This document shows, piece after piece, positions 1 to 64,000 of a DNA stretch of 64,000 bases. A model generated the notes under the pieces. That model did no database searches, had not been told where the DNA came from, and was given only the letters and a program-made list of their open reading frames with translations. The stretch covers positions 1 through 64,000 of the forward strand of contig DAIDGX010000013.1 in NCBI GenBank assembly GCA_027452165.1, given 5' to 3'. Both the position numbers and the translations under genes were made by a program. Positions within the stretch are counted from its first letter, which is position 1. Every line of letters begins with the position of its first letter. The DNA is from Vulcanimicrobiota bacterium. GTDB lineage: Bacteria > Vulcanimicrobiota > Vulcanimicrobiia > Vulcanimicrobiales > Vulcanimicrobiaceae.

Positions 1-954
1 GCGCCCGGCGAATCCGAAGTAGAGCACGAGCAGCACCGCGCTCACCGCGCCGACCGCCACGCGCGGACCCGGCGGCAGACGCAACGGTGAGTAAAAGCCC
101 TCGATCGTGCCCGCCACGAGCAGCATCGAGGCGACCCCGGCGATCAGCACGCCCGCGCGCTGTGCGCCGATGCGAATTGCGTCGCGGCGTCGCAGCCGGC
201 CGGGCGCGATGATGCCGAGACTGATCAGGAGGCCGGCCGCGCCCGAGATTTGGATCGCGGTGAGCTCGATCACGCCGTGCGGCGCGATCGTCGCCCAGAA
301 GTCGCTTCCGAACCCCGCGTTCGTGAAGAGCGCGCCCAGTCCGCCGAGCATCAACCCGTTCTGCGCGATGATCACGAGTGTGAAGTAGCCGAGCGTGACG
401 CATCCGGCGAACGCGAAGATCGCCACGCGCACGTTGTTGGTGATGATCTCCGCGGACATGAGCGGCGAGGTTTGCGGATCGACCGCAAAGTTCGAATCGT
501 GCAGACTCTTTTTGATCTGATCCGGAATCAACTGCGTGGGCAGCAGCGAGTAGGCATCGCCCGGATGCGTGCGGATCAGGACGTATGCGACGACCGCCGT
601 GACGACCGTGATCGCGGTGCAGAGTGCGATGAGCGCGAACGAGCGGCGAAACTCCTGCGGAAACGCGTGCGTATAGAAACGAGCGACGCGGCTCCAACCG
701 GTTGCGGCGCTTGCCCCGTACACGTACGCGTGCGCGCGCGCGACGGAACGATTTAGATACGCGAGGAGTCGCGCGTCGTAGCTGCGACCGATCGCGTAGG
801 CGAGATCGCTCGTCACGGCACGGTAGAGGCGGCCGATCTCCTCGATCTCGTCGGGGTCAAGACGGCGCAGGCCCCGCTTTGCGGCGCGCGCGAGCAGTGC
901 GTCGAGCCGTTCCCACGAAGGCGAGCGGCGTTCGACGAAGGTACCTTGGGTCAC
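1..954 (-). CDS. SpoIIM-like (DUF95) integral membrane protein, 3' end beyond window
   Basis: The frame is open from a GTG at 952-954 down to base 1, giving 318 codons without a stop, so the C-terminus is missing. The first ~110 residues are soluble and charged (a helical segment with DPDEIEEIGRLYR and an Arg-rich stretch). They are followed by several hydrophobic segments, including FALIALCTAITVVTAVVAYV and NNVRVAIFAFAGCVTLGYFT. This order, and the APHGVIELTAI segment, match the SpoIIM/DUF95 family. Members outside spore formers commonly sit beside RDD-domain proteins, as here with the divergent gene 21 bp away. The cellular role is unknown; nothing in the window implies sporulation. The GTG has no strong ribosome site, so the start could be slightly upstream. 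Confidence 0.75.
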   Translation of the reverse strand, partial: MTQGTFVERRSPSWERLDALLARAAKRGLRRLDPDEIEEIGRLYRAVTSDLAYAIGRSYDARLLAYLNRSVARAHAYVYGASAATGWSRVARFYTHAFPQEFRRSFALIALCTAITVVTAVVAYVLIRTHPGDAYSLLPTQLIPDQIKKSLHDSNFAVDPQTSPLMSAEIITNNVRVAIFAFAGCVTLGYFTLVIIAQNGLMLGGLGALFTNAGFGSDFWATIAPHGVIELTAIQISGAAGLLISLGIIAPGRLRRRDAIRIGAQRAGVLIAGVASMLLVAGTIEGFYSPLRLPPGPRVAVGAVSAVLLVLYFGFAGR

Positions 955-975
955 GGCGTCCCACTTTACCGGGCG

Positions 976-1701
976 ATGGACCGAACCCTAGAAGTGCGCA
1001 CCCCCGAATCGATTGCCTTTTCGTACGAATTGGCCGGTCTTGGCTCGCGCTTTCTCGCCGTCACGATCGATCTGCTGATCCAGATTGCGATCGTGGCCAC
1101 AATCTTCACGGGCATCGCCGAGATCGGCGTCCACGCGCCGAAGGGCCACGCGCGGCAGAGCCTTCCCGACGCGGTCGTATGGGCGATCATCGTCGCCGTC
1201 ATCTTCGGCGTGTTTTTTGGTTACTTCATCGTCTTCGAGTCGCTTTGGAACGGACAGACTCCCGGAAAGCGCGCGGTCGGCATTCGCGTGGTGCGCGACG
1301 GCGGCTATCCGATCGACGTGACGGCGGCGCTCGTGCGCAACCTTATTCGCGTGGGGGAGATGATGCTCGGGTACTATGCGATCTCGATCGTCGTGGCGTT
1401 GCTCTCGCCCGAGAATAAGCGCATCGGGGATATGGCGGCCGGAACCATCGTCGTGCGCGACCGGCGCATGGAGCTTTCGCTGCGCGACTTGCGTGAAGCG
1501 GTGAACGAGCCGGTGTATGCGGCTACCGCCTACGTAAGCGGTGAGGAACGCGCGCTCGTCAAACGCTTTTTGGACCGCCGCGACACGCTCGTGCGCGAAC
1601 GTCGCAAACAGCTTGCCGCCTCGATCGCGGCGCGCATCCGGCCACGCCTCCCGGCCGATCTGCAGCGCCTCGACGACGAGGACTTGCTCGAACGCCTCTA
1701 A
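976..1701 (+). CDS. RDD family membrane protein
   Basis: The 241-residue protein starts at ATG 976 (an upstream GTG at 946 would overlap the divergent gene and adds no family sequence). The RDD signature is visible: GLGSRFLAVTIDLLI near residues 16-30, then a long hydrophobic pair, then GQTPGKRAVGIRVVRDGG and the PENKRIGDMAAGTIVVRDRR segment. About four hydrophobic segments lie in the first 160 residues; the last 80 residues are charged and probably cytoplasmic. RDD proteins are proposed small-molecule or ion transporters, but the substrate is usually unknown. Its divergent pairing with a SpoIIM-like gene is a recurrent bacterial arrangement. Function beyond the family name is not supported. 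Confidence 0.82.
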   Translation: MDRTLEVRTPESIAFSYELAGLGSRFLAVTIDLLIQIAIVATIFTGIAEIGVHAPKGHARQSLPDAVVWAIIVAVIFGVFFGYFIVFESLWNGQTPGKRAVGIRVVRDGGYPIDVTAALVRNLIRVGEMMLGYYAISIVVALLSPENKRIGDMAAGTIVVRDRRMELSLRDLREAVNEPVYAATAYVSGEERALVKRFLDRRDTLVRERRKQLAASIAARIRPRLPADLQRLDDEDLLERL

Positions 1702-1772
1702 GGGCAAGCGTTCTCATCGCCCTCTAACCAAACTCACCACATTCGCTCAATCCGCACGCGTACGGTGGCCGT

Positions 1773-1779
1773 GGAGGAG
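1773..1779 (+). promoter_or_regulatory. Ribosome binding site deciding the macA-like start
   Basis: GGAGGAG lies 6 bases before ATG 1786. It favours that ATG over the in-frame GTG at 1765, which would place this purine run inside the coding region. Confidence 0.7.
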
Positions 1780-1785
1780 TTCCGC

Positions 1786-3309
1786 ATGGCCACCCAATCG
1801 CTGCCCCTGCCCGCCGGTATCGGCGGAATCATTCGCGCCGCTGCACGCGTGCCGCGTCCCATGCTGATCGCGTTCGCCGCGCTCGTCGTCGCCATTGCGG
1901 TCGCGCTAACGCTGGTCGCTCGCGCGCGGACGCTACCCCGCACCATCACCACGCCGGTACTGCAACAGACGCTTGCGCAGTCGGTCACGGCGTCGGGTAC
2001 GGTGAACCCGCAAAACAGCATCTCGGTCGGAACCCAGGTATCGGGAACGATCTCCGACATTTACGTTGATTACAATTCTAAAGTTCGAAAAGGCCAGGTG
2101 CTCGCGCGCATCGATCCGAGCACGATACAGGCGCAGCTCTCTCAAGCGCAGGCGAATTATGCGCAGGCGCAGGCTCAGGTTGCCGTCGCGAACGCGAATG
2201 CAAGTGGCGCTGGAAGCGGTGTGAACGTCGCGCAGGCCAACGCTGCCGCCCAAAACGCGGCCGCGGTGGCGGCCCAGGCGAACATCGCAAAGGCGCAGTC
2301 GGCGCTGACCCTTGCGCAGCAGCAATTACAGCGGGATCAGACGCTCTTTGCGCAAGGGTACATCGCACAGGCGACGGTGCAGATCGATCAATCGTCGGCC
2401 GCGCAAGACGAGGCGGCATTAGCACAGGCACAGGCTGCGTACGCTCAAGCGCGCGCGCAAGCCGTGGCCAGCAGCGCATCGATCGGTGAGAGCGGTTCAA
2501 GCGCGCAAGCGCAGGCGGCACAAGCGCAAGCCGCGCGAGCCGCCGTGCAGGCCGCCGCCGCGACCGTGCAACAGGACAGCGTCAACCTACGCAATACCGT
2601 CATCACCTCGCCCGTCGACGGCACGGTCGTTGCGCGCGACGTGAACGTGGGACAGACGGTCGCCGCGTCGTTGCAGACGCCCACGCTCTTCACGATCGCC
2701 GAGAATTTGGCCAAGATGGAGGTTGACATCAACGTTGGTGAACCCGATATCGGTGGCGTGAAACCGGGTGATCCCGTGCGATTCACCGTGCTCGCGTATC
2801 CGAACCAGGTCTTCACCGGAACCGTGCATCAGGTGCGTATCAACCCGCAGACCGTCAACAACGTTGTTACGTACGATGTGGTCGTGTACGTAAACAACGC
2901 GAGCGGAAAACTGCTTCCAGGCATGACCGCAAACGCCACGATCGTCGTTGCAAGTGCCCCAAAGGCGCTCGTGGTGCCGGTGAGTGCGCTGCATCCGATG
3001 CAGGCTGCGGTGGCAACGACGGGTACATCGAACGCGCCGTGGGGTGGATCGGGCGCAAACACCGCGCCGATCGCTACCGGCAGCGACGCGATCCTCCTCG
3101 TGCAACGTAACGGCACCGTGCAGCGGGAGCGCGTCCACGTCGGCCTCGTCACCTCCACGCAGGCGGCGGTGACTCCGCTTGGCCGTGGCGCGCTGAGCGC
3201 AGGCGAAGCGGTGGTTACCGGCTTTGCAAGCGGCACGCGCGCGTCACAGGGCAACCCGCTCGCCGCGCACGGCGCGCCCGGGCGCGGTTTTGCTCGGGGG
3301 ATTCCATAA
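1786..3309 (+). CDS. MacA-like periplasmic adaptor (HlyD/RND membrane-fusion protein)
   Basis: This is the adaptor of a tripartite ABC efflux system, linking the inner-membrane permease to an outer-membrane channel. The 507-residue protein has an N-terminal membrane anchor (about residues 26-45), a lipoyl half-motif (QVSGTISDIYVDYNSKVRKGQ), a very long Ala/Gln-rich helical hairpin full of QAQA repeats (about 105-265), then the second lipoyl half (VITSPVDGTVVARDVNVGQTV) and a beta-barrel domain. The C-terminus is Gly/Ser-rich and low complexity. It is followed one base later by the ATPase gene and then the permease gene, the usual macA-macB order with MacB split in two. The substrate cannot be read from sequence; no TolC-like gene is in the window. 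Confidence 0.85.
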   Translation: MATQSLPLPAGIGGIIRAAARVPRPMLIAFAALVVAIAVALTLVARARTLPRTITTPVLQQTLAQSVTASGTVNPQNSISVGTQVSGTISDIYVDYNSKVRKGQVLARIDPSTIQAQLSQAQANYAQAQAQVAVANANASGAGSGVNVAQANAAAQNAAAVAAQANIAKAQSALTLAQQQLQRDQTLFAQGYIAQATVQIDQSSAAQDEAALAQAQAAYAQARAQAVASSASIGESGSSAQAQAAQAQAARAAVQAAAATVQQDSVNLRNTVITSPVDGTVVARDVNVGQTVAASLQTPTLFTIAENLAKMEVDINVGEPDIGGVKPGDPVRFTVLAYPNQVFTGTVHQVRINPQTVNNVVTYDVVVYVNNASGKLLPGMTANATIVVASAPKALVVPVSALHPMQAAVATTGTSNAPWGGSGANTAPIATGSDAILLVQRNGTVQRERVHVGLVTSTQAAVTPLGRGALSAGEAVVTGFASGTRASQGNPLAAHGAPGRGFARGIP

Positions 3310-3310
3310 G

Positions 3311-4021
3311 ATGCATGCGACGGAACCGGTCGTGCGCGTGCGCGAGTTGCGCAAGGTATACGCGCTCGGCGAGACCACGGTGAGGGCGTTGGATGGGATC
3401 GATCTCGACATCGCGCGCGGAGAGTTCATCGCGGTGATGGGACCATCGGGATCGGGAAAATCAACATTCATGCAGATCGCCGGCTTGCTCGATAACCCGA
3501 CCTCGGGTGAGTATCGCTTTGAAGGTGCCGATGTGGCGCATCTCGATCCGGACGCGCGCGCCGACATCCGCAGCCGCCGCCTGGGCTTCGTCTTCCAGGC
3601 CTATAATTTGCTTCCACGCACGAATGCGCTCGAAAACGTCGAGCTTCCGATGGTCTATGCGGGCGTACCCGCCGCGGAGCGCCGTGAGATTGCGCTTGCA
3701 AAGATGAGGATCGTTGGCGTCGATCATTTGGCGCTGCATAATCCCAACCAAATGTCCGGCGGCCAGCAACAACGTGTGGCAATCGCACGATCGCTTGTAA
3801 ACAATCCAGGACTCATCTTGGCCGATGAACCGACCGGCGCACTCGATAGCAAAACATCGCTCGACGTGATGCACATCTTTAAGGCGCTGAACGACGAGGA
3901 GGGCATAACGATCATGCTCGTGACCCACGAGCCGGATATTGCCGCGCATGCCAAGCGAATCGTGACGTTTCGCGATGGGCACATCGTGGACGACCGCGAA
4001 AACGCAGAGCGTGCCGCATGA
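3311..4021 (+). CDS. ABC transporter ATPase, MacB/LolD type
   Basis: The 236-residue ATPase has Walker A (GPSGSGKST, about residues 41-49), a Q-loop (FVFQAYNLLPRTNALENVELP), the ABC signature with the LolD/MacB-type form (NQMSGGQQQRVAIARSL), Walker B (LILADEPTGALD) and the switch His in LVTHEPDIA. It should energise the permease encoded next; the two coding regions overlap at ATGA (4018-4021), which suggests translational coupling. In Escherichia coli MacB these two parts are one polypeptide; here they are separate, as in many bacteria. The transported substrate (macrolide-like compound, peptide or lipoprotein) is not determined. Confidence 0.9.
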   Translation: MHATEPVVRVRELRKVYALGETTVRALDGIDLDIARGEFIAVMGPSGSGKSTFMQIAGLLDNPTSGEYRFEGADVAHLDPDARADIRSRRLGFVFQAYNLLPRTNALENVELPMVYAGVPAAERREIALAKMRIVGVDHLALHNPNQMSGGQQQRVAIARSLVNNPGLILADEPTGALDSKTSLDVMHIFKALNDEEGITIMLVTHEPDIAAHAKRIVTFRDGHIVDDRENAERAA

Positions 4022-5235
4022 GTGATGGCATGAGCATCCTGCGCCTGGCGGTGCAGGCATTGGTGCGCAACAAAGCGCGGTCGGTGCTCACGATGCTCGG
4101 TATCGTGATCGGCGTCGCCGCCGTGATCGTGACGGTCGCGATCGGTAGCGGTGCGCGTAATTCGGTCCAGGCCAGCATCGATTCGCTCGGTTCGAATCTC
4201 ATCGTCGTGCAGCCCGGAAGCGTCACCACCGCGGGCGCTCGCGGTGGATTCGGTACCGCTTCGACGCTCACGCCGCAAGACGGCAGGGCGCTCGCGCATC
4301 TTCCCGGTGTCGCCGCGGTATCGCCCGCGGTAACGATTCGGGCGCAGGTCGTGGCTGGGATAAATAACTGGCAGACGACCGTCACCGGCGTTGCCCCGAC
4401 CTATAGCGAGATTCGCTCCTGGCCGCTTGCGAGCGGAACGTTCTTTTCGCAGAACGACGTCGATGCCGCAGCCAAGGTTGCGGTGCTCGGACAGACGGAC
4501 GTCCAACAGCTCTTCCCGAGCGGCGCGAATCCCATCGGGCAGACGATCATCGTGCGCGGCGTGCCATTCACGGTAATCGGAACGCTTGCGCCGCTCGGGC
4601 AGAGCGCGATCGGTACCGACCAAGACGATACGATCCTCATTCCCTATACGGCGGCGATGCAGCGCATTACCGGCCTCGCGACGGTCAATCAGTTGATGGT
4701 TTCGGCGAGCACCGCCGATGACGTAGCTGCGGTACAAAGCGAGGTTGTCGCTACGCTCGAGCAGCGCCATCGCATCGTGAACGGGCAGGATGATTTCCAA
4801 GTTCGTAACCTGCAATCGATCGCGGCCGCAGCATCCTCCACGGGCGCGGTGATGGAGTTTTTGCTCGCGGGCGTCGCCGCGGTCTCGTTGATCGTCGGCG
4901 GCATCGGCATCATGAACATCATGATGGTCTCGGTCACCGAACGTACCCGCGAGATTGGCCTGCGCATGTCGGTCGGTGCGCGCGGGCGCACGATCCTCGC
5001 GCAGTTTCTCGCCGAGTCGGTCGTCCTCGCCTCGCTTGGCGGGGTGATCGGCGTCGTCTTCGGATTTGCCGGGACCATTGCGGTGGCACTGCTCGCGAAG
5101 TGGCCTACCGACGTGCCCGTGCTCTGGGTCGTCGCGTCGGTGCTCTTCAGCGGTCTGGTCGGCGTGTTCTTCGGCTATTACCCGGCAAAGAAGGCGGCAA
5201 CGCTCAACCCGATCGAAGCGCTACGCTTTGAATAG
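4018..5235 (+). CDS. MacB/FtsX-type ABC permease
   Basis: The 405-residue permease begins with the ATGA overlap; an alternative ATG lies at 4030. It has one N-terminal transmembrane helix (NKARSVLTMLGIVIGVAAVIVTVAI), a large periplasmic MacB_PCD region (about residues 45-270) and three C-terminal helices beginning at AVMEFLLAGVAAVSLIVGGIGIMNIMMVSV, with the family motif TERTREIGLRMSVGARGR. This is the canonical MacB/LolC/E topology. Together with the preceding adaptor and ATPase it forms a complete inner-membrane efflux unit. It converges on the next minus-strand gene with a 9-bp gap, too short for a hairpin I could recognise. Confidence 0.9.
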   Translation: MSDGMSILRLAVQALVRNKARSVLTMLGIVIGVAAVIVTVAIGSGARNSVQASIDSLGSNLIVVQPGSVTTAGARGGFGTASTLTPQDGRALAHLPGVAAVSPAVTIRAQVVAGINNWQTTVTGVAPTYSEIRSWPLASGTFFSQNDVDAAAKVAVLGQTDVQQLFPSGANPIGQTIIVRGVPFTVIGTLAPLGQSAIGTDQDDTILIPYTAAMQRITGLATVNQLMVSASTADDVAAVQSEVVATLEQRHRIVNGQDDFQVRNLQSIAAAASSTGAVMEFLLAGVAAVSLIVGGIGIMNIMMVSVTERTREIGLRMSVGARGRTILAQFLAESVVLASLGGVIGVVFGFAGTIAVALLAKWPTDVPVLWVVASVLFSGLVGVFFGYYPAKKAATLNPIEALRFE

Positions 5236-5244
5236 CGCGCGCGG

Positions 5245-6237
5245 TCAGCGGCGTTTGAAGCGCGTGAGGATGTCGCGCGTGAAGCGCATGGCGTCGTCTT
5301 TGGTGCGATCGTAGATCTGCGCGGCCTGGCCCTTGCTCATGTGGCTTCCGTGTTCGAGAAAGAACGTGACGCCTTCGCCGACGACGATCGTGCCGGCATA
5401 CGCGATCGCGCCCTTGATCGCGATGCCGGCGACGGGGACGAAGCCGACGAGTTCGCGTGCGAGCGTGCGCCAGCCGAAGCCGCCGCCGATGACCGGCAGA
5501 AGTTGCCACATGCGCTGAACGTCGGGGTCGCGTCCATACGCGGCCTCGATATGCAGCAAGAGCATCATCTGAATGCCGGTGATCGCGACCATGTCGCCCG
5601 CCGATGCAAACGCGCCGAGCACGATTCCGACGACGGGAATGTGATCGACGACGGCGCTCGCGAGGGCTACCTTCAAGGAGTTGTTCGCGGCGTCGCGCGT
5701 GAGCTTTGCGGCGACGGTTTCGCGCAGCGCGGGGAGGCGGCGCCCGACCGCGATCTCTACACCTTTGGCTGCATCGACGATGTGCGCGAAGACGCGTCCG
5801 CGCAAGACCTCGCGCGCGAGCGACGGTACGACGTACTCGCCCACGGTGGCCGGTGCGGGCAGCGCCGATGGTCCGCTCGGCGCGCCGCTCGGATCGATCG
5901 TGAGCGCGAGGATCGGCACGCGCAGCGTCTGTAGCGGTTCGAGGAACGCGCCGCCGAGATCGCCCCGGTGGCCGAGGAAGAGGACGACACGTACCTCTTT
6001 CGAGGCGATGGGGAGCGGTCGATGTGGATCGATCGTCTCAAGACATGCCGCAGCATCGAGCGGGATCGTGGCGTCGTCGTGACCCGAGAGCAAAAGCGTG
6101 CGCATCTCGGCGACGAGCGCGGGATCGCCGCACAGCAGGAAGCGGAACGGCTTACGCACGTTCGCGTGCACCGTTTTGACGTCGATGCCTTTACGAACGA
6201 GGCGGAAGATGTCGCGCGCGTCAACTGCTGATGCCAT
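5245..6237 (-). CDS. DUF697-like (YcjF-type) protein of unknown function
   Basis: The 330-residue protein has an N-terminal alpha/beta half that looks nucleotide-binding-like (FRFLLCGDPALVAEM, then VRVVLFLGHRGDLGG) but has no P-loop or GTPase motifs. The C-terminal half is helical and hydrophobic, with VVDHIPVVGIVLGAFASAGDMVAITGIQMMLLLHIEAAYG, the type of sequence found in DUF697/YcjF proteins that follow GTPase domains. A second hydrophobic stretch (ELVGFVPVAGIAIKGAIAYAGTIVVGEG) follows. The start ATG is preceded by GGAGA at 4 bases, and the gene begins 10 bp after the M48 protease gene, so the two are probably cotranscribed. No function is established. Confidence 0.6.
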   Translation of the reverse strand: MASAVDARDIFRLVRKGIDVKTVHANVRKPFRFLLCGDPALVAEMRTLLLSGHDDATIPLDAAACLETIDPHRPLPIASKEVRVVLFLGHRGDLGGAFLEPLQTLRVPILALTIDPSGAPSGPSALPAPATVGEYVVPSLAREVLRGRVFAHIVDAAKGVEIAVGRRLPALRETVAAKLTRDAANNSLKVALASAVVDHIPVVGIVLGAFASAGDMVAITGIQMMLLLHIEAAYGRDPDVQRMWQLLPVIGGGFGWRTLARELVGFVPVAGIAIKGAIAYAGTIVVGEGVTFFLEHGSHMSKGQAAQIYDRTKDDAMRFTRDILTRFKRR

Positions 6238-6247
6238 GTGGTCTCCG

Positions 6248-8260
6248 TTACGAAGTCTGCAGCTCTTTCTGCGGGTTGTCGGTGTAATCGAGGTAGATGA
6301 GCCCGGTGAAAATTTCGAGCGGCCAGGCGTGCATTCCGTGCTCGTTTGCGATATCGACGGGCGACTTGTGGGTCTGCACTGCTTCGTCCAAAATCTCGCT
6401 CGGCGTGGATTTGATGTCGGCCGCGAGAATGGTTGCTACGGTGATGTCACCCGGGGTCAGACCGTCGTGCAGCATCTCGGCATACGGCACGCCGTCCATG
6501 CCGAACCGCTTCTTCAACGCGTACTGCAGTGTGGCGTAGCGCTGTTTCGAACTGCCGAGCCCGAGCAAGGTGATGCGGGTGGAGAGTTGACGCGTGCGTG
6601 CCATGTTGTAGAGTTGCGCCGCCTGCGAGGCTGCATTTGCCGCGTTGTTGAACGCCGTCGCGAGCTTCTGCACGCGTACCGCGAGCTTGTTATAGGTTTC
6701 CTGCGAGACATCGCCGCGAAAATCGAGGCGCGAGGTGTTCAGGTCTCTGAAAAACTGGTCAAGATCGCCGAGCGACTGATCCAAAATCGTGAGCGAGGCG
6801 CGCGCCGCGTCGATCGAGCGAATCATGTCGCTATCGGCGGAACGCAATTCGCCGAACATGCTCGGATATGAGGGGAGTACCGCAAGCGAGTCGGTGGGAA
6901 TCGGTTTGGCGTCGAGCGATGCCTGCATCTCGCGAATGATCTCGCGGCTGTCACGCAGCAGGCCGCTCGCCTTGTTCTTATCGAGCGAGCCGACGCCTTT
7001 GATCGATTGACCGGCATCGGCGATCGCGCTATTGATCGAACGCGACATCACGTTCATGTTCTTTAGCAGCGCTTCGAGGCGCGAGCCGCGCGGCGGATTG
7101 ATCTGGCTGATATCGGGAACTTCGTACTGCAGCGCCTGCAACCGCGCGTTGATCTGCTTGAGCTGATCCAAGCCCTCGTCCCGGCGTTCGCCGATTGCGG
7201 TGTTTGCTTGTTGCTGGGTGGCTTTGGTGTCGGTGAGTTGCGCCTGCAGGCGGCCGAGATCTGGTTGCGTGAGGTTGACGCGTTGTGCATCCATTTCGCG
7301 CAGTGCGGCGATGCGCTCGTCGGCGAGCTCGCGCGTTTGCGGGTTGCCTTCTTGCGCGGCCTCCGCGAGCGTCTGCTCGCTCTTGTTCGGGAAGCCGAGC
7401 GCGAGTTGGTCCTGACCGAGCCCGAGCAGCGCTTCGGCGTTATTCGGATTCATCTTCAGAATCTTTTGGAACTTCAGCGACGAGTACTCGTAACGTGCGC
7501 GCTCTTCGTCGCTGAGCGCCTGCACGAGCAACTGCTGTTCGGTAACGCGTTTGGGATCGAGTTCGGGATACCCAAGCAGGTGGTTTACGCGATCGCCCGG
7601 ATCGGGATGATCCTGCAGATATTTGGTGACCAGGTCGCTGTGCGCGTTGCCTAAGACGTTGAGGTGCGCGAGCATCGTCATCATCGCATCGGGATCGTAG
7701 CCCGCGCGCGACATCAATTGCAGCCCGGTGCGGTCGGCTTGGAGTTCGTCCTCGCGCGAGATCTTTGCGAGCGCTCCCGCCTCCATGAGGTTGCCGAACT
7801 GATAGATGAGCGGCGAGAAGAGCGAGGCGATGCCGAAGAGCAGGTTCAAGCCTTCGGCTTTCGACTGCATGGTGAGCACGTGCCGGCGCTCGATGTGACC
7901 GGTCTCGTGCCCGATGACACCGGCCAGCTCGTCGTCGGACTGCACGAAGTCGATCAAGCCCTCGTTGATGTAAATGTAGCCGCCGAGGGTCGCAAACGAG
8001 TTGACGTCTTGATCCTTGATGATCTTGACGTTGTAGGGAACGTCTTTGCGCGCCACCTCGCGCCAGACGTTGTTGGCGATCTTCTGGACGTAGGCGTTGA
8101 GCAGCGGATCGGTCTCGATCACGTTGGTCTCGACGATCTGCTGGTCGCTGATGCGTCCCATCTCGATCTCGGATTGCGTCGAAACGGCGCGCGCTGGTGC
8201 CGGGCATATGGCACCAACGATCGAGAAGATAACGGCAAGGGGGATGATGCGACGAATCAT
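6248..8260 (-). CDS. M48 family metalloprotease, BepA-like, with long helical C-terminus
   Basis: The 670-residue protein starts with a Sec signal peptide (MIRRIIPLAVIFSIVGAIC... to PARA). The zinc protease domain follows, with GHETGHIERRH (HExxH) and the third ligand in REDELQADRTG. A TPR-like helical region carries NPNNAEALLGLGQDQLALG. After it comes a long helical, coiled-coil-prone segment (about residues 330-560) that usual BepA proteins (~490 residues) lack. BepA-type proteases act in the periplasm on outer-membrane assembly intermediates. The C-terminal helical extension may be a substrate or partner platform; that is inference. It is upstream of and probably cotranscribed with the DUF697-like gene. 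Confidence 0.85.
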   Translation of the reverse strand: MIRRIIPLAVIFSIVGAICPAPARAVSTQSEIEMGRISDQQIVETNVIETDPLLNAYVQKIANNVWREVARKDVPYNVKIIKDQDVNSFATLGGYIYINEGLIDFVQSDDELAGVIGHETGHIERRHVLTMQSKAEGLNLLFGIASLFSPLIYQFGNLMEAGALAKISREDELQADRTGLQLMSRAGYDPDAMMTMLAHLNVLGNAHSDLVTKYLQDHPDPGDRVNHLLGYPELDPKRVTEQQLLVQALSDEERARYEYSSLKFQKILKMNPNNAEALLGLGQDQLALGFPNKSEQTLAEAAQEGNPQTRELADERIAALREMDAQRVNLTQPDLGRLQAQLTDTKATQQQANTAIGERRDEGLDQLKQINARLQALQYEVPDISQINPPRGSRLEALLKNMNVMSRSINSAIADAGQSIKGVGSLDKNKASGLLRDSREIIREMQASLDAKPIPTDSLAVLPSYPSMFGELRSADSDMIRSIDAARASLTILDQSLGDLDQFFRDLNTSRLDFRGDVSQETYNKLAVRVQKLATAFNNAANAASQAAQLYNMARTRQLSTRITLLGLGSSKQRYATLQYALKKRFGMDGVPYAEMLHDGLTPGDITVATILAADIKSTPSEILDEAVQTHKSPVDIANEHGMHAWPLEIFTGLIYLDYTDNPQKELQTS

Positions 8261-8447
8261 GGGATCGCCTACCTTTACTGCATTGTTCGTCCGAATGTTA
8301 CGACCCGGCCTGGGCCGGTATAACGTTCGACCGGACCACGACGTTACCCGACCTTACTGTGTATTGAATGTGGATAATATGAAGAACTTGCGAGTTGCTG
8401 TGGATGCCTGAAGGCCGGGACCCGAGCGGTCCGAAGTTCGCTTGCCG
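8261..8447. other. Divergent intergenic region between the M48 protease and minC
   Basis: This 187-bp gap separates divergent genes. It includes an AT-richer stretch around 8358-8392 with GATAAT at 8373-8378, a possible -10 element for the min operon, but I see no convincing -35 at the right distance. An imperfect inverted repeat (CCGGT ... ACCGG) lies near 8315-8335. No RNA gene or small ORF is convincing. Confidence 0.3.
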
Positions 8448-9260
8448 ATGACGCTGATCCGTGGGCGAGGCCGAGGCCTCGAGTTGATGTTGGCCGACCG
8501 GGAGTTCGAGGGCGCGCTTGCCGAGCTCGAAGCTCGTCTTGCAGAGCGACCCGAGTTCTACCGCGGGACGATGGCGACCGCGGTCGTCGCGTTCGAGCCG
8601 ACAAGCGCCCAGCTCGACGCCCTCCGCGCCCTCCTCAAGACCCATGGGATCGGGCTCGCGGGCATCGAGCTGGGCGTTTCGGGCGGTGGTGAGGAGCTCG
8701 CACGGCGGCGCGCGCAGCGCCCGAGTGCCGACCTGAAGCTCTCGGAATCAGCACGATCGCTCGTGGCCGATTTCGCAGGGGCGCGCGCCGACATCGCGCA
8801 TCGCCGGCGCAGCGGGCTCACGAGCGTCCGCCGCTCGGCCGTTCCACAAGCGCCGGCGCCTGCGCACGCTGAGTCCGCGCCGAGCGCCGCCCTGCACGTG
8901 GCAGCGCAGCCTCCGGGGACGCTGTTCCACGTCGGCACGCTGCGCGGCGGACAGGCACTGCACCACGTGGGCAACATCGTCGTCGTCGGCGACGTAAATC
9001 CGGGCACGGAACTCGTGGCGACGGGCGACGTGCTCGTCTTCGGCCGCTTGCTCGGCGTCGCGCATGCAGGCGCGCAGGGCGACGACCAAGCGCGCGTCTA
9101 CGCGCTGCACTTGCAGGCGACGCAGCTTCGCATCGCAACCTCGATCGCCGTCGACGAGGAAACGCGTCGCGCGAGCGCGGAACCGGAGGTTGCATTCGTG
9201 CGTGACGGACGCATCGTCATCGCGCCGTTTTCTAAAGTAGGGGAGGTACGCGCAGAGTGA
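8448..9260 (+). CDS. minC: Septum site-determining protein MinC
   Basis: MinC inhibits FtsZ polymerisation away from midcell when recruited to the membrane by MinD. The protein has ~270 residues. The N-terminal ~85 residues are the divergent FtsZ-inhibiting domain. A poorly conserved Ala-rich linker follows. The C-terminal beta-helical MinC domain starts near FHVGTLRGGQALHHVGNIVVVGDVNPG and contains GDVLVFGRLLGVAHAGAQGD, the classic MinC_C pattern. ATG 8448 is preferred; TTG 8442 is in frame and a stop at 8409 closes the frame upstream. It is the first gene of minC-minD-minD-minE-rodA; its TGA overlaps the GTG of the first minD. The N-domain is recognisable mainly by position. Confidence 0.88.
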   Translation: MTLIRGRGRGLELMLADREFEGALAELEARLAERPEFYRGTMATAVVAFEPTSAQLDALRALLKTHGIGLAGIELGVSGGGEELARRRAQRPSADLKLSESARSLVADFAGARADIAHRRRSGLTSVRRSAVPQAPAPAHAESAPSAALHVAAQPPGTLFHVGTLRGGQALHHVGNIVVVGDVNPGTELVATGDVLVFGRLLGVAHAGAQGDDQARVYALHLQATQLRIATSIAVDEETRRASAEPEVAFVRDGRIVIAPFSKVGEVRAE

Positions 9261-10048
9261 GTGGACGACGCATCGTCATCACGTCGGGCAAAGGCGGTGT
9301 CGGCAAGACGACGACGACCGCAAATCTCGGTGCGGCGCTCGCAAAGCGTGGCGCGCGCGTGATCCTCGTCGATGCCGACATCGGATTGCGTAATCTGGAT
9401 CTGGTGCTCGGTCTCGAGAAACGCATCGTCTTCGACGTTGTCGAAGTCGCTGAAGGGCGTTGCCAGTTGCGCCAAGCGCTCATCAAGGACAAACGTTTCG
9501 AATCGCTCTCCATCCTTCCAGCCGCGCAAACACGCGATAAAGACGCCATCAACGAAGAGCAGTTTGCTGCGATCGTCGCGCAGGCGGCCGAGCAGGCCGA
9601 CTTTGTGCTGATCGATTGTCCTGCCGGCATCGAGGCGGGTTTCCGCAACGCGATCGCCGGTGCGAAGGAGGCGATCGTCGTGACGACGCCTGAGGTGAGC
9701 GCGATTCGTGACGCCGATCGCGTGGTCGGCAAGCTGAACGAAAAGCAACTGCCGATTCGGTTGATCGTGAATCGCCTGCGCCCCGCGATGGTGAAGGCGG
9801 GCGACATGCTCTCGGTGGACGACGTGTGCGAGATTCTCGCGGTCGAACTGCTCGGCATCGTTCCCGACGATGAAGAGATCATCGACACCACCAATCGCGG
9901 TGAGCCAATCGTGCTCGACGAAACGGCGAAGCTACGCGTGATCTACGACAAGATCGCACGCCGCATGGAAGGCGAGCTCGTTCCGTTCACCAATTTCGAT
10001 GCGCAAGGCTTGTTCGGGCGCCTTTTCGGCGCGCTGAAAGCGGGGTAA
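9257..10048 (+). CDS. minD: MinD ATPase, first copy
   Basis: MinD is the membrane-cycling ATPase that recruits MinC and is released by MinE. The 263-residue protein has the deviant Walker A GKGGVGKT (residues 11-18), the switch region VDADIGLRNLDLVLGL, the DCPAGIEAGF motif and a C-terminal amphipathic membrane-targeting helix (GLFGRLFGALKAG). The start is GTG inside the minC stop (GTGA). A second, clearly homologous minD follows after only 3 bases; see the findings. Both copies keep the signature lysine and the membrane helix, so neither looks degenerate. Confidence 0.93.
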   Translation: MSGRRIVITSGKGGVGKTTTTANLGAALAKRGARVILVDADIGLRNLDLVLGLEKRIVFDVVEVAEGRCQLRQALIKDKRFESLSILPAAQTRDKDAINEEQFAAIVAQAAEQADFVLIDCPAGIEAGFRNAIAGAKEAIVVTTPEVSAIRDADRVVGKLNEKQLPIRLIVNRLRPAMVKAGDMLSVDDVCEILAVELLGIVPDDEEIIDTTNRGEPIVLDETAKLRVIYDKIARRMEGELVPFTNFDAQGLFGRLFGALKAG

Positions 10049-10051
10049 CCG

Positions 10052-10900
10052 ATGCACGAACTCCAACCCATGGACGCGCAGACACCGGCGGCAGCGCCGG
10101 TGAAACTCGGGCGCGCGATCGTCGTCACCTCAGGCAAGGGTGGCGTGGGCAAGACGACCACCACCGCCAACTTGGGCACGGCGCTCGCCAAGCGTGGCGC
10201 GCGTGTAGCGCTCGTCGATGCCGACGTGGGCCTGCGCAATCTCGACATCGTCATGGGCCTCGAGAGCCGCGTGAAGTACCACGTGCTTGACGTGCTCGAC
10301 GAGCAGGTGACGCTCGAGGAGGCGCTCGTGCCCGACAAGCACAGCGAGAACCTGGTGCTGCTCGCCGCTGCGCAGTCGCGCGAAAAGGACGACGTCGACA
10401 CCGAAAAAATGCGGGCGCTGGTGCAGCGCTTGCGTGAGAAGTTCGACTACGTGTTGATCGACTGTCCCGCCGGCATCGAGATGGGCTTCAAGAATGCGGT
10501 CGTGGGAGCCGACGAGGCGATCGTTGTTTGCACGCCCGAGGTTTCGGCCGTACGCGACGTGGATCGCGTGGTCGGATTGCTCGGCAACAGATTCAAACCG
10601 CAACTCATCATCAACCGCCTGCGTCCGCAGCTTGTGAGGAAGGGCAAAATGCTCTCGGTTGACGACGTGAACGCGATCCTGCGTTTGCCGCTGCTCGGCG
10701 TGATCGCCGATGAGCCCGAAATCATCGTCACCACGAACAAGGGCGAACCGCTGGCACTGCGCGATGACGGCACCACCGCGGCGGCCTACCACGCCATCGC
10801 CGCGCGCATCGCCGGTGAGGACGTTCCAGCGCCGACCGTCGAGGTAAAGGAATCGTTCTTCGATAAGCTCGGGGCGATGTTCGGAGGACGCCGCGCATGA
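10052..10900 (+). CDS. minD: MinD ATPase, second adjacent copy
   Basis: The 282-residue paralogue has an N-terminal extension of about 18 residues, then the same core as the first copy: GKGGVGKT (residues 28-35), VDADVGLRNLDIVMGL, DCPAGIEMGF and NRLRPQLVRKGKMLSVDDV. The C-terminus ends in a different amphipathic helix (ESFFDKLGAMFGG). Reading the two side by side, similarity is high in the core and low at both ends, so this is an old tandem duplication rather than a recent copy. The gene overlaps minE by ATGA (10897-10900). The pair could form heterodimers or divide MinC-binding and MinE-responsive roles; this is inference. Confidence 0.92.
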   Translation: MHELQPMDAQTPAAAPVKLGRAIVVTSGKGGVGKTTTTANLGTALAKRGARVALVDADVGLRNLDIVMGLESRVKYHVLDVLDEQVTLEEALVPDKHSENLVLLAAAQSREKDDVDTEKMRALVQRLREKFDYVLIDCPAGIEMGFKNAVVGADEAIVVCTPEVSAVRDVDRVVGLLGNRFKPQLIINRLRPQLVRKGKMLSVDDVNAILRLPLLGVIADEPEIIVTTNKGEPLALRDDGTTAAAYHAIAARIAGEDVPAPTVEVKESFFDKLGAMFGGRRA

Positions 10901-11316
10901 TCGAATGGCTGAAGAAGTTTCTCGGTACGCCGCCGTCGAGCTCGACCGCGAAGGAGCGGTTGCGCCTCGTGCTGATGACCGATCATCTTGCGCTCGCGCC
11001 CGAGATCATCGAAAACATGAAACGCGACCTGGTGGACGTCATCTCCCGCTACGTCGAGGTGGATCGCGAGAAGCTCGAGATCGAGTTCGAACGCGAAGAT
11101 CGCGCCCTTGCATTGATGGCGAGCATTCCGATCATCTCGGTGAACCGGCCAAGCGGTGGCGACGGCGAAAAGCCGGCAGTCAAAGAACGCGTGGAGGACG
11201 CACAAACGGCCGCGGTGCCGGGCAGCGCCGCTCCCAGCGTGAACGCGACGCCGGGTGAACCTCCAAAACGGCGCCGGCGTAAGAAAACGTCGTCCAAACC
11301 CGCAACAGCCCACTAA
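10897..11316 (+). CDS. minE: Cell division topological specificity factor MinE, extended C-terminus
   Basis: MinE stimulates MinD ATPase and gives the Min system its spatial pattern. The N-terminal amphipathic segment (MIEWLKKFLG) and the anti-MinCD helix region (AKERLRLVLMTDHLALAPEIIENMKRDL) are followed by the topological domain (DVISRYVEVDREKLEIEFER...LMASIPIISV). The core ends near residue 85, the usual MinE length. A further ~50 residues follow that are Pro/Ala-rich and end in a basic cluster (PPKRRRRKKTSSK). That tail is unusual and could bind nucleic acid, anionic lipid or a partner. The gene is coupled to minD and followed 8 bases later by rodA. Confidence 0.9.
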   Translation: MIEWLKKFLGTPPSSSTAKERLRLVLMTDHLALAPEIIENMKRDLVDVISRYVEVDREKLEIEFEREDRALALMASIPIISVNRPSGGDGEKPAVKERVEDAQTAAVPGSAAPSVNATPGEPPKRRRRKKTSSKPATAH

Positions 11317-11324
11317 CGGCGGCA

Positions 11325-12449
11325 TTGATCTTCGGGAACGACGCGCGCCGGTATGTGCGCAACTTCAACTGGATGCTCGCGATTTCGTGCGTCCTGATCT
11401 CGCTTATCGGCATCGTATGCATTCAGTCGGCTGACCTGCACAGTCCAGATGCGAGCGGCGAGGTGCGCAAGCAAATCCTCTACGTGATTCTCGGCGTACC
11501 GCTGATGATCGGCGTCTCGTTCATCGATTACCGTAATTTTCAACGCTGGGCGCCCGCATTGTATGGGGTCAATCTCGTACTCTTGCTCTTCATCCTGCGC
11601 GGCGGACACTCGGCGCTCGGCGCGCAGCGATGGATTTCGCTTGGGCCACTCGGCACGTTTCAGCCGTCGGAACCGGCGAAACTGGTACTCGCAATCGCGC
11701 TTGCGTGGGTGCTCTGCCGTAGCACGTACGATCGAATTCAAGACCTTTGGAAGCCGCTCGTCGCGGTCGCGATCCCTGCCCTTCTGATCGTGAAGCAACC
11801 CGATCTCGGCACCTCGCTCGTCATCCTCGCGATCTTGAGCGCGCAGCTATTTTTTGGACTGCCGAAACTCGGCGACTTCGCGATCTACGCGATGGGCGTC
11901 CTCACCGCGGGCGCGGTGGCCGTCGGCACCAACGTGATTCTGAAACCGTTTCAAAAAGCGCGGCTCTTCGTGTTTTTGAACCCGAATGCCGATCCGCAGG
12001 GCGCTGGCTACAATCTCAATCAATCGAAAATCGCGGTCGGCAACGGCGGCTGGTTTGGGCGCGGGCTGCATCATGGCACGCAGACGCAGTTGAATTTCGT
12101 CCCCGAGCACTCACGCGACTTCATCTTCACCGTGCTTGCCGAGGAGTTCGGCTTCCTCGGAGCGTTTGTACTCGTGGCGCTCTACGCCCTCATGCTCTTG
12201 GGCGGCGTTCAGGCGATGCTCGCCGCACGCGACCGCTTCGGCTTCTTACTTGCGAGCGGTATCGTGGCGATGCTCTTCTTTCACGTGCTCGTAAACATCG
12301 GCATGACGGTCGGCATCATGCCGATTACGGGCATTCCGTTACCTTTCATGTCGTATGGCGGTTCGGCGATCCTCACGAACTTTATCGCGGTAGGAGTTCT
12401 GCTCAACATCTACTCGCAGAAGGATCGCGACGTTTTAGGAAACGCGTAG
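11325..12449 (+). CDS. rodA: RodA/FtsW-family peptidoglycan glycosyltransferase
   Basis: This SEDS-family membrane enzyme polymerises lipid II during wall elongation, normally with a class B penicillin-binding protein. The ~374-residue protein has about ten hydrophobic segments. SEDS motifs are visible: GAQRWISLGPLGTFQPSEPAKL, KQPDLGTSLV, the long external loop with QSKIAVGNGGWFGRGLHHGTQTQLNFVPEHSRDFIFTVLAEEFGF, and NIGMTVGIMPITGIPLPFMSYGGSA. The pattern is closer to RodA than FtsW. The start is TTG 11325, with an in-frame GTG at 11355 as an alternative. Being the last gene of a min operon links septum placement with wall synthesis. No partner PBP gene is in the window. Confidence 0.88.
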   Translation: MIFGNDARRYVRNFNWMLAISCVLISLIGIVCIQSADLHSPDASGEVRKQILYVILGVPLMIGVSFIDYRNFQRWAPALYGVNLVLLLFILRGGHSALGAQRWISLGPLGTFQPSEPAKLVLAIALAWVLCRSTYDRIQDLWKPLVAVAIPALLIVKQPDLGTSLVILAILSAQLFFGLPKLGDFAIYAMGVLTAGAVAVGTNVILKPFQKARLFVFLNPNADPQGAGYNLNQSKIAVGNGGWFGRGLHHGTQTQLNFVPEHSRDFIFTVLAEEFGFLGAFVLVALYALMLLGGVQAMLAARDRFGFLLASGIVAMLFFHVLVNIGMTVGIMPITGIPLPFMSYGGSAILTNFIAVGVLLNIYSQKDRDVLGNA

Positions 12450-12881
12450 ATCGACCTCTACCGGAATTCCGGCGCGCACGCTTTCGGTCACCACGCAAAA
12501 CTCCTCGAAGATCTCACGGCAGCGCGCGAAGCGTTCGCGTTGGTCCTGCGGAACCGTGACGTCGAGTGCGACCGCGATCGACCCAATGCGCAGGCGCCCC
12601 TTCTCGTTACGTTTTAACCGCACGGTGACGCGACCGCTGAGATCGTCGATTGTCACGCGTGCTTTCTGCGTGCAGAAGAGTAAGCTCGATGAAAGGCACG
12701 TGGCAATCGCCGAGGCGAGCATATCGGTCGGCGTGGGAATACCTTCGGGTCCAAGCGGCGGCCCCTCGCCGGTGCGGTATTCGCGCACGTTGTCGCCTTC
12801 GACACGCACGGCGAATTGATAAGGCGCTTGGAGCTGAATCGTCAGCTGTGTGACGGGCGGTTCACCGGATGCGGTACTCAT
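12435..12881 (-). CDS. OsmC-family peroxidase-like protein
   Basis: The 148-residue protein has the OsmC/Ohr fold pattern. The two redox cysteine positions are plausible at Cys62 or Cys70 (ATCLSSSLLFC) and Cys129 (REIFEEFCVVTES). Family members reduce organic peroxides in the cytosol; the YhfA-like subgroup is less well characterised, and this protein resembles that subgroup as much as Ohr. The start ATG overlaps the stop of the upstream P-type ATPase gene (ATGA), making it the last gene of a three-gene operon. Its 3' end overlaps the convergent rodA by 15 bases. Confidence 0.82.
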   Translation of the reverse strand: MSTASGEPPVTQLTIQLQAPYQFAVRVEGDNVREYRTGEGPPLGPEGIPTPTDMLASAIATCLSSSLLFCTQKARVTIDDLSGRVTVRLKRNEKGRLRIGSIAVALDVTVPQDQRERFARCREIFEEFCVVTESVRAGIPVEVDLRVS

Positions 12882-15166
12882 GCACCGGAGCTACTCCGGT
12901 GGCGTGCGGTGCTCCCGTCGCGCCGAGCGAGAATCGCAAAGACGGCAAAGAGCATCGCGCCGAATGCGGCGAGCGTCGCAACCACCGCGACCACGAGCTG
13001 CGACGGGAGCGTTGCGGCGAGGGTGCCCGTCAGGACCATCGCGCACGCGGCGGCAATCGCGGCGACCGTCGAGATGGCGAGGGGGCGCGACGGCGGTACA
13101 AGCGGATCGCCCGGTCGCTGGCGGACGAGGTACACCGAGAATTGTCCCATCGTCACGATCGCGAGGAAGACCACGCTGCGCAGTTGCGCAAGCGAGAGCG
13201 CGTGGAGGTGCGCGGCAAGCACGATGGCGATGGTGACCGAGAGCGTGGTGCCGAGCGCGGGGCCGATCGCGGCGCGCAAGAGCGTGGCAACCGACCACAC
13301 CGTCTGTCGCCGCACCGGCGTCGCGTTATCGGTCGCGATAGCGAGGGTGACGCCGTCGTTGAAGACGAGCAGCGCGACCATCAACTCCGGTGTCAAAAGG
13401 ACGAGATGCGTCAATGCAAACCCGACGCTCAAGATACCGACGATCTCGAGATATTTGACGAGTTTCATCATCGTGTAGGTTGTCATGCGGGCGAAGATCG
13501 TGCGACTCGTTTCGATGGCGGTTACGATGTCGGCGAGCCCCGGTGCCGTGAGGATGATGCCGGCCGCGGCCTTGGCTGCGTCGGTTGCCGATGCGACGGC
13601 GATCCCGATGCCGGCGGCGCGTAGCGCGGGCGCGTCGTTGATGCCGTCACCCGTCATTCCCACCACATGCCCAGCTTGCTGCAGGCGCGTGATGATCGCC
13701 ACCTTGCCGTCGGGATAGACCGACGCATGCACGTCAGCCTCGGGTATGCCGACGGCGTGAGCCACGTGCAGCGCTGTCGCTGCGGTGTCGCCGGTGACGA
13801 GCGCGACGTCGATGCCCATCGCGTGCAAGCGTCCGATCAGCGCGGCCGCATCGTCGCGTGGAGGGTCTGCGATTGCGAACAGGCCCGCAAGCTCGGTCGT
13901 GCCGTCGTGCGTGAGCGCGACGGCAAGCACGCGTCCTTCCGCGGCCAGCGCGTGCACGCGCTGATCGAAATCTTCGGGCACACGGCTCGCCAGCGCTCGC
14001 AGCACGTCGGGCGCACCCTTGATCGCGACGGCGTCGCTAGCGTTCACGACAATCTGCGCGGAACTGCGTTTGGCGACGGGATCGAATGGCACGAGGAGCT
14101 TGCGAACGAGCGGTGTAGCGTGGCGCTCTTCGGCGAAGCGCAGCACCGCGGTGTCGAGTGGATCGGCCCCCGCTTCGTCCGAAGCGGCCGCGGCAAACGC
14201 GGCGATGTCGGCATCGCTAAACGCGCCGAACGGTGCGCACGCGACCACGCTCATGCGATTTGCGGTGATCGTCCCCGTCTTGTCGGTGCATAGAACGTCC
14301 ATCGATGCGGCGTCTTCGAGTGCGGAGAGCCGCGTCACGAGCGCGCCGCGCCGCACGAGTTCGAGCGAACCGAGCGTGGTAGCGAGCGTGAATGCCGCGG
14401 GAAGCGCGATTGGCACCGACGCAAGTAAGATCATGATCGCGAAAATTGCAATGGAGGCTGGGTCGTACGAGGCGCGCACGGCGATCGCGGTGACGATCGC
14501 AATGATCGCCACGCCGATCACGCTGAGCGAGGTGACGAGCCGGAGCACGAAACGCTCCAGTTCACCGCGCGCATGCGTCGTGCGAAAGAGTTCCACCGTT
14601 TTTCCGAATTTCGTCTGCGTTCCAATCGCCGTTACCAGCGCGTCCGCGTCGCCGCGCACGACGGTGCTCCCGGCGAAGGCGGCGTCGCCGCATGGAATCG
14701 TGCGCGCCAGCGACTCGCCGGTGAGCGTGGATTCATCGGAGGCAATCGTGCCGCGAATCAGTCGCACGTCGGCGGGGATGATCGATCCGACGTTGACGTG
14801 TACGAGATCGCCCGGCACGAGTTCTTCGGAGGGAATGCTGCTCCACACCCCATCGCGTAGCGCGCGCGCTGCGACCGTAACCTTTTTGCGTAAGAGCTCG
14901 ACGGCGTTGCGCGCGCGCCCTTCCTGGATCGTCGCGGCGATCGCGTTGAAGAGGAGAAGGAAGCCGATCGCCGCGCTATCGCCATATCGCGCGGTCGCAA
15001 GCGTCAGCGCGAGTGTTACCTCGAGCAGCCACGGCACGGGCCCCCACAGACGAGCGGCGAGGACGAGCAGCGGATGATGTGGCTGTGCGGGAATGGCGTT
15101 ACGCCCGTACTGTGCGCGCAACGCTTGTATTTCGGCGTTCGTAAGTCCCCGCGGCGCGGCGTTCAT
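12878..15166 (-). CDS. P-type H+-ATPase (P3A-like)
   Basis: The 762-residue pump has TGES at 149-152, the phosphorylation motif DKTGT at 295-299, the hinge MTGDGINDAPALRAAGIGIAV and a C-terminal membrane domain with the FNDGVTLAIATDNATP segment typical of plasma-membrane proton-efflux ATPases. There is no metal-binding N-terminal domain and no CPC motif, which argues against a heavy-metal pump. The start ATG 15166 overlaps the stop of the methyltransferase gene; a longer open frame upstream is Arg-rich shadow sequence. It would export protons at the expense of ATP and help acid tolerance. Ion specificity is inferred from family resemblance only. Confidence 0.85.
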   Translation of the reverse strand: MNAAPRGLTNAEIQALRAQYGRNAIPAQPHHPLLVLAARLWGPVPWLLEVTLALTLATARYGDSAAIGFLLLFNAIAATIQEGRARNAVELLRKKVTVAARALRDGVWSSIPSEELVPGDLVHVNVGSIIPADVRLIRGTIASDESTLTGESLARTIPCGDAAFAGSTVVRGDADALVTAIGTQTKFGKTVELFRTTHARGELERFVLRLVTSLSVIGVAIIAIVTAIAVRASYDPASIAIFAIMILLASVPIALPAAFTLATTLGSLELVRRGALVTRLSALEDAASMDVLCTDKTGTITANRMSVVACAPFGAFSDADIAAFAAAASDEAGADPLDTAVLRFAEERHATPLVRKLLVPFDPVAKRSSAQIVVNASDAVAIKGAPDVLRALASRVPEDFDQRVHALAAEGRVLAVALTHDGTTELAGLFAIADPPRDDAAALIGRLHAMGIDVALVTGDTAATALHVAHAVGIPEADVHASVYPDGKVAIITRLQQAGHVVGMTGDGINDAPALRAAGIGIAVASATDAAKAAAGIILTAPGLADIVTAIETSRTIFARMTTYTMMKLVKYLEIVGILSVGFALTHLVLLTPELMVALLVFNDGVTLAIATDNATPVRRQTVWSVATLLRAAIGPALGTTLSVTIAIVLAAHLHALSLAQLRSVVFLAIVTMGQFSVYLVRQRPGDPLVPPSRPLAISTVAAIAAACAMVLTGTLAATLPSQLVVAVVATLAAFGAMLFAVFAILARRDGSTARHRSSSGA

Positions 15167-15768
15167 GGCACGCGTACCACGATGCCGAAGCGCTCCTGCG
15201 CAACGAGCGTGACGGTCGCGAGCGCCTCGAGTTCGGCACGTTCGACCGGTGTGTGGTAGAGGATCCAGGTTGCGCCAGGTTGATGCCGGTGGAGGATGCT
15301 TGCGAGCGTTGCGCGCAGCGCGAGCGCGTCGAACGGATTGAAGAGAAAAACGACGAGGTCTCCCGGCGGAAATTTCCACAGGCGGGCGTCGGCGTTCACC
15401 AGGCGCAGGTCGTCGCAACGACGGCTTCGCACCCGCGCCTCGGCGAGATTCTCTCTCGCGATCTCGTAGAGGCTCGGTGAGACCTCGATACCGCAGACCT
15501 TTCGAAAAGGGTACTCGCTTGCAAGTAGCATCGCGCGACCCATGCCGGCGCCGACATCGACGAACGTCGAGCTCGCGATCGTTTCAGGCGGCACGTGCGA
15601 GAGGAGCGCACGGAAATCGGAGACCGGCACGGCTTCGTAATGCGTGGCATGCGCGCCGGCGTCTCCGACAGCCTCGGGTTCGAGGTCGGTGAGGAAGAGT
15701 ACGGCGTGCGTGGTAACACCGTAGTCGTGATCGAATCGTCGGCCGCTCAAACGCTCGGAGTTGCGCAC
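15163..15768 (-). CDS. Class I SAM-dependent methyltransferase, substrate unknown
   Basis: The ~202-residue protein has motif I (TFVDVGAGMGRAML, residues 68-81), an acidic residue ending the next strand (VCGIEVSP), a LRLVNADARLW segment and a post-strand NPF at 144-146. The substrate cannot be inferred. GTG 15768 is chosen because it leaves the divergent gene at 15771 intact; an ATG at 15801 would overlap it by 31 bases. It heads an operon with the H+-ATPase and OsmC genes, joined by ATGA overlaps. The start codons of this gene and its divergent neighbour are separated by only 2 bases, so each promoter must lie inside the other gene's coding region. Confidence 0.72.
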   Translation of the reverse strand: MRNSERLSGRRFDHDYGVTTHAVLFLTDLEPEAVGDAGAHATHYEAVPVSDFRALLSHVPPETIASSTFVDVGAGMGRAMLLASEYPFRKVCGIEVSPSLYEIARENLAEARVRSRRCDDLRLVNADARLWKFPPGDLVVFLFNPFDALALRATLASILHRHQPGATWILYHTPVERAELEALATVTLVAQERFGIVVRVP

Positions 15769-15770
15769 GC

Positions 15771-16847
15771 ATGAAGCTTCCCTATCGCGTGGGCGACTCA
15801 TGCGACGTGCCGCTGGGTGACGGGCGCGTGGCGCGCGCGCGCATCGTCGCGCAGGCTCATCATCTCGTCGATCTTGCCATCGAGGGTGGTGAGCGCGACG
15901 TGCTGGTGCTGCGTACGACCGACCGGGCGCTCGTTTTACAACGCTGGCATCGGCGCGGGCGCGGGCAGCCATCGGTCGAAGCGACGGTGCCGCGCTTTGC
16001 GCGGATCGTGGGTCCTGCCCACGCTGAACGGCTTGCGGCGCGTGCGCTCGGCGTCGCCCTTGCGGCCGAAGCACCGCTCGTGGTTCGCGCCGTGCATGCA
16101 TTCGCCGATCTCGGCGCAACGCTCGCGGCGATTCCCGGCGATGCGATGCTGGTTCTCAGCGCCACGCTCGCGCACGCGCAACTCGCTGCGCTGGAGGCAT
16201 GGTTTGCGACCCATCCGCACGCTACGTTGCGGCTCGACGGTGCGGGAGCGCAGCACGTGGCGACGGTCGCGTCGTGGCGACTCGGGCGACTGGTCGTCGC
16301 GGGCAACGTGTCGCTCGAACGCGTGCGAGCCCCACACGTGCGCCGGCTCGACGTCTTGGTTCCGTGCGCGAGCGCGCAGGTGGTGCGCGCCTTTCCCGCG
16401 CTCGAGTCGTTGCGGGTGAGCGCCTTGCGTGCCGACGTGGATATCGCCGCGCTCGCGGAGCTCGAAGCCTTACGTGCACTCGATTGCGCGCACGTGCGTT
16501 TGGTCACGCCTACGGCGCTTGCACGGCTGCGTACGCTGCGGGCGCTTCGCATCGCAGGCGTTATCGCACCGCCGCCGTCCGAGACGATTGCCGCGCTCGC
16601 TTTGCGCACGCTTGCGATCGAAGCACAATCGACGTACGGTTCGTTGCACGCGATCGTGGCTTGCGAGCATCTTGAAGAGCTGGAACTACGTGAGCTTTGG
16701 CAGTTTGCGATCGACGATGTTGCTTTCGTGCACGGGATGCGTTCGCTCGTGCGCGTCGAGATCGATATCGGTGGACGGCGGAAGAACGTCGAGCTCTATC
16801 GCCGCGCGACCTGGGCCCATCCGTGGCCTTTTGCGTTCGTGCGTTAA
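15771..16847 (+). CDS. Leucine-rich-repeat-like protein with Imm26-like N-terminus, function unknown
   Basis: The 358-residue protein has an N-terminal stretch (YRVGDSCDVPLGDGRVARARIV, residues 5-26) that resembles the start of immunity-protein-26-type domains. After an Ala-rich middle region, the C-terminal half carries irregular leucine-rich repeats with short spacing (for example LESLRVSALRADVDIAALAELEALRALDCAHV, then LARLRTLRALRIAGV and LEELELRELW). It ends in a basic segment RRKNVELYRRATWAHPWPF. There is no signal peptide. Both domain calls are by eye and weak. No toxin gene is adjacent, so an immunity role is not supported by context. Confidence 0.5.
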   Translation: MKLPYRVGDSCDVPLGDGRVARARIVAQAHHLVDLAIEGGERDVLVLRTTDRALVLQRWHRRGRGQPSVEATVPRFARIVGPAHAERLAARALGVALAAEAPLVVRAVHAFADLGATLAAIPGDAMLVLSATLAHAQLAALEAWFATHPHATLRLDGAGAQHVATVASWRLGRLVVAGNVSLERVRAPHVRRLDVLVPCASAQVVRAFPALESLRVSALRADVDIAALAELEALRALDCAHVRLVTPTALARLRTLRALRIAGVIAPPPSETIAALALRTLAIEAQSTYGSLHAIVACEHLEELELRELWQFAIDDVAFVHGMRSLVRVEIDIGGRRKNVELYRRATWAHPWPFAFVR

Positions 16848-17587
16848 CGCTTCATGCCGGCGAGACGCGCGTTCTGCACGAAGCGATCGATCTCGTCGGT
16901 CACGCGCGGATCCGGATTGTTCCACGCAACGCTCTGAACGAAGCGGCCGCGCGTCGATGTGACTCCCGGCAACGGCCGGGCGTGCAGGCGAATCTCGTTC
17001 GCCGTTCCGTGCGGAAGCTTGAAGCGCACCACCACGTTCCACTCTTGGCGTAAGATTTGTTCGGTGATGATGCGGGCGCCGCCGGTGCTCAGATCGACCG
17101 CGGTTCCGGAGAACGAGCCGTGGGCGTCGGGTATGGAGTAACGCACGGGCAGGTTGACCTCGATGCGGCGATCCGCGCGCATCTCTTGAATGCGGGTGCT
17201 GGGCCGCGGTGCGGTTTCGACCTCGACACCGCGCGCCGCCGAGATGGTGCGGCGCTGTTCGTGACTGATGAAGCGCACGAGCGCGTCGGCCGTCTCCTCG
17301 TTCATTGCCTCGAATGCCATCGCGTAGCGGAAGGTGCGGTCGGCCGGAACGTAATTCACTTTCACGAGTTTGCCCGCTAGGCGCAGCGGTGGGCCGTCAA
17401 CGCGCGGCAGGTAGAACTCAACCGGGGTTTGCGGGCGCAGCATCGTTCGCGCGTGGAGCGCGCAGCCGCCGCCCGAGAGATCGACCAGGGTGGCCGGGAC
17501 CGGCACCCGGATGCCGGCGGCTCGCAGATCGACGCGCACGAGCATCGGCTGCCGATAGAAGAGACGCCGATTTTGCGGATCCGGCAA
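16844..17587 (-). CDS. Tandem PilZ-domain protein (putative c-di-GMP receptor)
   Basis: The ~247-residue protein holds two PilZ-like units. In the first, R8-x3-R12 (RLFYR) and D36-L-S-G-G-G fit the c-di-GMP RxxxR and D/NxSxxG motifs; in the second, R137-x3-R141 and D165-L-S-T-G-G repeat the pattern. Both therefore look binding-competent. The start is TTG 17587, selected by a perfect AGGAGG 7 bases upstream; the longer GTG start at 17635 would read through that site. PilZ proteins transmit c-di-GMP signals to motility, exopolysaccharide or transcription. No output domain is present. A GGDEF-like regulator occurs about 7 kb away in the ftsEX operon. Confidence 0.8.
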   Translation of the reverse strand: MPDPQNRRLFYRQPMLVRVDLRAAGIRVPVPATLVDLSGGGCALHARTMLRPQTPVEFYLPRVDGPPLRLAGKLVKVNYVPADRTFRYAMAFEAMNEETADALVRFISHEQRRTISAARGVEVETAPRPSTRIQEMRADRRIEVNLPVRYSIPDAHGSFSGTAVDLSTGGARIITEQILRQEWNVVVRFKLPHGTANEIRLHARPLPGVTSTRGRFVQSVAWNNPDPRVTDEIDRFVQNARLAGMKR

Positions 17588-17594
17588 GGGTGGA

Positions 17595-17600
17595 CCTCCT
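17595..17600 (-). promoter_or_regulatory. AGGAGG ribosome binding site selecting a TTG start
   Basis: The complement of CCTCCT reads AGGAGG and lies 7 bases before TTG 17587 of the PilZ gene. It decides the start against the upstream in-frame GTG at 17635. Confidence 0.7.
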
Positions 17601-17881
17601 GCGCGACGATGAACGCCCGATGGTACCCGCTCCACTAGGATGCCTCGGGCGCCCGCGCTTGTCGAGGGACCTTTGAACCGGTTCTCGTGCAGGTCCGGCT
17701 CGAGCGGGTCCGGAATCGGAACGGCGTTTTAAGATTTTTCTGTAGGGAGCGGTCGTTAGCAGCCCGCGCGTCGCCCGCAGACTCGAGCGATCCCGAGGCA
17801 ACCGTCTTGCTGGGTCGTCGTCGCGAAGTGCGTTCGAAGGCCGGATCCGCGCCGCCGCCCCTCACTGTAATTGAGGACAAT
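17601..17881. other. Divergent leader region upstream of RNase E/G
   Basis: Most of this ~280-bp stretch upstream of the chosen RNase start reads as Arg-rich shadow sequence in the RNase frame. It contains a perfect 10-bp palindrome GAACCGGTTC at 17675-17684 and an AT-rich island around 17726-17742, the best promoter candidate. The ribosome site GAGG (17873-17876) is 5 bases before TTG 17882. RNase E mRNAs in other bacteria are autoregulated through their 5' leaders, so a long leader here would be expected; that part is inference. Confidence 0.35.
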
Positions 17882-20665
17882 TTGTCGAGCGAGATTTTGA
17901 TCTCGAGCGATCCGTGGGAGAATCGGGTCGCCATACTTGAGGACGGCGCGTTAGCCGAGCTCTACATTGAGCGCGAAGAGCGCGTCATCGGATCGATTTT
18001 TAAGGGTAGGGTCCAGAACGTGCTCCCGGGCATGGGCGCCGCGTTCGTCGATATCGGCCTCGGTCGCAACGCCTTCCTATACGTCGATGACATCAACAAA
18101 CAGCCCTTGAACATCGGCGACGTCGAGATCACCCAAGGGCACTCCGGCTTCACGATCAGCGAGAAGGTGAAGAAGGGTGACGATGTGCTGGTGCAGATCG
18201 TCAAGGAGCCGCGGGGCCTCAAAGGCGCGCGGATTTCTACCAATATCTCGCTTCCGGGTCGCTATCTGATCCTGATGCCGACCGGCAAGTACTCCGGGGT
18301 CTCGCGCAAGATCGACTCGGCCGACGAACGCAATCGCCTCAAGGCCGTGATGAAGCGCATCCGTCCCGAGGGTATGGCGACCGTCGTGCGCACCGCGGCG
18401 GCCGGCGTGAGCGAGGCCGAATTGATCGCCGACCTCGGCGTGCTGATTCGCATGTGGCACGGCATTCTCGAGACCTTCAAACGTGCGCCGTCGCCGTCGC
18501 TTCTGCATCGCGACATGAACCTCGTCTATAAGGCCGCGCGCGATTTCGTCACTGCCGATGTCGATCGCGTGCTGATCGACGACGAAGAAGAGTATCGAAA
18601 GGTACGCGAGTTTCTGCAATTACTCGGCCCGCAGCATTTGGAACGTGTACAGCATTACAATCATGGGCGCGATCTCTTTGCCGACTACAAAATCGACGAA
18701 GAGATTTCGCGTTTGATGAAGCCGAAGGTCAACCTCCCTTCGGGCGGTTCGATCGTGATCGAAACGACCGAAGCCCTTACCGTGATCGATGTGAACTCCG
18801 GGAAATTCACCGGCGGCAAGAATCTGGAAGACACGATCGTCAAAACGAACATCGAGGCCGCAAAAGAGATCGCGCGTCAGGTGCGTTTACGCGACATTGG
18901 CGGTATTATTGTCGTGGATTTCATCGATATGTCGTCGGAATCGGCGCGCAATAAGGTGGTCGGTGCGCTCGAAGATGGCTTGCGCCGCGATCGCACGCGC
19001 GCAACCATTCAATCGTTCTCGAACCTCGGACTGCTCGAGTTCACGCGTAAGCGTGTCGGCAAGGATCTTTCGGGTCAACTGCGCGGAGCGTGTCCCACGT
19101 GCAGCGGGCTCGGCTCGGTGCTCTCGCCACAGTCGGTGGCGATCGAGACGATGCGAGCCGTGCGCGAACATGCCAAACATACGCATGGCGCACATGACGA
19201 ACTCTATGTCGAAGTCGCGCCGACGGTCGCTGCGCAACTCGAGTTCTGGTACGAAGATGAGCTACAGCAACTGAGCGGAACGCTCCACGAAAAGATTCAC
19301 GTACGGGTCGATCCGATGCTGCATCCGGAGAAATCGCGGGTCGATCACATGCAGCGTGCAAGCGCCGACGGGATAACGCTGCGCGTGGGTGATGAGCACG
19401 ACGTTGAACTCCTTGGCGGGCGCCTCCCCAACGCGAGTTCGGCGGGGGCCGTGATCGGCGGACGTGTGGTCGAGGTGGAGAACGCGGTCAATAACGCGGG
19501 CAACGCCGCGAAGATTCGCATTATCGATATCGACGACGAGAACGATTACGTGCTTGCCGAACTCGTCAGCGCGGGCGTTACGGCGGCCAAGAAGCGTCGC
19601 AAACGTGGTGGCAAACACAAGGGCGTCGTTACCGCGGCCGAGGAGGCGCAGCAGCTGCGCGAACTGGCGGAAGAGGCCGCGAAGCAGCATCAGGCGCGCC
19701 CGCCGATCGGCATCACCACGATTACCGAAGAGGAAGAGGCGCAAGACAAGACGCTTGCCGCCGAGGTGAAAGGCGAGTCCGCACCCGACGCCATCATCAT
19801 CGGTGAAGAGGCCGACGGTGATGCTCGCAAGCGCAAACGCAAACGCCGTCGCCGTGGTGGACGCGGCCGCGGAGGCAACGACCGCTTCGAGGCGGCCGCG
19901 CAGGTGGGCATCAGCCCGCAGAGCGCGGCGGCGCAAGCCGAAGATGACGGGGACGAGGACGAGGATGAGGACGAGGCCGATGCGGTCGCGTCCGCGTCGG
20001 CGCAGCCGCAGCCGCAGCAGCAGCAGCAACCCGGTGAGGGCGGACATCGCCGGCGCCGTCGCCGTCGCCGCCGCGGGCGCGGCGGGTCGGGCGCTGCCGC
20101 TTCGGGCGGCGACGGGCAGCCGGCCACGGGCTCGCTGCCGATGGCGTCATCGGTGCCCGATCGTCACGTGTTCCGCGTCGATGGCGCGGGTAAGGCACAG
20201 CCGACCGGGCGCACCGCACCGCGCGAACCTTCGCGGGCGATCGCCCCTCTGCGCTCGGCGCATCCGGCGGTCGAGCCGCCGCCGCCGCATCTCACGCTTC
20301 CCGAGGAGACGATGCGCACCGCCAAGCCGACGCGGCGTCGCCGCCGTGGCGCCGCTCCGAGCGGCGTTGCGGGTGAGCTCGCGTCGAAGCCGATGGCCGC
20401 GTTACCGCCGCCGCAACCGGTCGAGGAGAAGCCTAAGCGCGTGGCGCGCAAGAAGGCCGAAGCGGCACCCGCCGCGTCCGAAGCCAAGCCCAAACGCGTA
20501 ACACGCAAGAAGGCTGAAGCGGTACCCGCCGCCGCGCCTGAAGCCAAGCCGAAGCGCACGACGCGCAAAAAGGCCGAAGTCGCGCCCGAAAAGCCTGCTG
20601 CGAAGAAGACCGCGACGCGCAAGAAGTCCACGACGAGCGCAGGCACGCGCAAGAAGAAGTCGTAG
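17882..20665 (+). CDS. Ribonuclease E/G with long basic and repetitive C-terminal tail
   Basis: This endoribonuclease of RNA decay and rRNA processing has ~927 residues. The S1 domain (GRVQNVLPGMGAAFVDIGLGR) is followed by the RNase H-like/5'-sensor region (RGLKGARISTNISLPGRYL, TGKYSGVSRKI) and the catalytic DNase I-like part with TVIDVNSGKFTG and IIVVDFIDM, which hold the metal-binding aspartates. The zinc-link CPTCSGLG follows. After ~residue 520 comes a scaffold-like tail: Arg/Lys blocks (RKRKRKRRRRGGRGRGG), an acidic Glu/Asp run, another Arg block, and a C-terminal Lys/Ala repeat region with EAKPKRVTRKKAE units. TTG 17882 with GAGG 5 bases upstream is the likely start; frame upstream to 17687 is open but not family-like. 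Confidence 0.9.
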   Translation: MSSEILISSDPWENRVAILEDGALAELYIEREERVIGSIFKGRVQNVLPGMGAAFVDIGLGRNAFLYVDDINKQPLNIGDVEITQGHSGFTISEKVKKGDDVLVQIVKEPRGLKGARISTNISLPGRYLILMPTGKYSGVSRKIDSADERNRLKAVMKRIRPEGMATVVRTAAAGVSEAELIADLGVLIRMWHGILETFKRAPSPSLLHRDMNLVYKAARDFVTADVDRVLIDDEEEYRKVREFLQLLGPQHLERVQHYNHGRDLFADYKIDEEISRLMKPKVNLPSGGSIVIETTEALTVIDVNSGKFTGGKNLEDTIVKTNIEAAKEIARQVRLRDIGGIIVVDFIDMSSESARNKVVGALEDGLRRDRTRATIQSFSNLGLLEFTRKRVGKDLSGQLRGACPTCSGLGSVLSPQSVAIETMRAVREHAKHTHGAHDELYVEVAPTVAAQLEFWYEDELQQLSGTLHEKIHVRVDPMLHPEKSRVDHMQRASADGITLRVGDEHDVELLGGRLPNASSAGAVIGGRVVEVENAVNNAGNAAKIRIIDIDDENDYVLAELVSAGVTAAKKRRKRGGKHKGVVTAAEEAQQLRELAEEAAKQHQARPPIGITTITEEEEAQDKTLAAEVKGESAPDAIIIGEEADGDARKRKRKRRRRGGRGRGGNDRFEAAAQVGISPQSAAAQAEDDGDEDEDEDEADAVASASAQPQPQQQQQPGEGGHRRRRRRRRRGRGGSGAAASGGDGQPATGSLPMASSVPDRHVFRVDGAGKAQPTGRTAPREPSRAIAPLRSAHPAVEPPPPHLTLPEETMRTAKPTRRRRRGAAPSGVAGELASKPMAALPPPQPVEEKPKRVARKKAEAAPAASEAKPKRVTRKKAEAVPAAAPEAKPKRTTRKKAEVAPEKPAAKKTATRKKSTTSAGTRKKKS

Positions 20666-20670
20666 CGGTG

Positions 20671-20700
20671 GATCGTGCCGTCGATGACGACGGCACGATC
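20671..20700. terminator. Perfect 12-bp stem hairpin between convergent genes
   Basis: GATCGTGCCGTC (20671-20682) pairs exactly with GACGGCACGATC (20689-20700) around a 6-base loop. It lies between the ends of the RNase E/G gene and the S41 protease gene, so it can end transcripts from both sides. There is no U-tract, so intrinsic termination may be weak; it could also protect 3' ends. Confidence 0.65.
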
Positions 20701-20730
20701 ACCGAACTCGACGTCGCGCTTACGTGCGGG

Positions 20731-22113
20731 TTAGAAGTGCGAGCCTGAGGCTTGACCCGCGGCCAGCGGCGCGGGCGCATTTAGCGTGGCCAGCTTTTCG
20801 TTGATCACCTGAATCGCTCGCGCCAACTGCGCATCGCGCGAAGGATCTCCGATGAGCGGCTTCTTGTTCTCGGGCACGATGATGTCGGGGATGATGCCCC
20901 GATGGTTGATGTTGCGGTTGAGGGGCGTGAGATATCGCGCCGTCGTGATCTTGACCGCCGAGCCATCGCCAAGCGGATAGATCGTCTGCACGACACCTTT
21001 TCCGAAGGTCTTCTCGCCGATGATCGTGCCGACGCCGCTATCTTGAATCGCGCCCGAGGTGATCTCGGAGGCGGAGGCGGTGAAGCGGTTGACGAGCACG
21101 ACGAGCGGTGCCGGCGGGATTGCGGTGTCATTGGCTTCGAGCGTGGTGATGTTCGACGCACGCGATTCGACCGAAACGATCGGGCCCGAGGTGATAAATT
21201 TCGAGCTTACGCCGACGGCGGCTTCGAGGTAACCACCGCCGTTGTTGCGCAAATCCATGATGTACGCGCGTGCGCCGCGTTGCTGCAGGCGGTCGAGCGC
21301 GGTCGTGAGCTCGCTTGCGGTATCTTTACCGAAGACGCTCAGTGCCACGTAGCCGATATTCCCTGGAAGCATCTTCGAAAAGACGCTGATCTGGTGAATC
21401 TTTGCGCGCGTCAGCGTGATCGGCGCGAGTTTTTTGCCGTCGCGTTCGATCGTGACGGTTACGCGCGTGCCTTCTTTGCCGCGCAGGTGCGCGCTCGCCC
21501 GATCGATCGACCAGCCCTTGGTGGAGACGCCGTCGATGGCGATGATCAGATCGTCTTGCTCGATTCCGGCTTTATCGGCGGGAGCGTTCGGAACCACGTT
21601 GCTGACGGCGATGTACTTCGTCACGGGATCCTCTTGGATCACGATGCCGGTTCCGCCGAAGTCGCTGCCGTCAAGACCCTGGTTCAATTCGGCATAATCT
21701 TTGGGCGATAGGAAGACCGTCCACCGGTCGTGGACCGAGTTCATGATGCCGGCGATCGCGGCATAGGTCATGTCGCGGTGCGAGATTTTCTTGCCGGCGA
21801 TATGCTGCGCGTCTTCGACCGAGAGCTCGATTGCATGCACGTTTGCCGACGCAAGCTTCGCCGCGTGGAAGGTCGGGATCGATCCTTTGAGATGTTCGTG
21901 CTTCAAATACGCCTGGAGCGTTGCGTGAACGGAATTGAGCACGACTTGCGGATCGACTTTTTTGTAGAACTGCGCGGTTAGGTCGTCGTAACTCGCGGCG
22001 ATCTCGCTCGAGTTGGTTGGGGAGAGTGTCGGCGTCGATGCGGCAGCGAGGGGTAGGTGCAGCAGCGCTGCGCCGAGGACGCCGGCGATGAGGAGAGCAG
22101 AGAGTCGCTTCAT
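20731..22113 (-). CDS. S41 carboxyl-terminal processing protease (CtpA type), second of pair
   Basis: The 460-residue protein has a signal peptide (MKRLSALLIAGVLGAALLHL...), a PDZ domain (about residues 150-240, with DFGGTGIVIQ and PADKAGIEQDDLIIAIDG) and the S41 protease domain. The catalytic Ser lies in TASASE (345-350) and the Lys in FGKGVVQ (Lys372). Tail-specific proteases of this family act in the periplasm; in Pseudomonas aeruginosa CtpA degrades peptidoglycan cross-link hydrolases. It is the last gene of the ftsEX-M23 operon, only 10 bases behind a related S41 gene, which suggests turnover of the M23 hydrolase or FtsEX partners. That functional link is inference. Confidence 0.9.
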   Translation of the reverse strand: MKRLSALLIAGVLGAALLHLPLAAASTPTLSPTNSSEIAASYDDLTAQFYKKVDPQVVLNSVHATLQAYLKHEHLKGSIPTFHAAKLASANVHAIELSVEDAQHIAGKKISHRDMTYAAIAGIMNSVHDRWTVFLSPKDYAELNQGLDGSDFGGTGIVIQEDPVTKYIAVSNVVPNAPADKAGIEQDDLIIAIDGVSTKGWSIDRASAHLRGKEGTRVTVTIERDGKKLAPITLTRAKIHQISVFSKMLPGNIGYVALSVFGKDTASELTTALDRLQQRGARAYIMDLRNNGGGYLEAAVGVSSKFITSGPIVSVESRASNITTLEANDTAIPPAPLVVLVNRFTASASEITSGAIQDSGVGTIIGEKTFGKGVVQTIYPLGDGSAVKITTARYLTPLNRNINHRGIIPDIIVPENKKPLIGDPSRDAQLARAIQVINEKLATLNAPAPLAAGQASGSHF

Positions 22114-22123
22114 GATCTTTCTT

Positions 22124-23518
22124 TTAACGAGAGAGGACGCGCAGCTCCGCCTTGGCGGCGGCGAGTTGCTTGTCGGCCGGTGTGTCGATCAGTGCCGGAT
22201 CGACCTTTTGGTTCACGACGATATCCGGCATGATACCCTTGTGTTGAATGTAGCGCCCGAGCGGCGTGACGTACCGCGCGGTCGTTATCTTGAGCGCACC
22301 GCCGTCGGGCGTGTCGTAGATGCTCTGCACGACGCCTTTGCCGAACGTCTTCGTGCCGACGAGTTTCGCAAGGTGATAGTCTTGGAGCGCTCCTGCGGTG
22401 ATCTCGGAGGCACTTGCCGTGTACTTGTTGACGAGAACGACCAACGGTTGGAGCCCGCCGATCGCGTTGCCAAGCGCCTCTTGAACGTCCTTATTCCCGT
22501 TGCGATCGATGGTTGAAACGATCGTACCCTGCGGGATGAAGAGGCTCGAGATATGGACCGCCGCATCGACGAGCCCGCCACCGTTATTGCGCAGGTCGAG
22601 GATGTAGCCTTTGGCATGATGCGCCTTACCCTGGAGTAGCGCATGTTTGACCTCGGCCGCGGAGGTCGTGCCGAAATCCGAGAGACGGATGTAGTCGTAT
22701 CCGTCTTCCATTTTTGCGCGCACGGTAGGCACGTGGATGATCTCGCGGGTGATCGCGTAGTGCCTCTCGCCCTTGCCGTGATACGGGTGAACGGTAAGAC
22801 TGACGACGGTGCCTGCGGTGCCGCGAATCAACTGCTCGACGCGATCGAGGGTGAGACCATGAATCGACGCGCCATCGATCGTATCGACCACGTCGCCAGG
22901 CTTTACGCCGGCATGTGCCGCGGGAAGGCCCTCGATCGGTTGCACGACGACCGTACCGTCCTTCATCTGATAGATATAGACTCCGATTCCGCCGAAATTG
23001 CCGCCGTCGAGCGACTCTTGTAACCCCTGGTTCTCTTTGGGCGAGAGGTAGATCGTGTAGGGATCGTTGACCGACGCAAGCATGCCGCTGAGCGCGACCT
23101 CGGTCAGGTCCGTGTCGGCGTTCGCGCCGAGGCGCTTGGCATAGTGCTGTTGCGCGAAGTCGAGCACCGTTGCGAGCGCCTGGGCATCGTGCGACGGGTC
23201 GCCCGTGGCGATCTCATGCGGGAGCGTCGCCTCGATGTGCTCGTGTTTCAAGTACGCGCGAAGCGCCGTGGCCTCGCCGCTCAGCGGAGTCTGTGGGGCG
23301 AACGGCTTGTAATAGACCGAATCCATCTTGCGCAGCGCGAGGTCGAGCATGGCGGCGTCATTCTGTTGGCCGTCCAGCAACGGGCCGGCGTTGGCGAGGG
23401 CTCCCGCGTTCGCCATGCTGTTGCGCATGCTGACGAACAGGAAGCCGGCGACGGCGACGACGACGACGATGAGGGCAGCAAGGAGCGCACGGGCGCGAAC
23501 GGTCATGGGTTCGATCAT
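22124..23518 (-). CDS. S41 carboxyl-terminal processing protease (CtpA type), first of pair
   Basis: The ~465-residue paralogue of the next gene starts at ATG 23518, where AAGGAAGG lies 5 bases upstream; the longer open frame to 23659 is not family-like. An N-terminal membrane anchor (ALLAALIVVVVAVAGFLFVSM) rather than a clearly cleaved signal is followed by the PDZ part (GGNFGGIGVYIYQ, AGVKPGDVVDTIDG) and the S41 core with TASASEITAGALQD and TFGKGVVQS. Both catalytic residues are kept. Two tandem, full-length, active-looking S41 enzymes behind an M23 gene imply different substrates or a membrane-anchored plus released pair. Confidence 0.9.
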   Translation of the reverse strand: MIEPMTVRARALLAALIVVVVAVAGFLFVSMRNSMANAGALANAGPLLDGQQNDAAMLDLALRKMDSVYYKPFAPQTPLSGEATALRAYLKHEHIEATLPHEIATGDPSHDAQALATVLDFAQQHYAKRLGANADTDLTEVALSGMLASVNDPYTIYLSPKENQGLQESLDGGNFGGIGVYIYQMKDGTVVVQPIEGLPAAHAGVKPGDVVDTIDGASIHGLTLDRVEQLIRGTAGTVVSLTVHPYHGKGERHYAITREIIHVPTVRAKMEDGYDYIRLSDFGTTSAAEVKHALLQGKAHHAKGYILDLRNNGGGLVDAAVHISSLFIPQGTIVSTIDRNGNKDVQEALGNAIGGLQPLVVLVNKYTASASEITAGALQDYHLAKLVGTKTFGKGVVQSIYDTPDGGALKITTARYVTPLGRYIQHKGIMPDIVVNQKVDPALIDTPADKQLAAAKAELRVLSR

Positions 23519-23561
23519 ACTCGCCTTCCTTAACGACCGGTGAGCCGAAGTCCGTTTCGTT

Positions 23562-24749
23562 TTAGTGAAGGCGTGGGGCCGGATCGACGGGTTTGCCGTG
23601 GAAGCGCACTTCGAAGTGCAGATGCGGACCGGTCGAATAGCCGGTCGAGCCGACCGCACCGATCGCTTGCCCGCGTTTGACCTTCTGCCCGACGGAGACG
23701 TAAATCGCCGAGAGGTGGCCGTATCCGGTCGAGTAGCCGCCGCCGTTATCGATCAGAATGTAGTTACCGTAACCACCATACCATTGCGCCAACAGCACGG
23801 TGCCCGAGGCCGCAGCGGTGACCGTGGTTCCCGTCGGCGCTGCGATGTCGAGCCCCTGATGAAACTCGGGAGCGCCGCCGAACGGATTTGAGCGCCAGCC
23901 GAAGGGTGAGGTGATCGTTCCCGACACCGGCCACGAAAAGGCGCCGGCTCCTTGGCTCGGTTCCGCGGTGCTCGCGATACCTTCGGCCTTCTGCTGCGCC
24001 GCGATCTCGCGCTGGCGCTCCTGGATCAACTCTTCCAGCTGTGCCTCTTCCGAGGCCGAGATGTCTTCCATTTGGGCAACCTGGGTGGCGACGTGCCGGC
24101 GGCGCCGATCGGCCAGGACGAGCAGGTTGCGGCGTTCGAGCGCGAGCGAGGCGAGCTGATTCTGCGCCTGCTCCTGGGCGAGAGCGGCCTGCTGCAGTTG
24201 CATCTGCGTGCGCTCGAGATCGCGCTCCACGTTCAACACGCGGTCTTCGGCAGCTTTACGCTCGCGCACCGCGGTCTCGTTTGCCTGGATGAGTAGCCGC
24301 AGATCTTCCCAGCGCTCGACGAATTCGCTGAACGAATGTGCCGAGAGCAAAACAGCTGCATAGCTCATGTCGCCGTTTTCGTAGATGTCCACGAGGCGGC
24401 GTTTGAGCGCATCGTCGTGCAACTTCAACGAACGCTGCGCGGCGCGAAGCTGAATCGTGTTCCACGAGATGCGCCGTTCGAGACCACGCTGCTGGACGCC
24501 GAGCGCTCCGAGATGTACGTGCACGGCGGCGATCGCGCGATTCGTCTCATCGAGTTGCTCTTGAAGGCCTTGTACCTTAACGGTCGCGGCGTTCAGTTCG
24601 GCTCGCTTCTGGTGCAGACGCGCATGAATCTCTTGGCTCTTGCGCCGCTGTGCCTCGATTTTCTGTTGCAACGTCTGGGCGCGCGGCATCATCGCCGATG
24701 GGGCGAGCGCAAGCACGAGCAACGCGGCGAGGGATCGCGTGAGTTTCAC
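23562..24749 (-). CDS. M23 peptidase, EnvC-like murein hydrolase (or activator)
   Basis: The 395-residue protein has a signal peptide, then a long coiled coil (about residues 28-240: QKIEAQRRKSQEIHARLHQKRAEL and later heptads), then a C-terminal LytM/M23 domain. The zinc ligands expected of an active endopeptidase seem present: HQGLD, and GPHLHFEV near the end. EnvC of Escherichia coli has the same coiled-coil plus LytM layout but lacks the ligands and acts as an activator; this protein may itself cut peptidoglycan, like RipC/CwlO-class partners of FtsEX. The GTG start overlaps the stop of the REC/GGDEF-like gene (GTGA). Position in an ftsEX operon supports control by FtsEX. Confidence 0.88.
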   Translation of the reverse strand: MKLTRSLAALLVLALAPSAMMPRAQTLQQKIEAQRRKSQEIHARLHQKRAELNAATVKVQGLQEQLDETNRAIAAVHVHLGALGVQQRGLERRISWNTIQLRAAQRSLKLHDDALKRRLVDIYENGDMSYAAVLLSAHSFSEFVERWEDLRLLIQANETAVRERKAAEDRVLNVERDLERTQMQLQQAALAQEQAQNQLASLALERRNLLVLADRRRRHVATQVAQMEDISASEEAQLEELIQERQREIAAQQKAEGIASTAEPSQGAGAFSWPVSGTITSPFGWRSNPFGGAPEFHQGLDIAAPTGTTVTAAASGTVLLAQWYGGYGNYILIDNGGGYSTGYGHLSAIYVSVGQKVKRGQAIGAVGSTGYSTGPHLHFEVRFHGKPVDPAPRLH

Positions 24750-25699
24750 GAGCGGCGCTTGTCCTTCACGAAGACGGATCCGGCGATCGACTTTGCGTAA
24801 CGTTTGAGTTCCGCCGCGGCCTCGCCGACCTGGGCATAGTTGGTAAGCTGGCCACGATCGTTGATCACGACGGCGATCGAGAGCGACATGATGGGGAACC
24901 GCATGAGCGATCCGCGGCGATCGCGCGTTTCGATGTACCCGGCTCGCAAGTCCTTCGCTTTGTAGAGTCCTCGAATGTCGCGGTCGAACTCGGCGATGAT
25001 CTCGTTCGCAATCTCCTCGGCACGATCCGGAGCGGTGACGACGATCAGGTCGTCGCCGCCGATATGTCCCACAAAATCGCTCGTTGTTCCTCGCCGGCGC
25101 ACCACGTCCACCGCCGTGCGGGCCTCCAACTGAATCGCTTCGTCCCCGTGCGTGAAACCGTACACGTCATTGAAGGCTTTGAAGTTGTCGAGATCGAGGT
25201 AGAGCACCGCAAACGGTTCATGCGCTTCGAGCCGGCGTCGCAGTTCGGCTTCGATTGCAAGATTGCCGGGCAGCCGCGTGAGCGGCGAGAGTGAAGAGTC
25301 GGTTTCGACGCGCCGGATCTTTGCGCGCACGCGCGCAAGCAATTCTTGCGGGCCGAAGGGCTTCGTGATGTAGTCGTCGGCTCCGGCCTCGAATCCGCGC
25401 AGTTTGTCCTCGGTCTCGCTCTTCGCGGTGAGGATGATGATCGGTACGTTCGCGATCGTCGGATTCGGATGCTTGCGGATGCGCTGCGCAACCTCGTAGC
25501 CATCCATGTGCGGCATCATCAAATCGAGTAACACAATGTCCGGAACGAAGCGATCGAGGATTTCAAACGCCTCACGTCCCTCAGCTGCTTTCTCGACGGT
25601 GAAGCCCGCAAGTTCGAGGTTGGTCGCGATGATCTTGCGTAGGTTGCGATCGTCATCGACGACGAGCACGCGGTGCCCGGTCCCATCGTGGGCTCTCAT
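24746..25699 (-). CDS. Response regulator with REC and degenerate GGDEF-like domain
   Basis: The 317-residue protein has a REC domain with the acidic pocket DDD at 15-17, phosphoacceptor Asp59 (VLLDLMMP) and Lys113 (TKPFG). The second half is GGDEF-like: LDLDNFKAFND fits the nucleotide-binding part, but the active-site motif reads GGDDL (214-218) instead of GGDEF/GGEEF. The position five residues upstream does not show the RxxD inhibitory site. It may therefore be an inactive, GTP-binding or altered cyclase. It lies directly after a soluble histidine kinase gene (ATGA overlap) and before the M23 gene, inside the ftsEX operon, so its output may act on division or hydrolase activity rather than transcription. 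Confidence 0.87.
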   Translation of the reverse strand: MRAHDGTGHRVLVVDDDRNLRKIIATNLELAGFTVEKAAEGREAFEILDRFVPDIVLLDLMMPHMDGYEVAQRIRKHPNPTIANVPIIILTAKSETEDKLRGFEAGADDYITKPFGPQELLARVRAKIRRVETDSSLSPLTRLPGNLAIEAELRRRLEAHEPFAVLYLDLDNFKAFNDVYGFTHGDEAIQLEARTAVDVVRRRGTTSDFVGHIGGDDLIVVTAPDRAEEIANEIIAEFDRDIRGLYKAKDLRAGYIETRDRRGSLMRFPIMSLSIAVVINDRGQLTNYAQVGEAAAELKRYAKSIAGSVFVKDKRRS

Positions 25700-26694
25700 G
25701 CGCGCTCCGGGATGCGCAAGGTGAACGTCGTGCCTTGCCGCGGCGCGCTCTCCACTTCGATTTTGCCACCGTGGGCCTGCGCGATCTCCCGCGCGACGAA
25801 GAGTCCGAGGCCGTAGCCGCCGGTGGACGCGCTGAGCGTGCGTTCGACACGATAGAAGCGTTCGAAAATGTATGGCAGGTGCTCGGTCGCGATGCCGATA
25901 CCACGATCGCGGACGCGGAGCGTGGTGCCCTCGTCGTGGTGCTCGGCCTCGATCGCGATCGGCGAGCCGTCACTGCTGAATTTGAGCGCGTTGTCGATGA
26001 CATTTGCGACGGCCTGGGCGAGCAGTTCCGGGTCGCAGCTGAGCGCGACGCCTTGCGTGTGGCGCTCGATGCGCGCGGCCGCACTCGCGCCGATTCGCTC
26101 GAGTGCGCGGTCGAGGAGCGCGTCGGCGCTCACGCGCTCGCGGCGCGTCATCAGATGTTGGGCATCGACCCGTGCGGCGAGGAGCAATTGCTCAACGGCA
26201 TGCGCTAGGCGGTCGGCCTCGTGCTCGATGGTTGCCAGATACTCACCGCGCGCATGCGCGGTGTTATCGGGGTTCTCTCGCAAGGTGGTGGCAAAGGCTT
26301 TGATGGTTGCGATCGGCGTCTTCAACTCGTGCGAAACGGCGGTGACGATCTCGCTTTTCAAGCGGTCAATCGCGTCAAAACGCTGTTGCGCACCGAACGA
26401 GAGGAACCAGCCATCTTCGATCGAGAGCGCGGTTGCATGCAAGGCGCGGCGTGTTTCGTCTTTGCTCCAGACCGTGAACGACGCGGGAACCGGCGCGAAT
26501 CCGAGCGATGGCTCGACCCGCGAGAAGAGCTGGTCGAGCGACTTTCCCTGGGCTGCTTCGTGACCGATTCCGGTGAGCGAGGCGGCGGCGGCACTCCACG
26601 CGGTTACGATGCCCTCGGAGGATAGCACGGCGATCGCATCCGAGATTACGCGCTCGAGCGATGCAAAGGCGACGTCGACGCGTAGCGAGGTCAC
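25696..26694 (-). CDS. Cytosolic PAS histidine kinase
   Basis: The ~332-residue kinase has a PAS-like sensor region (about residues 12-105), the HisKA H-box VSHELKTPIATIKAF with phospho-His122, and a HATPase domain with N-box (VIDNALKFSSDG), G1 (DRGIGIA) and G2 (GGYGLGLFVA) motifs. No transmembrane helix is seen, so the signal is intracellular or passed by a membrane partner. The start is GTG 26694, overlapping the ftsX stop as GTGA; an upstream in-frame GTG at 26724 would overlap ftsX by 34 bases. It forms a cognate pair with the next gene. A plausible input is the state of FtsX or the septum, which is inference from operon position. Confidence 0.87.
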   Translation of the reverse strand: MTSLRVDVAFASLERVISDAIAVLSSEGIVTAWSAAAASLTGIGHEAAQGKSLDQLFSRVEPSLGFAPVPASFTVWSKDETRRALHATALSIEDGWFLSFGAQQRFDAIDRLKSEIVTAVSHELKTPIATIKAFATTLRENPDNTAHARGEYLATIEHEADRLAHAVEQLLLAARVDAQHLMTRRERVSADALLDRALERIGASAAARIERHTQGVALSCDPELLAQAVANVIDNALKFSSDGSPIAIEAEHHDEGTTLRVRDRGIGIATEHLPYIFERFYRVERTLSASTGGYGLGLFVAREIAQAHGGKIEVESAPRQGTTFTLRIPERA

Positions 26695-27572
26695 GCGCGC
26701 AGATGGCGTCCCACGGAGAACCACGACGCGACGGCGCCTATCGCCGCTCCGACTGCGAGCAACTCAAGCAGGAGCACCGGCCCGTTCACGGTCGTTGAGT
26801 TGAGCGAAATCCACGGGAGCGCGAGCATGAGCTTGGGCCACAACCACACGCGCGCGACGGTCAACACGACGATGGCGATCAGCGATCCCGCGACGCCGTC
26901 GAGCATACCCTCGCAAATGAACGGCGCCCGGATGTAGAGGTTCGTCGCGCCGACCAATTGCATGATCGAAATCTCGCGCCGCCGGGCGAAGACCGTGAGG
27001 CGGATCGTATTCGAGATGATGATCCCCGCGACCAGGAAAAACGTAACGATCACGCCGATCCCGATCTTACGCAACACGCCGCCAAGCGCAAGCAACCGCG
27101 CGACGACCGTTTGCGGATAGACCACCGTGGCCACGCCGTCCATCTTTTTTAGCCCATCGGCAACGCTCGGAACCGAATCGGGATCGACGACCTTCACGCG
27201 CAGCTTGTCGGGCAGCGGGTTTTCCGTAAGGAGCGAGGTGTCGATGATGCCGTTCGTCTGTTTGCGCAATTCGGCGAGGCCCTGCGCTTTCGAGACGAAA
27301 ACGACCGAGGCGATGCGCGGATCGTGAAGGAGCGTGCTGCGCACGATCGCCTCTTGATGCGGGCTCGCGTCGTTCGTGAAATAGACGGATATCTCGATTT
27401 GGTTCAGGATATCATTGCCCAAACCGGCGAGCGTCGCACGCACGAAGAGAAAGGTACCGAGCAGGATGATCGTGATCGCGACCGTGCCGATCGCGGTGGC
27501 TTGCATGCCGGCGTTGCGCGTGAAATTGCGCAGCACCTCACCCAGAAAGAATTTGACCTTGCCCCAGTCCAA
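26691..27572 (-). CDS. ftsX: Cell division protein FtsX
   Basis: FtsX is the membrane partner of FtsE; the complex passes ATP hydrolysis to periplasmic wall hydrolases. The 293-residue protein has the FtsX topology: N-terminal cytoplasmic part, TM1 (about residues 23-45), a large extracellular loop (about 50-165), then three helices, with the typical RREISIMQLVGATNLYIRAPFICEG between TM2 and TM3. It starts at TTG 27572, inside the end of ftsE (35-base overlap); no ATG is available near the conserved N-terminus. The enlarged external domain would contact the M23 protein encoded two genes later. Confidence 0.92.
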   Translation of the reverse strand: MDWGKVKFFLGEVLRNFTRNAGMQATAIGTVAITIILLGTFLFVRATLAGLGNDILNQIEISVYFTNDASPHQEAIVRSTLLHDPRIASVVFVSKAQGLAELRKQTNGIIDTSLLTENPLPDKLRVKVVDPDSVPSVADGLKKMDGVATVVYPQTVVARLLALGGVLRKIGIGVIVTFFLVAGIIISNTIRLTVFARRREISIMQLVGATNLYIRAPFICEGMLDGVAGSLIAIVVLTVARVWLWPKLMLALPWISLNSTTVNGPVLLLELLAVGAAIGAVASWFSVGRHLRA

Positions 27573-28248
27573 GATAGTAATAGCCCCGTTCTTCGTCGGT
27601 CGCGACCTTGCCGTTTTCGAGACGCACCACGCGGCGGCGCATGCGATCGACGACGGCTTGGTTGTGGGTGGCGACGACCACGGTCGTCCCCTTGAGGTTG
27701 ATGCGCAGCAACAGTTCCATGATCTCGGTCGTGTTCGTCGGATCCAAGTTGCCGGTCGGCTCGTCGCAGAGCAGAATCTTCGGGTTGTTCACGAGCGCCC
27801 GCGCGATCGCGGTGCGCTGTTGCTCGCCGCCCGAGAGTTCGCTTGGGAACATGCGACTCTTGTGCGCGAGGCCGACGAGGTCGAGTGCCCGCGGTACCTG
27901 CCGCATGACGTCGCGCGTGTGTGCGCCCGTCACCTGCATGGCGAAGGCGACGTTCTCCCATACGGTTTTGTCGGAGAGCAGTTTGTAGTCTTGGAAGACG
28001 ACGCCGAGATGGCGGCGCAGAGCCGGGATGCGACCCCGCGCGAGGCGATCGACGCGGATGCCATCGACGGTGATCTCGCCCGAACTCGGAACCTGCTCGC
28101 GGTAGAGCAACCGAAGCATACTCGATTTGCCCGTTCCCGAGTGGCCGACAAGGAAAACGAAGTCACCTTTGGCGATTTCGAGACTGACGCCATCGAGGGC
28201 GCGTACACCATTGGGGTAGATCAGCGATACGCCGCGCAGAGAAATCAT
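27538..28248 (-). CDS. ftsE: Cell division ATP-binding protein FtsE
   Basis: The 236-residue ATPase has Walker A (GHSGTGKSS, about residues 35-43), a Q-loop (VVFQDYKLLSDKTVWENVAF), signature (PSELSGGEQQRTAIARAL), Walker B (ILLCDEPTGNLDP) and the switch His (ATHNQAV). The QDYKLL and DPTNTTEIM sequences are FtsE-specific rather than MacB-like. It is the first gene of a tightly coupled set of seven running to 20731. Its ATG is 47 bases from the divergent acyl-CoA dehydrogenase start, so the promoter lies in that short gap. Confidence 0.93.
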   Translation of the reverse strand: MISLRGVSLIYPNGVRALDGVSLEIAKGDFVFLVGHSGTGKSSMLRLLYREQVPSSGEITVDGIRVDRLARGRIPALRRHLGVVFQDYKLLSDKTVWENVAFAMQVTGAHTRDVMRQVPRALDLVGLAHKSRMFPSELSGGEQQRTAIARALVNNPKILLCDEPTGNLDPTNTTEIMELLLRINLKGTTVVVATHNQAVVDRMRRRVVRLENGKVATDEERGYYYLGLGQGQILSG

Positions 28249-28295
28249 CGCTGCAAAAGGGTTTTTCCTAAAGCCATGATCTATACCTCCGGGCT

Positions 28296-29444
28296 ATGAA
28301 TTTCGACCTGACCGACGAGCAACGTGCCATCCAGAGCCTCGCGCGCGAGTTCGCGCAGAACGAGGTCAAGCCGCGCGCCGAAGAGATGGATCGCGAGGAG
28401 GCCTTCCCCTACGACCTCGTCGCCAAGATGGCCGAGCTTGGATTCATGGGGCTGCCGTTCCCCGAGAAGTATGGCGGCGCGGGCGCGGACACGGTGAGCT
28501 ATGCGCTCGCCGTGATGGAGATCGCTCGTGCCGATGCTTCGACCGGCATCACGATGGCGGCGCACGTCTCGCTCGGCGCCACGCCCTTCTACCTGTTCGG
28601 TACCGAGGAGCAGAAGCAGAAGTACCTTGTTCCGCTCGCCCAAGGGAAGATGCTATGGGGCTTCGGCCTCACCGAACCCAACGCGGGAAGCGATGCGGGG
28701 AACTGCACGACCAAAGCGGTCAAGCAGAACGGCAACTGGGTGATCAACGGCACAAAGGCCTTCATCACCAACTCCGGTACCGATCTGAGCGGCGGCACGA
28801 CGATCACCGCGGTCACCGGCAAGCGTGCCGACGGGAAGCCCGAGATCTCGAACATCATCGTGCCGCAGCAGACGCCGGGGTTCACACGCAGCAAGAAGTA
28901 TAAAAAGATGGGCTGGCGCGCGTCCGACACGCGCGAGTTGAGTTTCGTCGATGCCACCGTGCCCGAGGACAGCTTGCTCGGTCCACAGGGCGAGGGTTAC
29001 AAGCAGTTTCTGACGATTCTCGATGGCGGCCGCATCTCGGTCGCAGCGCTCTCGGTGGGGCTCGCGATGGGTGCCTACGACGAAGCACTGCAGTATTCCA
29101 AAGATCGCGTCGCGTTCGGCAAGCCGATCAGTAAGTTCCAGGCGATCCAGTTCAAGCTCGTCGATATGCTCTGCGAGATCGAACATGCGAAGCTGATGAT
29201 TTTGAAGGCCGCTTGGGAAAAAGACCATGGCCGCGACTACGTCCAGACGGCGTCGCTCGCAAAGCTCTATGCCGCGGAGGTGTCGCGCCGCGTTGTTAAC
29301 GAGGCGGTGCAAATCCATGGCGGATATGGGTTTATGGATGAGTACCCGGTCTCGCGCATGTATCGCGATCAGAAGATCAACGAAATCGGCGAAGGCACGA
29401 ACGAAGTGCAGCGCCTAGTGATCGCTCGCTTGATGGGGCTCTGA
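28296..29444 (+). CDS. Acyl-CoA dehydrogenase, short-chain/butyryl type
   Basis: This FAD enzyme oxidises acyl-CoA to enoyl-CoA in fatty-acid or amino-acid breakdown. The 382-residue protein matches the family length. It shows GLPFPEKYGGAGADTVSY, the FAD-binding FGLTEPNAGSDAGN, the KMGWRASDTRELSF strand, RVAFGKPISKFQAIQFKL and the C-terminal QIHGGYGFMDEYPVSRMYRD. The catalytic Glu is expected in INEIGEGTNEVQ. It stands alone, divergent from ftsE, with a secreted peroxiredoxin following 24 bases later. No electron-transfer flavoprotein gene is in the window. The lysine pathway genes some 20 kb away feed butyryl-CoA-type chemistry, so a link is possible but unproven. Confidence 0.9.
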   Translation: MNFDLTDEQRAIQSLAREFAQNEVKPRAEEMDREEAFPYDLVAKMAELGFMGLPFPEKYGGAGADTVSYALAVMEIARADASTGITMAAHVSLGATPFYLFGTEEQKQKYLVPLAQGKMLWGFGLTEPNAGSDAGNCTTKAVKQNGNWVINGTKAFITNSGTDLSGGTTITAVTGKRADGKPEISNIIVPQQTPGFTRSKKYKKMGWRASDTRELSFVDATVPEDSLLGPQGEGYKQFLTILDGGRISVAALSVGLAMGAYDEALQYSKDRVAFGKPISKFQAIQFKLVDMLCEIEHAKLMILKAAWEKDHGRDYVQTASLAKLYAAEVSRRVVNEAVQIHGGYGFMDEYPVSRMYRDQKINEIGEGTNEVQRLVIARLMGL

Positions 29445-29468
29445 GACTACACCTTACGAGGAGAGAAC

Positions 29469-30008
29469 ATGTTCGTTCGATTCGTCCGCGCCTTTGCGGC
29501 GCTCGTGCTCGCAGCAACGATGCCGGCGCTCGCCGCGCTCAAGGACGGCAGCAAGGCACCCGACTTTACGCTGCAGGCGACGCAAGGCGGCAAGGTTTTT
29601 ACGTTCAGCCTAGCCGATGCGTTGAAAAAAGGTCCGGTGGTGCTCTACTTTTACCCGGCGGCGTTCACGCCGGGCTGCACGATCGAAGCGCACGATTTCG
29701 CCGATGCGATCGGGAAATATCGAGCGTTGCACGCAACCGTCATCGGCGTCTCGCATGATCCCCTGGCAAAGCTGCAGAAGTTTTCGGTAAGCGTGTGCCG
29801 CAAGAAATTCCCGGTCGCCGCCGACACGAATCAGGCGGTCGAGAAGGCCTACGACGCGGTGCTCGCGGCCGCGCCCGCGTACGCGAATCGCACCTCGTAC
29901 GTGATCGCGCAGAACGGCACGATCGTGTACAGCTACACCAATCTCAACCCCGACAAGCACGTCGCGAACACGCTCGCCGCGCTGAAGAGGCTCGAGACGG
30001 CGAAATAG
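29469..30008 (+). CDS. Secreted peroxiredoxin (AhpC/TSA-BCP family)
   Basis: The 179-residue protein has a signal peptide (MFVRFVRAFAALVLAATMPALA) before a peroxiredoxin domain. The peroxidatic Cys lies in YPAAFTPGCTIEAHDF; a second Cys further on (SVCRKKFPV) may resolve it. BCP-type enzymes are normally cytosolic, so export is noteworthy and suggests periplasmic peroxide defence. GAGGAGA lies 5 bases before the ATG. It follows the acyl-CoA dehydrogenase gene on the same strand, whose oxidase side reaction can yield peroxide, though the two act in different compartments. Confidence 0.88.
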   Translation: MFVRFVRAFAALVLAATMPALAALKDGSKAPDFTLQATQGGKVFTFSLADALKKGPVVLYFYPAAFTPGCTIEAHDFADAIGKYRALHATVIGVSHDPLAKLQKFSVSVCRKKFPVAADTNQAVEKAYDAVLAAAPAYANRTSYVIAQNGTIVYSYTNLNPDKHVANTLAALKRLETAK

Positions 30009-30010
30009 CG

Positions 30011-31201
30011 CTATCCGGCTTCGTCGTTTTGAAAGAGCTGTGGGGCGCCCGGCGTGCGTTTGGAACGCGCCGGGCGTTCTTGCGCGTCGAGCGCGGTGAC
30101 GCCGCGAGGCGCGAGATCGACCACGCTCACCTCGGGCAGATCGTCGCTCGAGAGCGCGGCTTCGTCTTTGAGTCTGCGCCCCTGCGGCAGTAGCCGCGTC
30201 TCGTAGGTGCCAACCGTTTCGTTGAAAGCGGAGACGGTGCGTTCTAGCGTTGCGCCGAGTTTCACCAAACGTTCGGCGAACTTCGTCGTGCGTTCGTAGA
30301 GTTCTCGTCCGAGCGTGGCGATGCGTTTGGCGTTCTCTTCTTGCTTTACGGCCTGCCAGCCCATAGCAAACGAGCGTAGAAGGCTAATCAACGACAGCGG
30401 CCCGGTGACGAGCACGCCGCGGTCGAGCGCATACTCGATGATGGCGGGGTTTTCGTTGCATGCCGCGCTCAAGAACGCTTCGCCCGGAACGAACATGATC
30501 ACGAAGTCGGCCGATCCCTCGATCTGGTGGTAGCCGCGTTTGGCGAGGGCGTCAATGTGATCTTGGAGTGCTTTGGCGTGGCGCTTCACGAGTTCGCGCC
30601 GCGCGTCATCGTCAACGGCGTCGAATGCGGCTTGCAGCGCGTCGGTTGGTGCTTTGGCATCGACGAAGACGCGGCGGCTACCCGGAAGATTGATCGTCAT
30701 ATCGGGACGTCCGCGTCCCGATTCGATCACGATCGTCTGTTGCTCGTCGAAGTCGCAGTATGCGAGCATCCCCGCCTTTTCCACGACGTTGCGCAGTTGA
30801 ATCTCGCCCCATTTGCCGCGTGTAGCCGGGCTGCGTAGCGCTGTTACGAGCGTGGAGGTTTGATTGGAAAGCGCGTTTGCCGCGCTCTCGATCTTGTCGG
30901 CGCGCAGCAACAGGTTCTCGATTTGTGCTTTGAGGCTGCCGGTATCTTCGTTGCGTTTGCTCTCGATCTCGCGAACAAGCCGGTCGAATTCGCCGAGTTT
31001 TTGCGCGATCGGGGCGACGATCTCTCCAACCCGTTCGCTCGCGCGCGCGGTCGTCGTTTCGCGCAGATCGTTTTTCGTGCGCTCGAGCAGCGCCTCGACC
31101 GCATGCACTTGATCGACGCGCCCGCGCTGCGCAAAGTGTACGAGCGCAGCGCCGATTGCGGCGCCGATCGCGAGAAAGAGAAGATCGATGATTGCGCTCA
31201 C
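30011..31201 (-). CDS. rmuC: RmuC-family protein
   Basis: RmuC proteins limit DNA inversions at short repeats; a nuclease role is proposed from the PD-(D/E)xK-like core. The 396-residue protein has an N-terminal membrane anchor (IIDLLFLAIGAAIGAALVHF), a coiled coil (about 30-120) and the RmuC core: SPATRGKWGEIQLRNVVEKAGM, a GRGRPDMTINLPGSRRVFVDAKAP segment, and FVPGEAFLSAA. The GTG start overlaps the LysR gene stop (GTGA). It is convergent with the peroxiredoxin gene, with only 2 bases between the stops. Confidence 0.88.
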   Translation of the reverse strand: MSAIIDLLFLAIGAAIGAALVHFAQRGRVDQVHAVEALLERTKNDLRETTTARASERVGEIVAPIAQKLGEFDRLVREIESKRNEDTGSLKAQIENLLLRADKIESAANALSNQTSTLVTALRSPATRGKWGEIQLRNVVEKAGMLAYCDFDEQQTIVIESGRGRPDMTINLPGSRRVFVDAKAPTDALQAAFDAVDDDARRELVKRHAKALQDHIDALAKRGYHQIEGSADFVIMFVPGEAFLSAACNENPAIIEYALDRGVLVTGPLSLISLLRSFAMGWQAVKQEENAKRIATLGRELYERTTKFAERLVKLGATLERTVSAFNETVGTYETRLLPQGRRLKDEAALSSDDLPEVSVVDLAPRGVTALDAQERPARSKRTPGAPQLFQNDEAG

Positions 31202-32121
31202 GATGTTGCCTCGAAGTGCTCCGTTAAAGCAGCGTGTTCGTTGGAGAGAAAGTCGCCGAACGCTCGTGCGAGCGGCGGCAGCGTGCGATCGTGCAGATGC
31301 ACGAGCGAAAATGCGCGCTCGAGGTCGAGATCGATGACGGGAATGGCGCGAATCGTTTTCATGGCAAGCGCGCGCTCCACAACACGCTCCGAAAGGATGG
31401 CGACGCCGAGCCCGGCTTCGACCGCCCGAGTGATCGCTTCGCCACCCGGAAACTCGATCACGAGCCGTGGACGAATTCCGCGCTCGAGCAAGAGTTCGTA
31501 GCCGAGGTCTCGGGTTCCTGATCCAAGCTCGCGGCTCACGAAGGGTTCGCCGTCGAGTTCCTCGGCACGTACGCTCTCGCGTGCGGAGAAGCGGTGGCCG
31601 TGTGGCGGAACGAGCAGCGCCATGCGGTCGCGCGCGAATTCGCGCATGGCGAGGTCGGGATGATCGAGCCGCCCCTCGACGAGCCCGAGATGCACGATGC
31701 CCTCGCGTACGAGTCGCGCTACGGCGCTCGTGTTGGCGACCTCGACGTGCGGAACCACATGCGGGCGATTGCGCATGAAGTGCGCGAGCAATCCGGGGAG
31801 CAGGTAGTTCCCGACGGTGAGGGTCGCGGCGAGTTGCAGCGATCCGCGTTCGGCGTTCCGGTAGTCGGCGGTCTCGCGCAGGAGCGTTTCGAGTTCGCGC
31901 CCGACGATCTCGGCGCGCTCCGCGACGAAGCGCCCCGCGTCGGTAAGCAGCGGCCGGTTCCGGACGATCTGGACCAGTTGGACGCCGAGCGCGCGCTGGA
32001 GGGAGGCGATCTGCTGGCTCACCGCCGGCTGGGTGACGTGGAGCGCGCGTGCGGCGCGGCTAAAGCTTCCCGTGCGGGCAATGCGGCGGAGGGCTTCCAG
32101 TTGGGCAAAGGTTATGGTCAT
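31198..32121 (-). CDS. LysR-family regulator, probably of the divergent sulfur cluster
   Basis: The 307-residue regulator has an N-terminal winged helix-turn-helix (FSRAARALHVTQPAVSQQIASLQRALGVQLV) and a LysR substrate-binding domain from about residue 90. It is divergent from a solute-binding protein, the secreted orphan, a TsdA-like cytochrome and a YeiH-type transporter. YeiH genes are classically paired with a LysR regulator (YeiE in Escherichia coli, a sulfite-responsive activator), so a role in sulfur-oxyanion sensing is a fair inference. The 70-bp divergent region is unusually AT-rich, as expected for a shared LysR-controlled promoter. Confidence 0.87.
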   Translation of the reverse strand: MTITFAQLEALRRIARTGSFSRAARALHVTQPAVSQQIASLQRALGVQLVQIVRNRPLLTDAGRFVAERAEIVGRELETLLRETADYRNAERGSLQLAATLTVGNYLLPGLLAHFMRNRPHVVPHVEVANTSAVARLVREGIVHLGLVEGRLDHPDLAMREFARDRMALLVPPHGHRFSARESVRAEELDGEPFVSRELGSGTRDLGYELLLERGIRPRLVIEFPGGEAITRAVEAGLGVAILSERVVERALAMKTIRAIPVIDLDLERAFSLVHLHDRTLPPLARAFGDFLSNEHAALTEHFEATS

Positions 32122-32191
32122 AAGAAAATGTTTAGATTAGCTGTAGAAACCCTAATTTGACTTATTGAAGCAAGAAGCCTAGCGTGGAGCC
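32122..32191. promoter_or_regulatory. AT-rich divergent promoter between LysR gene and solute-binding protein gene
   Basis: This 70-bp gap is strikingly AT-rich against its surroundings. TTGACT at 32157-32162 is a good -35 candidate for the rightward genes, with no strong -10 at the right spacing. That fits an activator-dependent LysR promoter. A GGAG ribosome site sits just before ATG 32192. The operator itself is not identified. Confidence 0.5.
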
Positions 32192-33085
32192 ATGATACGC
32201 ACGCTTACCCTCGCCGCCGCAGCGCTTGCGTTGACGCTCGGCGCGACGCCCGCGGCCCCCGTCAACGGGACCGTGCCGTGCGTCGATCAACTCATGGACA
32301 TCCATGGGAATCCCGTCGGTGCCGATCTCGTCATCTTTGCCGGGGGGAACCAGTGGTTTGTGATGCCGCGGCTGCTCGCGGCCTTCCAGCGCGCGCACCC
32401 CGAAGTGCGGCACATCTTCTACGAAACGCTTCCGCCGGGGCTGCTCGCTCGCCAGATGCAGACGGGCGGCTTGCGCATCGGCGATATGACGCTCTCGCTC
32501 CACGGCGACGTCTATCTCTCGGGCAAGAAGCGCATGGACGTCATGCGCGCGCAAGGCTACGTCGGCGCGCCGGTAACCTATGCGACCAACGTGCTCGCGA
32601 TCATGGTGAAAGCCGGTAATCCAAAGCACGTGACGTCGCTTACGGATCTCGGCCGCCCGAACGTCCGCGTTGCGATGCCGAATCCGAAAACCGAAGGCAT
32701 CGCACGCCAGATCGAGATTGCGTACCGGAAAGCCGGTGGCAACGCGCTCGATGCGACCATCATGCGCACGAAGGTGGCGAAGGGGAGCACGCGTCTTACG
32801 CAGATTCACCACCGGCAGACGCCGATGTGGATTTTGAGCGGAACGGTTGATGCCGGCCCCGTATGGATATCGGAGGCCCTGTACCAAGAGCGCATCCACA
32901 GCGGCATCGTTGCCGTGCGCATTCCCGCGAAGGACAATGTGGAGGCGATCTACATGGGTGCGACGGTCAAGGGTGCATCGCATCCCGCCGCCGCACGTGC
33001 ATTTGTAAACTTCTTGGCGTCACCGGCTGCACAGGCGATCTATCGCTCGTATGGCTTCGGGGCGCCGAAATCGACGGAGGAGTAG
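32192..33085 (+). CDS. Periplasmic solute-binding protein (ModA/sulfate-binding type)
   Basis: The 297-residue protein has a Sec signal peptide (MIRTLTLAAAALALTLGATPA) and a type II periplasmic binding fold: VIFAGGNQWFVMPRLLAAFQRAHPEV, then ATNVLAIMVKAGNPKHVTSLTDLGRPNVRVAMPNPKTEGI and a C-terminal VKGASHPAAARAFVNFLASPAAQAIYRSYGF. This is the pattern of molybdate and other oxyanion receptors. No permease or ATPase gene follows, so it may act as an orphan receptor or share a transporter elsewhere. It precedes the secreted orphan by 4 bases, in a cluster with a TsdA-like cytochrome and YeiH; a sulfur oxyanion is a reasonable but unproven ligand. Confidence 0.8.
   Translation: MIRTLTLAAAALALTLGATPAAPVNGTVPCVDQLMDIHGNPVGADLVIFAGGNQWFVMPRLLAAFQRAHPEVRHIFYETLPPGLLARQMQTGGLRIGDMTLSLHGDVYLSGKKRMDVMRAQGYVGAPVTYATNVLAIMVKAGNPKHVTSLTDLGRPNVRVAMPNPKTEGIARQIEIAYRKAGGNALDATIMRTKVAKGSTRLTQIHHRQTPMWILSGTVDAGPVWISEALYQERIHSGIVAVRIPAKDNVEAIYMGATVKGASHPAAARAFVNFLASPAAQAIYRSYGFGAPKSTEE
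33076..33082 (+). promoter_or_regulatory. Ribosome binding site for the secreted orphan gene
   Basis: GGAGGAG, lying in the last codons of the solute-binding protein gene, is 7 bases before ATG 33090. It rules out the longer in-frame start at 33051. Confidence 0.75.
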
Positions 33086-33089
33086 CTCG

Positions 33090-33797
33090 ATGAATCGTAC
33101 CGGTTTTCTCGCGGCGTCGGCCTCGCTCGTGGCCGCAGGATCTGCAGTCCAGGCAATCGCGGAAGGCGTGCCCGGTGGCACGCGCCTCGTGGAACGCAAG
33201 GCCGACTTCAACGAAGGCGCGTTCGCCAAAGTCGTCGGCCGTGCAGCCGATATCCGGCAGATGTTCGAATCGGTGTCGTTTAAGCCGACGCTGCTGGCTA
33301 ACGTCAAGAACTCGCTCAACGGTCTGCACTTCGGGTACGGATACCCGGCCGGCAAGATCGCAATCGTCCTTGCGAACCATGGCCCGTCCTCGGCCTACGG
33401 CTATAGCGATTACGTGTGGAAAAAATACAAGATCGGCGAGTTTTTCGGCATCAAGAACGATGCCGGTGCGCCGATCGAGAGCAATATATGGCTCAAGGCG
33501 CGCGCGAATGACACGAGCGCCGATCCCGACGATGAAAAGAGCATGTACCAAGACGTGTCCATCGAGACGCTCCAGAAACGCGGCGTGGTCTTTCTTACGT
33601 GCCATACCGCCGTCGAAGAACAGTCGCGTGCGATCGTCAAAAAAGGCCTCGCGCCCGCAGGTATGACCGGGAGTGAAGTGGCGGCCGACATCCTTACCCA
33701 CCTGATCCCCGGCGCCGTGGTCGTTCCGTCGATGGTTGCTACGGTCGCGGTGCTCCAGGCGAAGTACCACTACACCTATGCCGCGCTTACGTTTTAA
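33090..33797 (+). CDS. Secreted protein, possibly DsrE-like, associated with TsdA-like cytochrome
   Basis: The 235-residue protein begins with a signal-like sequence (MNRTGFLAASASLVAAGSA) resembling the tail of a Tat signal but with only one Arg. The mature part shows alternating strands and helices (GYPAGKIAIVLANHGPSSAYGYSDYVW) and GVVFLTCHTAVEEQSR with the single Cys at 171. The strand-Cys placement recalls DsrE-like sulfur carrier proteins, but the match is distant and by eye only. It is sandwiched between an oxyanion-binding protein and a TsdA-like cytochrome, and its stop lies 20 bases inside the cytochrome gene. A role as a periplasmic sulfur-handling partner is a hypothesis. Confidence 0.55.
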   Translation: MNRTGFLAASASLVAAGSAVQAIAEGVPGGTRLVERKADFNEGAFAKVVGRAADIRQMFESVSFKPTLLANVKNSLNGLHFGYGYPAGKIAIVLANHGPSSAYGYSDYVWKKYKIGEFFGIKNDAGAPIESNIWLKARANDTSADPDDEKSMYQDVSIETLQKRGVVFLTCHTAVEEQSRAIVKKGLAPAGMTGSEVAADILTHLIPGAVVVPSMVATVAVLQAKYHYTYAALTF

Positions 33798-34587
33798 CCT
33801 CGCGGCTCTTTTCGCGCTTGCCGCCGTCCTCATGACGGCGGCTTGCGCGCACCAAGCGCCTGAAAGCGCAACGCCCCTCTATGACCCGCAGACGTTGCCG
33901 AGCGGCCCGCTCGGTGCGTCGATCAAGCTCGGTCACGACATCATCATGAACCCGCAGAAGTATGTTCCGAACGACGTGGTTGCCGATATGTCGTGTGGAG
34001 CGTGTCACATCGCTGGTGGCACGATCAAACGCGGCGGCACGCTCGTTGGCGTTTACGCGCGGTTTCCGCAATGGAACAAGCGCTCCAAGCGCGTGATCAC
34101 CGTGCAGGATCGTATCGCGGAGTGCTTTCTGTATAGTATGAACGGCAAACCGCCAGCATACACGAGCAAAGAGATGAACGCGATGGTCGCATATATCGCG
34201 TATCTCTCGCGCAAAGTTCCAGTCGGCGCCAAAGAGGATCCGACGCAGCGTTTCATCGTCAAGACCCCGTCGGCGCCACCGGATTTGGCCCGCGGTGGGG
34301 CGCTCTATGCGCAGAAATGCTCGCTGTGCCATCAGGCAAACGGCGGCGGCGTGCACGGCGCGTTTCCGCCTCTGTGGGGCCCCAAGTCCTTCAATAACGG
34401 CGCAGGTATGTCGCACCTTGCGATGATGACCGGCTTCGTGAAATACAATATGCCGAAGAATGCACCCGGCACGCTTTCGCTCCAAGAAGCGTACGATATC
34501 TCCGGTTGGGTTCTCTCGCATGCGCGTCCCAAGTTCCAAAAGGGTCGCATGATCGTACAACCGGCAATGCCAGCGAAGTTCTTCTAG
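33778..34587 (+). CDS. tsdA: Dihaem c-type cytochrome lipoprotein, TsdA-like thiosulfate dehydrogenase
   Basis: TsdA couples two thiosulfates to tetrathionate and passes electrons to the respiratory chain. The 269-residue protein has a lipobox (MTAAC, Cys23), so it is probably membrane-tethered. Haem sites are CGACH (73-77) and CSLCH (181-185). Between them, DRIAECFLYSMNGKPP contains Cys116 in the same context as the Cys haem ligand of TsdA; Met residues near 211-225 may ligate the second haem. These features favour TsdA over a generic dihaem cytochrome. It overlaps the preceding gene and is followed 1 base later by the YeiH-type gene. Confidence 0.82.
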   Translation: MPRLRFNLAALFALAAVLMTAACAHQAPESATPLYDPQTLPSGPLGASIKLGHDIIMNPQKYVPNDVVADMSCGACHIAGGTIKRGGTLVGVYARFPQWNKRSKRVITVQDRIAECFLYSMNGKPPAYTSKEMNAMVAYIAYLSRKVPVGAKEDPTQRFIVKTPSAPPDLARGGALYAQKCSLCHQANGGGVHGAFPPLWGPKSFNNGAGMSHLAMMTGFVKYNMPKNAPGTLSLQEAYDISGWVLSHARPKFQKGRMIVQPAMPAKFF

Positions 34588-34588
34588 C

Positions 34589-35557
34589 ATGGTTGGGTTT
34601 TTGCTCTGTTTCGCCGTGGCGCTCGTCGCCACGGTGCTCGGCGACGCCATGCCGATCGTCGGCGCGCCGGTCATCGCGATCTTGCTCGGTGTCGTCATCG
34701 CGATCGTGCGTCCGCCGTCGGCCGCACTCAAGCCGGGCATCCTCTTCTCGGCAAAGCAGTTGCTGCAGTGGTCGATCGTGCTGCTCGGCGCAAACTTGAG
34801 CCTGAGTGAGATCGTGCATGGTGGTGCAACCTCGTTGCCCGTCATGCTGGGTACGTTCGTCATCGTGCTGGTCTTAGCGTACGTGCTCGGCGGCATGCTG
34901 GGACTCGATCGTGACCTGCGCCGGCTCCTCGGTGTCGGCACCGCCATCTGCGGCGGCTCGGCCATCGCCGCGCTCTCGAGCGTGATCGAGGCGGACTCCG
35001 CCGATATCGCTTATGCGCTCGGCGCGGTCTTTCTGTTCAACGTGGTCGCGGTCGTGCTCTTTCCGCCGATCGGTCACTTGTTCCACTTCACGCAGTCGGC
35101 GTTCGGGTTATGGGCCGGCACGGCGATCAACGATACGTCGTCGGTTGTAGCCGCAGCGTTTGCTTTCGGACATCAAGCCGGTACATCGGCGGTGATCGTG
35201 AAGTTGACGCGTACCACGCTCATCGTGCCGATCGTGTTGTTCTACGCATGGCGGCGCGTCGCGCAATCGCGCGGCGGCGAGCGCGTCGATCTGCGCGCGA
35301 TCATGCCGTGGTTCATTCTGTGGTTTCTTTTCGCTGCGACGTTAAACTCGTTTGGGTTGATCCCGGCGGCCGTGCAGGCACCGCTTCAAAAGCTCGCGCT
35401 CTTCGCGATCGTCGTCGCGCTCGCAGGCGTGGGTCTGGGTACCGACGTGGCCAAGATTCGGAGCGCCGGCCTGCGCCCGCTCGCGCTCGGCGCGATGCTG
35501 TGGGTCGCCATCTCCTTCGCGAGCCTCGGTATCGCAGCGTTGACGAAGGTATTGTGA
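34589..35557 (+). CDS. YeiH/UPF0324-family putative sulfate or sulfite exporter
   Basis: The 322-residue membrane protein has about ten hydrophobic segments and family motifs: IVLLGANLSLSEI, GVGTAICGGSAIAALSSVI, LWAGTAINDTSSVVAAAFAFG and VKLTRTTLIVPIVL. It lies directly behind the TsdA-like cytochrome gene. YeiH proteins are annotated as sulfate exporters on thin evidence; regulation by sulfite-responsive YeiE in enterobacteria supports a sulfur-oxyanion role. A perfect GC hairpin 130 bases downstream marks the end of the cluster. Confidence 0.85.
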   Translation: MVGFLLCFAVALVATVLGDAMPIVGAPVIAILLGVVIAIVRPPSAALKPGILFSAKQLLQWSIVLLGANLSLSEIVHGGATSLPVMLGTFVIVLVLAYVLGGMLGLDRDLRRLLGVGTAICGGSAIAALSSVIEADSADIAYALGAVFLFNVVAVVLFPPIGHLFHFTQSAFGLWAGTAINDTSSVVAAAFAFGHQAGTSAVIVKLTRTTLIVPIVLFYAWRRVAQSRGGERVDLRAIMPWFILWFLFAATLNSFGLIPAAVQAPLQKLALFAIVVALAGVGLGTDVAKIRSAGLRPLALGAMLWVAISFASLGIAALTKVL

Positions 35558-35742
35558 GCGCGATCGCCTCCGGACGGTGCGGGGGTGGAGCAAGCGTGGG
35601 CTGGGCCATACGGGGAGCGTAGCGCCCCTGGTCGTAGGCTGGGGTGCGCGGGCGGGGTTAGACTGATCGGTGGTTAACCTTCCTGATTCGGGCCCCGTTT
35701 TCGGGGCCCGCACCTAGCTCGTAGGACGGAGTAGAACAGAAC
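35558..35742. other. Gap between the sulfur cluster and the 2-oxoglutarate dehydrogenase gene
   Basis: The 185-bp gap is mostly GC-rich with no credible ORF. It holds the hairpin at 35689-35710 and, after it, GGACGGAG about 12-15 bases before the GTG start at 35743. No clear sigma70-type promoter is visible. Confidence 0.4.
35689..35710. terminator. Perfect 9-bp GC hairpin after yeiH-like gene
   Basis: CGGGCCCCG and CGGGGCCCG flank a TTTT loop. The stem is all GC and there is no U-tract. It is 130 bases after yeiH and 32 bases before the dehydrogenase start, so it could be the terminator of the sulfur cluster or part of the leader of the next gene. Confidence 0.55.
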
Positions 35743-38700
35743 GTGACGGACGCGGTCGTCAAAGTGACCCTCCCGGAGATGGGGGAGTCGGTTGCCGAGG
35801 GCTCCATCGTGGAGTGGCGCAAGAAGGTTGGCGATTTCGTCACCGAGGGCGACACCCTGGTCGATGTGACGACCGACAAGGTGGACGTCGAGGTGCCGGC
35901 AACGGCATCGGGCGTGATCACGCAGCTCTTCGGCGGCGAGGGCGATGCGGTCGCTGTCGGCGCCGTGCTCGCCGAGATCGACACCACGAAAGCCGCTTCC
36001 GGGAACGGGAAAGCCGGCACGAACGGGCATGCGGCCACGAACGGCGCCACCCCGGCCGTTGCGCCCGAACGCAAAGGCCCGCCGCACCTCGTCGCCGTGA
36101 CGCTGCCCGAGATGGGCGAGTCGGTCACCGAGGGGTCGATCGTCGAGTTTCGCGTGAAGCCCGGGCAGTACGTGCACGAGGGCGACACCATTGCCGATGT
36201 GACCACCGACAAGGTGGACGTCGAGGTGCCGGCTCCCGCCGCGGGCGAGGTTACGCAACTCTTTGGTGCGGCCGGAGACACGATCGCGGTCGGCGCGAAA
36301 CTCGCCGAGATCGACGTCAACGCGCCCATGCAACAGGCGCAAGGCGTCGTAGCCAAGCCGCAGGGTGACCACACAGCCGCCGCTGTACCGGCCGCCGGTG
36401 CGGCGTCTCTCGCCCCGTCGAGCGCATCGAAGGGCGAGGCGCTTGCGACCGCGCAAGCGCGGCGCATCGCGCGCAAGCAAGATTTGGATCTGCGCCTCGT
36501 GCGCGGGTCGGGCCCGGATGGGCTCATCATGCGCGCCGACGTGCTGGCGCAAGCCGAACAGGCGCGCCGCAAACCCGCTGCGGCCGCAGCGGGGAATCTG
36601 CCGCCGCTTCCGCCGGTTGCTGCAAACGCAACCGTGACACCGCTCAAGGGTCCGGCTGCGGCGCTTGCGGGATACATGGATCTCTCGCTTACGATTCCAA
36701 CCGCGACCAGTTTCCGCACGCTGCCGGTGGACACGCTCGATGCGCGTCGCAAAGAGCTCAACGGCGCGCTCGCTTCGGCCGGACGCAAAGAGAAGGTCTC
36801 GTTTACGCACCTCATTGCCTACGCGATGGTGCGCGCGGCAAGCGAGATGCCGTTCATCACGTATAGCTTCCGTCGTGACGCGAACGGTGCGCCGGTGCGT
36901 GTGGAGCCCGGCATTCACCTGGGCCTCGCGGTCGATTCCGAACGCAAAGACGGGACGCGCTTCCTCGTGGTCCCGGTCATCAAGAACGCGGACGCGCTCG
37001 ATTTCGCCGGATTTTTCGCGCAGTATCAAACCTTGGTTGATAAGGCGCGTGACAACAAACTCGGCGCCGACGATCTGCAAGGCGCGTCGTTCACGCTGAC
37101 CAATCCGGGCGGCATCGGTACGGTCGCGTCGGTTCCGCGTCTGATGGCGGGACAGGGCGCGATTCTTGCAACCGGCGCGATCGGCTATCCGCCGGGCTTC
37201 GGCAACCTACCCGACGCGACGGCGAAGTCGCTCGGTATCAGCAAGATCATGCAGATGACGAGCACGTACGATCACCGCGTCGTGCAGGGCGCGCAGTCGG
37301 GTGAATATCTGCGCCGCGTCGATCAACTTTTGCAAGGCAAAGACGGCTTCTACGAGACGGTCTTCGCTGCGCTCGGGCTCACCGCGGGGCCGCTGAAGCT
37401 GGAGTCACCGCGGAGCAGCGACGGGATGGTATCGGCCAAATCTTCAGCGATTCCGGATAAAATCGTGCCGAGCGACGAGATGCTGCGCGCCGTTGCGGCC
37501 GCGATGGCGATCGTCTCGGGCTACCGCACGCATGGGCACCTTGCCGCGCAACTTGATCCGCTCGGCTCCGCTCCGCTCGGCGATCCGAAACTCGATCCCG
37601 CATCGTACGGCCTGACGCCGGCACTTCAAGCCGCGATTCCGGCCTCGGTGCTCAACGTCAAAGTTCCGGGCAACACGCTTGCCGATATTCTGCCGCGCTT
37701 GAAAGAGACGTACAGCTCGACGATCGCGTACGAATTCGAACACATTTCGAACACCGATCAGCGTCGCTGGTTGCGAGAAACGATCGAAAGCGGCACGCAC
37801 AAGGTCGCGCTCTCGCCGCAGCGGCAAATCGAAGTATTGCAGCGTCTCACCAAGGTTGAGACGTTCGAACGCTACATCCGCAAGACGTTCCTTGGGCAGA
37901 AGAGCTTCTCGGGCGAGGGCCTCGACGTGATGGTTCCGATGCTCGAAGAGATGCTTGACATGTTTGCCGACGACGGTACGCCGAACGCGGTGATGGGGAT
38001 GGCGCATCGCGGCCGCCTGAGCGTGATCGCGCACGTCGTGAACATGCCGTACGAAGAGCTGCTCGGTGAGTTCGAAGCGGCTCACCAGCGCGGCGAGGTG
38101 TCGAGCGACGACGACGTGACGGGCGACGTGAAGTATCACCACGGCGCAACCGGCGTCTATACCACGACGAGCGGCAAGCAAATCATGGTGACGCTGCAGC
38201 ACAATCCGTCGCACTTGGAGGCGGTCGATCCGGTCGTCGAAGGGCGCACGCGCGCGCTGCAAAGCGACCACACCCACGCGCTTCCGGAACTCGACGTCAA
38301 GAAGGCAGCGCCCGTACTCATTCACGGCGATGCGGCGTTCACGGGTCAAGGCATCATCTCGGAAGTCTTCAACCTCCAGTCGCTCAAAGGCTATGCGACC
38401 GGCGGCACCGTGCACTTGATCGCGAACAATCAGATCGGGTTTACCACCGATTCGCCCGACTCACGTTCGACGCGCTACGCCTCGGATTTGGCGAAGGGCT
38501 TTGATGCGCCCATCATTCACGTCAACGCCGATGACGTGGACGCGTGCATCTCGGCAGTGCACCTGGCGATCGAGTTCCGCAAGCGATTCGCGCGCGACGT
38601 CGTGATCGATCTGATTGGCTATCGCCGCTTCGGGCACAACGAACAAGACGAACCTGCGTACACCCAGCCGCTGATGTACGAAAAGATCAAATCGCATCCG

Positions 38701-40047
38701 ACGGCACGTGAACTTTTTGCGAACAAGCTGATCGCGCAGGGCGTGATCTCGGCCGATGCGGCAAACGGGATGATTGCCGATGCCACCGCGCGTTTGCAGG
38801 AGGCTTACAAGAACATCAAGGCCGCGCAGGGCAAGGGCATGATCGAGAAGATCAGCGCCTCGGCCCCGCTGCCGACCGCCACGCTCGTGCCGATCGACAA
38901 GACGCAGTTGCTCAAGTGGACCGAGGATTTGGTCGCCGTTCCGCAGGGCTTTGTGATCAACAAAAAGCTCGTCACGCAGTTCGAGCGACGCCGCGCCTTG
39001 ATCGCAGGCAAAGGACTCGTGGACTGGGGCATGTCCGAAGGGCTCGCGTTCGCGTCGCTGCTTGCATCCGGCGTGCCGATACGCATATCGGGGCAAGATA
39101 CCGAACGCGGAACGTTCAGCCATCGTCATGCACTCTTGCACGACCCGGCGAGCAACTCCGAATACGTGCCGCTCCAGCATCTAAAGGAGTCGAAGGCGAG
39201 CTTCGAGATTCACAATAGCCCGCTCTCCGAGTATGCGTGCCTTGGATTCGAATACGGTTACGCCGTGGCGGTACCGAGGGCGCTCGTGCTGTGGGAAGCG
39301 CAATTTGGCGATTTCGTCAACGGCGCGCAGATCATCATCGACCAATTTATTGCGGCCGGGCAGGCGAAGTGGGGGCAGACTGCGCGTCTCACGCTGCTGC
39401 TGCCACACGGGTACGAAGGTCAGGGCCCGGAACACTCGAGCGCACGGCTCGAGCGATTCCTGCAGCTAGCGGCCGAGAACAACCTGCGCGTTGCGTATCC
39501 GTCGAACGCGGGCAATTACTTCCACCTGTTGCGTACGCAGGCAAGCACGCCGAATCCGGTACCGCTGATCGTGATGACGCCGAAGTCGCTCCTGCGCGCC
39601 GAGACGGCCGCCGGATCGATCGACGACATGGCGACCGGCGAGTTCAAGCCGGTGATCGACGATCCGAACGCAACCGACAAGAAGAAGATCGAACGCATCT
39701 TGCTCTGCACGGGGAAGGTGTACTACGATCTGCTCGCGTCAGAGCTCTACGGCAAAATGAAGAAGACGGCGATCGTCCGCATCGAACAGCTTTCACCGAT
39801 GCCCGGCGCCGAGATCAACGCCGTCCTCGACACCTACCCGAATCTCAAATCACTCGTGTGGGTGCAAGAAGAGCCGAAAAACATGGGCGCCCGCGCATAC
39901 GTGCGTCGCCGTTTGCTCGAGAAGCTCACGAAGCCGCTCGACATCGGTTACGCCGGCCGCGGCTATCGCGCATCCCCGTCGGAAGGCTACCCCGGCGCGC
40001 ACGCGGTCGAGCAAGAGCGCTTGATCACGATGGCGCTGACGGAGTAG
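35743..40047 (+). CDS. Fused 2-oxoglutarate dehydrogenase: two lipoyl domains, PSBD, E2 and E1
   Basis: The 1434-residue protein combines the first two activities of the 2-oxoglutarate dehydrogenase complex of the TCA cycle. Two lipoyl domains (about 6-80 and 117-191) each carry DVTTDKVDVEVP, with lipoyl lysines at 46 and 157. An Ala/Pro linker leads to a peripheral-subunit-binding domain (about 233-270). The E2 acyltransferase core (about 320-540) has its catalytic His511 in YDHRVVQGAQSGEYL, the QG form of actinobacterial OdhA/Kgd. The E1 part (about 600-1434) has AMGMAHRGRLSV-type and GHNEQDEPAYTQP motifs for thiamine diphosphate and Mg. Mycobacterial Kgd has E2 core plus E1 but no lipoyl domains, so this is a more complete fusion. 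The start is GTG. No E3 gene is nearby. Confidence 0.93.
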   Translation: MTDAVVKVTLPEMGESVAEGSIVEWRKKVGDFVTEGDTLVDVTTDKVDVEVPATASGVITQLFGGEGDAVAVGAVLAEIDTTKAASGNGKAGTNGHAATNGATPAVAPERKGPPHLVAVTLPEMGESVTEGSIVEFRVKPGQYVHEGDTIADVTTDKVDVEVPAPAAGEVTQLFGAAGDTIAVGAKLAEIDVNAPMQQAQGVVAKPQGDHTAAAVPAAGAASLAPSSASKGEALATAQARRIARKQDLDLRLVRGSGPDGLIMRADVLAQAEQARRKPAAAAAGNLPPLPPVAANATVTPLKGPAAALAGYMDLSLTIPTATSFRTLPVDTLDARRKELNGALASAGRKEKVSFTHLIAYAMVRAASEMPFITYSFRRDANGAPVRVEPGIHLGLAVDSERKDGTRFLVVPVIKNADALDFAGFFAQYQTLVDKARDNKLGADDLQGASFTLTNPGGIGTVASVPRLMAGQGAILATGAIGYPPGFGNLPDATAKSLGISKIMQMTSTYDHRVVQGAQSGEYLRRVDQLLQGKDGFYETVFAALGLTAGPLKLESPRSSDGMVSAKSSAIPDKIVPSDEMLRAVAAAMAIVSGYRTHGHLAAQLDPLGSAPLGDPKLDPASYGLTPALQAAIPASVLNVKVPGNTLADILPRLKETYSSTIAYEFEHISNTDQRRWLRETIESGTHKVALSPQRQIEVLQRLTKVETFERYIRKTFLGQKSFSGEGLDVMVPMLEEMLDMFADDGTPNAVMGMAHRGRLSVIAHVVNMPYEELLGEFEAAHQRGEVSSDDDVTGDVKYHHGATGVYTTTSGKQIMVTLQHNPSHLEAVDPVVEGRTRALQSDHTHALPELDVKKAAPVLIHGDAAFTGQGIISEVFNLQSLKGYATGGTVHLIANNQIGFTTDSPDSRSTRYASDLAKGFDAPIIHVNADDVDACISAVHLAIEFRKRFARDVVIDLIGYRRFGHNEQDEPAYTQPLMYEKIKSHPTARELFANKLIAQGVISADAANGMIADATARLQEAYKNIKAAQGKGMIEKISASAPLPTATLVPIDKTQLLKWTEDLVAVPQGFVINKKLVTQFERRRALIAGKGLVDWGMSEGLAFASLLASGVPIRISGQDTERGTFSHRHALLHDPASNSEYVPLQHLKESKASFEIHNSPLSEYACLGFEYGYAVAVPRALVLWEAQFGDFVNGAQIIIDQFIAAGQAKWGQTARLTLLLPHGYEGQGPEHSSARLERFLQLAAENNLRVAYPSNAGNYFHLLRTQASTPNPVPLIVMTPKSLLRAETAAGSIDDMATGEFKPVIDDPNATDKKKIERILLCTGKVYYDLLASELYGKMKKTAIVRIEQLSPMPGAEINAVLDTYPNLKSLVWVQEEPKNMGARAYVRRRLLEKLTKPLDIGYAGRGYRASPSEGYPGAHAVEQERLITMALTE

Positions 40048-40060
40048 CGACGGCGCGCAG

Positions 40061-40252
40061 GTGAAGGACGCGAAAAGAAGCGCACGCTTGAACCTGGTGG
40101 CGGGCATCTTGTTCACGCTCGTTGCGTTGCTGCACGCCTTTGGGCCCTACAAGCACGACAAGGTTTGGACCGTTGTTCTGGTGTTCCAGGTGCTGCTTGC
40201 GGCGCTCTATTGGGTGATCGTTTATCGCGCCTTTCGCGTAGCATCGCGATAG
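40061..40252 (+). CDS. Small two-helix membrane protein, unknown function
   Basis: The 63-residue ORF with a GTG start has two hydrophobic helices (LVAGILFTLVALLHAFG and VVLVFQVLLAALYWVIVY) separated by a short charged loop (PYKHDK). It lies 13 bases after the dehydrogenase gene and 5 bases before the next gene, so it is probably translated in the same transcript. I do not recognise a family. Hydrophobic ordering with positive ends makes a real gene more likely than chance, but it remains hypothetical. Confidence 0.55.
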   Translation: MKDAKRSARLNLVAGILFTLVALLHAFGPYKHDKVWTVVLVFQVLLAALYWVIVYRAFRVASR

Positions 40253-40257
40253 CCGGC

Positions 40258-40638
40258 GTGTCGCACGAGAAGCACGCGGCCGGCGAAGCGCTGATGCGCA
40301 AGATCGACGGCGACAAGGTTACCGACAACCTACTTGCCGCGTACGCCGAGATCGCGCCGGAGTTCTCGCGCTATCTGGTTGATTTCGCCTTCGGCGAGAT
40401 CTATGCGCGCGAGGGGGATCTGCGCCAGCGCGAGCTCGTCGCGATTTCAGCGCTCGCTACGATGGGCGGCTGCGACGCGCAGCTTGAGACCCACGTGCAC
40501 GGCGCGTTCAACGTGGGTCTCTCGCGGGCCGAGATTGTCGAAGCGGTGATGACGCTGATTCCCTATATCGGCTTTCCGAAGGCCCTCAACGCCATGGCGG
40601 TGGTCAAGCGTGTGGTTGAGAAGCGGCGAGGGGCGTAA
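40258..40638 (+). CDS. Carboxymuconolactone decarboxylase (CMD)/AhpD-like family protein
   Basis: The ~126-residue protein matches the all-helical CMD fold: FGEIYAREGDLRQRELVAISALATMGGCDAQLETHVHGAFNVGLSRAEIVEAVMTLIPYIGFPKALNAM. The central His (THVHGAFNVG) is the conserved CMD histidine, but the CxxC redox pair of AhpD is absent, so it is closer to the decarboxylase-like or uncharacterised branch. GTG 40258 is taken as the start; ATG 40291 is an alternative. The substrate is unknown. Its 3' end overlaps a convergent small secreted-protein gene by 76 bases. Confidence 0.8.
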   Translation: MSHEKHAAGEALMRKIDGDKVTDNLLAAYAEIAPEFSRYLVDFAFGEIYAREGDLRQRELVAISALATMGGCDAQLETHVHGAFNVGLSRAEIVEAVMTLIPYIGFPKALNAMAVVKRVVEKRRGA

Positions 40639-40988
40639 CCGCTGCTGTACCCGTTGTTGCCGTTGCCGGTAATCGTGCAGTAGTCGTTACTGCAGGCGAC
40701 TTGCTCGCCCTGATGGCTCGGATACCACGAATAGCCGTTGGGTGCTACCACGTGGCCGTCGGCATACACGGTGCTGCCATCGGAGAGATAGCCGATCACC
40801 TCGTGCGCGACGTGGTTCTTGTGCTCTACGTTTGCTGCCGTGGCGATTGCAGCGATACCGAGCGCGATGCCGATTATCGTGCGCGTGCGCGCGGCGCTAT
40901 CCGCGCGCGCGGGCGCGGGCATGCTCGTGAACACGAAGCCGGCAAGTGCGATCGCGGCGACGGTCGAGCGGATAAGGGATGTATTCAT
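40563..40988 (-). CDS. Small secreted protein, unknown function
   Basis: The 141-residue ORF starts with a clear signal peptide (MNTSLIRSTVAAIALAGFVFTSMPAPARA), then a hydrophobic Ala/Ile segment (TIIGIALGIAAIATAANV) and a Tyr/Gly/Asn-rich part (SDGSTVYADGHVVAPNGYSWYPSHQGEQVACSNDYC). The first ~115 residues look genuine. The last ~25 run antisense to the CMD gene and may be the result of a lost stop codon. No family is recognised; the second hydrophobic stretch suggests it may stay membrane-attached. Confidence 0.55.
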   Translation of the reverse strand: MNTSLIRSTVAAIALAGFVFTSMPAPARADSAARTRTIIGIALGIAAIATAANVEHKNHVAHEVIGYLSDGSTVYADGHVVAPNGYSWYPSHQGEQVACSNDYCTITGNGNNGYSSGYAPRRFSTTRLTTAMALRAFGKPI

Positions 40989-40999
40989 ATCGGGAAAAC

Positions 41000-41037
41000 G
41001 TTGAGAGGCGACCCGGAGTTCCCGGTCGCCTCTCAAC
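41000..41037 (-). terminator. Rho-independent terminator of the prolyl oligopeptidase gene
   Basis: GTTGAGAGGCGACC (41000-41013) pairs perfectly with GGTCGCCTCTCAAC (41024-41037), a 14-bp stem with a 10-base loop. In the minus direction it follows the oligopeptidase stop and is followed by GTTTTCCC, a short U-run. Confidence 0.75.
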
Positions 41038-41056
41038 ACCTTGTCAGCTTTGTGAA

Positions 41057-43228
41057 TTACTCCATCAGCTTCATCGTGAAGTAGGTCCACTCGAGGGCGC
41101 TTGTGTGGGCGTCCTCTTTGAGGTTGGCACCGGCGCCGTGGCCACCCTCGGTAACCTCGTAGAATAGATACGGCACACTCATTGCGGCGAGCTTGGCCGC
41201 GAACTTACGCGCGTGCTGCGGGCCTACGCGATCGTCCTTGGTCGTGGTCCAGAGGAACGGTTCTGGATACGCCACGCCGCCGCGCAGGTTGTTGTACGGG
41301 GATATCTTTGCGAGAAACGCGCGCTGCACTGGATTTGACACGCTGCCGTACTCGCCAACCCACGAAGCACCCGCATCGATCTTCTCGTAGCGCAACATGT
41401 CGAGCAACGGTACCTGAATATCGACCGCGTTCCATTCGTTCGGATGTTGCGTGAACTCGACGCCCATCAAAAGTCCGCCGTTCGAACCGCCCTGGATGCC
41501 TAATCGCCGCGGGCTTGTGATCTTGCGCGCAATCAGATCTTGTGCGACCGCGTAGAAGTCGTCATAGGCGCGCTGACGATGGATCGTGAGCGCGGCGTCG
41601 TGCCATGCGGGGCCGAACTCCCCGCCGCCGCGGATGTTCGCCACCACGTACACGCCACCGTGTTCGAGCCAGAGCTTGCCGAGAATGCCGGAATAGACCG
41701 GCGTGAGCGAGATTTGGAACCCGCCGTACCCATAGAGGACCGTCGGGTTCGCGCCGTCGAGCTTCATGTTCTTGGGATGCACGATGAAGTACGGAATCTT
41801 GGTCCCGTCTTTCGACGTGGCTTCGTGCTGTTCAACCACATCGTTCGAGGCATCGAACTGCGACGGCAGGGCTTTCGCAATCGCGAGCGCACCGCTCGTG
41901 GCATCGAGAGACCAGAGGGTGGTCGGCGTGAGGAATCCGGTAACGCTCAGATACGCGTGATCGTTATGCAGGCTCGTGTCGTCGATGCCGATCGACGAGT
42001 TGTCGGGCAACGCCAGGCGTTGCTCATTCCACGCGGTGGCGCCCACCGGTGAGTACACAAACGCACGTCCGCGCACGTTGTCGTACATCGTCACGATCAG
42101 CTTGTTCTTCGTCGCAGCGACGCTATCGATCGATTCGCGAGCGCTCGGAGCCAAGATTAGGGTCGGATGGAGACGCATGGGATGAGCTTGCAGCGCCGAT
42201 GCGTCGAGCGAAACAAGCGCGCCCTGGGGAAAACGCGTGCCGTCGATGTTCCAATTTTGATCGAGCGTCAGTACCACGCGCCCATCGACCATCGCGTCGA
42301 TGCCGACCTTTTGCGGCAAGGCTACCGGCGCCACGCCGTTTGAGGTGACGAGAAAATATTTCGAGGAAAAGAACGAGACGCCGCGATCGATCATCGTCAA
42401 GCGATGCCCACTGCCGTCGAGGAGCGTGAACGCCTGCACCGAGACATCGCTTGGCTCGCCTTTAAACACCTCGCGGGCGCTCGTTAGCGGTTCGCCGCGT
42501 TTGAGGCTGCGTACGTCATAGGCGTACCCCGACTTCGTGAGCTCGCCGGGCGTCCACGCGCGCGAGACCAGGAGCGTGTCGCCGTTTAGCCACGATGCAT
42601 CTTGCTTGCCGCGGGGGAGATCGAAACCGCCTTTTACGAAACGATCGTTCTTCAAGCTGAATTCGCGCATCGTCACGGCGTCTTCGCCGCCGTTCGAGAG
42701 TTGGATAAGGCAGTCGGACTCGTTAGGCCAGTTACACGTCGCGCCGCGAAAGACGACGTGCTCGTGCCGCATCTTGCTGAGTGCGTCCATGTCGAGGACG
42801 GTCGTCCAATGCGGGCGCGGGCTCTCGTAGCTCGTGATGCTCGTGCGACGCCAGATGCCTTGCACGTGCGTAGCATCCTCCCAAAAGTTGTACACGGCGC
42901 CGTCGAGTTGCTCGGGATACGGAATGCGTCCCTTGGCATCCACCACCTTGAGCGCATCGGCGTAGAAGCGTTTGAAGTGCGGATCGCCTTGCAGCACGGG
43001 CAAAGTCTTGGCGTTTTGGGCGCGTACCCAGGCCATCGCGCGTGCTCCCGTCTGCGATTCGAGCCAGAGAAATGGGTCGCTTCCGTGCGGCCCTGTGGGA
43101 GGAGCCTTTGCGATCGTGGTTTGATTCGCTCCGGCTCCACGCGCCGGCGCGGCCGGAACGGAGCGCGTAGCGACGGCGACGGCGGCGAGCATGACGAGAG
43201 CTGCGGAGGCGTGCAAGATGTGCTTCAC
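41057..43228 (-). CDS. Secreted prolyl oligopeptidase (S9A family)
   Basis: This serine peptidase cleaves short peptides after proline. GTG 43228 gives a ~723-residue protein starting with a signal peptide (VKHILHASAALVMLAAVAVATRS); the open frame extends to 43330 but that part overlaps the divergent SCP2 gene. The N-terminal seven-bladed propeller is followed by the alpha/beta-hydrolase domain with the Ser in IQGGSNGGLLMG, the Asp in TTTKDDRVGP and the His in TEGGHGAGANL. YGYGGFQISLTPVYS and VYVVANIRGGGEFG are typical of S9A. A periplasmic form fits peptide scavenging, also suggested by the peptide-binding lipoprotein at 52.2 kb. A strong terminator follows. Confidence 0.9.
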   Translation of the reverse strand: MKHILHASAALVMLAAVAVATRSVPAAPARGAGANQTTIAKAPPTGPHGSDPFLWLESQTGARAMAWVRAQNAKTLPVLQGDPHFKRFYADALKVVDAKGRIPYPEQLDGAVYNFWEDATHVQGIWRRTSITSYESPRPHWTTVLDMDALSKMRHEHVVFRGATCNWPNESDCLIQLSNGGEDAVTMREFSLKNDRFVKGGFDLPRGKQDASWLNGDTLLVSRAWTPGELTKSGYAYDVRSLKRGEPLTSAREVFKGEPSDVSVQAFTLLDGSGHRLTMIDRGVSFFSSKYFLVTSNGVAPVALPQKVGIDAMVDGRVVLTLDQNWNIDGTRFPQGALVSLDASALQAHPMRLHPTLILAPSARESIDSVAATKNKLIVTMYDNVRGRAFVYSPVGATAWNEQRLALPDNSSIGIDDTSLHNDHAYLSVTGFLTPTTLWSLDATSGALAIAKALPSQFDASNDVVEQHEATSKDGTKIPYFIVHPKNMKLDGANPTVLYGYGGFQISLTPVYSGILGKLWLEHGGVYVVANIRGGGEFGPAWHDAALTIHRQRAYDDFYAVAQDLIARKITSPRRLGIQGGSNGGLLMGVEFTQHPNEWNAVDIQVPLLDMLRYEKIDAGASWVGEYGSVSNPVQRAFLAKISPYNNLRGGVAYPEPFLWTTTKDDRVGPQHARKFAAKLAAMSVPYLFYEVTEGGHGAGANLKEDAHTSALEWTYFTMKLME

Positions 43229-43312
43229 CCCGAGCGCCTTTCGTGCGTCCGTTCCGGAACCTTTTCGATCGTCGAAGGAGAGCGTGTTTCGCGTGCGATA
43301 GTGGCGTGTCAT

Positions 43313-43319
43313 GAAGGAG
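43313..43319 (+). promoter_or_regulatory. Ribosome binding site of the SCP2-like gene
   Basis: AAGGAGG precedes ATG 43329 by 9 bases. It favours that start over ATG 43311, which overlaps this site. Confidence 0.6.
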
Positions 43320-43328
43320 GCACGGACC

Positions 43329-43730
43329 ATGAGTGCATTTCGCGACAGCGCCCATCTCCGCGAAGTTCTCGGCGGCTTTTTTCGCCAAGAGGCCGCGGTT
43401 GACGATCACATCTTTGCGGGCAGCGGCGTGATCATGGCGTACAGCCTGAAGAACCCCGAGGCGCGCTTGGTGCTCGACGCGAGCATCAAACCCGAGCCAG
43501 GTAAGGCGTTCGAGCTCTATGTGGACGACCCGAAGGCGCCCGAACCGCAGGTGGAGGTATTTATGGATGCCGACACCTTCGATCAGCTCTATCGCGGCCA
43601 AGTTCAAGCGATGGCGTTGATGATGACGGGAAAGGCGAAAGCCAAGGGCGACGTCACGATCGCGATGCGCCTACTCCCCGCGATGGCACGTGCTATTCCC
43701 CACTACAAGACCTATCGCGAGACGAACTAA
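43329..43730 (+). CDS. SCP2 sterol-transfer-like protein
   Basis: The 133-residue protein fits the SCP2 fold: ARLVLDASIKPEPGKAFELYVDDPKAPEPQVEVFMDADTFDQLYRGQVQAMALMMTGKAKAKGDVTIAMRLLPAM. SCP2 domains bind lipids or fatty acyl-CoA in a hydrophobic tunnel; in bacteria they often occur as small stand-alone cytosolic proteins with unknown cargo. It is divergent from the oligopeptidase gene and convergent with the LOG-family gene. No operon partner gives a hint of the ligand. Confidence 0.8.
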   Translation: MSAFRDSAHLREVLGGFFRQEAAVDDHIFAGSGVIMAYSLKNPEARLVLDASIKPEPGKAFELYVDDPKAPEPQVEVFMDADTFDQLYRGQVQAMALMMTGKAKAKGDVTIAMRLLPAMARAIPHYKTYRETN

Positions 43731-43740
43731 GGAACGCGCC

Positions 43741-44280
43741 TTAGCGCTCCGCGAATCGCTGGAGGAGCGTATCGATCGTGGGCGCGGCGACGAAGAGCGC
43801 GCGCGTGTGCTCGGGTAGAAAGCCGTCGCGTTCCATGCGATCGTAGAGCGCGAGCAGCGTGTCGTAGTAACCGTCGGCATTGAGCAAGCCGATCGGCTTG
43901 TCGTGGATGGCCAACTGACGCCACGTAAGGATTTCGTGGAACTCGTCCATCGTTCCGAACCCGCCCGGCAGCGCGACGAAGGCATCGCTCAAATCGGCCA
44001 TCATCGCCTTGCGTTCGTGCATGCTCTCGACTACGTGAAGCATCGTTACTCGATCGTGCGCCACCTCGGCGGTCGCAAGGCCGCGCGGGATGACCCCGAT
44101 CACCTCGCCGCCCGCCTCGAGCGCGGCGTCGGCGATCGCGCCCATCAGCCCGACGCGCCCGCCGCCGTACACGATTCCGTAGCCGGCGCGCACGACCGCG
44201 CGCGCCGTCTCACGGGCCGTTGCAAGAAAGCCGGCGTTCGTTCCGGGGCGTGCGCCACAGAAGATGCAGATACGTGGCAT
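43741..44280 (-). CDS. LOG family protein (nucleotide 5'-monophosphate phosphoribohydrolase)
   Basis: The 179-residue protein has a Rossmann-like core with ICIFCGARPG, GYGIVYGGGRVGLMGAIADAAL and the LOG motif LPGGFGTMDEFHEILTWRQL, where Arg and Glu are catalytic in plant and bacterial homologues. The family releases a base from nucleoside 5'-monophosphates; the cytokinin-activating role is established for plants and some bacteria, but most bacterial members have undefined substrates. ATG 44280 was selected over 44340, because the latter overlaps the divergent SUI1 gene. Confidence 0.85.
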   Translation of the reverse strand: MPRICIFCGARPGTNAGFLATARETARAVVRAGYGIVYGGGRVGLMGAIADAALEAGGEVIGVIPRGLATAEVAHDRVTMLHVVESMHERKAMMADLSDAFVALPGGFGTMDEFHEILTWRQLAIHDKPIGLLNADGYYDTLLALYDRMERDGFLPEHTRALFVAAPTIDTLLQRFAER

Positions 44281-44338
44281 GTGTAGTACCGTGGTACGGA
44301 GATGGCACGCGCCGCGCCTGCCGAAACACCGTTCCATC

Positions 44339-44671
44339 ATGCGTGACGATCGAGAACTCGTCTATTCCAGCGAGACCGGCTACCAGGCACCACCCAAGCG
44401 GCGCGAGGTCAAGGCGCAAGCAGGCAAACCCGCGCTGCCGGACGATGGCGTCGTACGTGTCGCGCGCGAACGCCGTCGTGGAAGCATGATGAGCGTCGTG
44501 CACGGCCTCGCGCCGCGTGAGATCGACGAGGTTGCGAAGGCCCTCAAACGCCATTGCGGTACGGGCGGCACGGCAAAGAACGGGGTGGTCGAGATTCAAG
44601 GCGACCATCGCGAGAAGATCGTCGCCTGGTTTGCCGCGCAGGGACGTAAGGCCAAGCTCGCCGGTGGCTAA
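44339..44671 (+). CDS. SUI1/eIF1-like translation factor (YciH type)
   Basis: The 110-residue protein has an N-terminal disordered part (RDDRELVYSSETGYQAPPKRR) and the SUI1 domain: VVRVARERRRGSMMSVVHGL, then IDEVAKALKRHCGTGGTAKNGVVEIQGDHREKIVAWFAAQG. These match bacterial YciH proteins, relatives of eukaryotic eIF1, which bind the ribosome and can affect initiation fidelity. The role is not essential in known bacteria. The P450 gene overlaps its 3' end by 8 bases. Confidence 0.88.
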   Translation: MRDDRELVYSSETGYQAPPKRREVKAQAGKPALPDDGVVRVARERRRGSMMSVVHGLAPREIDEVAKALKRHCGTGGTAKNGVVEIQGDHREKIVAWFAAQGRKAKLAGG

Positions 44672-45992
44672 GGCGATTCCGGGCCCGGGTATGGCGGAGA
44701 CGGTGCGGCGGCTCTATCCGCTCCCCTTTCGCGCGCTTCCGGCATTCGTGCTCGACATGACCGAGCGCTACGGCGACATCGTCGCATTTGCAATTCCGGG
44801 CCGGCGCTTCGTGATGCTGAATCATCCCGAGCAAATCAAAGACGTGCTCGTCACGCAACAGCATGCTTTTACAAAATCCGAGGGCGGTCGCACGCTGAAG
44901 ATGCTGCTCGGAGACGGACTGCTCACGAGCGAAGATCCCTTGCATCGGCAGATGCGCCGAATTGTGCAACCCGGGTTTCATAAGGAGCGCATCGTAGCGT
45001 ACGCCCAAACGATGAGGAAAATTGCGGATGAATGGGTGAGCGCGCGGCGTGACGGCGAGCGTATCGAGATGGCCTCCGCGATGAGTGAGCTTACCTTGCG
45101 CATCGCAAGCGTGACGCTCTTTGGTGCGGATGCGGGTGCGCAAGCGCATGCCGTGCGCGACGCTTTGCACGAGACGATGCAGGCATACACGCTTGCGATC
45201 GGGCCATTTGGCAGTCTACAACGGCGCCTGCGTTTTCTTCCGGCCGTGCGCCGCTTCGAGGCTGCACGCGCGCGGCTGGATCGCGTGATCTACGGCTTGA
45301 TCGCCGAACGCCGCGCAACAAGGTCTGCGCATGACGACGCGCTCTCGCTGCTGCTCACAGCGGAAGACGTCGAATCGGGATATCGTCTTAGCGACGAGCA
45401 GGTACGTGACGAAGCGATGACCCTTTTCCTCGCTGGACACGAGACCACGGCAAACGCCCTCGTGTGGACATGGTATCTGCTTGCCGAGCATCCCGACGTC
45501 GATGCGCGCATGCACGCGGAGATTGCGGCCGCGCACCCTCACGAGGATCCGATCGCATACGTCGCACAGTTCGACTACACGCGACGCGTTCTGCGTGAAG
45601 CAATGCGTCTGTATCCGCCGGCATGGATAATCGGACGCGAAGCTCAGCGCGACGTTATGCTGCCTGGCGGATATGCGATCGCGCGTTCAACGACCGTATT
45701 CGTCTCGCAACTTGCGCTTCATCGGCGTGCGACGTTCTTCCCCGATCCGCTTCGCTTCGATCCGGATCGCTGGGTGCGCGATGAAATTCCGGCCTTTGCC
45801 TACGTCCCGTTTGGCGGTGGCGCGCGACGTTGTATCGGCGAGGAATTTGCATGGATGGAAGGCACGCTACTGCTCGCGGCCCTGGCACGAGCATTCCGCT
45901 TCGACCGCATCGAGCGCGCACCGGTCGCTACCGAAGCGCTCGTGACGTTGCGACCGAAAGGGCCGGTATGGATGCATGTGATCGCACGGTGA
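44664..45992 (+). CDS. Cytochrome P450
   Basis: This haem-thiolate monooxygenase has ~442 residues. GTG 44664 gives the N-terminal PGPG motif typical of soluble or loosely attached P450s; ATG 44691 is an alternative. It shows the I-helix oxygen-binding motif AGHETTANAL, ExxR in LREAMRLYPP, and the haem-binding loop FGGGARRCIG with the axial Cys. No N-terminal membrane anchor and no reductase domain are seen, so it needs separate redox partners, none of which are in the window. The sequence is of the broad class that includes CYP102-like fatty-acid hydroxylases and secondary-metabolism P450s; substrate unknown. Confidence 0.93.
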   Translation: MAKAIPGPGMAETVRRLYPLPFRALPAFVLDMTERYGDIVAFAIPGRRFVMLNHPEQIKDVLVTQQHAFTKSEGGRTLKMLLGDGLLTSEDPLHRQMRRIVQPGFHKERIVAYAQTMRKIADEWVSARRDGERIEMASAMSELTLRIASVTLFGADAGAQAHAVRDALHETMQAYTLAIGPFGSLQRRLRFLPAVRRFEAARARLDRVIYGLIAERRATRSAHDDALSLLLTAEDVESGYRLSDEQVRDEAMTLFLAGHETTANALVWTWYLLAEHPDVDARMHAEIAAAHPHEDPIAYVAQFDYTRRVLREAMRLYPPAWIIGREAQRDVMLPGGYAIARSTTVFVSQLALHRRATFFPDPLRFDPDRWVRDEIPAFAYVPFGGGARRCIGEEFAWMEGTLLLAALARAFRFDRIERAPVATEALVTLRPKGPVWMHVIAR

Positions 45993-46023
45993 TCCGCGGA
46001 GGCGCGGGAGGCGTACTACGGGC

Positions 46024-47040
46024 ATGAAACGTCTTCTTGCCGCGCTTGCGGCCATCAGCATCTCCACCGCGTCGGCCGTCGCGGCAACCGAACCGCGAGC
46101 GGAACTCGGGATCACGAGCGCGATCGTGGTCAATACGACGACCCATACGGCGACGCTTCCCATCCACCGTGGCCGCGTCGGCAGCCGGACCGTGTGGTAT
46201 ATCGTCACCGACGCCTCAACGCCCGCGGCGGCACGCTCCTACGGCGTCAACTATGCTCCGGCGCTTGCGGACCTCGGGTCCGCGGTTCTGCAGAGCGCGA
46301 AGAGACTGCCGGGTGGCGAACTCTCGTTCGCAGGCGGCGTCGACTTCGCGCCGACACGCACCTACGTTGCGAGCACTCACGGTTTCCCGCCGAAATCGGC
46401 GACGCCGGGTAGCATTGCCGATGCGCGGTACTCGCCATTCGTTCGCGTCGGAACGACGATCTTGAACGCACCGATCATCGCGACGGGTAACGGACCCTTC
46501 GACGTAACGAAGCATACAAACACCGAAGATCGTGTGCTTGCGATCGATACCCACAAGATGACGGCAACCCTCGTCTTGGCACGTGGCTTCGCAAACGACA
46601 AGCCGATCTACTATGTGAGCACCGAAGCCTCTGATCCGGTCGCCGCCTCGGTCGAACGCGCGACGTACGTTCCGAAACTTGCGAAGGCGAATGCGAGCGG
46701 TGAGATTCCGATCGGAGTCGTTGTCAACGGGCCGCCGACCGGCAAGGCGCCTCAAGGGCTCGCATTCCTTACGCTCCACACACCGCTTGGCGCCGATGCG
46801 ACGGCCGCGAACGTGACGCAGATCATGTCGTCCTTCAACGTGCTCTCGATCGCGCCAAACCTAGCGCATCGCTACGCGTCCAACGCCTATTCCCCGCTCT
46901 GGAACGTGCAGGTGGCACCCCGGAGCGCTAAGCGGGTGACGAATTACGCGGCATTTGCGGCACTCGGTTCGAAGCCCGCGGGTTTTGTGGTCAACTGCCC
47001 CTTCGTTGCCTACGGCGACGATGCGACGGCCGGTTACTAA
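46024..47040 (+). CDS. Secreted protein with two tandem ~130-residue repeats, unknown function
   Basis: The 338-residue protein starts with a signal peptide (MKRLLAALAAISISTASAVAA). Two repeats are visible by eye. Residues 31-142 include TSAIVVNTTTHTATLPIHRG, VWYIVTDAS and YSPFVRV. Residues 170-300 include DRVLAIDTHKMTATLVLARG, IYYVSTEAS and YSPLWNVQV. The shared pattern is T-ATL-x-RG, W/YYxVTDAS-like strands and a YSP motif, suggesting two related beta-rich domains. There are no catalytic motifs that I can recognise and no clear family. It lies between the P450 gene and the convergent recQ. Confidence 0.7.
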   Translation: MKRLLAALAAISISTASAVAATEPRAELGITSAIVVNTTTHTATLPIHRGRVGSRTVWYIVTDASTPAAARSYGVNYAPALADLGSAVLQSAKRLPGGELSFAGGVDFAPTRTYVASTHGFPPKSATPGSIADARYSPFVRVGTTILNAPIIATGNGPFDVTKHTNTEDRVLAIDTHKMTATLVLARGFANDKPIYYVSTEASDPVAASVERATYVPKLAKANASGEIPIGVVVNGPPTGKAPQGLAFLTLHTPLGADATAANVTQIMSSFNVLSIAPNLAHRYASNAYSPLWNVQVAPRSAKRVTNYAAFAALGSKPAGFVVNCPFVAYGDDATAGY

Positions 47041-47150
47041 ACCAAGCGTGCTCGTGTCGCACTGCATTCAGACGATGGGCGAGCATTGGTGTGGCACGGC
47101 AGGCGGCGCGCACTTCCAGGCTACAAAATCGACCACGATGAAGATAACGC

Positions 47151-48968
47151 CTAGCGCGCTTCATCGTATGTAACGATCTCCGCGAGAAAGACTTGGCCAT
47201 AACGCTCCAGCTTCACGTCGCCGACCCCGCTCGTCGCGCGGAAATCCTGGAGCGTTTTTGGCTTGCGCGCGGAGAGTGCGCGCAACGTTGCATCGGAGAA
47301 GATCACGTACGGCGGCACACCCTGATCGTCAGCAAGGCGCTTGCGCAGCAGGCGCAACCGTTCGAAGAGCGCCTCTTCGTATGACGTCATGACCGCTTCA
47401 CGCGACGTCCGCGAGCGTTTTGCCGCCTTCTTCAAAAATCGTGGGCGTGCGAACACGATCGTTCGTTCGTCGCGTATCGCTTCGAGGCCGTCGCGTGTCA
47501 AGCGCAGCGTCCGATGCTCGCCCTCCTCGACCAGACCTCGACGCAAGAGATCGGAGATGAGAGCGAGCCATTCGTCCTTCGTGAACTCGGTGCCGATGCC
47601 GAACGTGGAGAGGCGCTCGTGCCCCCACGATTGCACCTTTTCGGTTGCGTTACCGAGCAACACATCGACGAGGTGGTGTGCGCCGCAGGAGAAGCCGGCG
47701 TTGGCGCGGATGCGATAGATGCATGAAAGCAGCTTGCGTGCCGGCACGGTTGCGTCGATTTCGTCGGGCGGCTGGAGGCAATTATCGCACGTGCCGCAAT
47801 TCGCAGCATGCGTCTCCTCGCCAAAATAGCGCAAGAGCGAGGCGCGGCGGCAGTGCGGTTCGGCGGCAAAATCGAGCATCTTGCGTAGCAGACGATCGGC
47901 CTGTTCACGTTCGGAAGGGTCTTCAATCTGACGGATGAAGTGCCGTTGCTTCGCAGCGTCTCCGCCGTTGAAGAACAGCACGCATTCGCTAGGCAAGCCG
48001 TCGCGACCGGCTCGCCCTGTCTCTTGATAGTATCCCTCGATGCTCTTGGGGACGTCATAATGGACCACATAACGAACGTTCGGTTTGTTGATGCCCATGC
48101 CGAACGCGACCGTGGCGCAGATCACCCGTAACTCATCGCGAATGAAGAGCTCTTGGTTGCGAGCCCGCTCGCGAGGCGTGAGGCCGGCGTGATACGGTCG
48201 AGCCGCGATCCCTGCGGCGGCGAGCTTGCGAGCGAGCTCTTCGACCGACGTACGGCTCTGCGCGTACACGATGCCGCTCTCGGTTGGCCGTGCGGTACTC
48301 CATGCCAGGAGTTGCTTGAGGGCGTCGCGCTTCTCGAAAACCCGATAGGTAAGGTTCGGACGATTGAAGCTGCCGACGAATCGTCGCGGGTCGTCAAGTT
48401 GCAAAAAGCCCTCGATATCGTCGCGCACGCGCGCCGTTGCGGTCGCGGTAAGCGCGAGGATCGGCGTGCGTGGCAACCGTTCGCGCAGTACGTGCAGGCG
48501 GCGATACTCCGGACGAAAATCGTGCCCCCATTCGCTCACGCAGTGGGCCTCATCGACGGCGATACGGGTGACGTTCCATCGTGGGAGCTGCGCGAGGAAG
48601 TGTGGCATGAGCGCGCGCTCGGGAGATACGTACAGCAGGCGGTACGTCCCGCGCTCAAGATGCTCGAAACACGCGGCTGCATCGCGGGCGTCAAGCGAGC
48701 TGTTGAGGTAGGCGGCATCGATGCCGTTCGCGCGCAGGGAATCGACCTGATCCTTCATCAAGGCGATCAACGGTGAGACAACAAGGGTGAGCCCTGGTGT
48801 CGCAAGCGCTGGAAGCTGATAGCAGAGCGACTTTCCGCCTCCGGTCGGCAGCAACGCAAGCGTGTCGCGCTTCGCTAGAACCGCGTCGATGATCTCGCGC
48901 TGCAACGGCCGGAACGTATCGTACCCGAAGTGATGCTTGAGAAGCTCGTCAAGATCCGCGGTTTGCAC
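47151..48968 (-). CDS. recQ: ATP-dependent DNA helicase RecQ
   Basis: RecQ unwinds recombination and repair intermediates. The 605-residue protein has motif I (LPTGGGKSLCYQLPAL), motif II with the DEAH box (VDEAHCVSEWGHDFRPEY), motif III (LALTATATARVRDDI), motif VI (QETGRAGRDGLPSECVLFF), the RQC zinc cysteines (CRRASLLRYFG ... NCGTCDNC) and a C-terminal HRDC domain (FERLRLLRKRLADDQGVPPYVIFSDATLRALS). Length and order are typical for a bacterial RecQ. It is a single gene, convergent with the repeat protein gene; nothing indicates cotranscription. Confidence 0.95.
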   Translation of the reverse strand: MQTADLDELLKHHFGYDTFRPLQREIIDAVLAKRDTLALLPTGGGKSLCYQLPALATPGLTLVVSPLIALMKDQVDSLRANGIDAAYLNSSLDARDAAACFEHLERGTYRLLYVSPERALMPHFLAQLPRWNVTRIAVDEAHCVSEWGHDFRPEYRRLHVLRERLPRTPILALTATATARVRDDIEGFLQLDDPRRFVGSFNRPNLTYRVFEKRDALKQLLAWSTARPTESGIVYAQSRTSVEELARKLAAAGIAARPYHAGLTPRERARNQELFIRDELRVICATVAFGMGINKPNVRYVVHYDVPKSIEGYYQETGRAGRDGLPSECVLFFNGGDAAKQRHFIRQIEDPSEREQADRLLRKMLDFAAEPHCRRASLLRYFGEETHAANCGTCDNCLQPPDEIDATVPARKLLSCIYRIRANAGFSCGAHHLVDVLLGNATEKVQSWGHERLSTFGIGTEFTKDEWLALISDLLRRGLVEEGEHRTLRLTRDGLEAIRDERTIVFARPRFLKKAAKRSRTSREAVMTSYEEALFERLRLLRKRLADDQGVPPYVIFSDATLRALSARKPKTLQDFRATSGVGDVKLERYGQVFLAEIVTYDEAR

Positions 48969-49153
48969 GCGTCCTGTTTCACAGTCGTACGATGACAGGC
49001 CTGGTGCTAGCGGCTTTTAATCCTCGTCTGTCTCAACCGTGCCCAGGTTGCCCAAGGCTACATGGCGCGCGACCGATCTGTGGTTCACAGACGGAAAAGA
49101 CGAAGGGCTCCACTGCTGTTGCGTGGAGCCCTTCGTGCGTGTGCTTGCGCGTG
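48969..49153. other. Intergenic region upstream of recQ and downstream of kamA
   Basis: This 185-bp gap has no credible ORF. Its right side holds the hairpin at 49101-49135; the left side, just before recQ, is less GC-rich and must carry the recQ promoter, though no consensus boxes are clear. Confidence 0.4.
49101..49135 (-). terminator. Terminator of the lrp-kdd-kamA operon
   Basis: A perfect 13-bp stem, CGAAGGGCTCCAC with GTGGAGCCCTTCG, encloses a 9-base loop. In the minus direction it comes 18 bases after the kamA stop and is followed by TCTTTT. Confidence 0.8.
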
Positions 49154-50527
49154 TTAGGCGAGAACTAACTCGTCAGCGGTGTCGCCGGCCTTCTTGAGCG
49201 CCTCGGCGATCATCTGATCGGCGATCTCCTTTACCGCCCAGCGTGCCTGCGCGTCGGGAGCCAGCGTATCGATTGGATCGAAATAGACGAAGGCTTTGCC
49301 CTTCTTCACGCTCGGAGCCGTATAGACGCAGATGCCGTTCTCGCGGTCGTAGTAGTCGAACGAGTGGATGTCGCGCTTGCCGCCGCCGCCCGGCGCATCG
49401 CAGATGAAGAGCGGCGTGTTGAAGCCCGCCGTCGAGCCGCGCACGAACTTCTCCAACTCGACCGAGGTCTGTACGGTGGTGCGCAGTTCCTCGACGCCCT
49501 TGACCATGTCGTGCATGTAAACGTAGTAGGGGTGCACGTTCACGTGCTCAAGGCGCTTCACCAGGCGCGCCATGCGCTCGGGAGTGTCGTTGACGCCGCG
49601 AATCAGTACGGACTGGTTGCGCACGTAGATGCCCCGTTCGAAGAGCAGGTTCATCGCGCGCGCGGTGATCTCGGTGATCTCCTCCGGCGAGTTGAAGTGC
49701 GTGTGGAGCACGACATCCTTGCCGAGTTTGCGTCCACGCTCGACGATCGCGGTAAGGGCATCGAGCCACGCCGTGTCGGTGATGATCTTCATCGGCATGA
49801 TCGCCGGGCCTTTGGTGGCAAACCGCATACGGCGAACGTGCGGAATGTCGAGTAGGGCGTTACCGATCAGCGCGATGTTCTTCGCGGGCAGCTGGTACGT
49901 GTCGCCGCCGGAGATCACGATGTCTTCGAGTTCCGGGCGCTCGCTGATGTACTGGAACGCCTCCTCCCACTGCTTTGGTGTCTTTGCAAGGCTCACCTTA
50001 TCCACGTTTTCGGTATCCGGCCCGATCGCATAGCTGCGGGTACAGAAACGGCAATAAACGGGGCAGGTATTGAGCGGCAGGAAGAGCGCCTTGTCCACGT
50101 AGCGATGCACGAGGCCCGGAACCGGGGAATCGTCCTGCTCGTGGAGTGAGTCGAGCGTGAGCCGCGGATGGTCCGGCAGCAGCGTCGAGCCGACGGGAAT
50201 GAATTGACGGCGGATCGGATCGTTGACGGGATCGCTCCAGTCGATCAACGAGAGCGCGTACGGCGAGACGCGTACCGCCATCGGTGCTTTGTGGAATCCG
50301 GCCTCGACATCAGCAAAGAAGTCGGGCGAACACAGATCCTTGATTGCGGTCAGCAGTTCTTGCGGAGTTTTTACCGCGTTTTTCTGCTGCCACAAATGAT
50401 CGAGAAACGTCGCTTCGTCGATCTCGGCGTATGCCGGAATATGACGCCAAAACTCGCCGCTCTTCAAGTTCTTGTACTCGAAGTACGCATCGGCAACTGG
50501 GGGCTTGAGGTGCTTGATATCGCTCAT
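49154..50527 (-). CDS. kamA: Lysine 2,3-aminomutase-family radical SAM enzyme (KamA)
   Basis: The 457-residue enzyme uses S-adenosylmethionine, an iron-sulfur cluster and PLP to move the alpha-amino group to C3. The cluster motif CPVYCRFCTRS (CxxxCxxC) is present, along with ISGGDTYQLP, HTHFNSPEEIT and the PLP-binding Lys in the GGGGK segment near the C-terminus. The gene follows kdd, 8 bases downstream, so lysine rather than glutamate is the likely substrate. The length is somewhat above clostridial KamA (~416) mainly at the N-terminus. It ends the lrp-kdd-kamA operon and is followed by a strong terminator. Confidence 0.9.
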   Translation of the reverse strand: MSDIKHLKPPVADAYFEYKNLKSGEFWRHIPAYAEIDEATFLDHLWQQKNAVKTPQELLTAIKDLCSPDFFADVEAGFHKAPMAVRVSPYALSLIDWSDPVNDPIRRQFIPVGSTLLPDHPRLTLDSLHEQDDSPVPGLVHRYVDKALFLPLNTCPVYCRFCTRSYAIGPDTENVDKVSLAKTPKQWEEAFQYISERPELEDIVISGGDTYQLPAKNIALIGNALLDIPHVRRMRFATKGPAIMPMKIITDTAWLDALTAIVERGRKLGKDVVLHTHFNSPEEITEITARAMNLLFERGIYVRNQSVLIRGVNDTPERMARLVKRLEHVNVHPYYVYMHDMVKGVEELRTTVQTSVELEKFVRGSTAGFNTPLFICDAPGGGGKRDIHSFDYYDRENGICVYTAPSVKKGKAFVYFDPIDTLAPDAQARWAVKEIADQMIAEALKKAGDTADELVLA

Positions 50528-50535
50528 TCCTGCCT

Positions 50536-51600
50536 CTATTTGCTGGAGGCGTACTTCTCGTCGAAGTACGCATGGATCCGGGGGTTATCGCGCAGCGTTT
50601 GAAGGGCCGTGTCGGCGTGCCCGCGCGCGTAGCCGTTGCCGACGATCATCGTGACGTCTTTTCCCACGCCTTCGGCACCGAGTGCCGCGGCCGTGAACGA
50701 GGTTGCCATCGAGAAGAAATAGACGATACCGTCCTCTTTGGTCGCGAGGATTGAACCGAGTTCCGTGTTCGGCACGTTTACGCAATTGATCGTGATATCC
50801 GCAAGACCGGGCGCGATCGCGGCCACCTTCTCGCCGATCTCGAGCGCGTTGCGCGCGTCGGCGACGACAAACGCATCGACCAGCTGCGCCTCTTGCAGGA
50901 GCTTCGCCGACGGCGTCTCGGCCGATGGCGCGATCCCGATCACGCGGCCCGTTTCGCCAACCTGCGATTTGGCCTGCGCGCACGAGAGCATGCCGCTCTT
51001 TCCGTCGGCGCCGATCACCACCACGGTTTGCCCCGGCTTGCACATGCGCTTCGTTTGCGCGGGCGCGCCCGCCACGTCAAGAACCGCCAGAGCGACGTTT
51101 TCGTCGATGTCGCTTGGAAGCTTCGCCCACAGTCCCGAGGCGAAAAGCACAGCTTTGCCGCGAATCCAGATGCGTCCGGTCGCAACGTCGATCTTCGTGA
51201 TCGCTTCGATGAAGAGCGGCGTGAGCGTGAGCGAGACGAGCGACGCGATGCGATCGCCCGCCTTGATGTCGATCCGCTCGCGGAGCTGCTCGCCGACCTT
51301 CAGCACGTAGCCAATGAACATGCCGCCGCTGCCGGTGACGGGGTTATGTTGCTTGCCGCGCTCGCGCACGTTCGCGACGATATGCTCCTTGATGCGCTCG
51401 GCATCGCCGTCGCACGCGTCGTGAATCTGTTTGAACGACGCGGAGTCGATGTTGAGTACTTCGACGTCGCACAAGATCTCGTTGTCGAAGGCGATCGGCG
51501 TGTTGTCGATCTTCCATGCGCTCTGCGGCATGGCACCCGCCGGTTCGATCACGCGGTGGGTGCCGAGCGGGTGAATCGAGCGCTCGAATGCGATGCTCAT
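50536..51600 (-). CDS. kdd: L-erythro-3,5-diaminohexanoate dehydrogenase
   Basis: Kdd oxidatively deaminates 3,5-diaminohexanoate in the lysine fermentation route after KamA and KamDE. The 354-residue protein has family features: LGTHRVIEPAGAMPQSAWKID near the N-terminus, GRGKQHNPVTGSGGMFIGYV-type sequence at about 81-100, and a Rossmann motif VVVIGADGKSGMLS. The combination with kamA is diagnostic. The ATG overlaps the upstream lrp stop (ATGA), so expression is presumably controlled by that regulator. The other pathway genes (kamD, kamE, kce, kal) are not in the window. Confidence 0.9.
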   Translation of the reverse strand: MSIAFERSIHPLGTHRVIEPAGAMPQSAWKIDNTPIAFDNEILCDVEVLNIDSASFKQIHDACDGDAERIKEHIVANVRERGKQHNPVTGSGGMFIGYVLKVGEQLRERIDIKAGDRIASLVSLTLTPLFIEAITKIDVATGRIWIRGKAVLFASGLWAKLPSDIDENVALAVLDVAGAPAQTKRMCKPGQTVVVIGADGKSGMLSCAQAKSQVGETGRVIGIAPSAETPSAKLLQEAQLVDAFVVADARNALEIGEKVAAIAPGLADITINCVNVPNTELGSILATKEDGIVYFFSMATSFTAAALGAEGVGKDVTMIVGNGYARGHADTALQTLRDNPRIHAYFDEKYASSK

Positions 51601-52067
51601 GAAAGAACCGAAATGCCTCCGCGGTCGAACGGTGTGGAGAGAACGATCGTTGTTTTGGTGCGCGACATGCCGCGCATGGTCTTCAAGCGCCCGAGCAGCT
51701 CATCGAGGTGTTGCGTCGAGCGCGTCACCACCTTGCACACGAAACTCTCCTCGCCCGCGACCGAGTGAATCTCGCATACCTCGGGCATGCTGCCGAGTGC
51801 TGCCGTGAAGTCGTCGTAATCGCAGTCGGGCGCCGTGTAGCAACTGACGAACGCAATCAGTTCGAGTCCGAGGCGTTTGCCGTCGAGCTGCGCTGAATAG
51901 GCGCGAATGTGTCCGCGCGCTTCCAGGCGCTTGACGCGATCGTGTACCGCGGGAGCCTTGAGGCCAACCAGCGCGCCTAGCTCTGCAAAGGTGGAGCGCG
52001 CGTTCTTCTGCAGCGCTTCGAGCAGCTGAAGGTCGAGCTCGTCGAGTTCGTCGTTAACTTGAATCAT
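51597..52067 (-). CDS. Lrp/AsnC-family regulator of the lysine operon
   Basis: The 156-residue regulator has an N-terminal winged helix (LDLQLLEALQKNARSTFAELGALVGLKAPAVHDRVKRLEARG) and a C-terminal RAM/AsnC effector domain (IAFVSCYTAPDCDYDDFTAALGSMPEVCEIHSVAGEESFVCKVV). ATG 52067 is preferred to a TTG at 52076. It lies first in an operon with kdd and kamA, so lysine or a pathway intermediate is the likely effector. A short inverted repeat 22 bases upstream may be its operator. Confidence 0.88.
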   Translation of the reverse strand: MIQVNDELDELDLQLLEALQKNARSTFAELGALVGLKAPAVHDRVKRLEARGHIRAYSAQLDGKRLGLELIAFVSCYTAPDCDYDDFTAALGSMPEVCEIHSVAGEESFVCKVVTRSTQHLDELLGRLKTMRGMSRTKTTIVLSTPFDRGGISVLS

Positions 52068-52088
52068 GTTCGCCAAAAATGCCGAGTT

Positions 52089-52105
52089 GCCGAAGGGTAT
52101 TCGGC
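52089..52105. promoter_or_regulatory. Inverted repeat upstream of lrp-like gene, possible operator
   Basis: GCCGAA and TTCGGC flank GGGTA. The repeat lies between the divergent lrp-like gene and the peptide-binding protein gene, 22 bases from the lrp start. Autoregulation by Lrp-type proteins is common, but this assignment is inference. Confidence 0.35.
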
Positions 52106-52188
52106 CAAGTGACTATATCACCATGGATTTGTTCGGCGCAAGGCCGGAGCCTTAGGGAGCTTGGACGGGGAGGTCGAACGGGCCGGAG

Positions 52189-53787
52189 ATGCGATTGCAG
52201 GTGCTCCTTTGCCTCGGACTCCTGGCGCTTGGCGCCTGCTCCCGTGCCGGAAGCCCCGCCCCGGCCGATCCCGGGGTGGTCCGGTTTGCGCTCGCCGCCG
52301 ATCCGACGACCCTCAATCCGCTGTTCATTCACCCCGATGCCTCGAGCGTCGAGCTGCAAGTGGCGCGCCTGGCCTTTGAGCCCTTCGTCGATCTCAACGC
52401 GCAGGGGCGGCCCGTGCCCGCCCTGCTCGACCGGTTGCCGACCCTCGCGAACGGGGGCATCTCGGCGGACGGCCGCACGATCACCTATCACCTGCGTCGT
52501 GGCGTGCGCTGGAGCGACGGTGTCCCGGTGACGAGCGCCGACGTGCTCTTTACGTTGCACGCCATTCTCGATCCGCGAAATCCCGTGCGTTCGCTTGAGG
52601 GATACGACCTGATCGACCGGGCCAGCGCTCCGAACCGCTGGACGGTGGTGCTCCATCTACGGCACGCATGGGCGCCGGCCGCGCTCTCGTACTTTTCGTA
52701 CGGCGTCGCGCCGCAGTTCGTTTTGCCCGCGCATGTGTTGCGCACGGAGCGCCCGCTCGCAACCGCTGCGTTCAACGCTGCACCGAGCGTGAGCGATGGG
52801 CCGTACACCTTCGTTGCGTGGCACCGGGGCGATCGTCTCGTGTACAAAGCAAACCCGCGCTACTGGCGGGGCAAACCAGCGGTCGAGCGGCTCGACCTTC
52901 GTATCGTGCCCGACCCGTCAACGAATCTCTTGCTGCTGCAGTCGGGCGCACTTGACTGGAATCTGATCGCACCCGAGCAACGCACCATCGTCGCGCGCTC
53001 GCCGCACGTACGCTTTCTTACCACGCCGACCGCGGTCGTGGCGGCGCTTGTTTTCAACACCGCACATACGCCGCTCGGCGACGTGCGCGTCCGCCGGGCA
53101 ATCGCGATGGCGATCGACCGTAACGGGATCAGCCGAAAAATTACCCTTGGCGCCTATCCCGTGACGAACGTGATGCAGCCGCAGTTCTCATGGGCGTACG
53201 ATCCAAACGTCCGCGAGCCCGCTTACAACCCCCGAGTCGCGGATGCACTGCTGAGCGCGGCGGGGTGGAAGCGCGGCGTCAATGGGATGCGCGTAAAGAA
53301 TGGCATTCCGCTCCGTCTGGTGTACGCGCAATTCCCCGAATCGGTGACCGGGGTGCGCGTCGCAACCGCCGTTCAAGCGGAGCTTAACGCGCGCGGCATC
53401 GCGGTGACCATCAAGAGCGTGAGCAACGCGCAGCTCTTCTTGCCGAAGACGGGAACGCTTGCAAGCGGCAACTTTGATCTCGCCTACGTGCCATTTACCA
53501 TGGGGGCCGATCCCGACGATTCGTTCGTGCTCGCATGCGGTGGCGTCTCGAACTACATGCGCTGGTGCAACCCGCAGGTGGACGCGCTCGAACGTCAAGC
53601 TCTCGCGAGCGTGTCGCAAGCCCGACGCAAGGAGCTTTACGCGCGGATCGGCCGCATCGTCGCGCGCGAGGTACCGTTGCTCTATCTCTTCAATGCGGAT
53701 TACGTCTATGCGTATCGCGACACGCTCCACGGATTTGCTCCAAACGCGTTTCTCCCCACCTGGAATGCCGGAGGATGGACGTCGTGA
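52189..53787 (+). CDS. ABC transporter peptide-binding lipoprotein (SBP_bac_5 family)
   Basis: The 532-residue protein has a lipoprotein signal (MRLQVLLCLGLLALGACS, Cys17). The mature part is a cluster C binding protein of the oligopeptide/dipeptide/nickel type: VVRFALAADPTTLNPLF, LRRGVRWSDGVPVTSADVLFTLHAIL, GPYTFVAWHRGDRLVYKANPRYW, VRRAIAMAIDRNGIS. No permease or ATPase genes are beside it. Divergent to the lysine operon, it may supply amino acids or peptides, which fits the nearby aminomutase genes and the oligopeptidase. The following small gene overlaps its stop. Confidence 0.88.
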   Translation: MRLQVLLCLGLLALGACSRAGSPAPADPGVVRFALAADPTTLNPLFIHPDASSVELQVARLAFEPFVDLNAQGRPVPALLDRLPTLANGGISADGRTITYHLRRGVRWSDGVPVTSADVLFTLHAILDPRNPVRSLEGYDLIDRASAPNRWTVVLHLRHAWAPAALSYFSYGVAPQFVLPAHVLRTERPLATAAFNAAPSVSDGPYTFVAWHRGDRLVYKANPRYWRGKPAVERLDLRIVPDPSTNLLLLQSGALDWNLIAPEQRTIVARSPHVRFLTTPTAVVAALVFNTAHTPLGDVRVRRAIAMAIDRNGISRKITLGAYPVTNVMQPQFSWAYDPNVREPAYNPRVADALLSAAGWKRGVNGMRVKNGIPLRLVYAQFPESVTGVRVATAVQAELNARGIAVTIKSVSNAQLFLPKTGTLASGNFDLAYVPFTMGADPDDSFVLACGGVSNYMRWCNPQVDALERQALASVSQARRKELYARIGRIVAREVPLLYLFNADYVYAYRDTLHGFAPNAFLPTWNAGGWTS

Positions 53788-54281
53788 ACGTTATCGCGAT
53801 CCTGCTTTCGAACTTTGTTTTCGTTCTGCTCGTCGTCGCGATCGTGACGTCGATCGTGAAGATCCGCCGGGCGCGCCTGAGCCGTCGCCCGTTCAGCGCG
53901 AGTTACATCGTATGGGGCGAACTCGCGTTCTATCTTTACGGCATCGCCAACATCTACGGCGGGTTCTTTCATGCGTACGCGGGCCAGATGGCTGCGGCAA
54001 GCATTGGTTGGGCGAATAGCCCGTTTCAGTACGAACTGGGCTGGTTTGAGATCGCCTACGGCCTCGTCGCCCTCGCGACATTGTGGCGCGGCCGCGAGTT
54101 CCGGATCGCAGTGTCCCTGCCATATTCGATCTTTTTGCTCGCGGCTGCCGCGCAGCACATAGACCTCATGCTCACGACGCACGATTACGCCCAGAACAAC
54201 GCCGGAGCGCTGCTCTGGGTCGGCGACATCGCCGTTCCACTTGTCGTCCTCGCGCTTATGTGGCTCTCGCGCGACGAGTGA
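53784..54281 (+). CDS. DUF6790-like four-helix membrane protein
   Basis: The ~165-residue protein has about four hydrophobic helices (NVIAILLSNFVFVLLVVAIVTSIV, SYIVWGELAFYLYGIANIYGGFFHAYAG, YELGWFEIAYGLVALATLW, SLPYSIFLLAAAAQHIDLML). The segment with ASIGWANSPFQYELGWFEI and the final DIAVPLVVLALM resemble DUF6790 proteins, from memory of that family. GTG 53784 overlaps the upstream stop (GTGA) and has GGAGGA 8 bases upstream; ATG 53775 lies too close to that site. No function is established. Confidence 0.65.
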   Translation: MNVIAILLSNFVFVLLVVAIVTSIVKIRRARLSRRPFSASYIVWGELAFYLYGIANIYGGFFHAYAGQMAAASIGWANSPFQYELGWFEIAYGLVALATLWRGREFRIAVSLPYSIFLLAAAAQHIDLMLTTHDYAQNNAGALLWVGDIAVPLVVLALMWLSRDE

Positions 54282-54284
54282 TCG

Positions 54285-57200
54285 TCAGTGCGCGATCGAA
54301 ATCGTGTAGGCGCCGCCGCTTCCCAGAAAGAGCGGCGGCCCGACCGTGCCGTCGCGCGAGACCCGAACGAGGGCATTGTCCCGCCGCAGAATGACGATCG
54401 CTGCCGAGCCGTCCGGTAGCCATTGCACATCGAACGGTTCACCGCCAACCACGATGTCCGCACCGGCCTTGAGCGTGTGCAGGTCGATCGGGGTGAGCGT
54501 GTCGGATGAGAAGTTTGGAACGAACGCCTTCGTGCCGTCGGGTGAGACGGCAACCATCTGAGCCTCGACACCGGCCGGGATGGTCGCGAGGGTACGACCG
54601 TCGGTGGTGTTGATAACGGTAACGTTCTGCGTTCCGTTGTTCGCAACGTAGAGCGTACGTCCATCCGGAGAGAGCGAAACGCCGGTTGGCGTGGCTCCGG
54701 TCTTCCACGTTGCAACGACGGCATGCGTACGTGTATCGACCACGCTCACGCTGTTTGCGCGCTGGTCGGTAACGTACAGGCGTGTGCCGTCGGGTGCGAT
54801 CGCAATGTAGCGTGGTCCCGAACCAACCGCGATCGGGGCGCTCGCGCGCAGCGATGCGGTGTCGATCGCTTGAATCGTTCCGTCATCGTAATTGGCTACC
54901 CATACGGTCGTGCCGTCGCGGGAGATCGCGGTGCCGTTGGGCGAGTTGCCCACGTGTATCGTCGCGATCACGCGCTGCGCGACGGTATCGACCACGCTCA
55001 CCGCTTGGGCCGATCGGTCCGCCACGAAGTACCGCCGGTTGTCCGGCGTCAGCGCGCCGTCACGCGGCTCCTGCCCGACCGCGATCGATGGACCGAGCGC
55101 GTTGGTTTGCGGATCGTACGGCATGACGGTGTTGTCGAAGCGGTTGGCGATCCACGCGAGTGGCAACACCTCGCCGAGATTCGCTACGCGCACGGCCAGG
55201 CGAACGGGTGCAAGCAGCGCGCCGTTCGGCGTCTTTGCGGAAACGGTCACGTTGTAGAGTCCCGGTCCCGCGGCGCTCACGTGGAGTGCGCCGTTGGTAA
55301 CGGTAGCGTGGAGGGCGCGGCTGACCGTGTACGCGAGTGCTCCATCGCCGTCGTGAACCTGGAGCGCTACGCTCGTACGTTGGTCGGGTAGCAACGCGAT
55401 CGAGGACGACGCGAGCGAGATCGTCGCGCGCGTCGATGCCGGAAATGCGCCCGCGAACGGCGCAAACGCGGGCATCGCGTCGTCGGGCGATGCGGCCCAG
55501 CGATCGTTCTGCTTCGACGAAACGCGGTAGGCAAGATGTACCGTGCCACGCATCGGGAGTGCGAACCACGAGCGATTCCAGCGCGTCCCGTTCAGCCGCA
55601 GTGATGCCACGTAGGGGTTCGTACCTCCGGCGCGCGGTGCATCGATCGTGATATGCGGCCCATCCGGCGCGGCGATGACGATATGCGAGAAAGCTGGCGT
55701 TCCGATATCGAGATTGCGCTCTGCCGTGAATTGCGGATAGAGTCCGAGCGACGACCATACGTACCACGCGCTCATGGTACCGAGATCATCGTTACCGGGA
55801 ATGCCGTCGGGGCGATCGCTGTAGAGCGTTTGCATGACCATGCGAACGACCGCCTCTTCGCGCCACGGCTCTCCTGTCGCGAGATACGCCCACGGCGACC
55901 CGATGCTCGGTTCATTTCCCATCCACGCGTACGGCTCACTCTGCCCTGCGTTGAGTTGGGCGAAGAACGTATCCAGTTTGGCAGCGGCAGCTTTTGCGCC
56001 ACCCATGCCCCTGATCAATCCCGGGAGATCCTGTGGAACCATCCAGGTGTACTGGGCTGCGTTGCCTTCTTGAAATCCGCTCTGCCCGGCTTCACCGATC
56101 GGCGTCTGTTGGAAGGCGCCGTGCTCGTCGCGTGGGGCGATCCAGCCGGTCGCCACATCGAACAGGTTTGCCCAATTCGATGCGCGCGGAAGAAAGCGCC
56201 GGTAGGCGGCCTCATCGCCGATCGCGCGTGCGAACGCGGCGATCGAGGCGTCGTCGAGCGCGTATTCGAGTGTCTCCGAAGCGCCGTTCGGTACGGGCGA
56301 TACCGAGGTCGTATGCGTGTTCGGAATGTAGCCCAGACGCTGATAATCAGCCGACTCCGGGCGCTCGATATACCAGCCGTATCCCGGCGGATCGGTTGTG
56401 TTCGTTGCGCCTTTGATCATACCGCGCAGCGCCGTACGCACGTCGAAGTCGCGCGCGCCGAACGCGTAGCCGCCCGCGAGCACCGCATCCACGGAGTCGC
56501 CGCCCATCACGCTCGTCGGATTGTTCACTAATGCCCATCGTGGCAGCCATCCGCTTTGTTCGTAGGCATCGACGAGCGATTGCATCATGTCGCTCGTACG
56601 ACGCGGCGCGATGAGCGCGACGAGCGGAATCTGCGTCCGGTAGATATCCCAGTCGGAGTAATTTGCGTACTCGTGATGTCCCGGGAGTACGTGGTGCACG
56701 CGCCCGTCGAATCCGCGGTAGCGGCCGTCGGCGTCGTCGATCAGGTTGGGGTGCAGCGTGGCGTGGTAGAGCGCGGTGTAGAACTGTCGCGTCGCGTCGG
56801 CCGTACCGCCGCTCACGCGAATGCGCGAAAGGATGCGACTCCACGCTGCGAGGGCGCGATTGCGCACCCGGACGATGTTCCAACTGCGGGCCTCGGTATG
56901 TAGGTTGGCGGCGGCGCCGTCGGCATCGACGAACGAGAGCGCCACCTGTGCGCGCACCGTGCGGTTGCGCGAGGTGTCGAAACGCAGCCAGAGGCGTGGG
57001 TGCCCGTCGTGACTCGTCAATGGTCGCGCCGCCGTGAACGGGCGATCGAAGCGCATCTCCATATAGACGGTGTACCGATCGGGCATGCCGCAGAAATAGC
57101 CGCTCGACGCCTGAGCGATCACTTCGTGATCGCCTACCGCGCGTGCGAACGATTGCGTAACACCCGCTTGATTCGAAGCGGGGTCGAGCACGAGCCCGCC

Positions 57201-57653
57201 CTCCGGCGACGAGAACGTAAAGACGCCAAGGCCGGTACGATCGGTGACGGAGAGTTGGACGCGCATCGGCGGCGTGCCGAGCGTCACCGCATAGTATCCC
57301 GGTGCGGCCCGTTCGCTCGCGTGCGAGAAGGCCTCGCGCAACGTCGAGGGATCGCCCTGGATCGGGCCCGAGACCGGTAAGATGCCGAAGTCGCCAAAGA
57401 CGCTACAGCCCGGACCGCTCAAATGTGTGAGGCTAAAGCCGGTAATGCTCGAATCGCCGTACTCATAGCCGCCGCCGGCGTTTTGCGACGGCGTGTCAGG
57501 GCTCCATTGGATCATCCCGAACGGCATATCGGCGCCGGGAAAGGTGTCGATCGGGCCACCGATCTGCGTGCCGGACGTGCCGACGAACGGATCCACGTGC
57601 GATGCGGGCGCAAGCGACGCGGCGAGCAGCAACGAGCCGATCAACGGAATCAT
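54285..57653 (-). CDS. Secreted GH92 alpha-mannosidase fused to a YVTN beta-propeller
   Basis: The 1122-residue protein has a signal peptide, then a GH92 domain (about residues 18-720). GH92 enzymes are Ca2+-dependent exo-alpha-mannosidases. Landmarks are VDPFVGTSGTQIGGPIDTFPGADMPFGM, YSDWDIYRTQIPLVALIAP, MGGDSVDAVLAGGYAFG, and GIPGNDDLGTMSAWYVWSSLGLYP, which holds the acidic catalytic region. A beta-sandwich segment (about 735-825) leads to a C-terminal propeller of about seven YVTN-type repeats (VWVANYDDGTIQAIDT, LYVTDQRANSVSVVDT, LYVANNGTQNVTVINT). Usual GH92 proteins lack this propeller. It ends the pnt-ridA operon, overlapping ridA by ATGA. Confidence 0.88.
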   Translation of the reverse strand: MIPLIGSLLLAASLAPASHVDPFVGTSGTQIGGPIDTFPGADMPFGMIQWSPDTPSQNAGGGYEYGDSSITGFSLTHLSGPGCSVFGDFGILPVSGPIQGDPSTLREAFSHASERAAPGYYAVTLGTPPMRVQLSVTDRTGLGVFTFSSPEGGLVLDPASNQAGVTQSFARAVGDHEVIAQASSGYFCGMPDRYTVYMEMRFDRPFTAARPLTSHDGHPRLWLRFDTSRNRTVRAQVALSFVDADGAAANLHTEARSWNIVRVRNRALAAWSRILSRIRVSGGTADATRQFYTALYHATLHPNLIDDADGRYRGFDGRVHHVLPGHHEYANYSDWDIYRTQIPLVALIAPRRTSDMMQSLVDAYEQSGWLPRWALVNNPTSVMGGDSVDAVLAGGYAFGARDFDVRTALRGMIKGATNTTDPPGYGWYIERPESADYQRLGYIPNTHTTSVSPVPNGASETLEYALDDASIAAFARAIGDEAAYRRFLPRASNWANLFDVATGWIAPRDEHGAFQQTPIGEAGQSGFQEGNAAQYTWMVPQDLPGLIRGMGGAKAAAAKLDTFFAQLNAGQSEPYAWMGNEPSIGSPWAYLATGEPWREEAVVRMVMQTLYSDRPDGIPGNDDLGTMSAWYVWSSLGLYPQFTAERNLDIGTPAFSHIVIAAPDGPHITIDAPRAGGTNPYVASLRLNGTRWNRSWFALPMRGTVHLAYRVSSKQNDRWAASPDDAMPAFAPFAGAFPASTRATISLASSSIALLPDQRTSVALQVHDGDGALAYTVSRALHATVTNGALHVSAAGPGLYNVTVSAKTPNGALLAPVRLAVRVANLGEVLPLAWIANRFDNTVMPYDPQTNALGPSIAVGQEPRDGALTPDNRRYFVADRSAQAVSVVDTVAQRVIATIHVGNSPNGTAISRDGTTVWVANYDDGTIQAIDTASLRASAPIAVGSGPRYIAIAPDGTRLYVTDQRANSVSVVDTRTHAVVATWKTGATPTGVSLSPDGRTLYVANNGTQNVTVINTTDGRTLATIPAGVEAQMVAVSPDGTKAFVPNFSSDTLTPIDLHTLKAGADIVVGGEPFDVQWLPDGSAAIVILRRDNALVRVSRDGTVGPPLFLGSGGAYTISIAH

Positions 57654-58018
57654 TCAATATAGACCTCAGCTTCGATTTCGACCAGGAGTTCCGGTGCGAT
57701 CAAACGGCTCACCTCGACCATCGTCGCGACGGGCCGTACCTCGGCAAATGCCTCGGCGTGCGCGCGCGCGACGAGCTCCCAATGGTCGATATTGGTCACG
57801 TACATGCGCGTGCGCACCACGTCGTCAAGCGACGCGCCGGCCTCTTCGAGCGCCTGCTCGATCTTGGCGATCGCACCCTTCGCCTGCACGTACGCGTCGG
57901 GCCCGTCGCACGTGGTTCCGGCTACCACGACATGGTTGCCGACGCGCACCGCGCGCGAATACCCGACGCGCTCCTCCCATATGCTCCCGCTCGAAATGTG
58001 GCGGCGCTGCGCCGGCAT
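57650..58018 (-). CDS. RidA/YjgF/YER057c family protein
   Basis: The 122-residue protein fits the RidA fold: GYSRAVRVGNHVVVAGTTC, QAKGAIAKIEQALEEAGASLDDVVRTRMYVTNIDHWE, and the C-terminal LIAPELLVEIEAEVYIE. RidA proper deaminates reactive 2-aminoacrylate and has an Arg (Arg105 in Escherichia coli) late in the sequence; here the corresponding region reads EVRPVATMVEVSRLIAP, with an Arg before LIAP at a slightly different context, so the subfamily is uncertain. It starts within the pntB stop (TAATG) and is translationally coupled. Confidence 0.85.
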   Translation of the reverse strand: MPAQRRHISSGSIWEERVGYSRAVRVGNHVVVAGTTCDGPDAYVQAKGAIAKIEQALEEAGASLDDVVRTRMYVTNIDHWELVARAHAEAFAEVRPVATMVEVSRLIAPELLVEIEAEVYIE

Positions 58019-59418
58019 TAGAGCGCTTTGACCGCGGCGGTGAGTCCGTCGACCGAGGCTTTTGCGTCTCCGAAGAGCATCGCGCAGTTCGGCATCTCAT
58101 AGAGCGGATTGTCGATGCCGGCGAAGCCCGAGCGCATCGAACGTTTGAGCACGATCACGTTCGCGGCTTTGTCGACATCGAGAATCGGCATGCCATAGAT
58201 CGGCGAGCTCTTCACGTTGCGCGCGGCCGGATTGGTGACGTCGTTTGCACCGATTACCAGTGCGACGTCGGTCGTGGGAAACTCAGGATTGGCGTCTTCC
58301 ATATCGAGCAGTTGCTCGTACGGCACGTTCGCTTCTGCGAGCAGTACGTTCATGTGGCCCGGCATGCGTCCGGCGACCGGATGGATCGCGTAGAGCACCT
58401 TCACGCCGCGCCCTTCGAGTTGGTCCGCAAGTGCCTTGACGCTATGCTGCGCCTGTGCGACCGCCATGCCGTAGCCAGGCACGAACATTACTTTGCTCGC
58501 GTATGCGAGCATGACCGCGACGTCGTCGGCGCTCACGCTGCGTACGTTCTGCGGGCCGCCGCTTCCGGCTGCGGCCGGCTCGCTTCCGCCGCCCGAGCCG
58601 AACGCGCCGAAGAGTACGTTCGTGATGGAGCGGTTCATCGCGCGACCCATATCGACGGTGAGAATCGTACCGCTTGCGCCTACGAGCGCGCCGCAAATGA
58701 TGAGCAGTACCGAGTCGAGTTCGAAGCCCGTGATCGCGACGGCGAGCCCGGTGAACGAGTTGAGCAGCGAGATGACGACCGGCATGTCGGCGCCGCCGAT
58801 TGGCAGCACGAAGAGAACGCCGAGGACGAGGGCAGCCGCGAGCAATCCGTAAAATGCGGCGGGCGGCAGCGTTCCGGCGCTCGCGATGAACCATCCGCCT
58901 AGTCCCACGATCGCAAGCGCGATGAAGGCGTTGACGACCTGTTGTCCGGGATAGGTGATCGGACGTCCAGTCATCACCTCTTGCAGTTTCAGGAACGCGA
59001 TGATCGAGCCCGCGACGCTGATCGATCCGATGATCATCGAGAGCACGAGCGAGATCGCAACGACGGGATCGAGTGCGCTATGTCCGCTCGCGAGGAAGAC
59101 CGCGTACTCCACGACGCCGATCAGCGCCGCTGCGCCGCCGCCCGCGCCGTTGTAGAGCGCCACCATCTGCGGCATCGCGGTCATCTTCACGCGCACGGCG
59201 GCGACGATACCGATCGTCGCGCCGATCACGGTGCCGAGCGCGATCGCCCACCAGCCGATGCCGAGCGTTTGCACGAGCACCATCACGAGCGCGATGAACA
59301 TGCCGATCGCGGCGAGGCGATTGCCCAAGCGTGCCGTCGGCGGTGCATTGAGAAAGTGCAGACCTAAAATAAAGAGCGCGATCGCGACGAGATCGAGCAG
59401 TGAGGCAGCAACGTTCAC
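58018..59418 (-). CDS. pntB: NAD(P) transhydrogenase subunit beta
   Basis: PntB forms the NADP(H)-binding dIII and most of the proton channel of the inner-membrane transhydrogenase. The ~466-residue protein has about nine transmembrane segments, followed by a cytoplasmic NADP domain with VMFVPGYGMAVAQAQHSVKALADQL, GRMPGHMNVLLAEANVPYEQLLDMEDAN and DVALVIGANDVTNPAAR, all typical. GTG 59418 overlaps the pntA2 stop and has GGAGG 7 bases upstream; the longer open frame to 59742 is antisense-like Arg-rich sequence. It produces NADPH at the expense of the proton gradient. Confidence 0.93.
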   Translation of the reverse strand: MNVAASLLDLVAIALFILGLHFLNAPPTARLGNRLAAIGMFIALVMVLVQTLGIGWWAIALGTVIGATIGIVAAVRVKMTAMPQMVALYNGAGGGAAALIGVVEYAVFLASGHSALDPVVAISLVLSMIIGSISVAGSIIAFLKLQEVMTGRPITYPGQQVVNAFIALAIVGLGGWFIASAGTLPPAAFYGLLAAALVLGVLFVLPIGGADMPVVISLLNSFTGLAVAITGFELDSVLLIICGALVGASGTILTVDMGRAMNRSITNVLFGAFGSGGGSEPAAAGSGGPQNVRSVSADDVAVMLAYASKVMFVPGYGMAVAQAQHSVKALADQLEGRGVKVLYAIHPVAGRMPGHMNVLLAEANVPYEQLLDMEDANPEFPTTDVALVIGANDVTNPAARNVKSSPIYGMPILDVDKAANVIVLKRSMRSGFAGIDNPLYEMPNCAMLFGDAKASVDGLTAAVKAL

Positions 59419-59729
59419 TTGCCGCCCTCCTTCCGGCGGAACATCTGTAGCATCCGTTCGGTGACGGCGAAGCCGCCGAAGACGTTGATCGCGCCGAGCG
59501 TCACCGCGACGATCGCGAGTGCCGTGACGACCGGACTCGATCCGCCGCCATTGAAGAAGGCGACGGTCACGACGATGGCGCCCGCAAGGACGATGCCGTG
59601 AATCGCGTTCGTCGCCGACATCAGCGGCGTGTGTAGCGTCGTCGGCACCTTCGAGATGACTTCGAAGCCGACGAAGACCGCAAGCACGAGGACCGTCAGC
59701 AATTCGATCAGGTGGTGTACATCGGTCAC
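59415..59729 (-). CDS. NAD(P) transhydrogenase subunit alpha part 2 (PntA C-terminal type)
   Basis: The 104-residue protein has three hydrophobic helices (LIELLTVLVLAVFVGFEVI, LMSATNAIHGIVLAGAIVV, ALAIVAVTLGAINVFGGF) and the conserved loop SKVPTTLHTPLMSATNAI. It corresponds to the membrane portion of PntA, encoded separately as in three-subunit transhydrogenases. The GTG start overlaps the stop of the preceding gene (GTGA), with GGAGG upstream. Confidence 0.9.
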   Translation of the reverse strand: MTDVHHLIELLTVLVLAVFVGFEVISKVPTTLHTPLMSATNAIHGIVLAGAIVVTVAFFNGGGSSPVVTALAIVAVTLGAINVFGGFAVTERMLQMFRRKEGGK

Positions 59730-60844
59730 TTGGCACCTCCAAGCAGCACGGCCCCGTCGCGTACGACGCAGGCGCCCTTCACGATCTCGTCATCGGGATC
59801 GAGCACGAGCGCGCCGTCCTTTAAAAAAGGCGAGAGCAGGGCGTGTACGTTGCGCGAGTAGAGTTGGCTTGCGTTGAACGGCATCGTGGCGGGCAGATTG
59901 GTCGTCCCGATGATCTGAACGCCGTTTGCGCTCGTGAGCGTCTCGTCGGCGCGGGTAAGCGCGCAGTTCCCGCCTGCTTCGGCCGCGAGATCGACGATCA
60001 CCGACCCCGGCTTCATTGCGGCGACCGCCGCTTCGGTGATCAGAATCGGCGCACGCCGTCCTGGCACGAGCGCGGTGGTGATGACGACGTCGTTCTTGCC
60101 GATCTGCTCTACCATCCAGGCACGTTGCTTCTCTTGTTCATCCGCGGTGAGCTCGCGCGCATAGCCGCCCGATCCCTCGGCGTTGCCGCCAAGATCGAAC
60201 TCGAGGAACGTCGCGCCGAGCGATTGCACCTGTTCCCTTACCGCGGCGCGCACATCGTAGCCGCTAACGACGGCGCCCAAACGGCGCGCGGTCGCAATCG
60301 CCTGCAGTCCCGCGACGCCGGCGCCGAGAACCAGCGCTTTTGCCGGGGGAATCGTGCCTGCGGCGGTTGTGAGCATGGGGAAGAACTTTGGCAAGGCCGA
60401 GGCCGCGAGCAGCACCGCTTTATAGCCCGCGATGTTACTTTGCGACGATAGTGCGTCCATCGATTGCGCGCGGGTGATGCGCGGAATCATCTCCATGGCA
60501 AGTGCGGTGATGCCGTGCTGCGCGAGCGATTGCAGGTACGCGGCGTCGCCAAGCGGGTTGAGAAAGCCCACCAAGACGCCGCCGCGGCGCATCGCGCCCA
60601 GGACGTCGTCGGAAGGTTTGCCGACGCACGCCACGAGATCGGCATCGCCCGCGAGCGCGCGAGCGTCATCGGCGAACGTTGCGCCGGCCTTCTCATAGTC
60701 GGTGTCGGGAAAGGAAGCGGCGCTTCCCGCGCCGCGTTGCACGCGGACGTTAACGCCCGCTTTGACGAACTTCTGAACCGTCTCGGGAACAAGCGCCACG
60801 CGATGCTCGTTCCGAGCGGTCTCACGGGGTACGGCGACGATCAT
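59726..60844 (-). CDS. NAD(P) transhydrogenase subunit alpha part 1
   Basis: The 372-residue NAD(H)-binding subunit resembles alanine dehydrogenase. It shows MIVAVPRETARNEHRVALVPETVQKF, SSQSNIAGYKAVLLAA, the Rossmann motif KALVLGAGVAGLQAIATARRLGAVVSGYDVR, RRAPILITEAAVAAMKPGSVIVDLAAEAGGN and VQIIGTTNLPATMPFNASQLYSRN. The last two favour PntA over alanine dehydrogenase, as do the coupled pntA2 and pntB genes. It is the first gene of the five-gene operon. Confidence 0.93.
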   Translation of the reverse strand: MIVAVPRETARNEHRVALVPETVQKFVKAGVNVRVQRGAGSAASFPDTDYEKAGATFADDARALAGDADLVACVGKPSDDVLGAMRRGGVLVGFLNPLGDAAYLQSLAQHGITALAMEMIPRITRAQSMDALSSQSNIAGYKAVLLAASALPKFFPMLTTAAGTIPPAKALVLGAGVAGLQAIATARRLGAVVSGYDVRAAVREQVQSLGATFLEFDLGGNAEGSGGYARELTADEQEKQRAWMVEQIGKNDVVITTALVPGRRAPILITEAAVAAMKPGSVIVDLAAEAGGNCALTRADETLTSANGVQIIGTTNLPATMPFNASQLYSRNVHALLSPFLKDGALVLDPDDEIVKGACVVRDGAVLLGGAK

Positions 60845-60883
60845 GCCGATGGCGTTAGCTCGTCGGGTGCGGCAACCCTCCGA

Positions 60884-61276
60884 CTAACGTCGCAAAAGTA
60901 AATCAAGCAGCGCGAAGAGCACGATGAAGGCGATCGCACCGCCGGCGTGTGCGAGTTGCTCGCTGCGAAAGCGGCGCGCATGGGCGAAAGCGATGATGAA
61001 ATCCGCGCCGGAGAGGATGAATCCGAGGATCGCGAGCGTGGCGAGGCTGAGGATGTCGTGTAGGTAGGTGGCGCCCGCGATGATCACCCCGATGAGGATG
61101 TCACGAACCCCGGCCGCGCGCACGAACGCAAAAGCGGCAAGGTCGTTCGTGGCGACCCCATAGCTGAGCGCGAGGCGTTCGGGAGCCACGAGCGCTAGCG
61201 TACCGATGCCGATCAAACCGAACGCGGCGAGCGCGCAGAACGTGAACGTAGCATCGGCGATGTGCTGCATCAGCAT
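60884..61276 (-). CDS. DUF4267-like small membrane protein
   Basis: The 130-residue protein has four hydrophobic helices with the motif LALSYGVATNDLAAFAFVRAAGVRDILIGVI, which matches the DUF4267 pattern from memory (FVRA-x-G-x-RD). No function is known for this family. It lies 39 bases before the pntA1 gene on the same strand and may share its transcript, but spacing is not decisive. Confidence 0.65.
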   Translation of the reverse strand: MLMQHIADATFTFCALAAFGLIGIGTLALVAPERLALSYGVATNDLAAFAFVRAAGVRDILIGVIIAGATYLHDILSLATLAILGFILSGADFIIAFAHARRFRSEQLAHAGGAIAFIVLFALLDLLLRR

Positions 61277-61289
61277 CTCGCGTGCACCT

Positions 61290-62138
61290 TCATGCGATCG
61301 ACACCGTGTTGCGGAGGATGCCGATCCCCTCGATCTCCACCTCCATCACGTCGCCGGAACGCAGAAACTCCGGAGGCGTGCGCGCGAATCCCACGCCTTC
61401 GGGCGTACCGGTCGCGATCACGTCGCCGGGTTCAAGCGTCATGCCGCGCGAGAGCTCCGCGATCAGACGTGGGATGCGAAAGATCATGTTGGCGGTGGTG
61501 CTGCGCTGTTTCTCGACGCCATTGAGCCGGAAGGCGATCGCGAGGGATTGCGGATCGGGAATTTCGTCAGCCGAGACGATCCACGGGCCGAGCGGAGCCG
61601 TATCGTCGAGGCTCTTCCCTTTGAACCACTGACCGTGCGCACGTTGCACGTCGCGTGCGGTAATGTCGTTAAAAGCGCTGTAACCGAAGATCACGTGCAT
61701 CGCATCCTCCTCGCGCACGTTCTTGCAACGCACACCAATGATCACCGCGAGTTCGGCTTCGAAATCGTATTCGGGTGAAACGTCGGCTTGGAGGTGCAGT
61801 ACGGCATCGGGTGCGGCGATCGCGCTTGGCGCCTTTGTGAAGAACGTTGGTACGTCGGGCAGCTTCAACTCGCGCCCGAGCGCACGCGCGCCCTCCTTTG
61901 CGTGCTCGAGGTAGTTACGACCCACGCAGAAGACGTTGCGGGAGGGGCGTAACGGCGCCTCGAGCGTGACGCCGGTTAGCGGCACGAGTTCTCCCGCGGC
62001 ATGCCAGGCGATGCGTTCGTGCGGAGCGAGCCGCAGATAGTCGAGCATGGCCGGTGTGGTGATCGGCCGGATTGCATCGCCCTCGATCACGCCCGGTTGC
62101 GTGCGGCCGTCGGCTCTGCGGAACGTTACGAAGCGCAT
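61290..62138 (-). CDS. Fumarylacetoacetate hydrolase (FAH) family protein
   Basis: The 282-residue protein has the FAH domain: RNVFCVGRNYLEHAKE, PTFFTKAPSAIAAPDAVLHL, PEYDFEAELAVIIG with the metal-binding Glu residues, AFNDITARDVQRAHGQWFKGKSLDDTAPLGPWIV and PGDVIATGTPEGVGFAR. These are typical of acylpyruvate hydrolases and oxaloacetate decarboxylases (FAHD1-like) as well as aromatic-degradation enzymes; the exact substrate is undecided. It lies 13 bases before the DUF4267-like gene. Confidence 0.88.
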   Translation of the reverse strand: MRFVTFRRADGRTQPGVIEGDAIRPITTPAMLDYLRLAPHERIAWHAAGELVPLTGVTLEAPLRPSRNVFCVGRNYLEHAKEGARALGRELKLPDVPTFFTKAPSAIAAPDAVLHLQADVSPEYDFEAELAVIIGVRCKNVREEDAMHVIFGYSAFNDITARDVQRAHGQWFKGKSLDDTAPLGPWIVSADEIPDPQSLAIAFRLNGVEKQRSTTANMIFRIPRLIAELSRGMTLEPGDVIATGTPEGVGFARTPPEFLRSGDVMEVEIEGIGILRNTVSIA

Positions 62139-62150
62139 GAGGTTAGTGTA

Positions 62151-62372
62151 TCACTCGCGCCGCCGCGTGAGATGCCAGAGATCGCAGTAGCGGCACCGAT
62201 AAACCGAGAGCGTCTGCTCCATGCCGTTCATGAGCATGGTTGCGCGCGCGTGCGCTTCGCTCTCGTAGCGGTCTTTCGATTCGCAACTGCGCGCGCGGTC
62301 GGCCGCCTCGTCGAGTACGAACTCACGCGGCAGCGGCGGCAGCGGCTTACGGGTGCGGTGACGGCGAGCCAA
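62151..62372 (-). CDS. Small putative zinc-ribbon protein
   Basis: The C-terminal ~45 residues are distinctive: SCESKDRYESEAHARATMLMNG, then VYRCRYCDLWHLTRRRE, with CxxC followed by WH, a form seen in many small phage, plasmid and chromosomal proteins of unknown function. Cys residues early (SCESK) may complete a zinc site. The start is uncertain; TTG 62372 or the in-frame GTG 62435 (inside the upstream gene) are candidates. Overlap with the upstream secreted-protein gene suggests coupling. Confidence 0.5.
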   Translation of the reverse strand: MARRHRTRKPLPPLPREFVLDEAADRARSCESKDRYESEAHARATMLMNGMEQTLSVYRCRYCDLWHLTRRRE

Positions 62373-62856
62373 CGATAGCGTTGAGCGGCGGCAGGTTCTT
62401 GCCGCTGCGTGCGTTCTTGAACGCACGTGCTTCACGATTAGCGGTGTTCATCATGTCGTCCGCGGCGCCGAGCTGGTTGCCCCAGTTGCCCCCCGCTCGC
62501 AGCAGGGCGATCGAACGATGCACCGTGTGCGTCTTCGGATCGTAGTCGTAGCTCACCCGATAGAGGCCCACCTCGGCGGTGCCGTCCGGATGACGAATCC
62601 ACATTTGAAGCACGTTGCCGTAGGTCTGCGCGTTGAACGTATAGTTCTTGCACGATTTGCCCGATTTCACGCGGACGACTTGACCCTTGCTGTTCACCTC
62701 GACGACGAACTCGGTATGGAGGCGTTCGTGCGGCAGCATGGGTTGGGGCTTGATACCATGAGCGCTCGTTGGATGCGTCGCGGCGAGTGCAGGCACGGCG
62801 GCGCCGGTGAGAAGGGTCGCAAGCGCGAGGGCCTGCGCGGCAAGTCGTTTCGTCAT
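62347..62856 (-). CDS. Secreted protein of unknown function
   Basis: The 169-residue protein has a signal peptide (MTKRLAAQALALATLLTGAAVPALAA). The mature region contains HTEFVVEVNSKGQVVRVKSGKSC and a repeated strand pattern with QMWIRHPDGTAEVGLYRVSYDYDPKTHTVHRSIALL, resembling a TonB-C or energy-transducer-like beta segment, but without enough conservation to call it. ATG 62856 lies behind AAGGA only 2 bases away; longer open sequence to 63087 is probably not coding. No partner is evident. Confidence 0.6.
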   Translation of the reverse strand: MTKRLAAQALALATLLTGAAVPALAATHPTSAHGIKPQPMLPHERLHTEFVVEVNSKGQVVRVKSGKSCKNYTFNAQTYGNVLQMWIRHPDGTAEVGLYRVSYDYDPKTHTVHRSIALLRAGGNWGNQLGAADDMMNTANREARAFKNARSGKNLPPLNAIVGSPSPHP

Positions 62857-62983
62857 CGTCCTTCGGTTTCTGGGGAGTCTTTCGTGTCGGGAGAACGGCA
62901 TCCGGACCGCGGGAAGTTCCCGTTGCGGGCGCCTGCTTCCCTGTGAGGGCCCCTGCCGGAAGGCTGCGGCGGCGGCGCGAAGC
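62857..62983. other. Divergent region before the alpha-2-macroglobulin-like gene
   Basis: This 127-bp stretch between divergent secreted-protein genes has no clear promoter boxes or hairpin. The left side has a short less GC-rich area (62870-62895). Confidence 0.3.
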
Positions 62984-64000
62984 GTGCGCCTCGTGCTCCA
63001 ACTCCGCTCCGTCCTCGCAGCGTTCCTCATGCTGATCGTCGCCGCAGCTCCGGCCTCGGCCGCGCGCCCCATCGTCGATCTGCACAAGCTCGACGCCTAC
63101 TTTGCCCTCTTCGCGAGCGATTCAAACGTGCCGTGGGAGAAGACGGCGGTACGGCTGGACACCTACACGAGCGCACCCGTCGATTTTTCCGTATATCAGG
63201 TCGATCCGGCCGACGTGTTGACTGCGGGGAACAATTCACGGCCGCGCGCGATCGTGACGCGTGGGCGCAAGCCCGTGGCGCGCTTCACGTACAGGCCGCC
63301 CGGCGGGTATCAATTTCAATCGAATCGCGTTGAGATTCCGCTCGGATCGCGTCAGGGATTCTTCGTGGTCGAGGCGCGACGGGGCAATGTCGGGGAGCAG
63401 GTGTGGATCAATCGCACGCGCGTCGGCATCGTCGCCAAACAGTCACCGGGGGAACTCGTGTTGTACGCGACCGACCTCGGAACCGGGCGGGCGCTTGCGC
63501 ACATGCGCGTGCAATTCGTGGTAAACCGCCGTTTCGACACGCGCTATACCGATGCGCATGGGACGATTCGCTGGACCGGCGGGCCGTGGCCCGTGTATGC
63601 GCTTGCGCAGTGGGGCGATAGCTATGCGTTTACGAGCCTCTTTCCGCAAGCGCCGTTGCCAAAAACAATCGTCGGCATTCGCGCAAGCACCGCGGTAACC
63701 CACGCGGGCGACGTTCTCGACGTCGTCGGTTTCGCGCGCACGCGCGAGGGATCGGAACTGCGAAGCGCGCGCGGCACCGTCGTCGTCACGATGCGCTTAG
63801 GTGCCGATGTCGTTGCTGAACGGCACGTGCCGCTCGATCGAGCCGGAGCGTTCACCGCGGAGCTAACGATCCCACCCGACGCGCGTGCCGGGAACTATGC
63901 GGTGCTTGCCGAGGCCGATGGCGGCGTGGGCGGGGCGAGCGTCCACGTCGATGCCGACGCTAACGGACTTTCGCTCGGTGTCCGTAGCGGGTGTAGCGGA
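62984..64000 (+). CDS. Alpha-2-macroglobulin-like secreted protein, 3' end beyond window
   Basis: The frame is open from GTG 62984 to the window end without a stop (339 codons). A signal peptide (VRLVLQLRSVLAAFLMLIVAAAPASA) leads to beta-rich domains: VDFSVYQVDPADVL, RFTYRPPGGYQFQSNRVEIPLGSRQGFFVVEARRG, VWINRTRVGIVAKQSPGELVLYATDLGTGRALAHMRVQF, then FDTRYTDAHGTIRW. The order of MG1-like and MG2-like sandwiches, with bait-like later repeats expected outside the window, fits bacterial A2M/YfaS proteins, which trap proteases or protect the periplasm. The thioester motif and the A2M core are not visible here, so the call is provisional. Confidence 0.65.
   Translation, partial: MRLVLQLRSVLAAFLMLIVAAAPASAARPIVDLHKLDAYFALFASDSNVPWEKTAVRLDTYTSAPVDFSVYQVDPADVLTAGNNSRPRAIVTRGRKPVARFTYRPPGGYQFQSNRVEIPLGSRQGFFVVEARRGNVGEQVWINRTRVGIVAKQSPGELVLYATDLGTGRALAHMRVQFVVNRRFDTRYTDAHGTIRWTGGPWPVYALAQWGDSYAFTSLFPQAPLPKTIVGIRASTAVTHAGDVLDVVGFARTREGSELRSARGTVVVTMRLGADVVAERHVPLDRAGAFTAELTIPPDARAGNYAVLAEADGGVGGASVHVDADANGLSLGVRSGCSG

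Follow-up and report, generated by a model that had tools for sequence, protein, structure and literature searches.

What does a diheme cytochrome of the TsdA type do when its gene is packed into an operon with genes for an exported solute-binding protein, a secreted protein with one cysteine and a YeiH family membrane protein, and when a LysR-type regulator is transcribed divergently from all four? This arrangement lies in the window analysed here, a whole stretch of 64,000 nucleotides of DNA from a soil bacterium of the Eremiobacterota, a little-known phylum. Rechecking the open reading frames returned the five genes at the coordinates given in a preliminary description of the window and with the same spacings, namely a 4-base gap between the genes for the binding protein (SBP) and the TSD-like protein, a 20-base overlap between those for the TSD-like protein and TsdA, and a 1-base gap between those for TsdA and YeiH, while a spacer of 70 bases separates the operon from the divergent LysR gene:

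31198..32121, minus strand: LysR-type regulator, YeiE/CbbR-like (Pfam, NCBIfam and PDB alignments)
32122..32191, no strand: divergent promoter region with the conserved block CCTAATTTGACTTATTG (three-genome comparison)
32192..33085, plus strand: exported solute-binding protein, SBP_bac_11 (PF13531, 170 bits)
33090..33797, plus strand: TSD-like exported protein (NF052225, hhalign, AF2 and Foldseek)
33778..34587, plus strand: TsdA diheme cytochrome c with a lipoprotein-like signal (PDB 4wqc, tree and ligand conservation)
34589..35557, plus strand: YeiH family membrane protein (PF03601 and TIGR00698)

In the named genome collection, the nearest relatives are MAGs of Eremiobacterota that share the locus, and their TSD-like protein is at most 84% identical to that of the window. 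The five-gene order recurs in relatives, and a chance arrangement is excluded.

The cytochrome is a true member of the TsdA family. As had been noted before, it has both CxxCH sites, at residues 73-77 (C73xxC76H77) and 181-185 (C181xxC184H185), as well as the Cys-ligand context of TsdA. Heme 1 is of the His/Cys type, its distal ligand C116 lying in the motif AECFLYSMNGK and aligning with the Cys ligand of A. vinosum TsdA, and heme 2 is of the His/Met type, with the ligand M225 preceded by N224. Among the 71 aligned sequences, C116 is kept in 41/41 TsdAs from Eremiobacterota, 25/25 from Acidobacteria and 5/5 from proteobacteria, and the heme-2 Met is kept in every aligned TsdA that has a residue at that position. 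The best solved relatives of the cytochrome are A. vinosum TsdA (PDB 4wqc, E 1e-46) and M. purpuratum TsdBA. Phylogeny, chosen beforehand as the test that could refute the assignment, placed the cytochrome inside TsdA in a 58-row tree, in which SoxA proteins of the same phylum branch separately with a split support of 100/100. Together with a SoxA model score of 51 bits against a cut-off of 110, the tree rules out that the cytochrome is a SoxA. Published work on the TsdA mechanism (PMC4423706) describes a Cys S-thiosulfonate on the heme ligand. The window's TsdA may interconvert thiosulfate and tetrathionate.

The secreted protein encoded just upstream had been labelled an orphan, a description that has to be withdrawn, as the protein has homologues in an enzyme family that has been characterised. 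A search of NCBIfam gave NF052225 (thiosulfate dehydrogenase TSD) as its sole match, at 111 bits (E 6e-32) and below the cut-off of 300, and hhalign aligned the TSD-like group with TSDs above this cut-off at a probability of 99.8% (E 1e-30) over 186 columns, including the Cys-His motif; an unrelated alignment, used as a negative control, reached 0.05%. W, Y, N, RG and C are invariant across the TSD-like group and the TSDs above the cut-off, and the single cysteine of the TSD-like protein, Cys171, is likewise invariant. By sequence, the protein is thus distantly homologous to the heme-free thiosulfate dehydrogenase of A. ferrooxidans, and given a score far under the cut-off and an identity of the window's protein to TSDs above it of only ~25%, it may have an activity other than that of TSD. 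In a check for Tat-type export, its signal was found to read NRTGFL, with a single Arg, and RR is present in several relatives and in TSDs above the cut-off. Its only Pfam match, to RL10P_insert, was dismissed as due to chance.

Modelling and profile comparison suggest that the TSD-like protein is likely to adopt a DsrE-like fold. The top Foldseek match of its AF2 model (pLDDT 89, pTM 0.85) is 1L1S, which we take to be a DsrE-like protein, with a probability of 1.0 and a TM of 0.75 by target but an E of 0.014. In addition, hhalign aligned the TSD-like group with annotated DsrE proteins at a probability of 96% (E 3e-9), bringing the conserved Cys into register, and the Pfam model DsrE (PF02635) had no match in the protein at E<1. 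The case is weaker for TSDs above the cut-off, for which the alignment with DsrE reached 86.7%. An AF2 model of one such TSD, from the Eremiobacterota genome G029 (18-row alignment, pLDDT 77), yielded nothing usable in Foldseek, and the proposed fold therefore rests on the window's protein and the profile comparison.

Comparison of related loci identifies the TSD-like protein and TsdA as the constant pair, with the binding protein common and LysR and YeiH optional. When two genome scans were compared by hand, the TSD-like gene lay within ~130 bases of tsdA in 46/52 loci of the family, on the same strand in 45 of these 46, and two of the remaining six loci extend beyond a contig end. On named contigs, a script counted 41 Eremiobacterota and 38 Acidobacteria loci; this data set shares genomes with that of the hand comparison, and the two are not additive. 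The TSD-like and TsdA genes are at most 4 kb apart in 34 of the 41 Eremiobacterota loci, and four of the other seven are cut by contig ends. The preliminary description had suggested looking for the same five-gene set in related genomes, and the order LysR(-)>SBP>TSD-like>TsdA>YeiH is indeed found in 13/41 Eremiobacterota loci; binding protein, YeiH and LysR are each present in 17/41, the binding protein being missing from 24/41. Against our main reading, TSD-like genes without TsdA occur at loci uncut by contig ends (3/41 in Eremiobacterota, 5/38 in Acidobacteria), as does TsdA without a TSD-like gene in a Sox-bearing genome (G008). The locus in G029 is instructive, since a TSD above the cut-off (401 bits) replaces the TSD-like protein there, with an 11-base overlap with tsdA, between RmuC/acyl-CoA dehydrogenase genes on one side and sucAB on the other. 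This replacement is, in our view, the strongest argument that the protein of the window does a TSD-like job beside TsdA.

The linkage extends to other phyla. In Acidobacteria, TSD-like and TsdA genes are at most 4 kb apart in 25/38 loci, and eight of the others are truncated at contig ends; the binding protein accompanies both in 25/38 and is present in 30/38 overall. Gene order differs: SBP>TSD-like>TsdA is the Eremiobacterota arrangement, and Acidobacteria, among them the cultured Acidipila rosea, have TSD-like>SBP>TsdA. Plasmids of the proteobacteria Paraburkholderia, Bradyrhizobium and Methylobacterium carry a TSD above the cut-off (416-418 bits), followed by SBP (present in most of these loci), a further cytochrome c and TsdA, and their neighbours are SQR-like, metallo-hydrolase, TauE, SoxB-like or cytochrome oxidase genes. 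The plasmid of Bradyrhizobium betae also has LysR, YeiH and SoxB-like genes, and all five gene kinds are thus found together; on a Gluconobacter plasmid a fused DoxD-DoxA comes after TSD and SBP. In the 58-row tree, TsdAs with linkage to TSD occupy three separate clades, which argues against a single inherited locus as the source of the pairing and for its having formed or been reshuffled more than once. That the cytochrome belongs to TsdA, that the TSD-like protein and TSD are homologous and that the linkage recurs in three phyla was all computed here, and the comparative data fit the earlier suggestion of a fuller pathway than TsdA alone.

Besides its match to PF13531, the binding protein is 47-51% identical to the protein encoded directly after TSD on the proteobacterial plasmids, the values for Paraburkholderia, Bradyrhizobium and Methylobacterium being 47-49%, and an IHHR motif is invariant in its alignment across three phyla. 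We rejected a role in an ABC transporter because there is no ABC partner or permease gene within the cluster and neither a CysT above cut-off nor a paralogue of the binding protein in its own genome. Its score with the CysP model is 40 bits (cut-off 308).

YeiH and LysR look like a sulfite accessory and not like the core of the module, as both are absent from more than half of the family's loci. YeiH scores 253 bits with PF03601, far above its cut-off, and 150 bits with TIGR00698, under the cut-off of 232.6, and it is likely to export sulfite or sulfate. Salmonella YeiH, which is under the control of YeiE, makes the bacterium resistant to sulfite (PMC12880088). The window's regulator has the Pfam domains HTH_1 and LysR_substrate and scores 169 bits with the YeiE model NF040889, under its cut-off of 480. 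In PDB alignments (8sbh, 7erp) its Glu149 aligns with the Glu by which Cronobacter YeiE discriminates sulfite from sulfate (PMC12423496), and the previously proposed tie between YeiH and sulfite-responsive LysR regulators gains from this residue.

We slightly favour the view that the cluster is an extracytoplasmic, tetrathionate-forming module for thiosulfate oxidation, for which we infer substrate, direction, cysteine chemistry, physical coupling between the TSD-like protein and TsdA, and the role of the binding protein as follows. The binding protein would capture a sulfur oxyanion in the periplasm, and the TSD-like protein, as a thiol protein of DsrE fold whose one cysteine (Cys171) would be catalytic, would bind thiosulfate, probably as a Cys-S-thiosulfonate. 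TsdA, anchored as a lipoprotein, would then withdraw electrons at heme 1, the Cys-ligated one, and pass them via heme 2 towards a terminal oxidase, with release of tetrathionate, while YeiH would export toxic sulfite or sulfate arising on the side and LysR would turn the operon on, sulfite being the likely signal. Two heme-copper oxidases are encoded in the window's own genome, so that electrons from TsdA could reach oxygen via cytochrome c; single searches of this genome for SoxA and for DoxD each found none. On the other side, TSD of A. ferrooxidans failed to reduce horse cytochrome c in vitro, TsdA is able to oxidize thiosulfate unaided elsewhere, and a cultivated, Sox-bearing Eremiobacterota strain showed no lithoautotrophic growth on thiosulfate. 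As a wider and more tentative proposal, of which we remain rather doubtful, TSD-family proteins may be DsrE-fold thiosulfate-loading subunits that have as acceptor a TsdA-type diheme cytochrome (DoxDA in other lineages) and are served by a dedicated, free-standing binding protein, forming a multi-part oxidase in at least three phyla.

Other readings of the pair have to be weighed against a thiosulfate-oxidizing module. The TSD-like protein could be no oxidase but a DsrE-type carrier of sulfur, or a sulfurtransferase, in the periplasm, leaving thiosulfate redox chemistry to TsdA; the DsrE-like fold, the position of the cysteine and the score far under the TSD cut-off all agree with this, as does a class-level relative (G106) in which, as read from the letters, the gene sits between metallo-hydrolase-like and rhodanese-like genes, before TsdA. 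We nevertheless consider it fairly unlikely, as a TSD above the cut-off takes the place of the protein at the G029 locus. Somewhat less probable still would be two independent thiosulfate dehydrogenases with different pH or substrate ranges and no coupling. Although members of the TSD and TsdA families are each active alone, and either gene can be present in a genome that lacks the other, redundancy would hardly require genes that are almost always adjacent in a whole family, overlapping or a short distance apart, and that are linked in differing orders in three phyla.

It is improbable, in our view, that the reaction runs in reverse, with TsdA acting as a tetrathionate reductase in anaerobic respiration and the TSD-like and binding proteins capturing and loading tetrathionate. 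TsdA enzymes are bidirectional, Metallosphaera DsrE3A reacts with tetrathionate and not with thiosulfate, and the heme-2 pocket of the window's TsdA reads K-x-N-M, with Asn at the position of A. vinosum Lys208, as in the tetrathionate-reducing TsdA of C. jejuni and not the Lys-Met of A. vinosum. However, Asn-Met is also found in M. purpuratum TsdBA, and published mutants show that Lys ligation does not set the directionality of AvTsdA, so we dropped the pocket as a guide to direction. Moreover, the SQR-like, SoxB-like and oxidase genes beside the plasmid loci provide an oxidizing context, in line with the heme-copper oxidases of the window's genome.

The module is a variant of known thiosulfate dehydrogenase systems, and it places the genes for two unrelated kinds of putative thiosulfate-oxidizing protein next to each other. 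The closest known system is the tsd/sbp/doxDA/rhd cluster of A. ferrooxidans (PMC6335251), which likewise has a TSD-family gene with a gene for a sulfate/molybdate-type binding protein. Its electron partner there is DoxDA, a thiosulfate:quinone oxidoreductase, in place of TsdA, its TSD is an equivalog whereas the window's protein is a distant homologue, and its figure legend names neither LysR nor YeiH, both of which the window's cluster has. The Gluconobacter order TSD-SBP-DoxDA mirrors this A. ferrooxidans arrangement of tsd, sbp, doxDA and rhd. The window's TsdA shares two CxxCH sites, the heme-1 Cys, the heme-2 Met and its clade with A. vinosum TsdA, C. jejuni TsdA and M. purpuratum TsdBA, but has a TSD-like protein and an SBP as partners, instead of TsdB or no partner at all. 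Similarly, a divergent LysR gene, YeiH within an operon and the sulfite-discriminating Glu recall the YeiE-YeiH pair of Salmonella, Cronobacter and Hyphomicrobium; unlike there, YeiH ends a TSD-like/TsdA operon and the proteins score under the YeiE and YeiH cut-offs. Among DsrE/TusA carriers, DsrE3A of Metallosphaera cuprina forms Cys S-thiosulfonates from tetrathionate (PMC4175335), and with a predicted DsrE-like fold and a conserved Cys in common, a thiosulfonate parallel is plausible; however, the TSD-like protein is exported and encoded beside a cytochrome, not beside Hdr and TusA genes. We found no description of the set of TSD, binding protein and TsdA in the open literature searched. 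A tsd-sbp cluster, already described in Acidithiobacillus, escaped the preliminary description, whose sulfur reading is largely right and whose interpretation as a whole is partly supported.

These observations bear on TSD, whose structure and mechanism a 2019 review called unresolved and whose electron acceptor carries a question mark in a 2024 review. The pairing of TSD-family genes with TsdA across Eremiobacterota, Acidobacteria and Proteobacteria suggests a likely candidate answer, and TsdA and DoxDA, one or the other of which recurs beside TSD, become definite candidates for the acceptor that are open to testing in vitro, while the predicted DsrE-like fold offers a catalytic Cys for mutation. 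In addition, a route of thiosulfate oxidation in Eremiobacterota and Acidobacteria may escape Sox-based annotation, since the window's genome has the module and lacks SoxA.

Finally, the 70-base spacer between the LysR gene and the operon is strongly conserved in the three genomes compared, where the block CCTAATTTGACTTATTG is invariant or nearly so, and a candidate sigma-70-type promoter of the operon can be read in it as TTGACT (32157-32162), N17 and TAGCGT (32180-32185).

In the alignment of the binding protein (32192-33085) with its relatives from three phyla, the tetrapeptide IHHR, lying within LTxIHHRQTP, is invariant, and MPNP and DAG are further motifs of these proteins. The ligand site of a dedicated family of binding proteins may be marked by these three motifs. 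The spacer that separates the binding-protein gene from the divergent LysR gene (32122-32191) is near-invariant among the three genomes compared, and an operon transcript starting from the candidate promoter within it may be nearly leaderless because the candidate -10 element (TAGCGT, 32180-32185) ends six bases upstream of the binding-protein ATG.

An Acidobacteria MAG (L147) carries two tandem TSD-like genes (7001-8440) followed by those for the binding protein and TsdA. In the Gluconobacter plasmid (L163), the genes for TSD and the binding protein are immediately followed by one for a single DoxD-DoxA fusion protein (8608-9729). On the Bradyrhizobium betae plasmid (L160), the gene for a SoxB-like protein (8875-10320), which scores 326 bits against a cut-off of 550, lies between those for the binding protein and the cytochromes.

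Two genomes, G008 (L166) and G042 (L165), keep TsdA at the cluster's locus without a TSD-like gene; both have a SoxA gene, and G008 encodes a TSD above the cut-off elsewhere. In a different Eremiobacterota lineage (L176 and L177), the binding-protein gene is divergent to that of a distant TsdA and the TSD-like gene is absent.

In the window, one further gene of note lies on each side of the cluster:

29469-30008, + strand: exported peroxiredoxin, AhpC/TSA type
35743-40047, + strand: fusion of two lipoyl domains, E3-binding domain, E2 acyltransferase and E1 2-oxoglutarate dehydrogenase

Throughout the family the peroxiredoxin gene is conserved on the upstream side of the cluster, and the E2/E1 fusion gene, whose product is one chain of 1434 aa, adjoins the cluster in most relatives.
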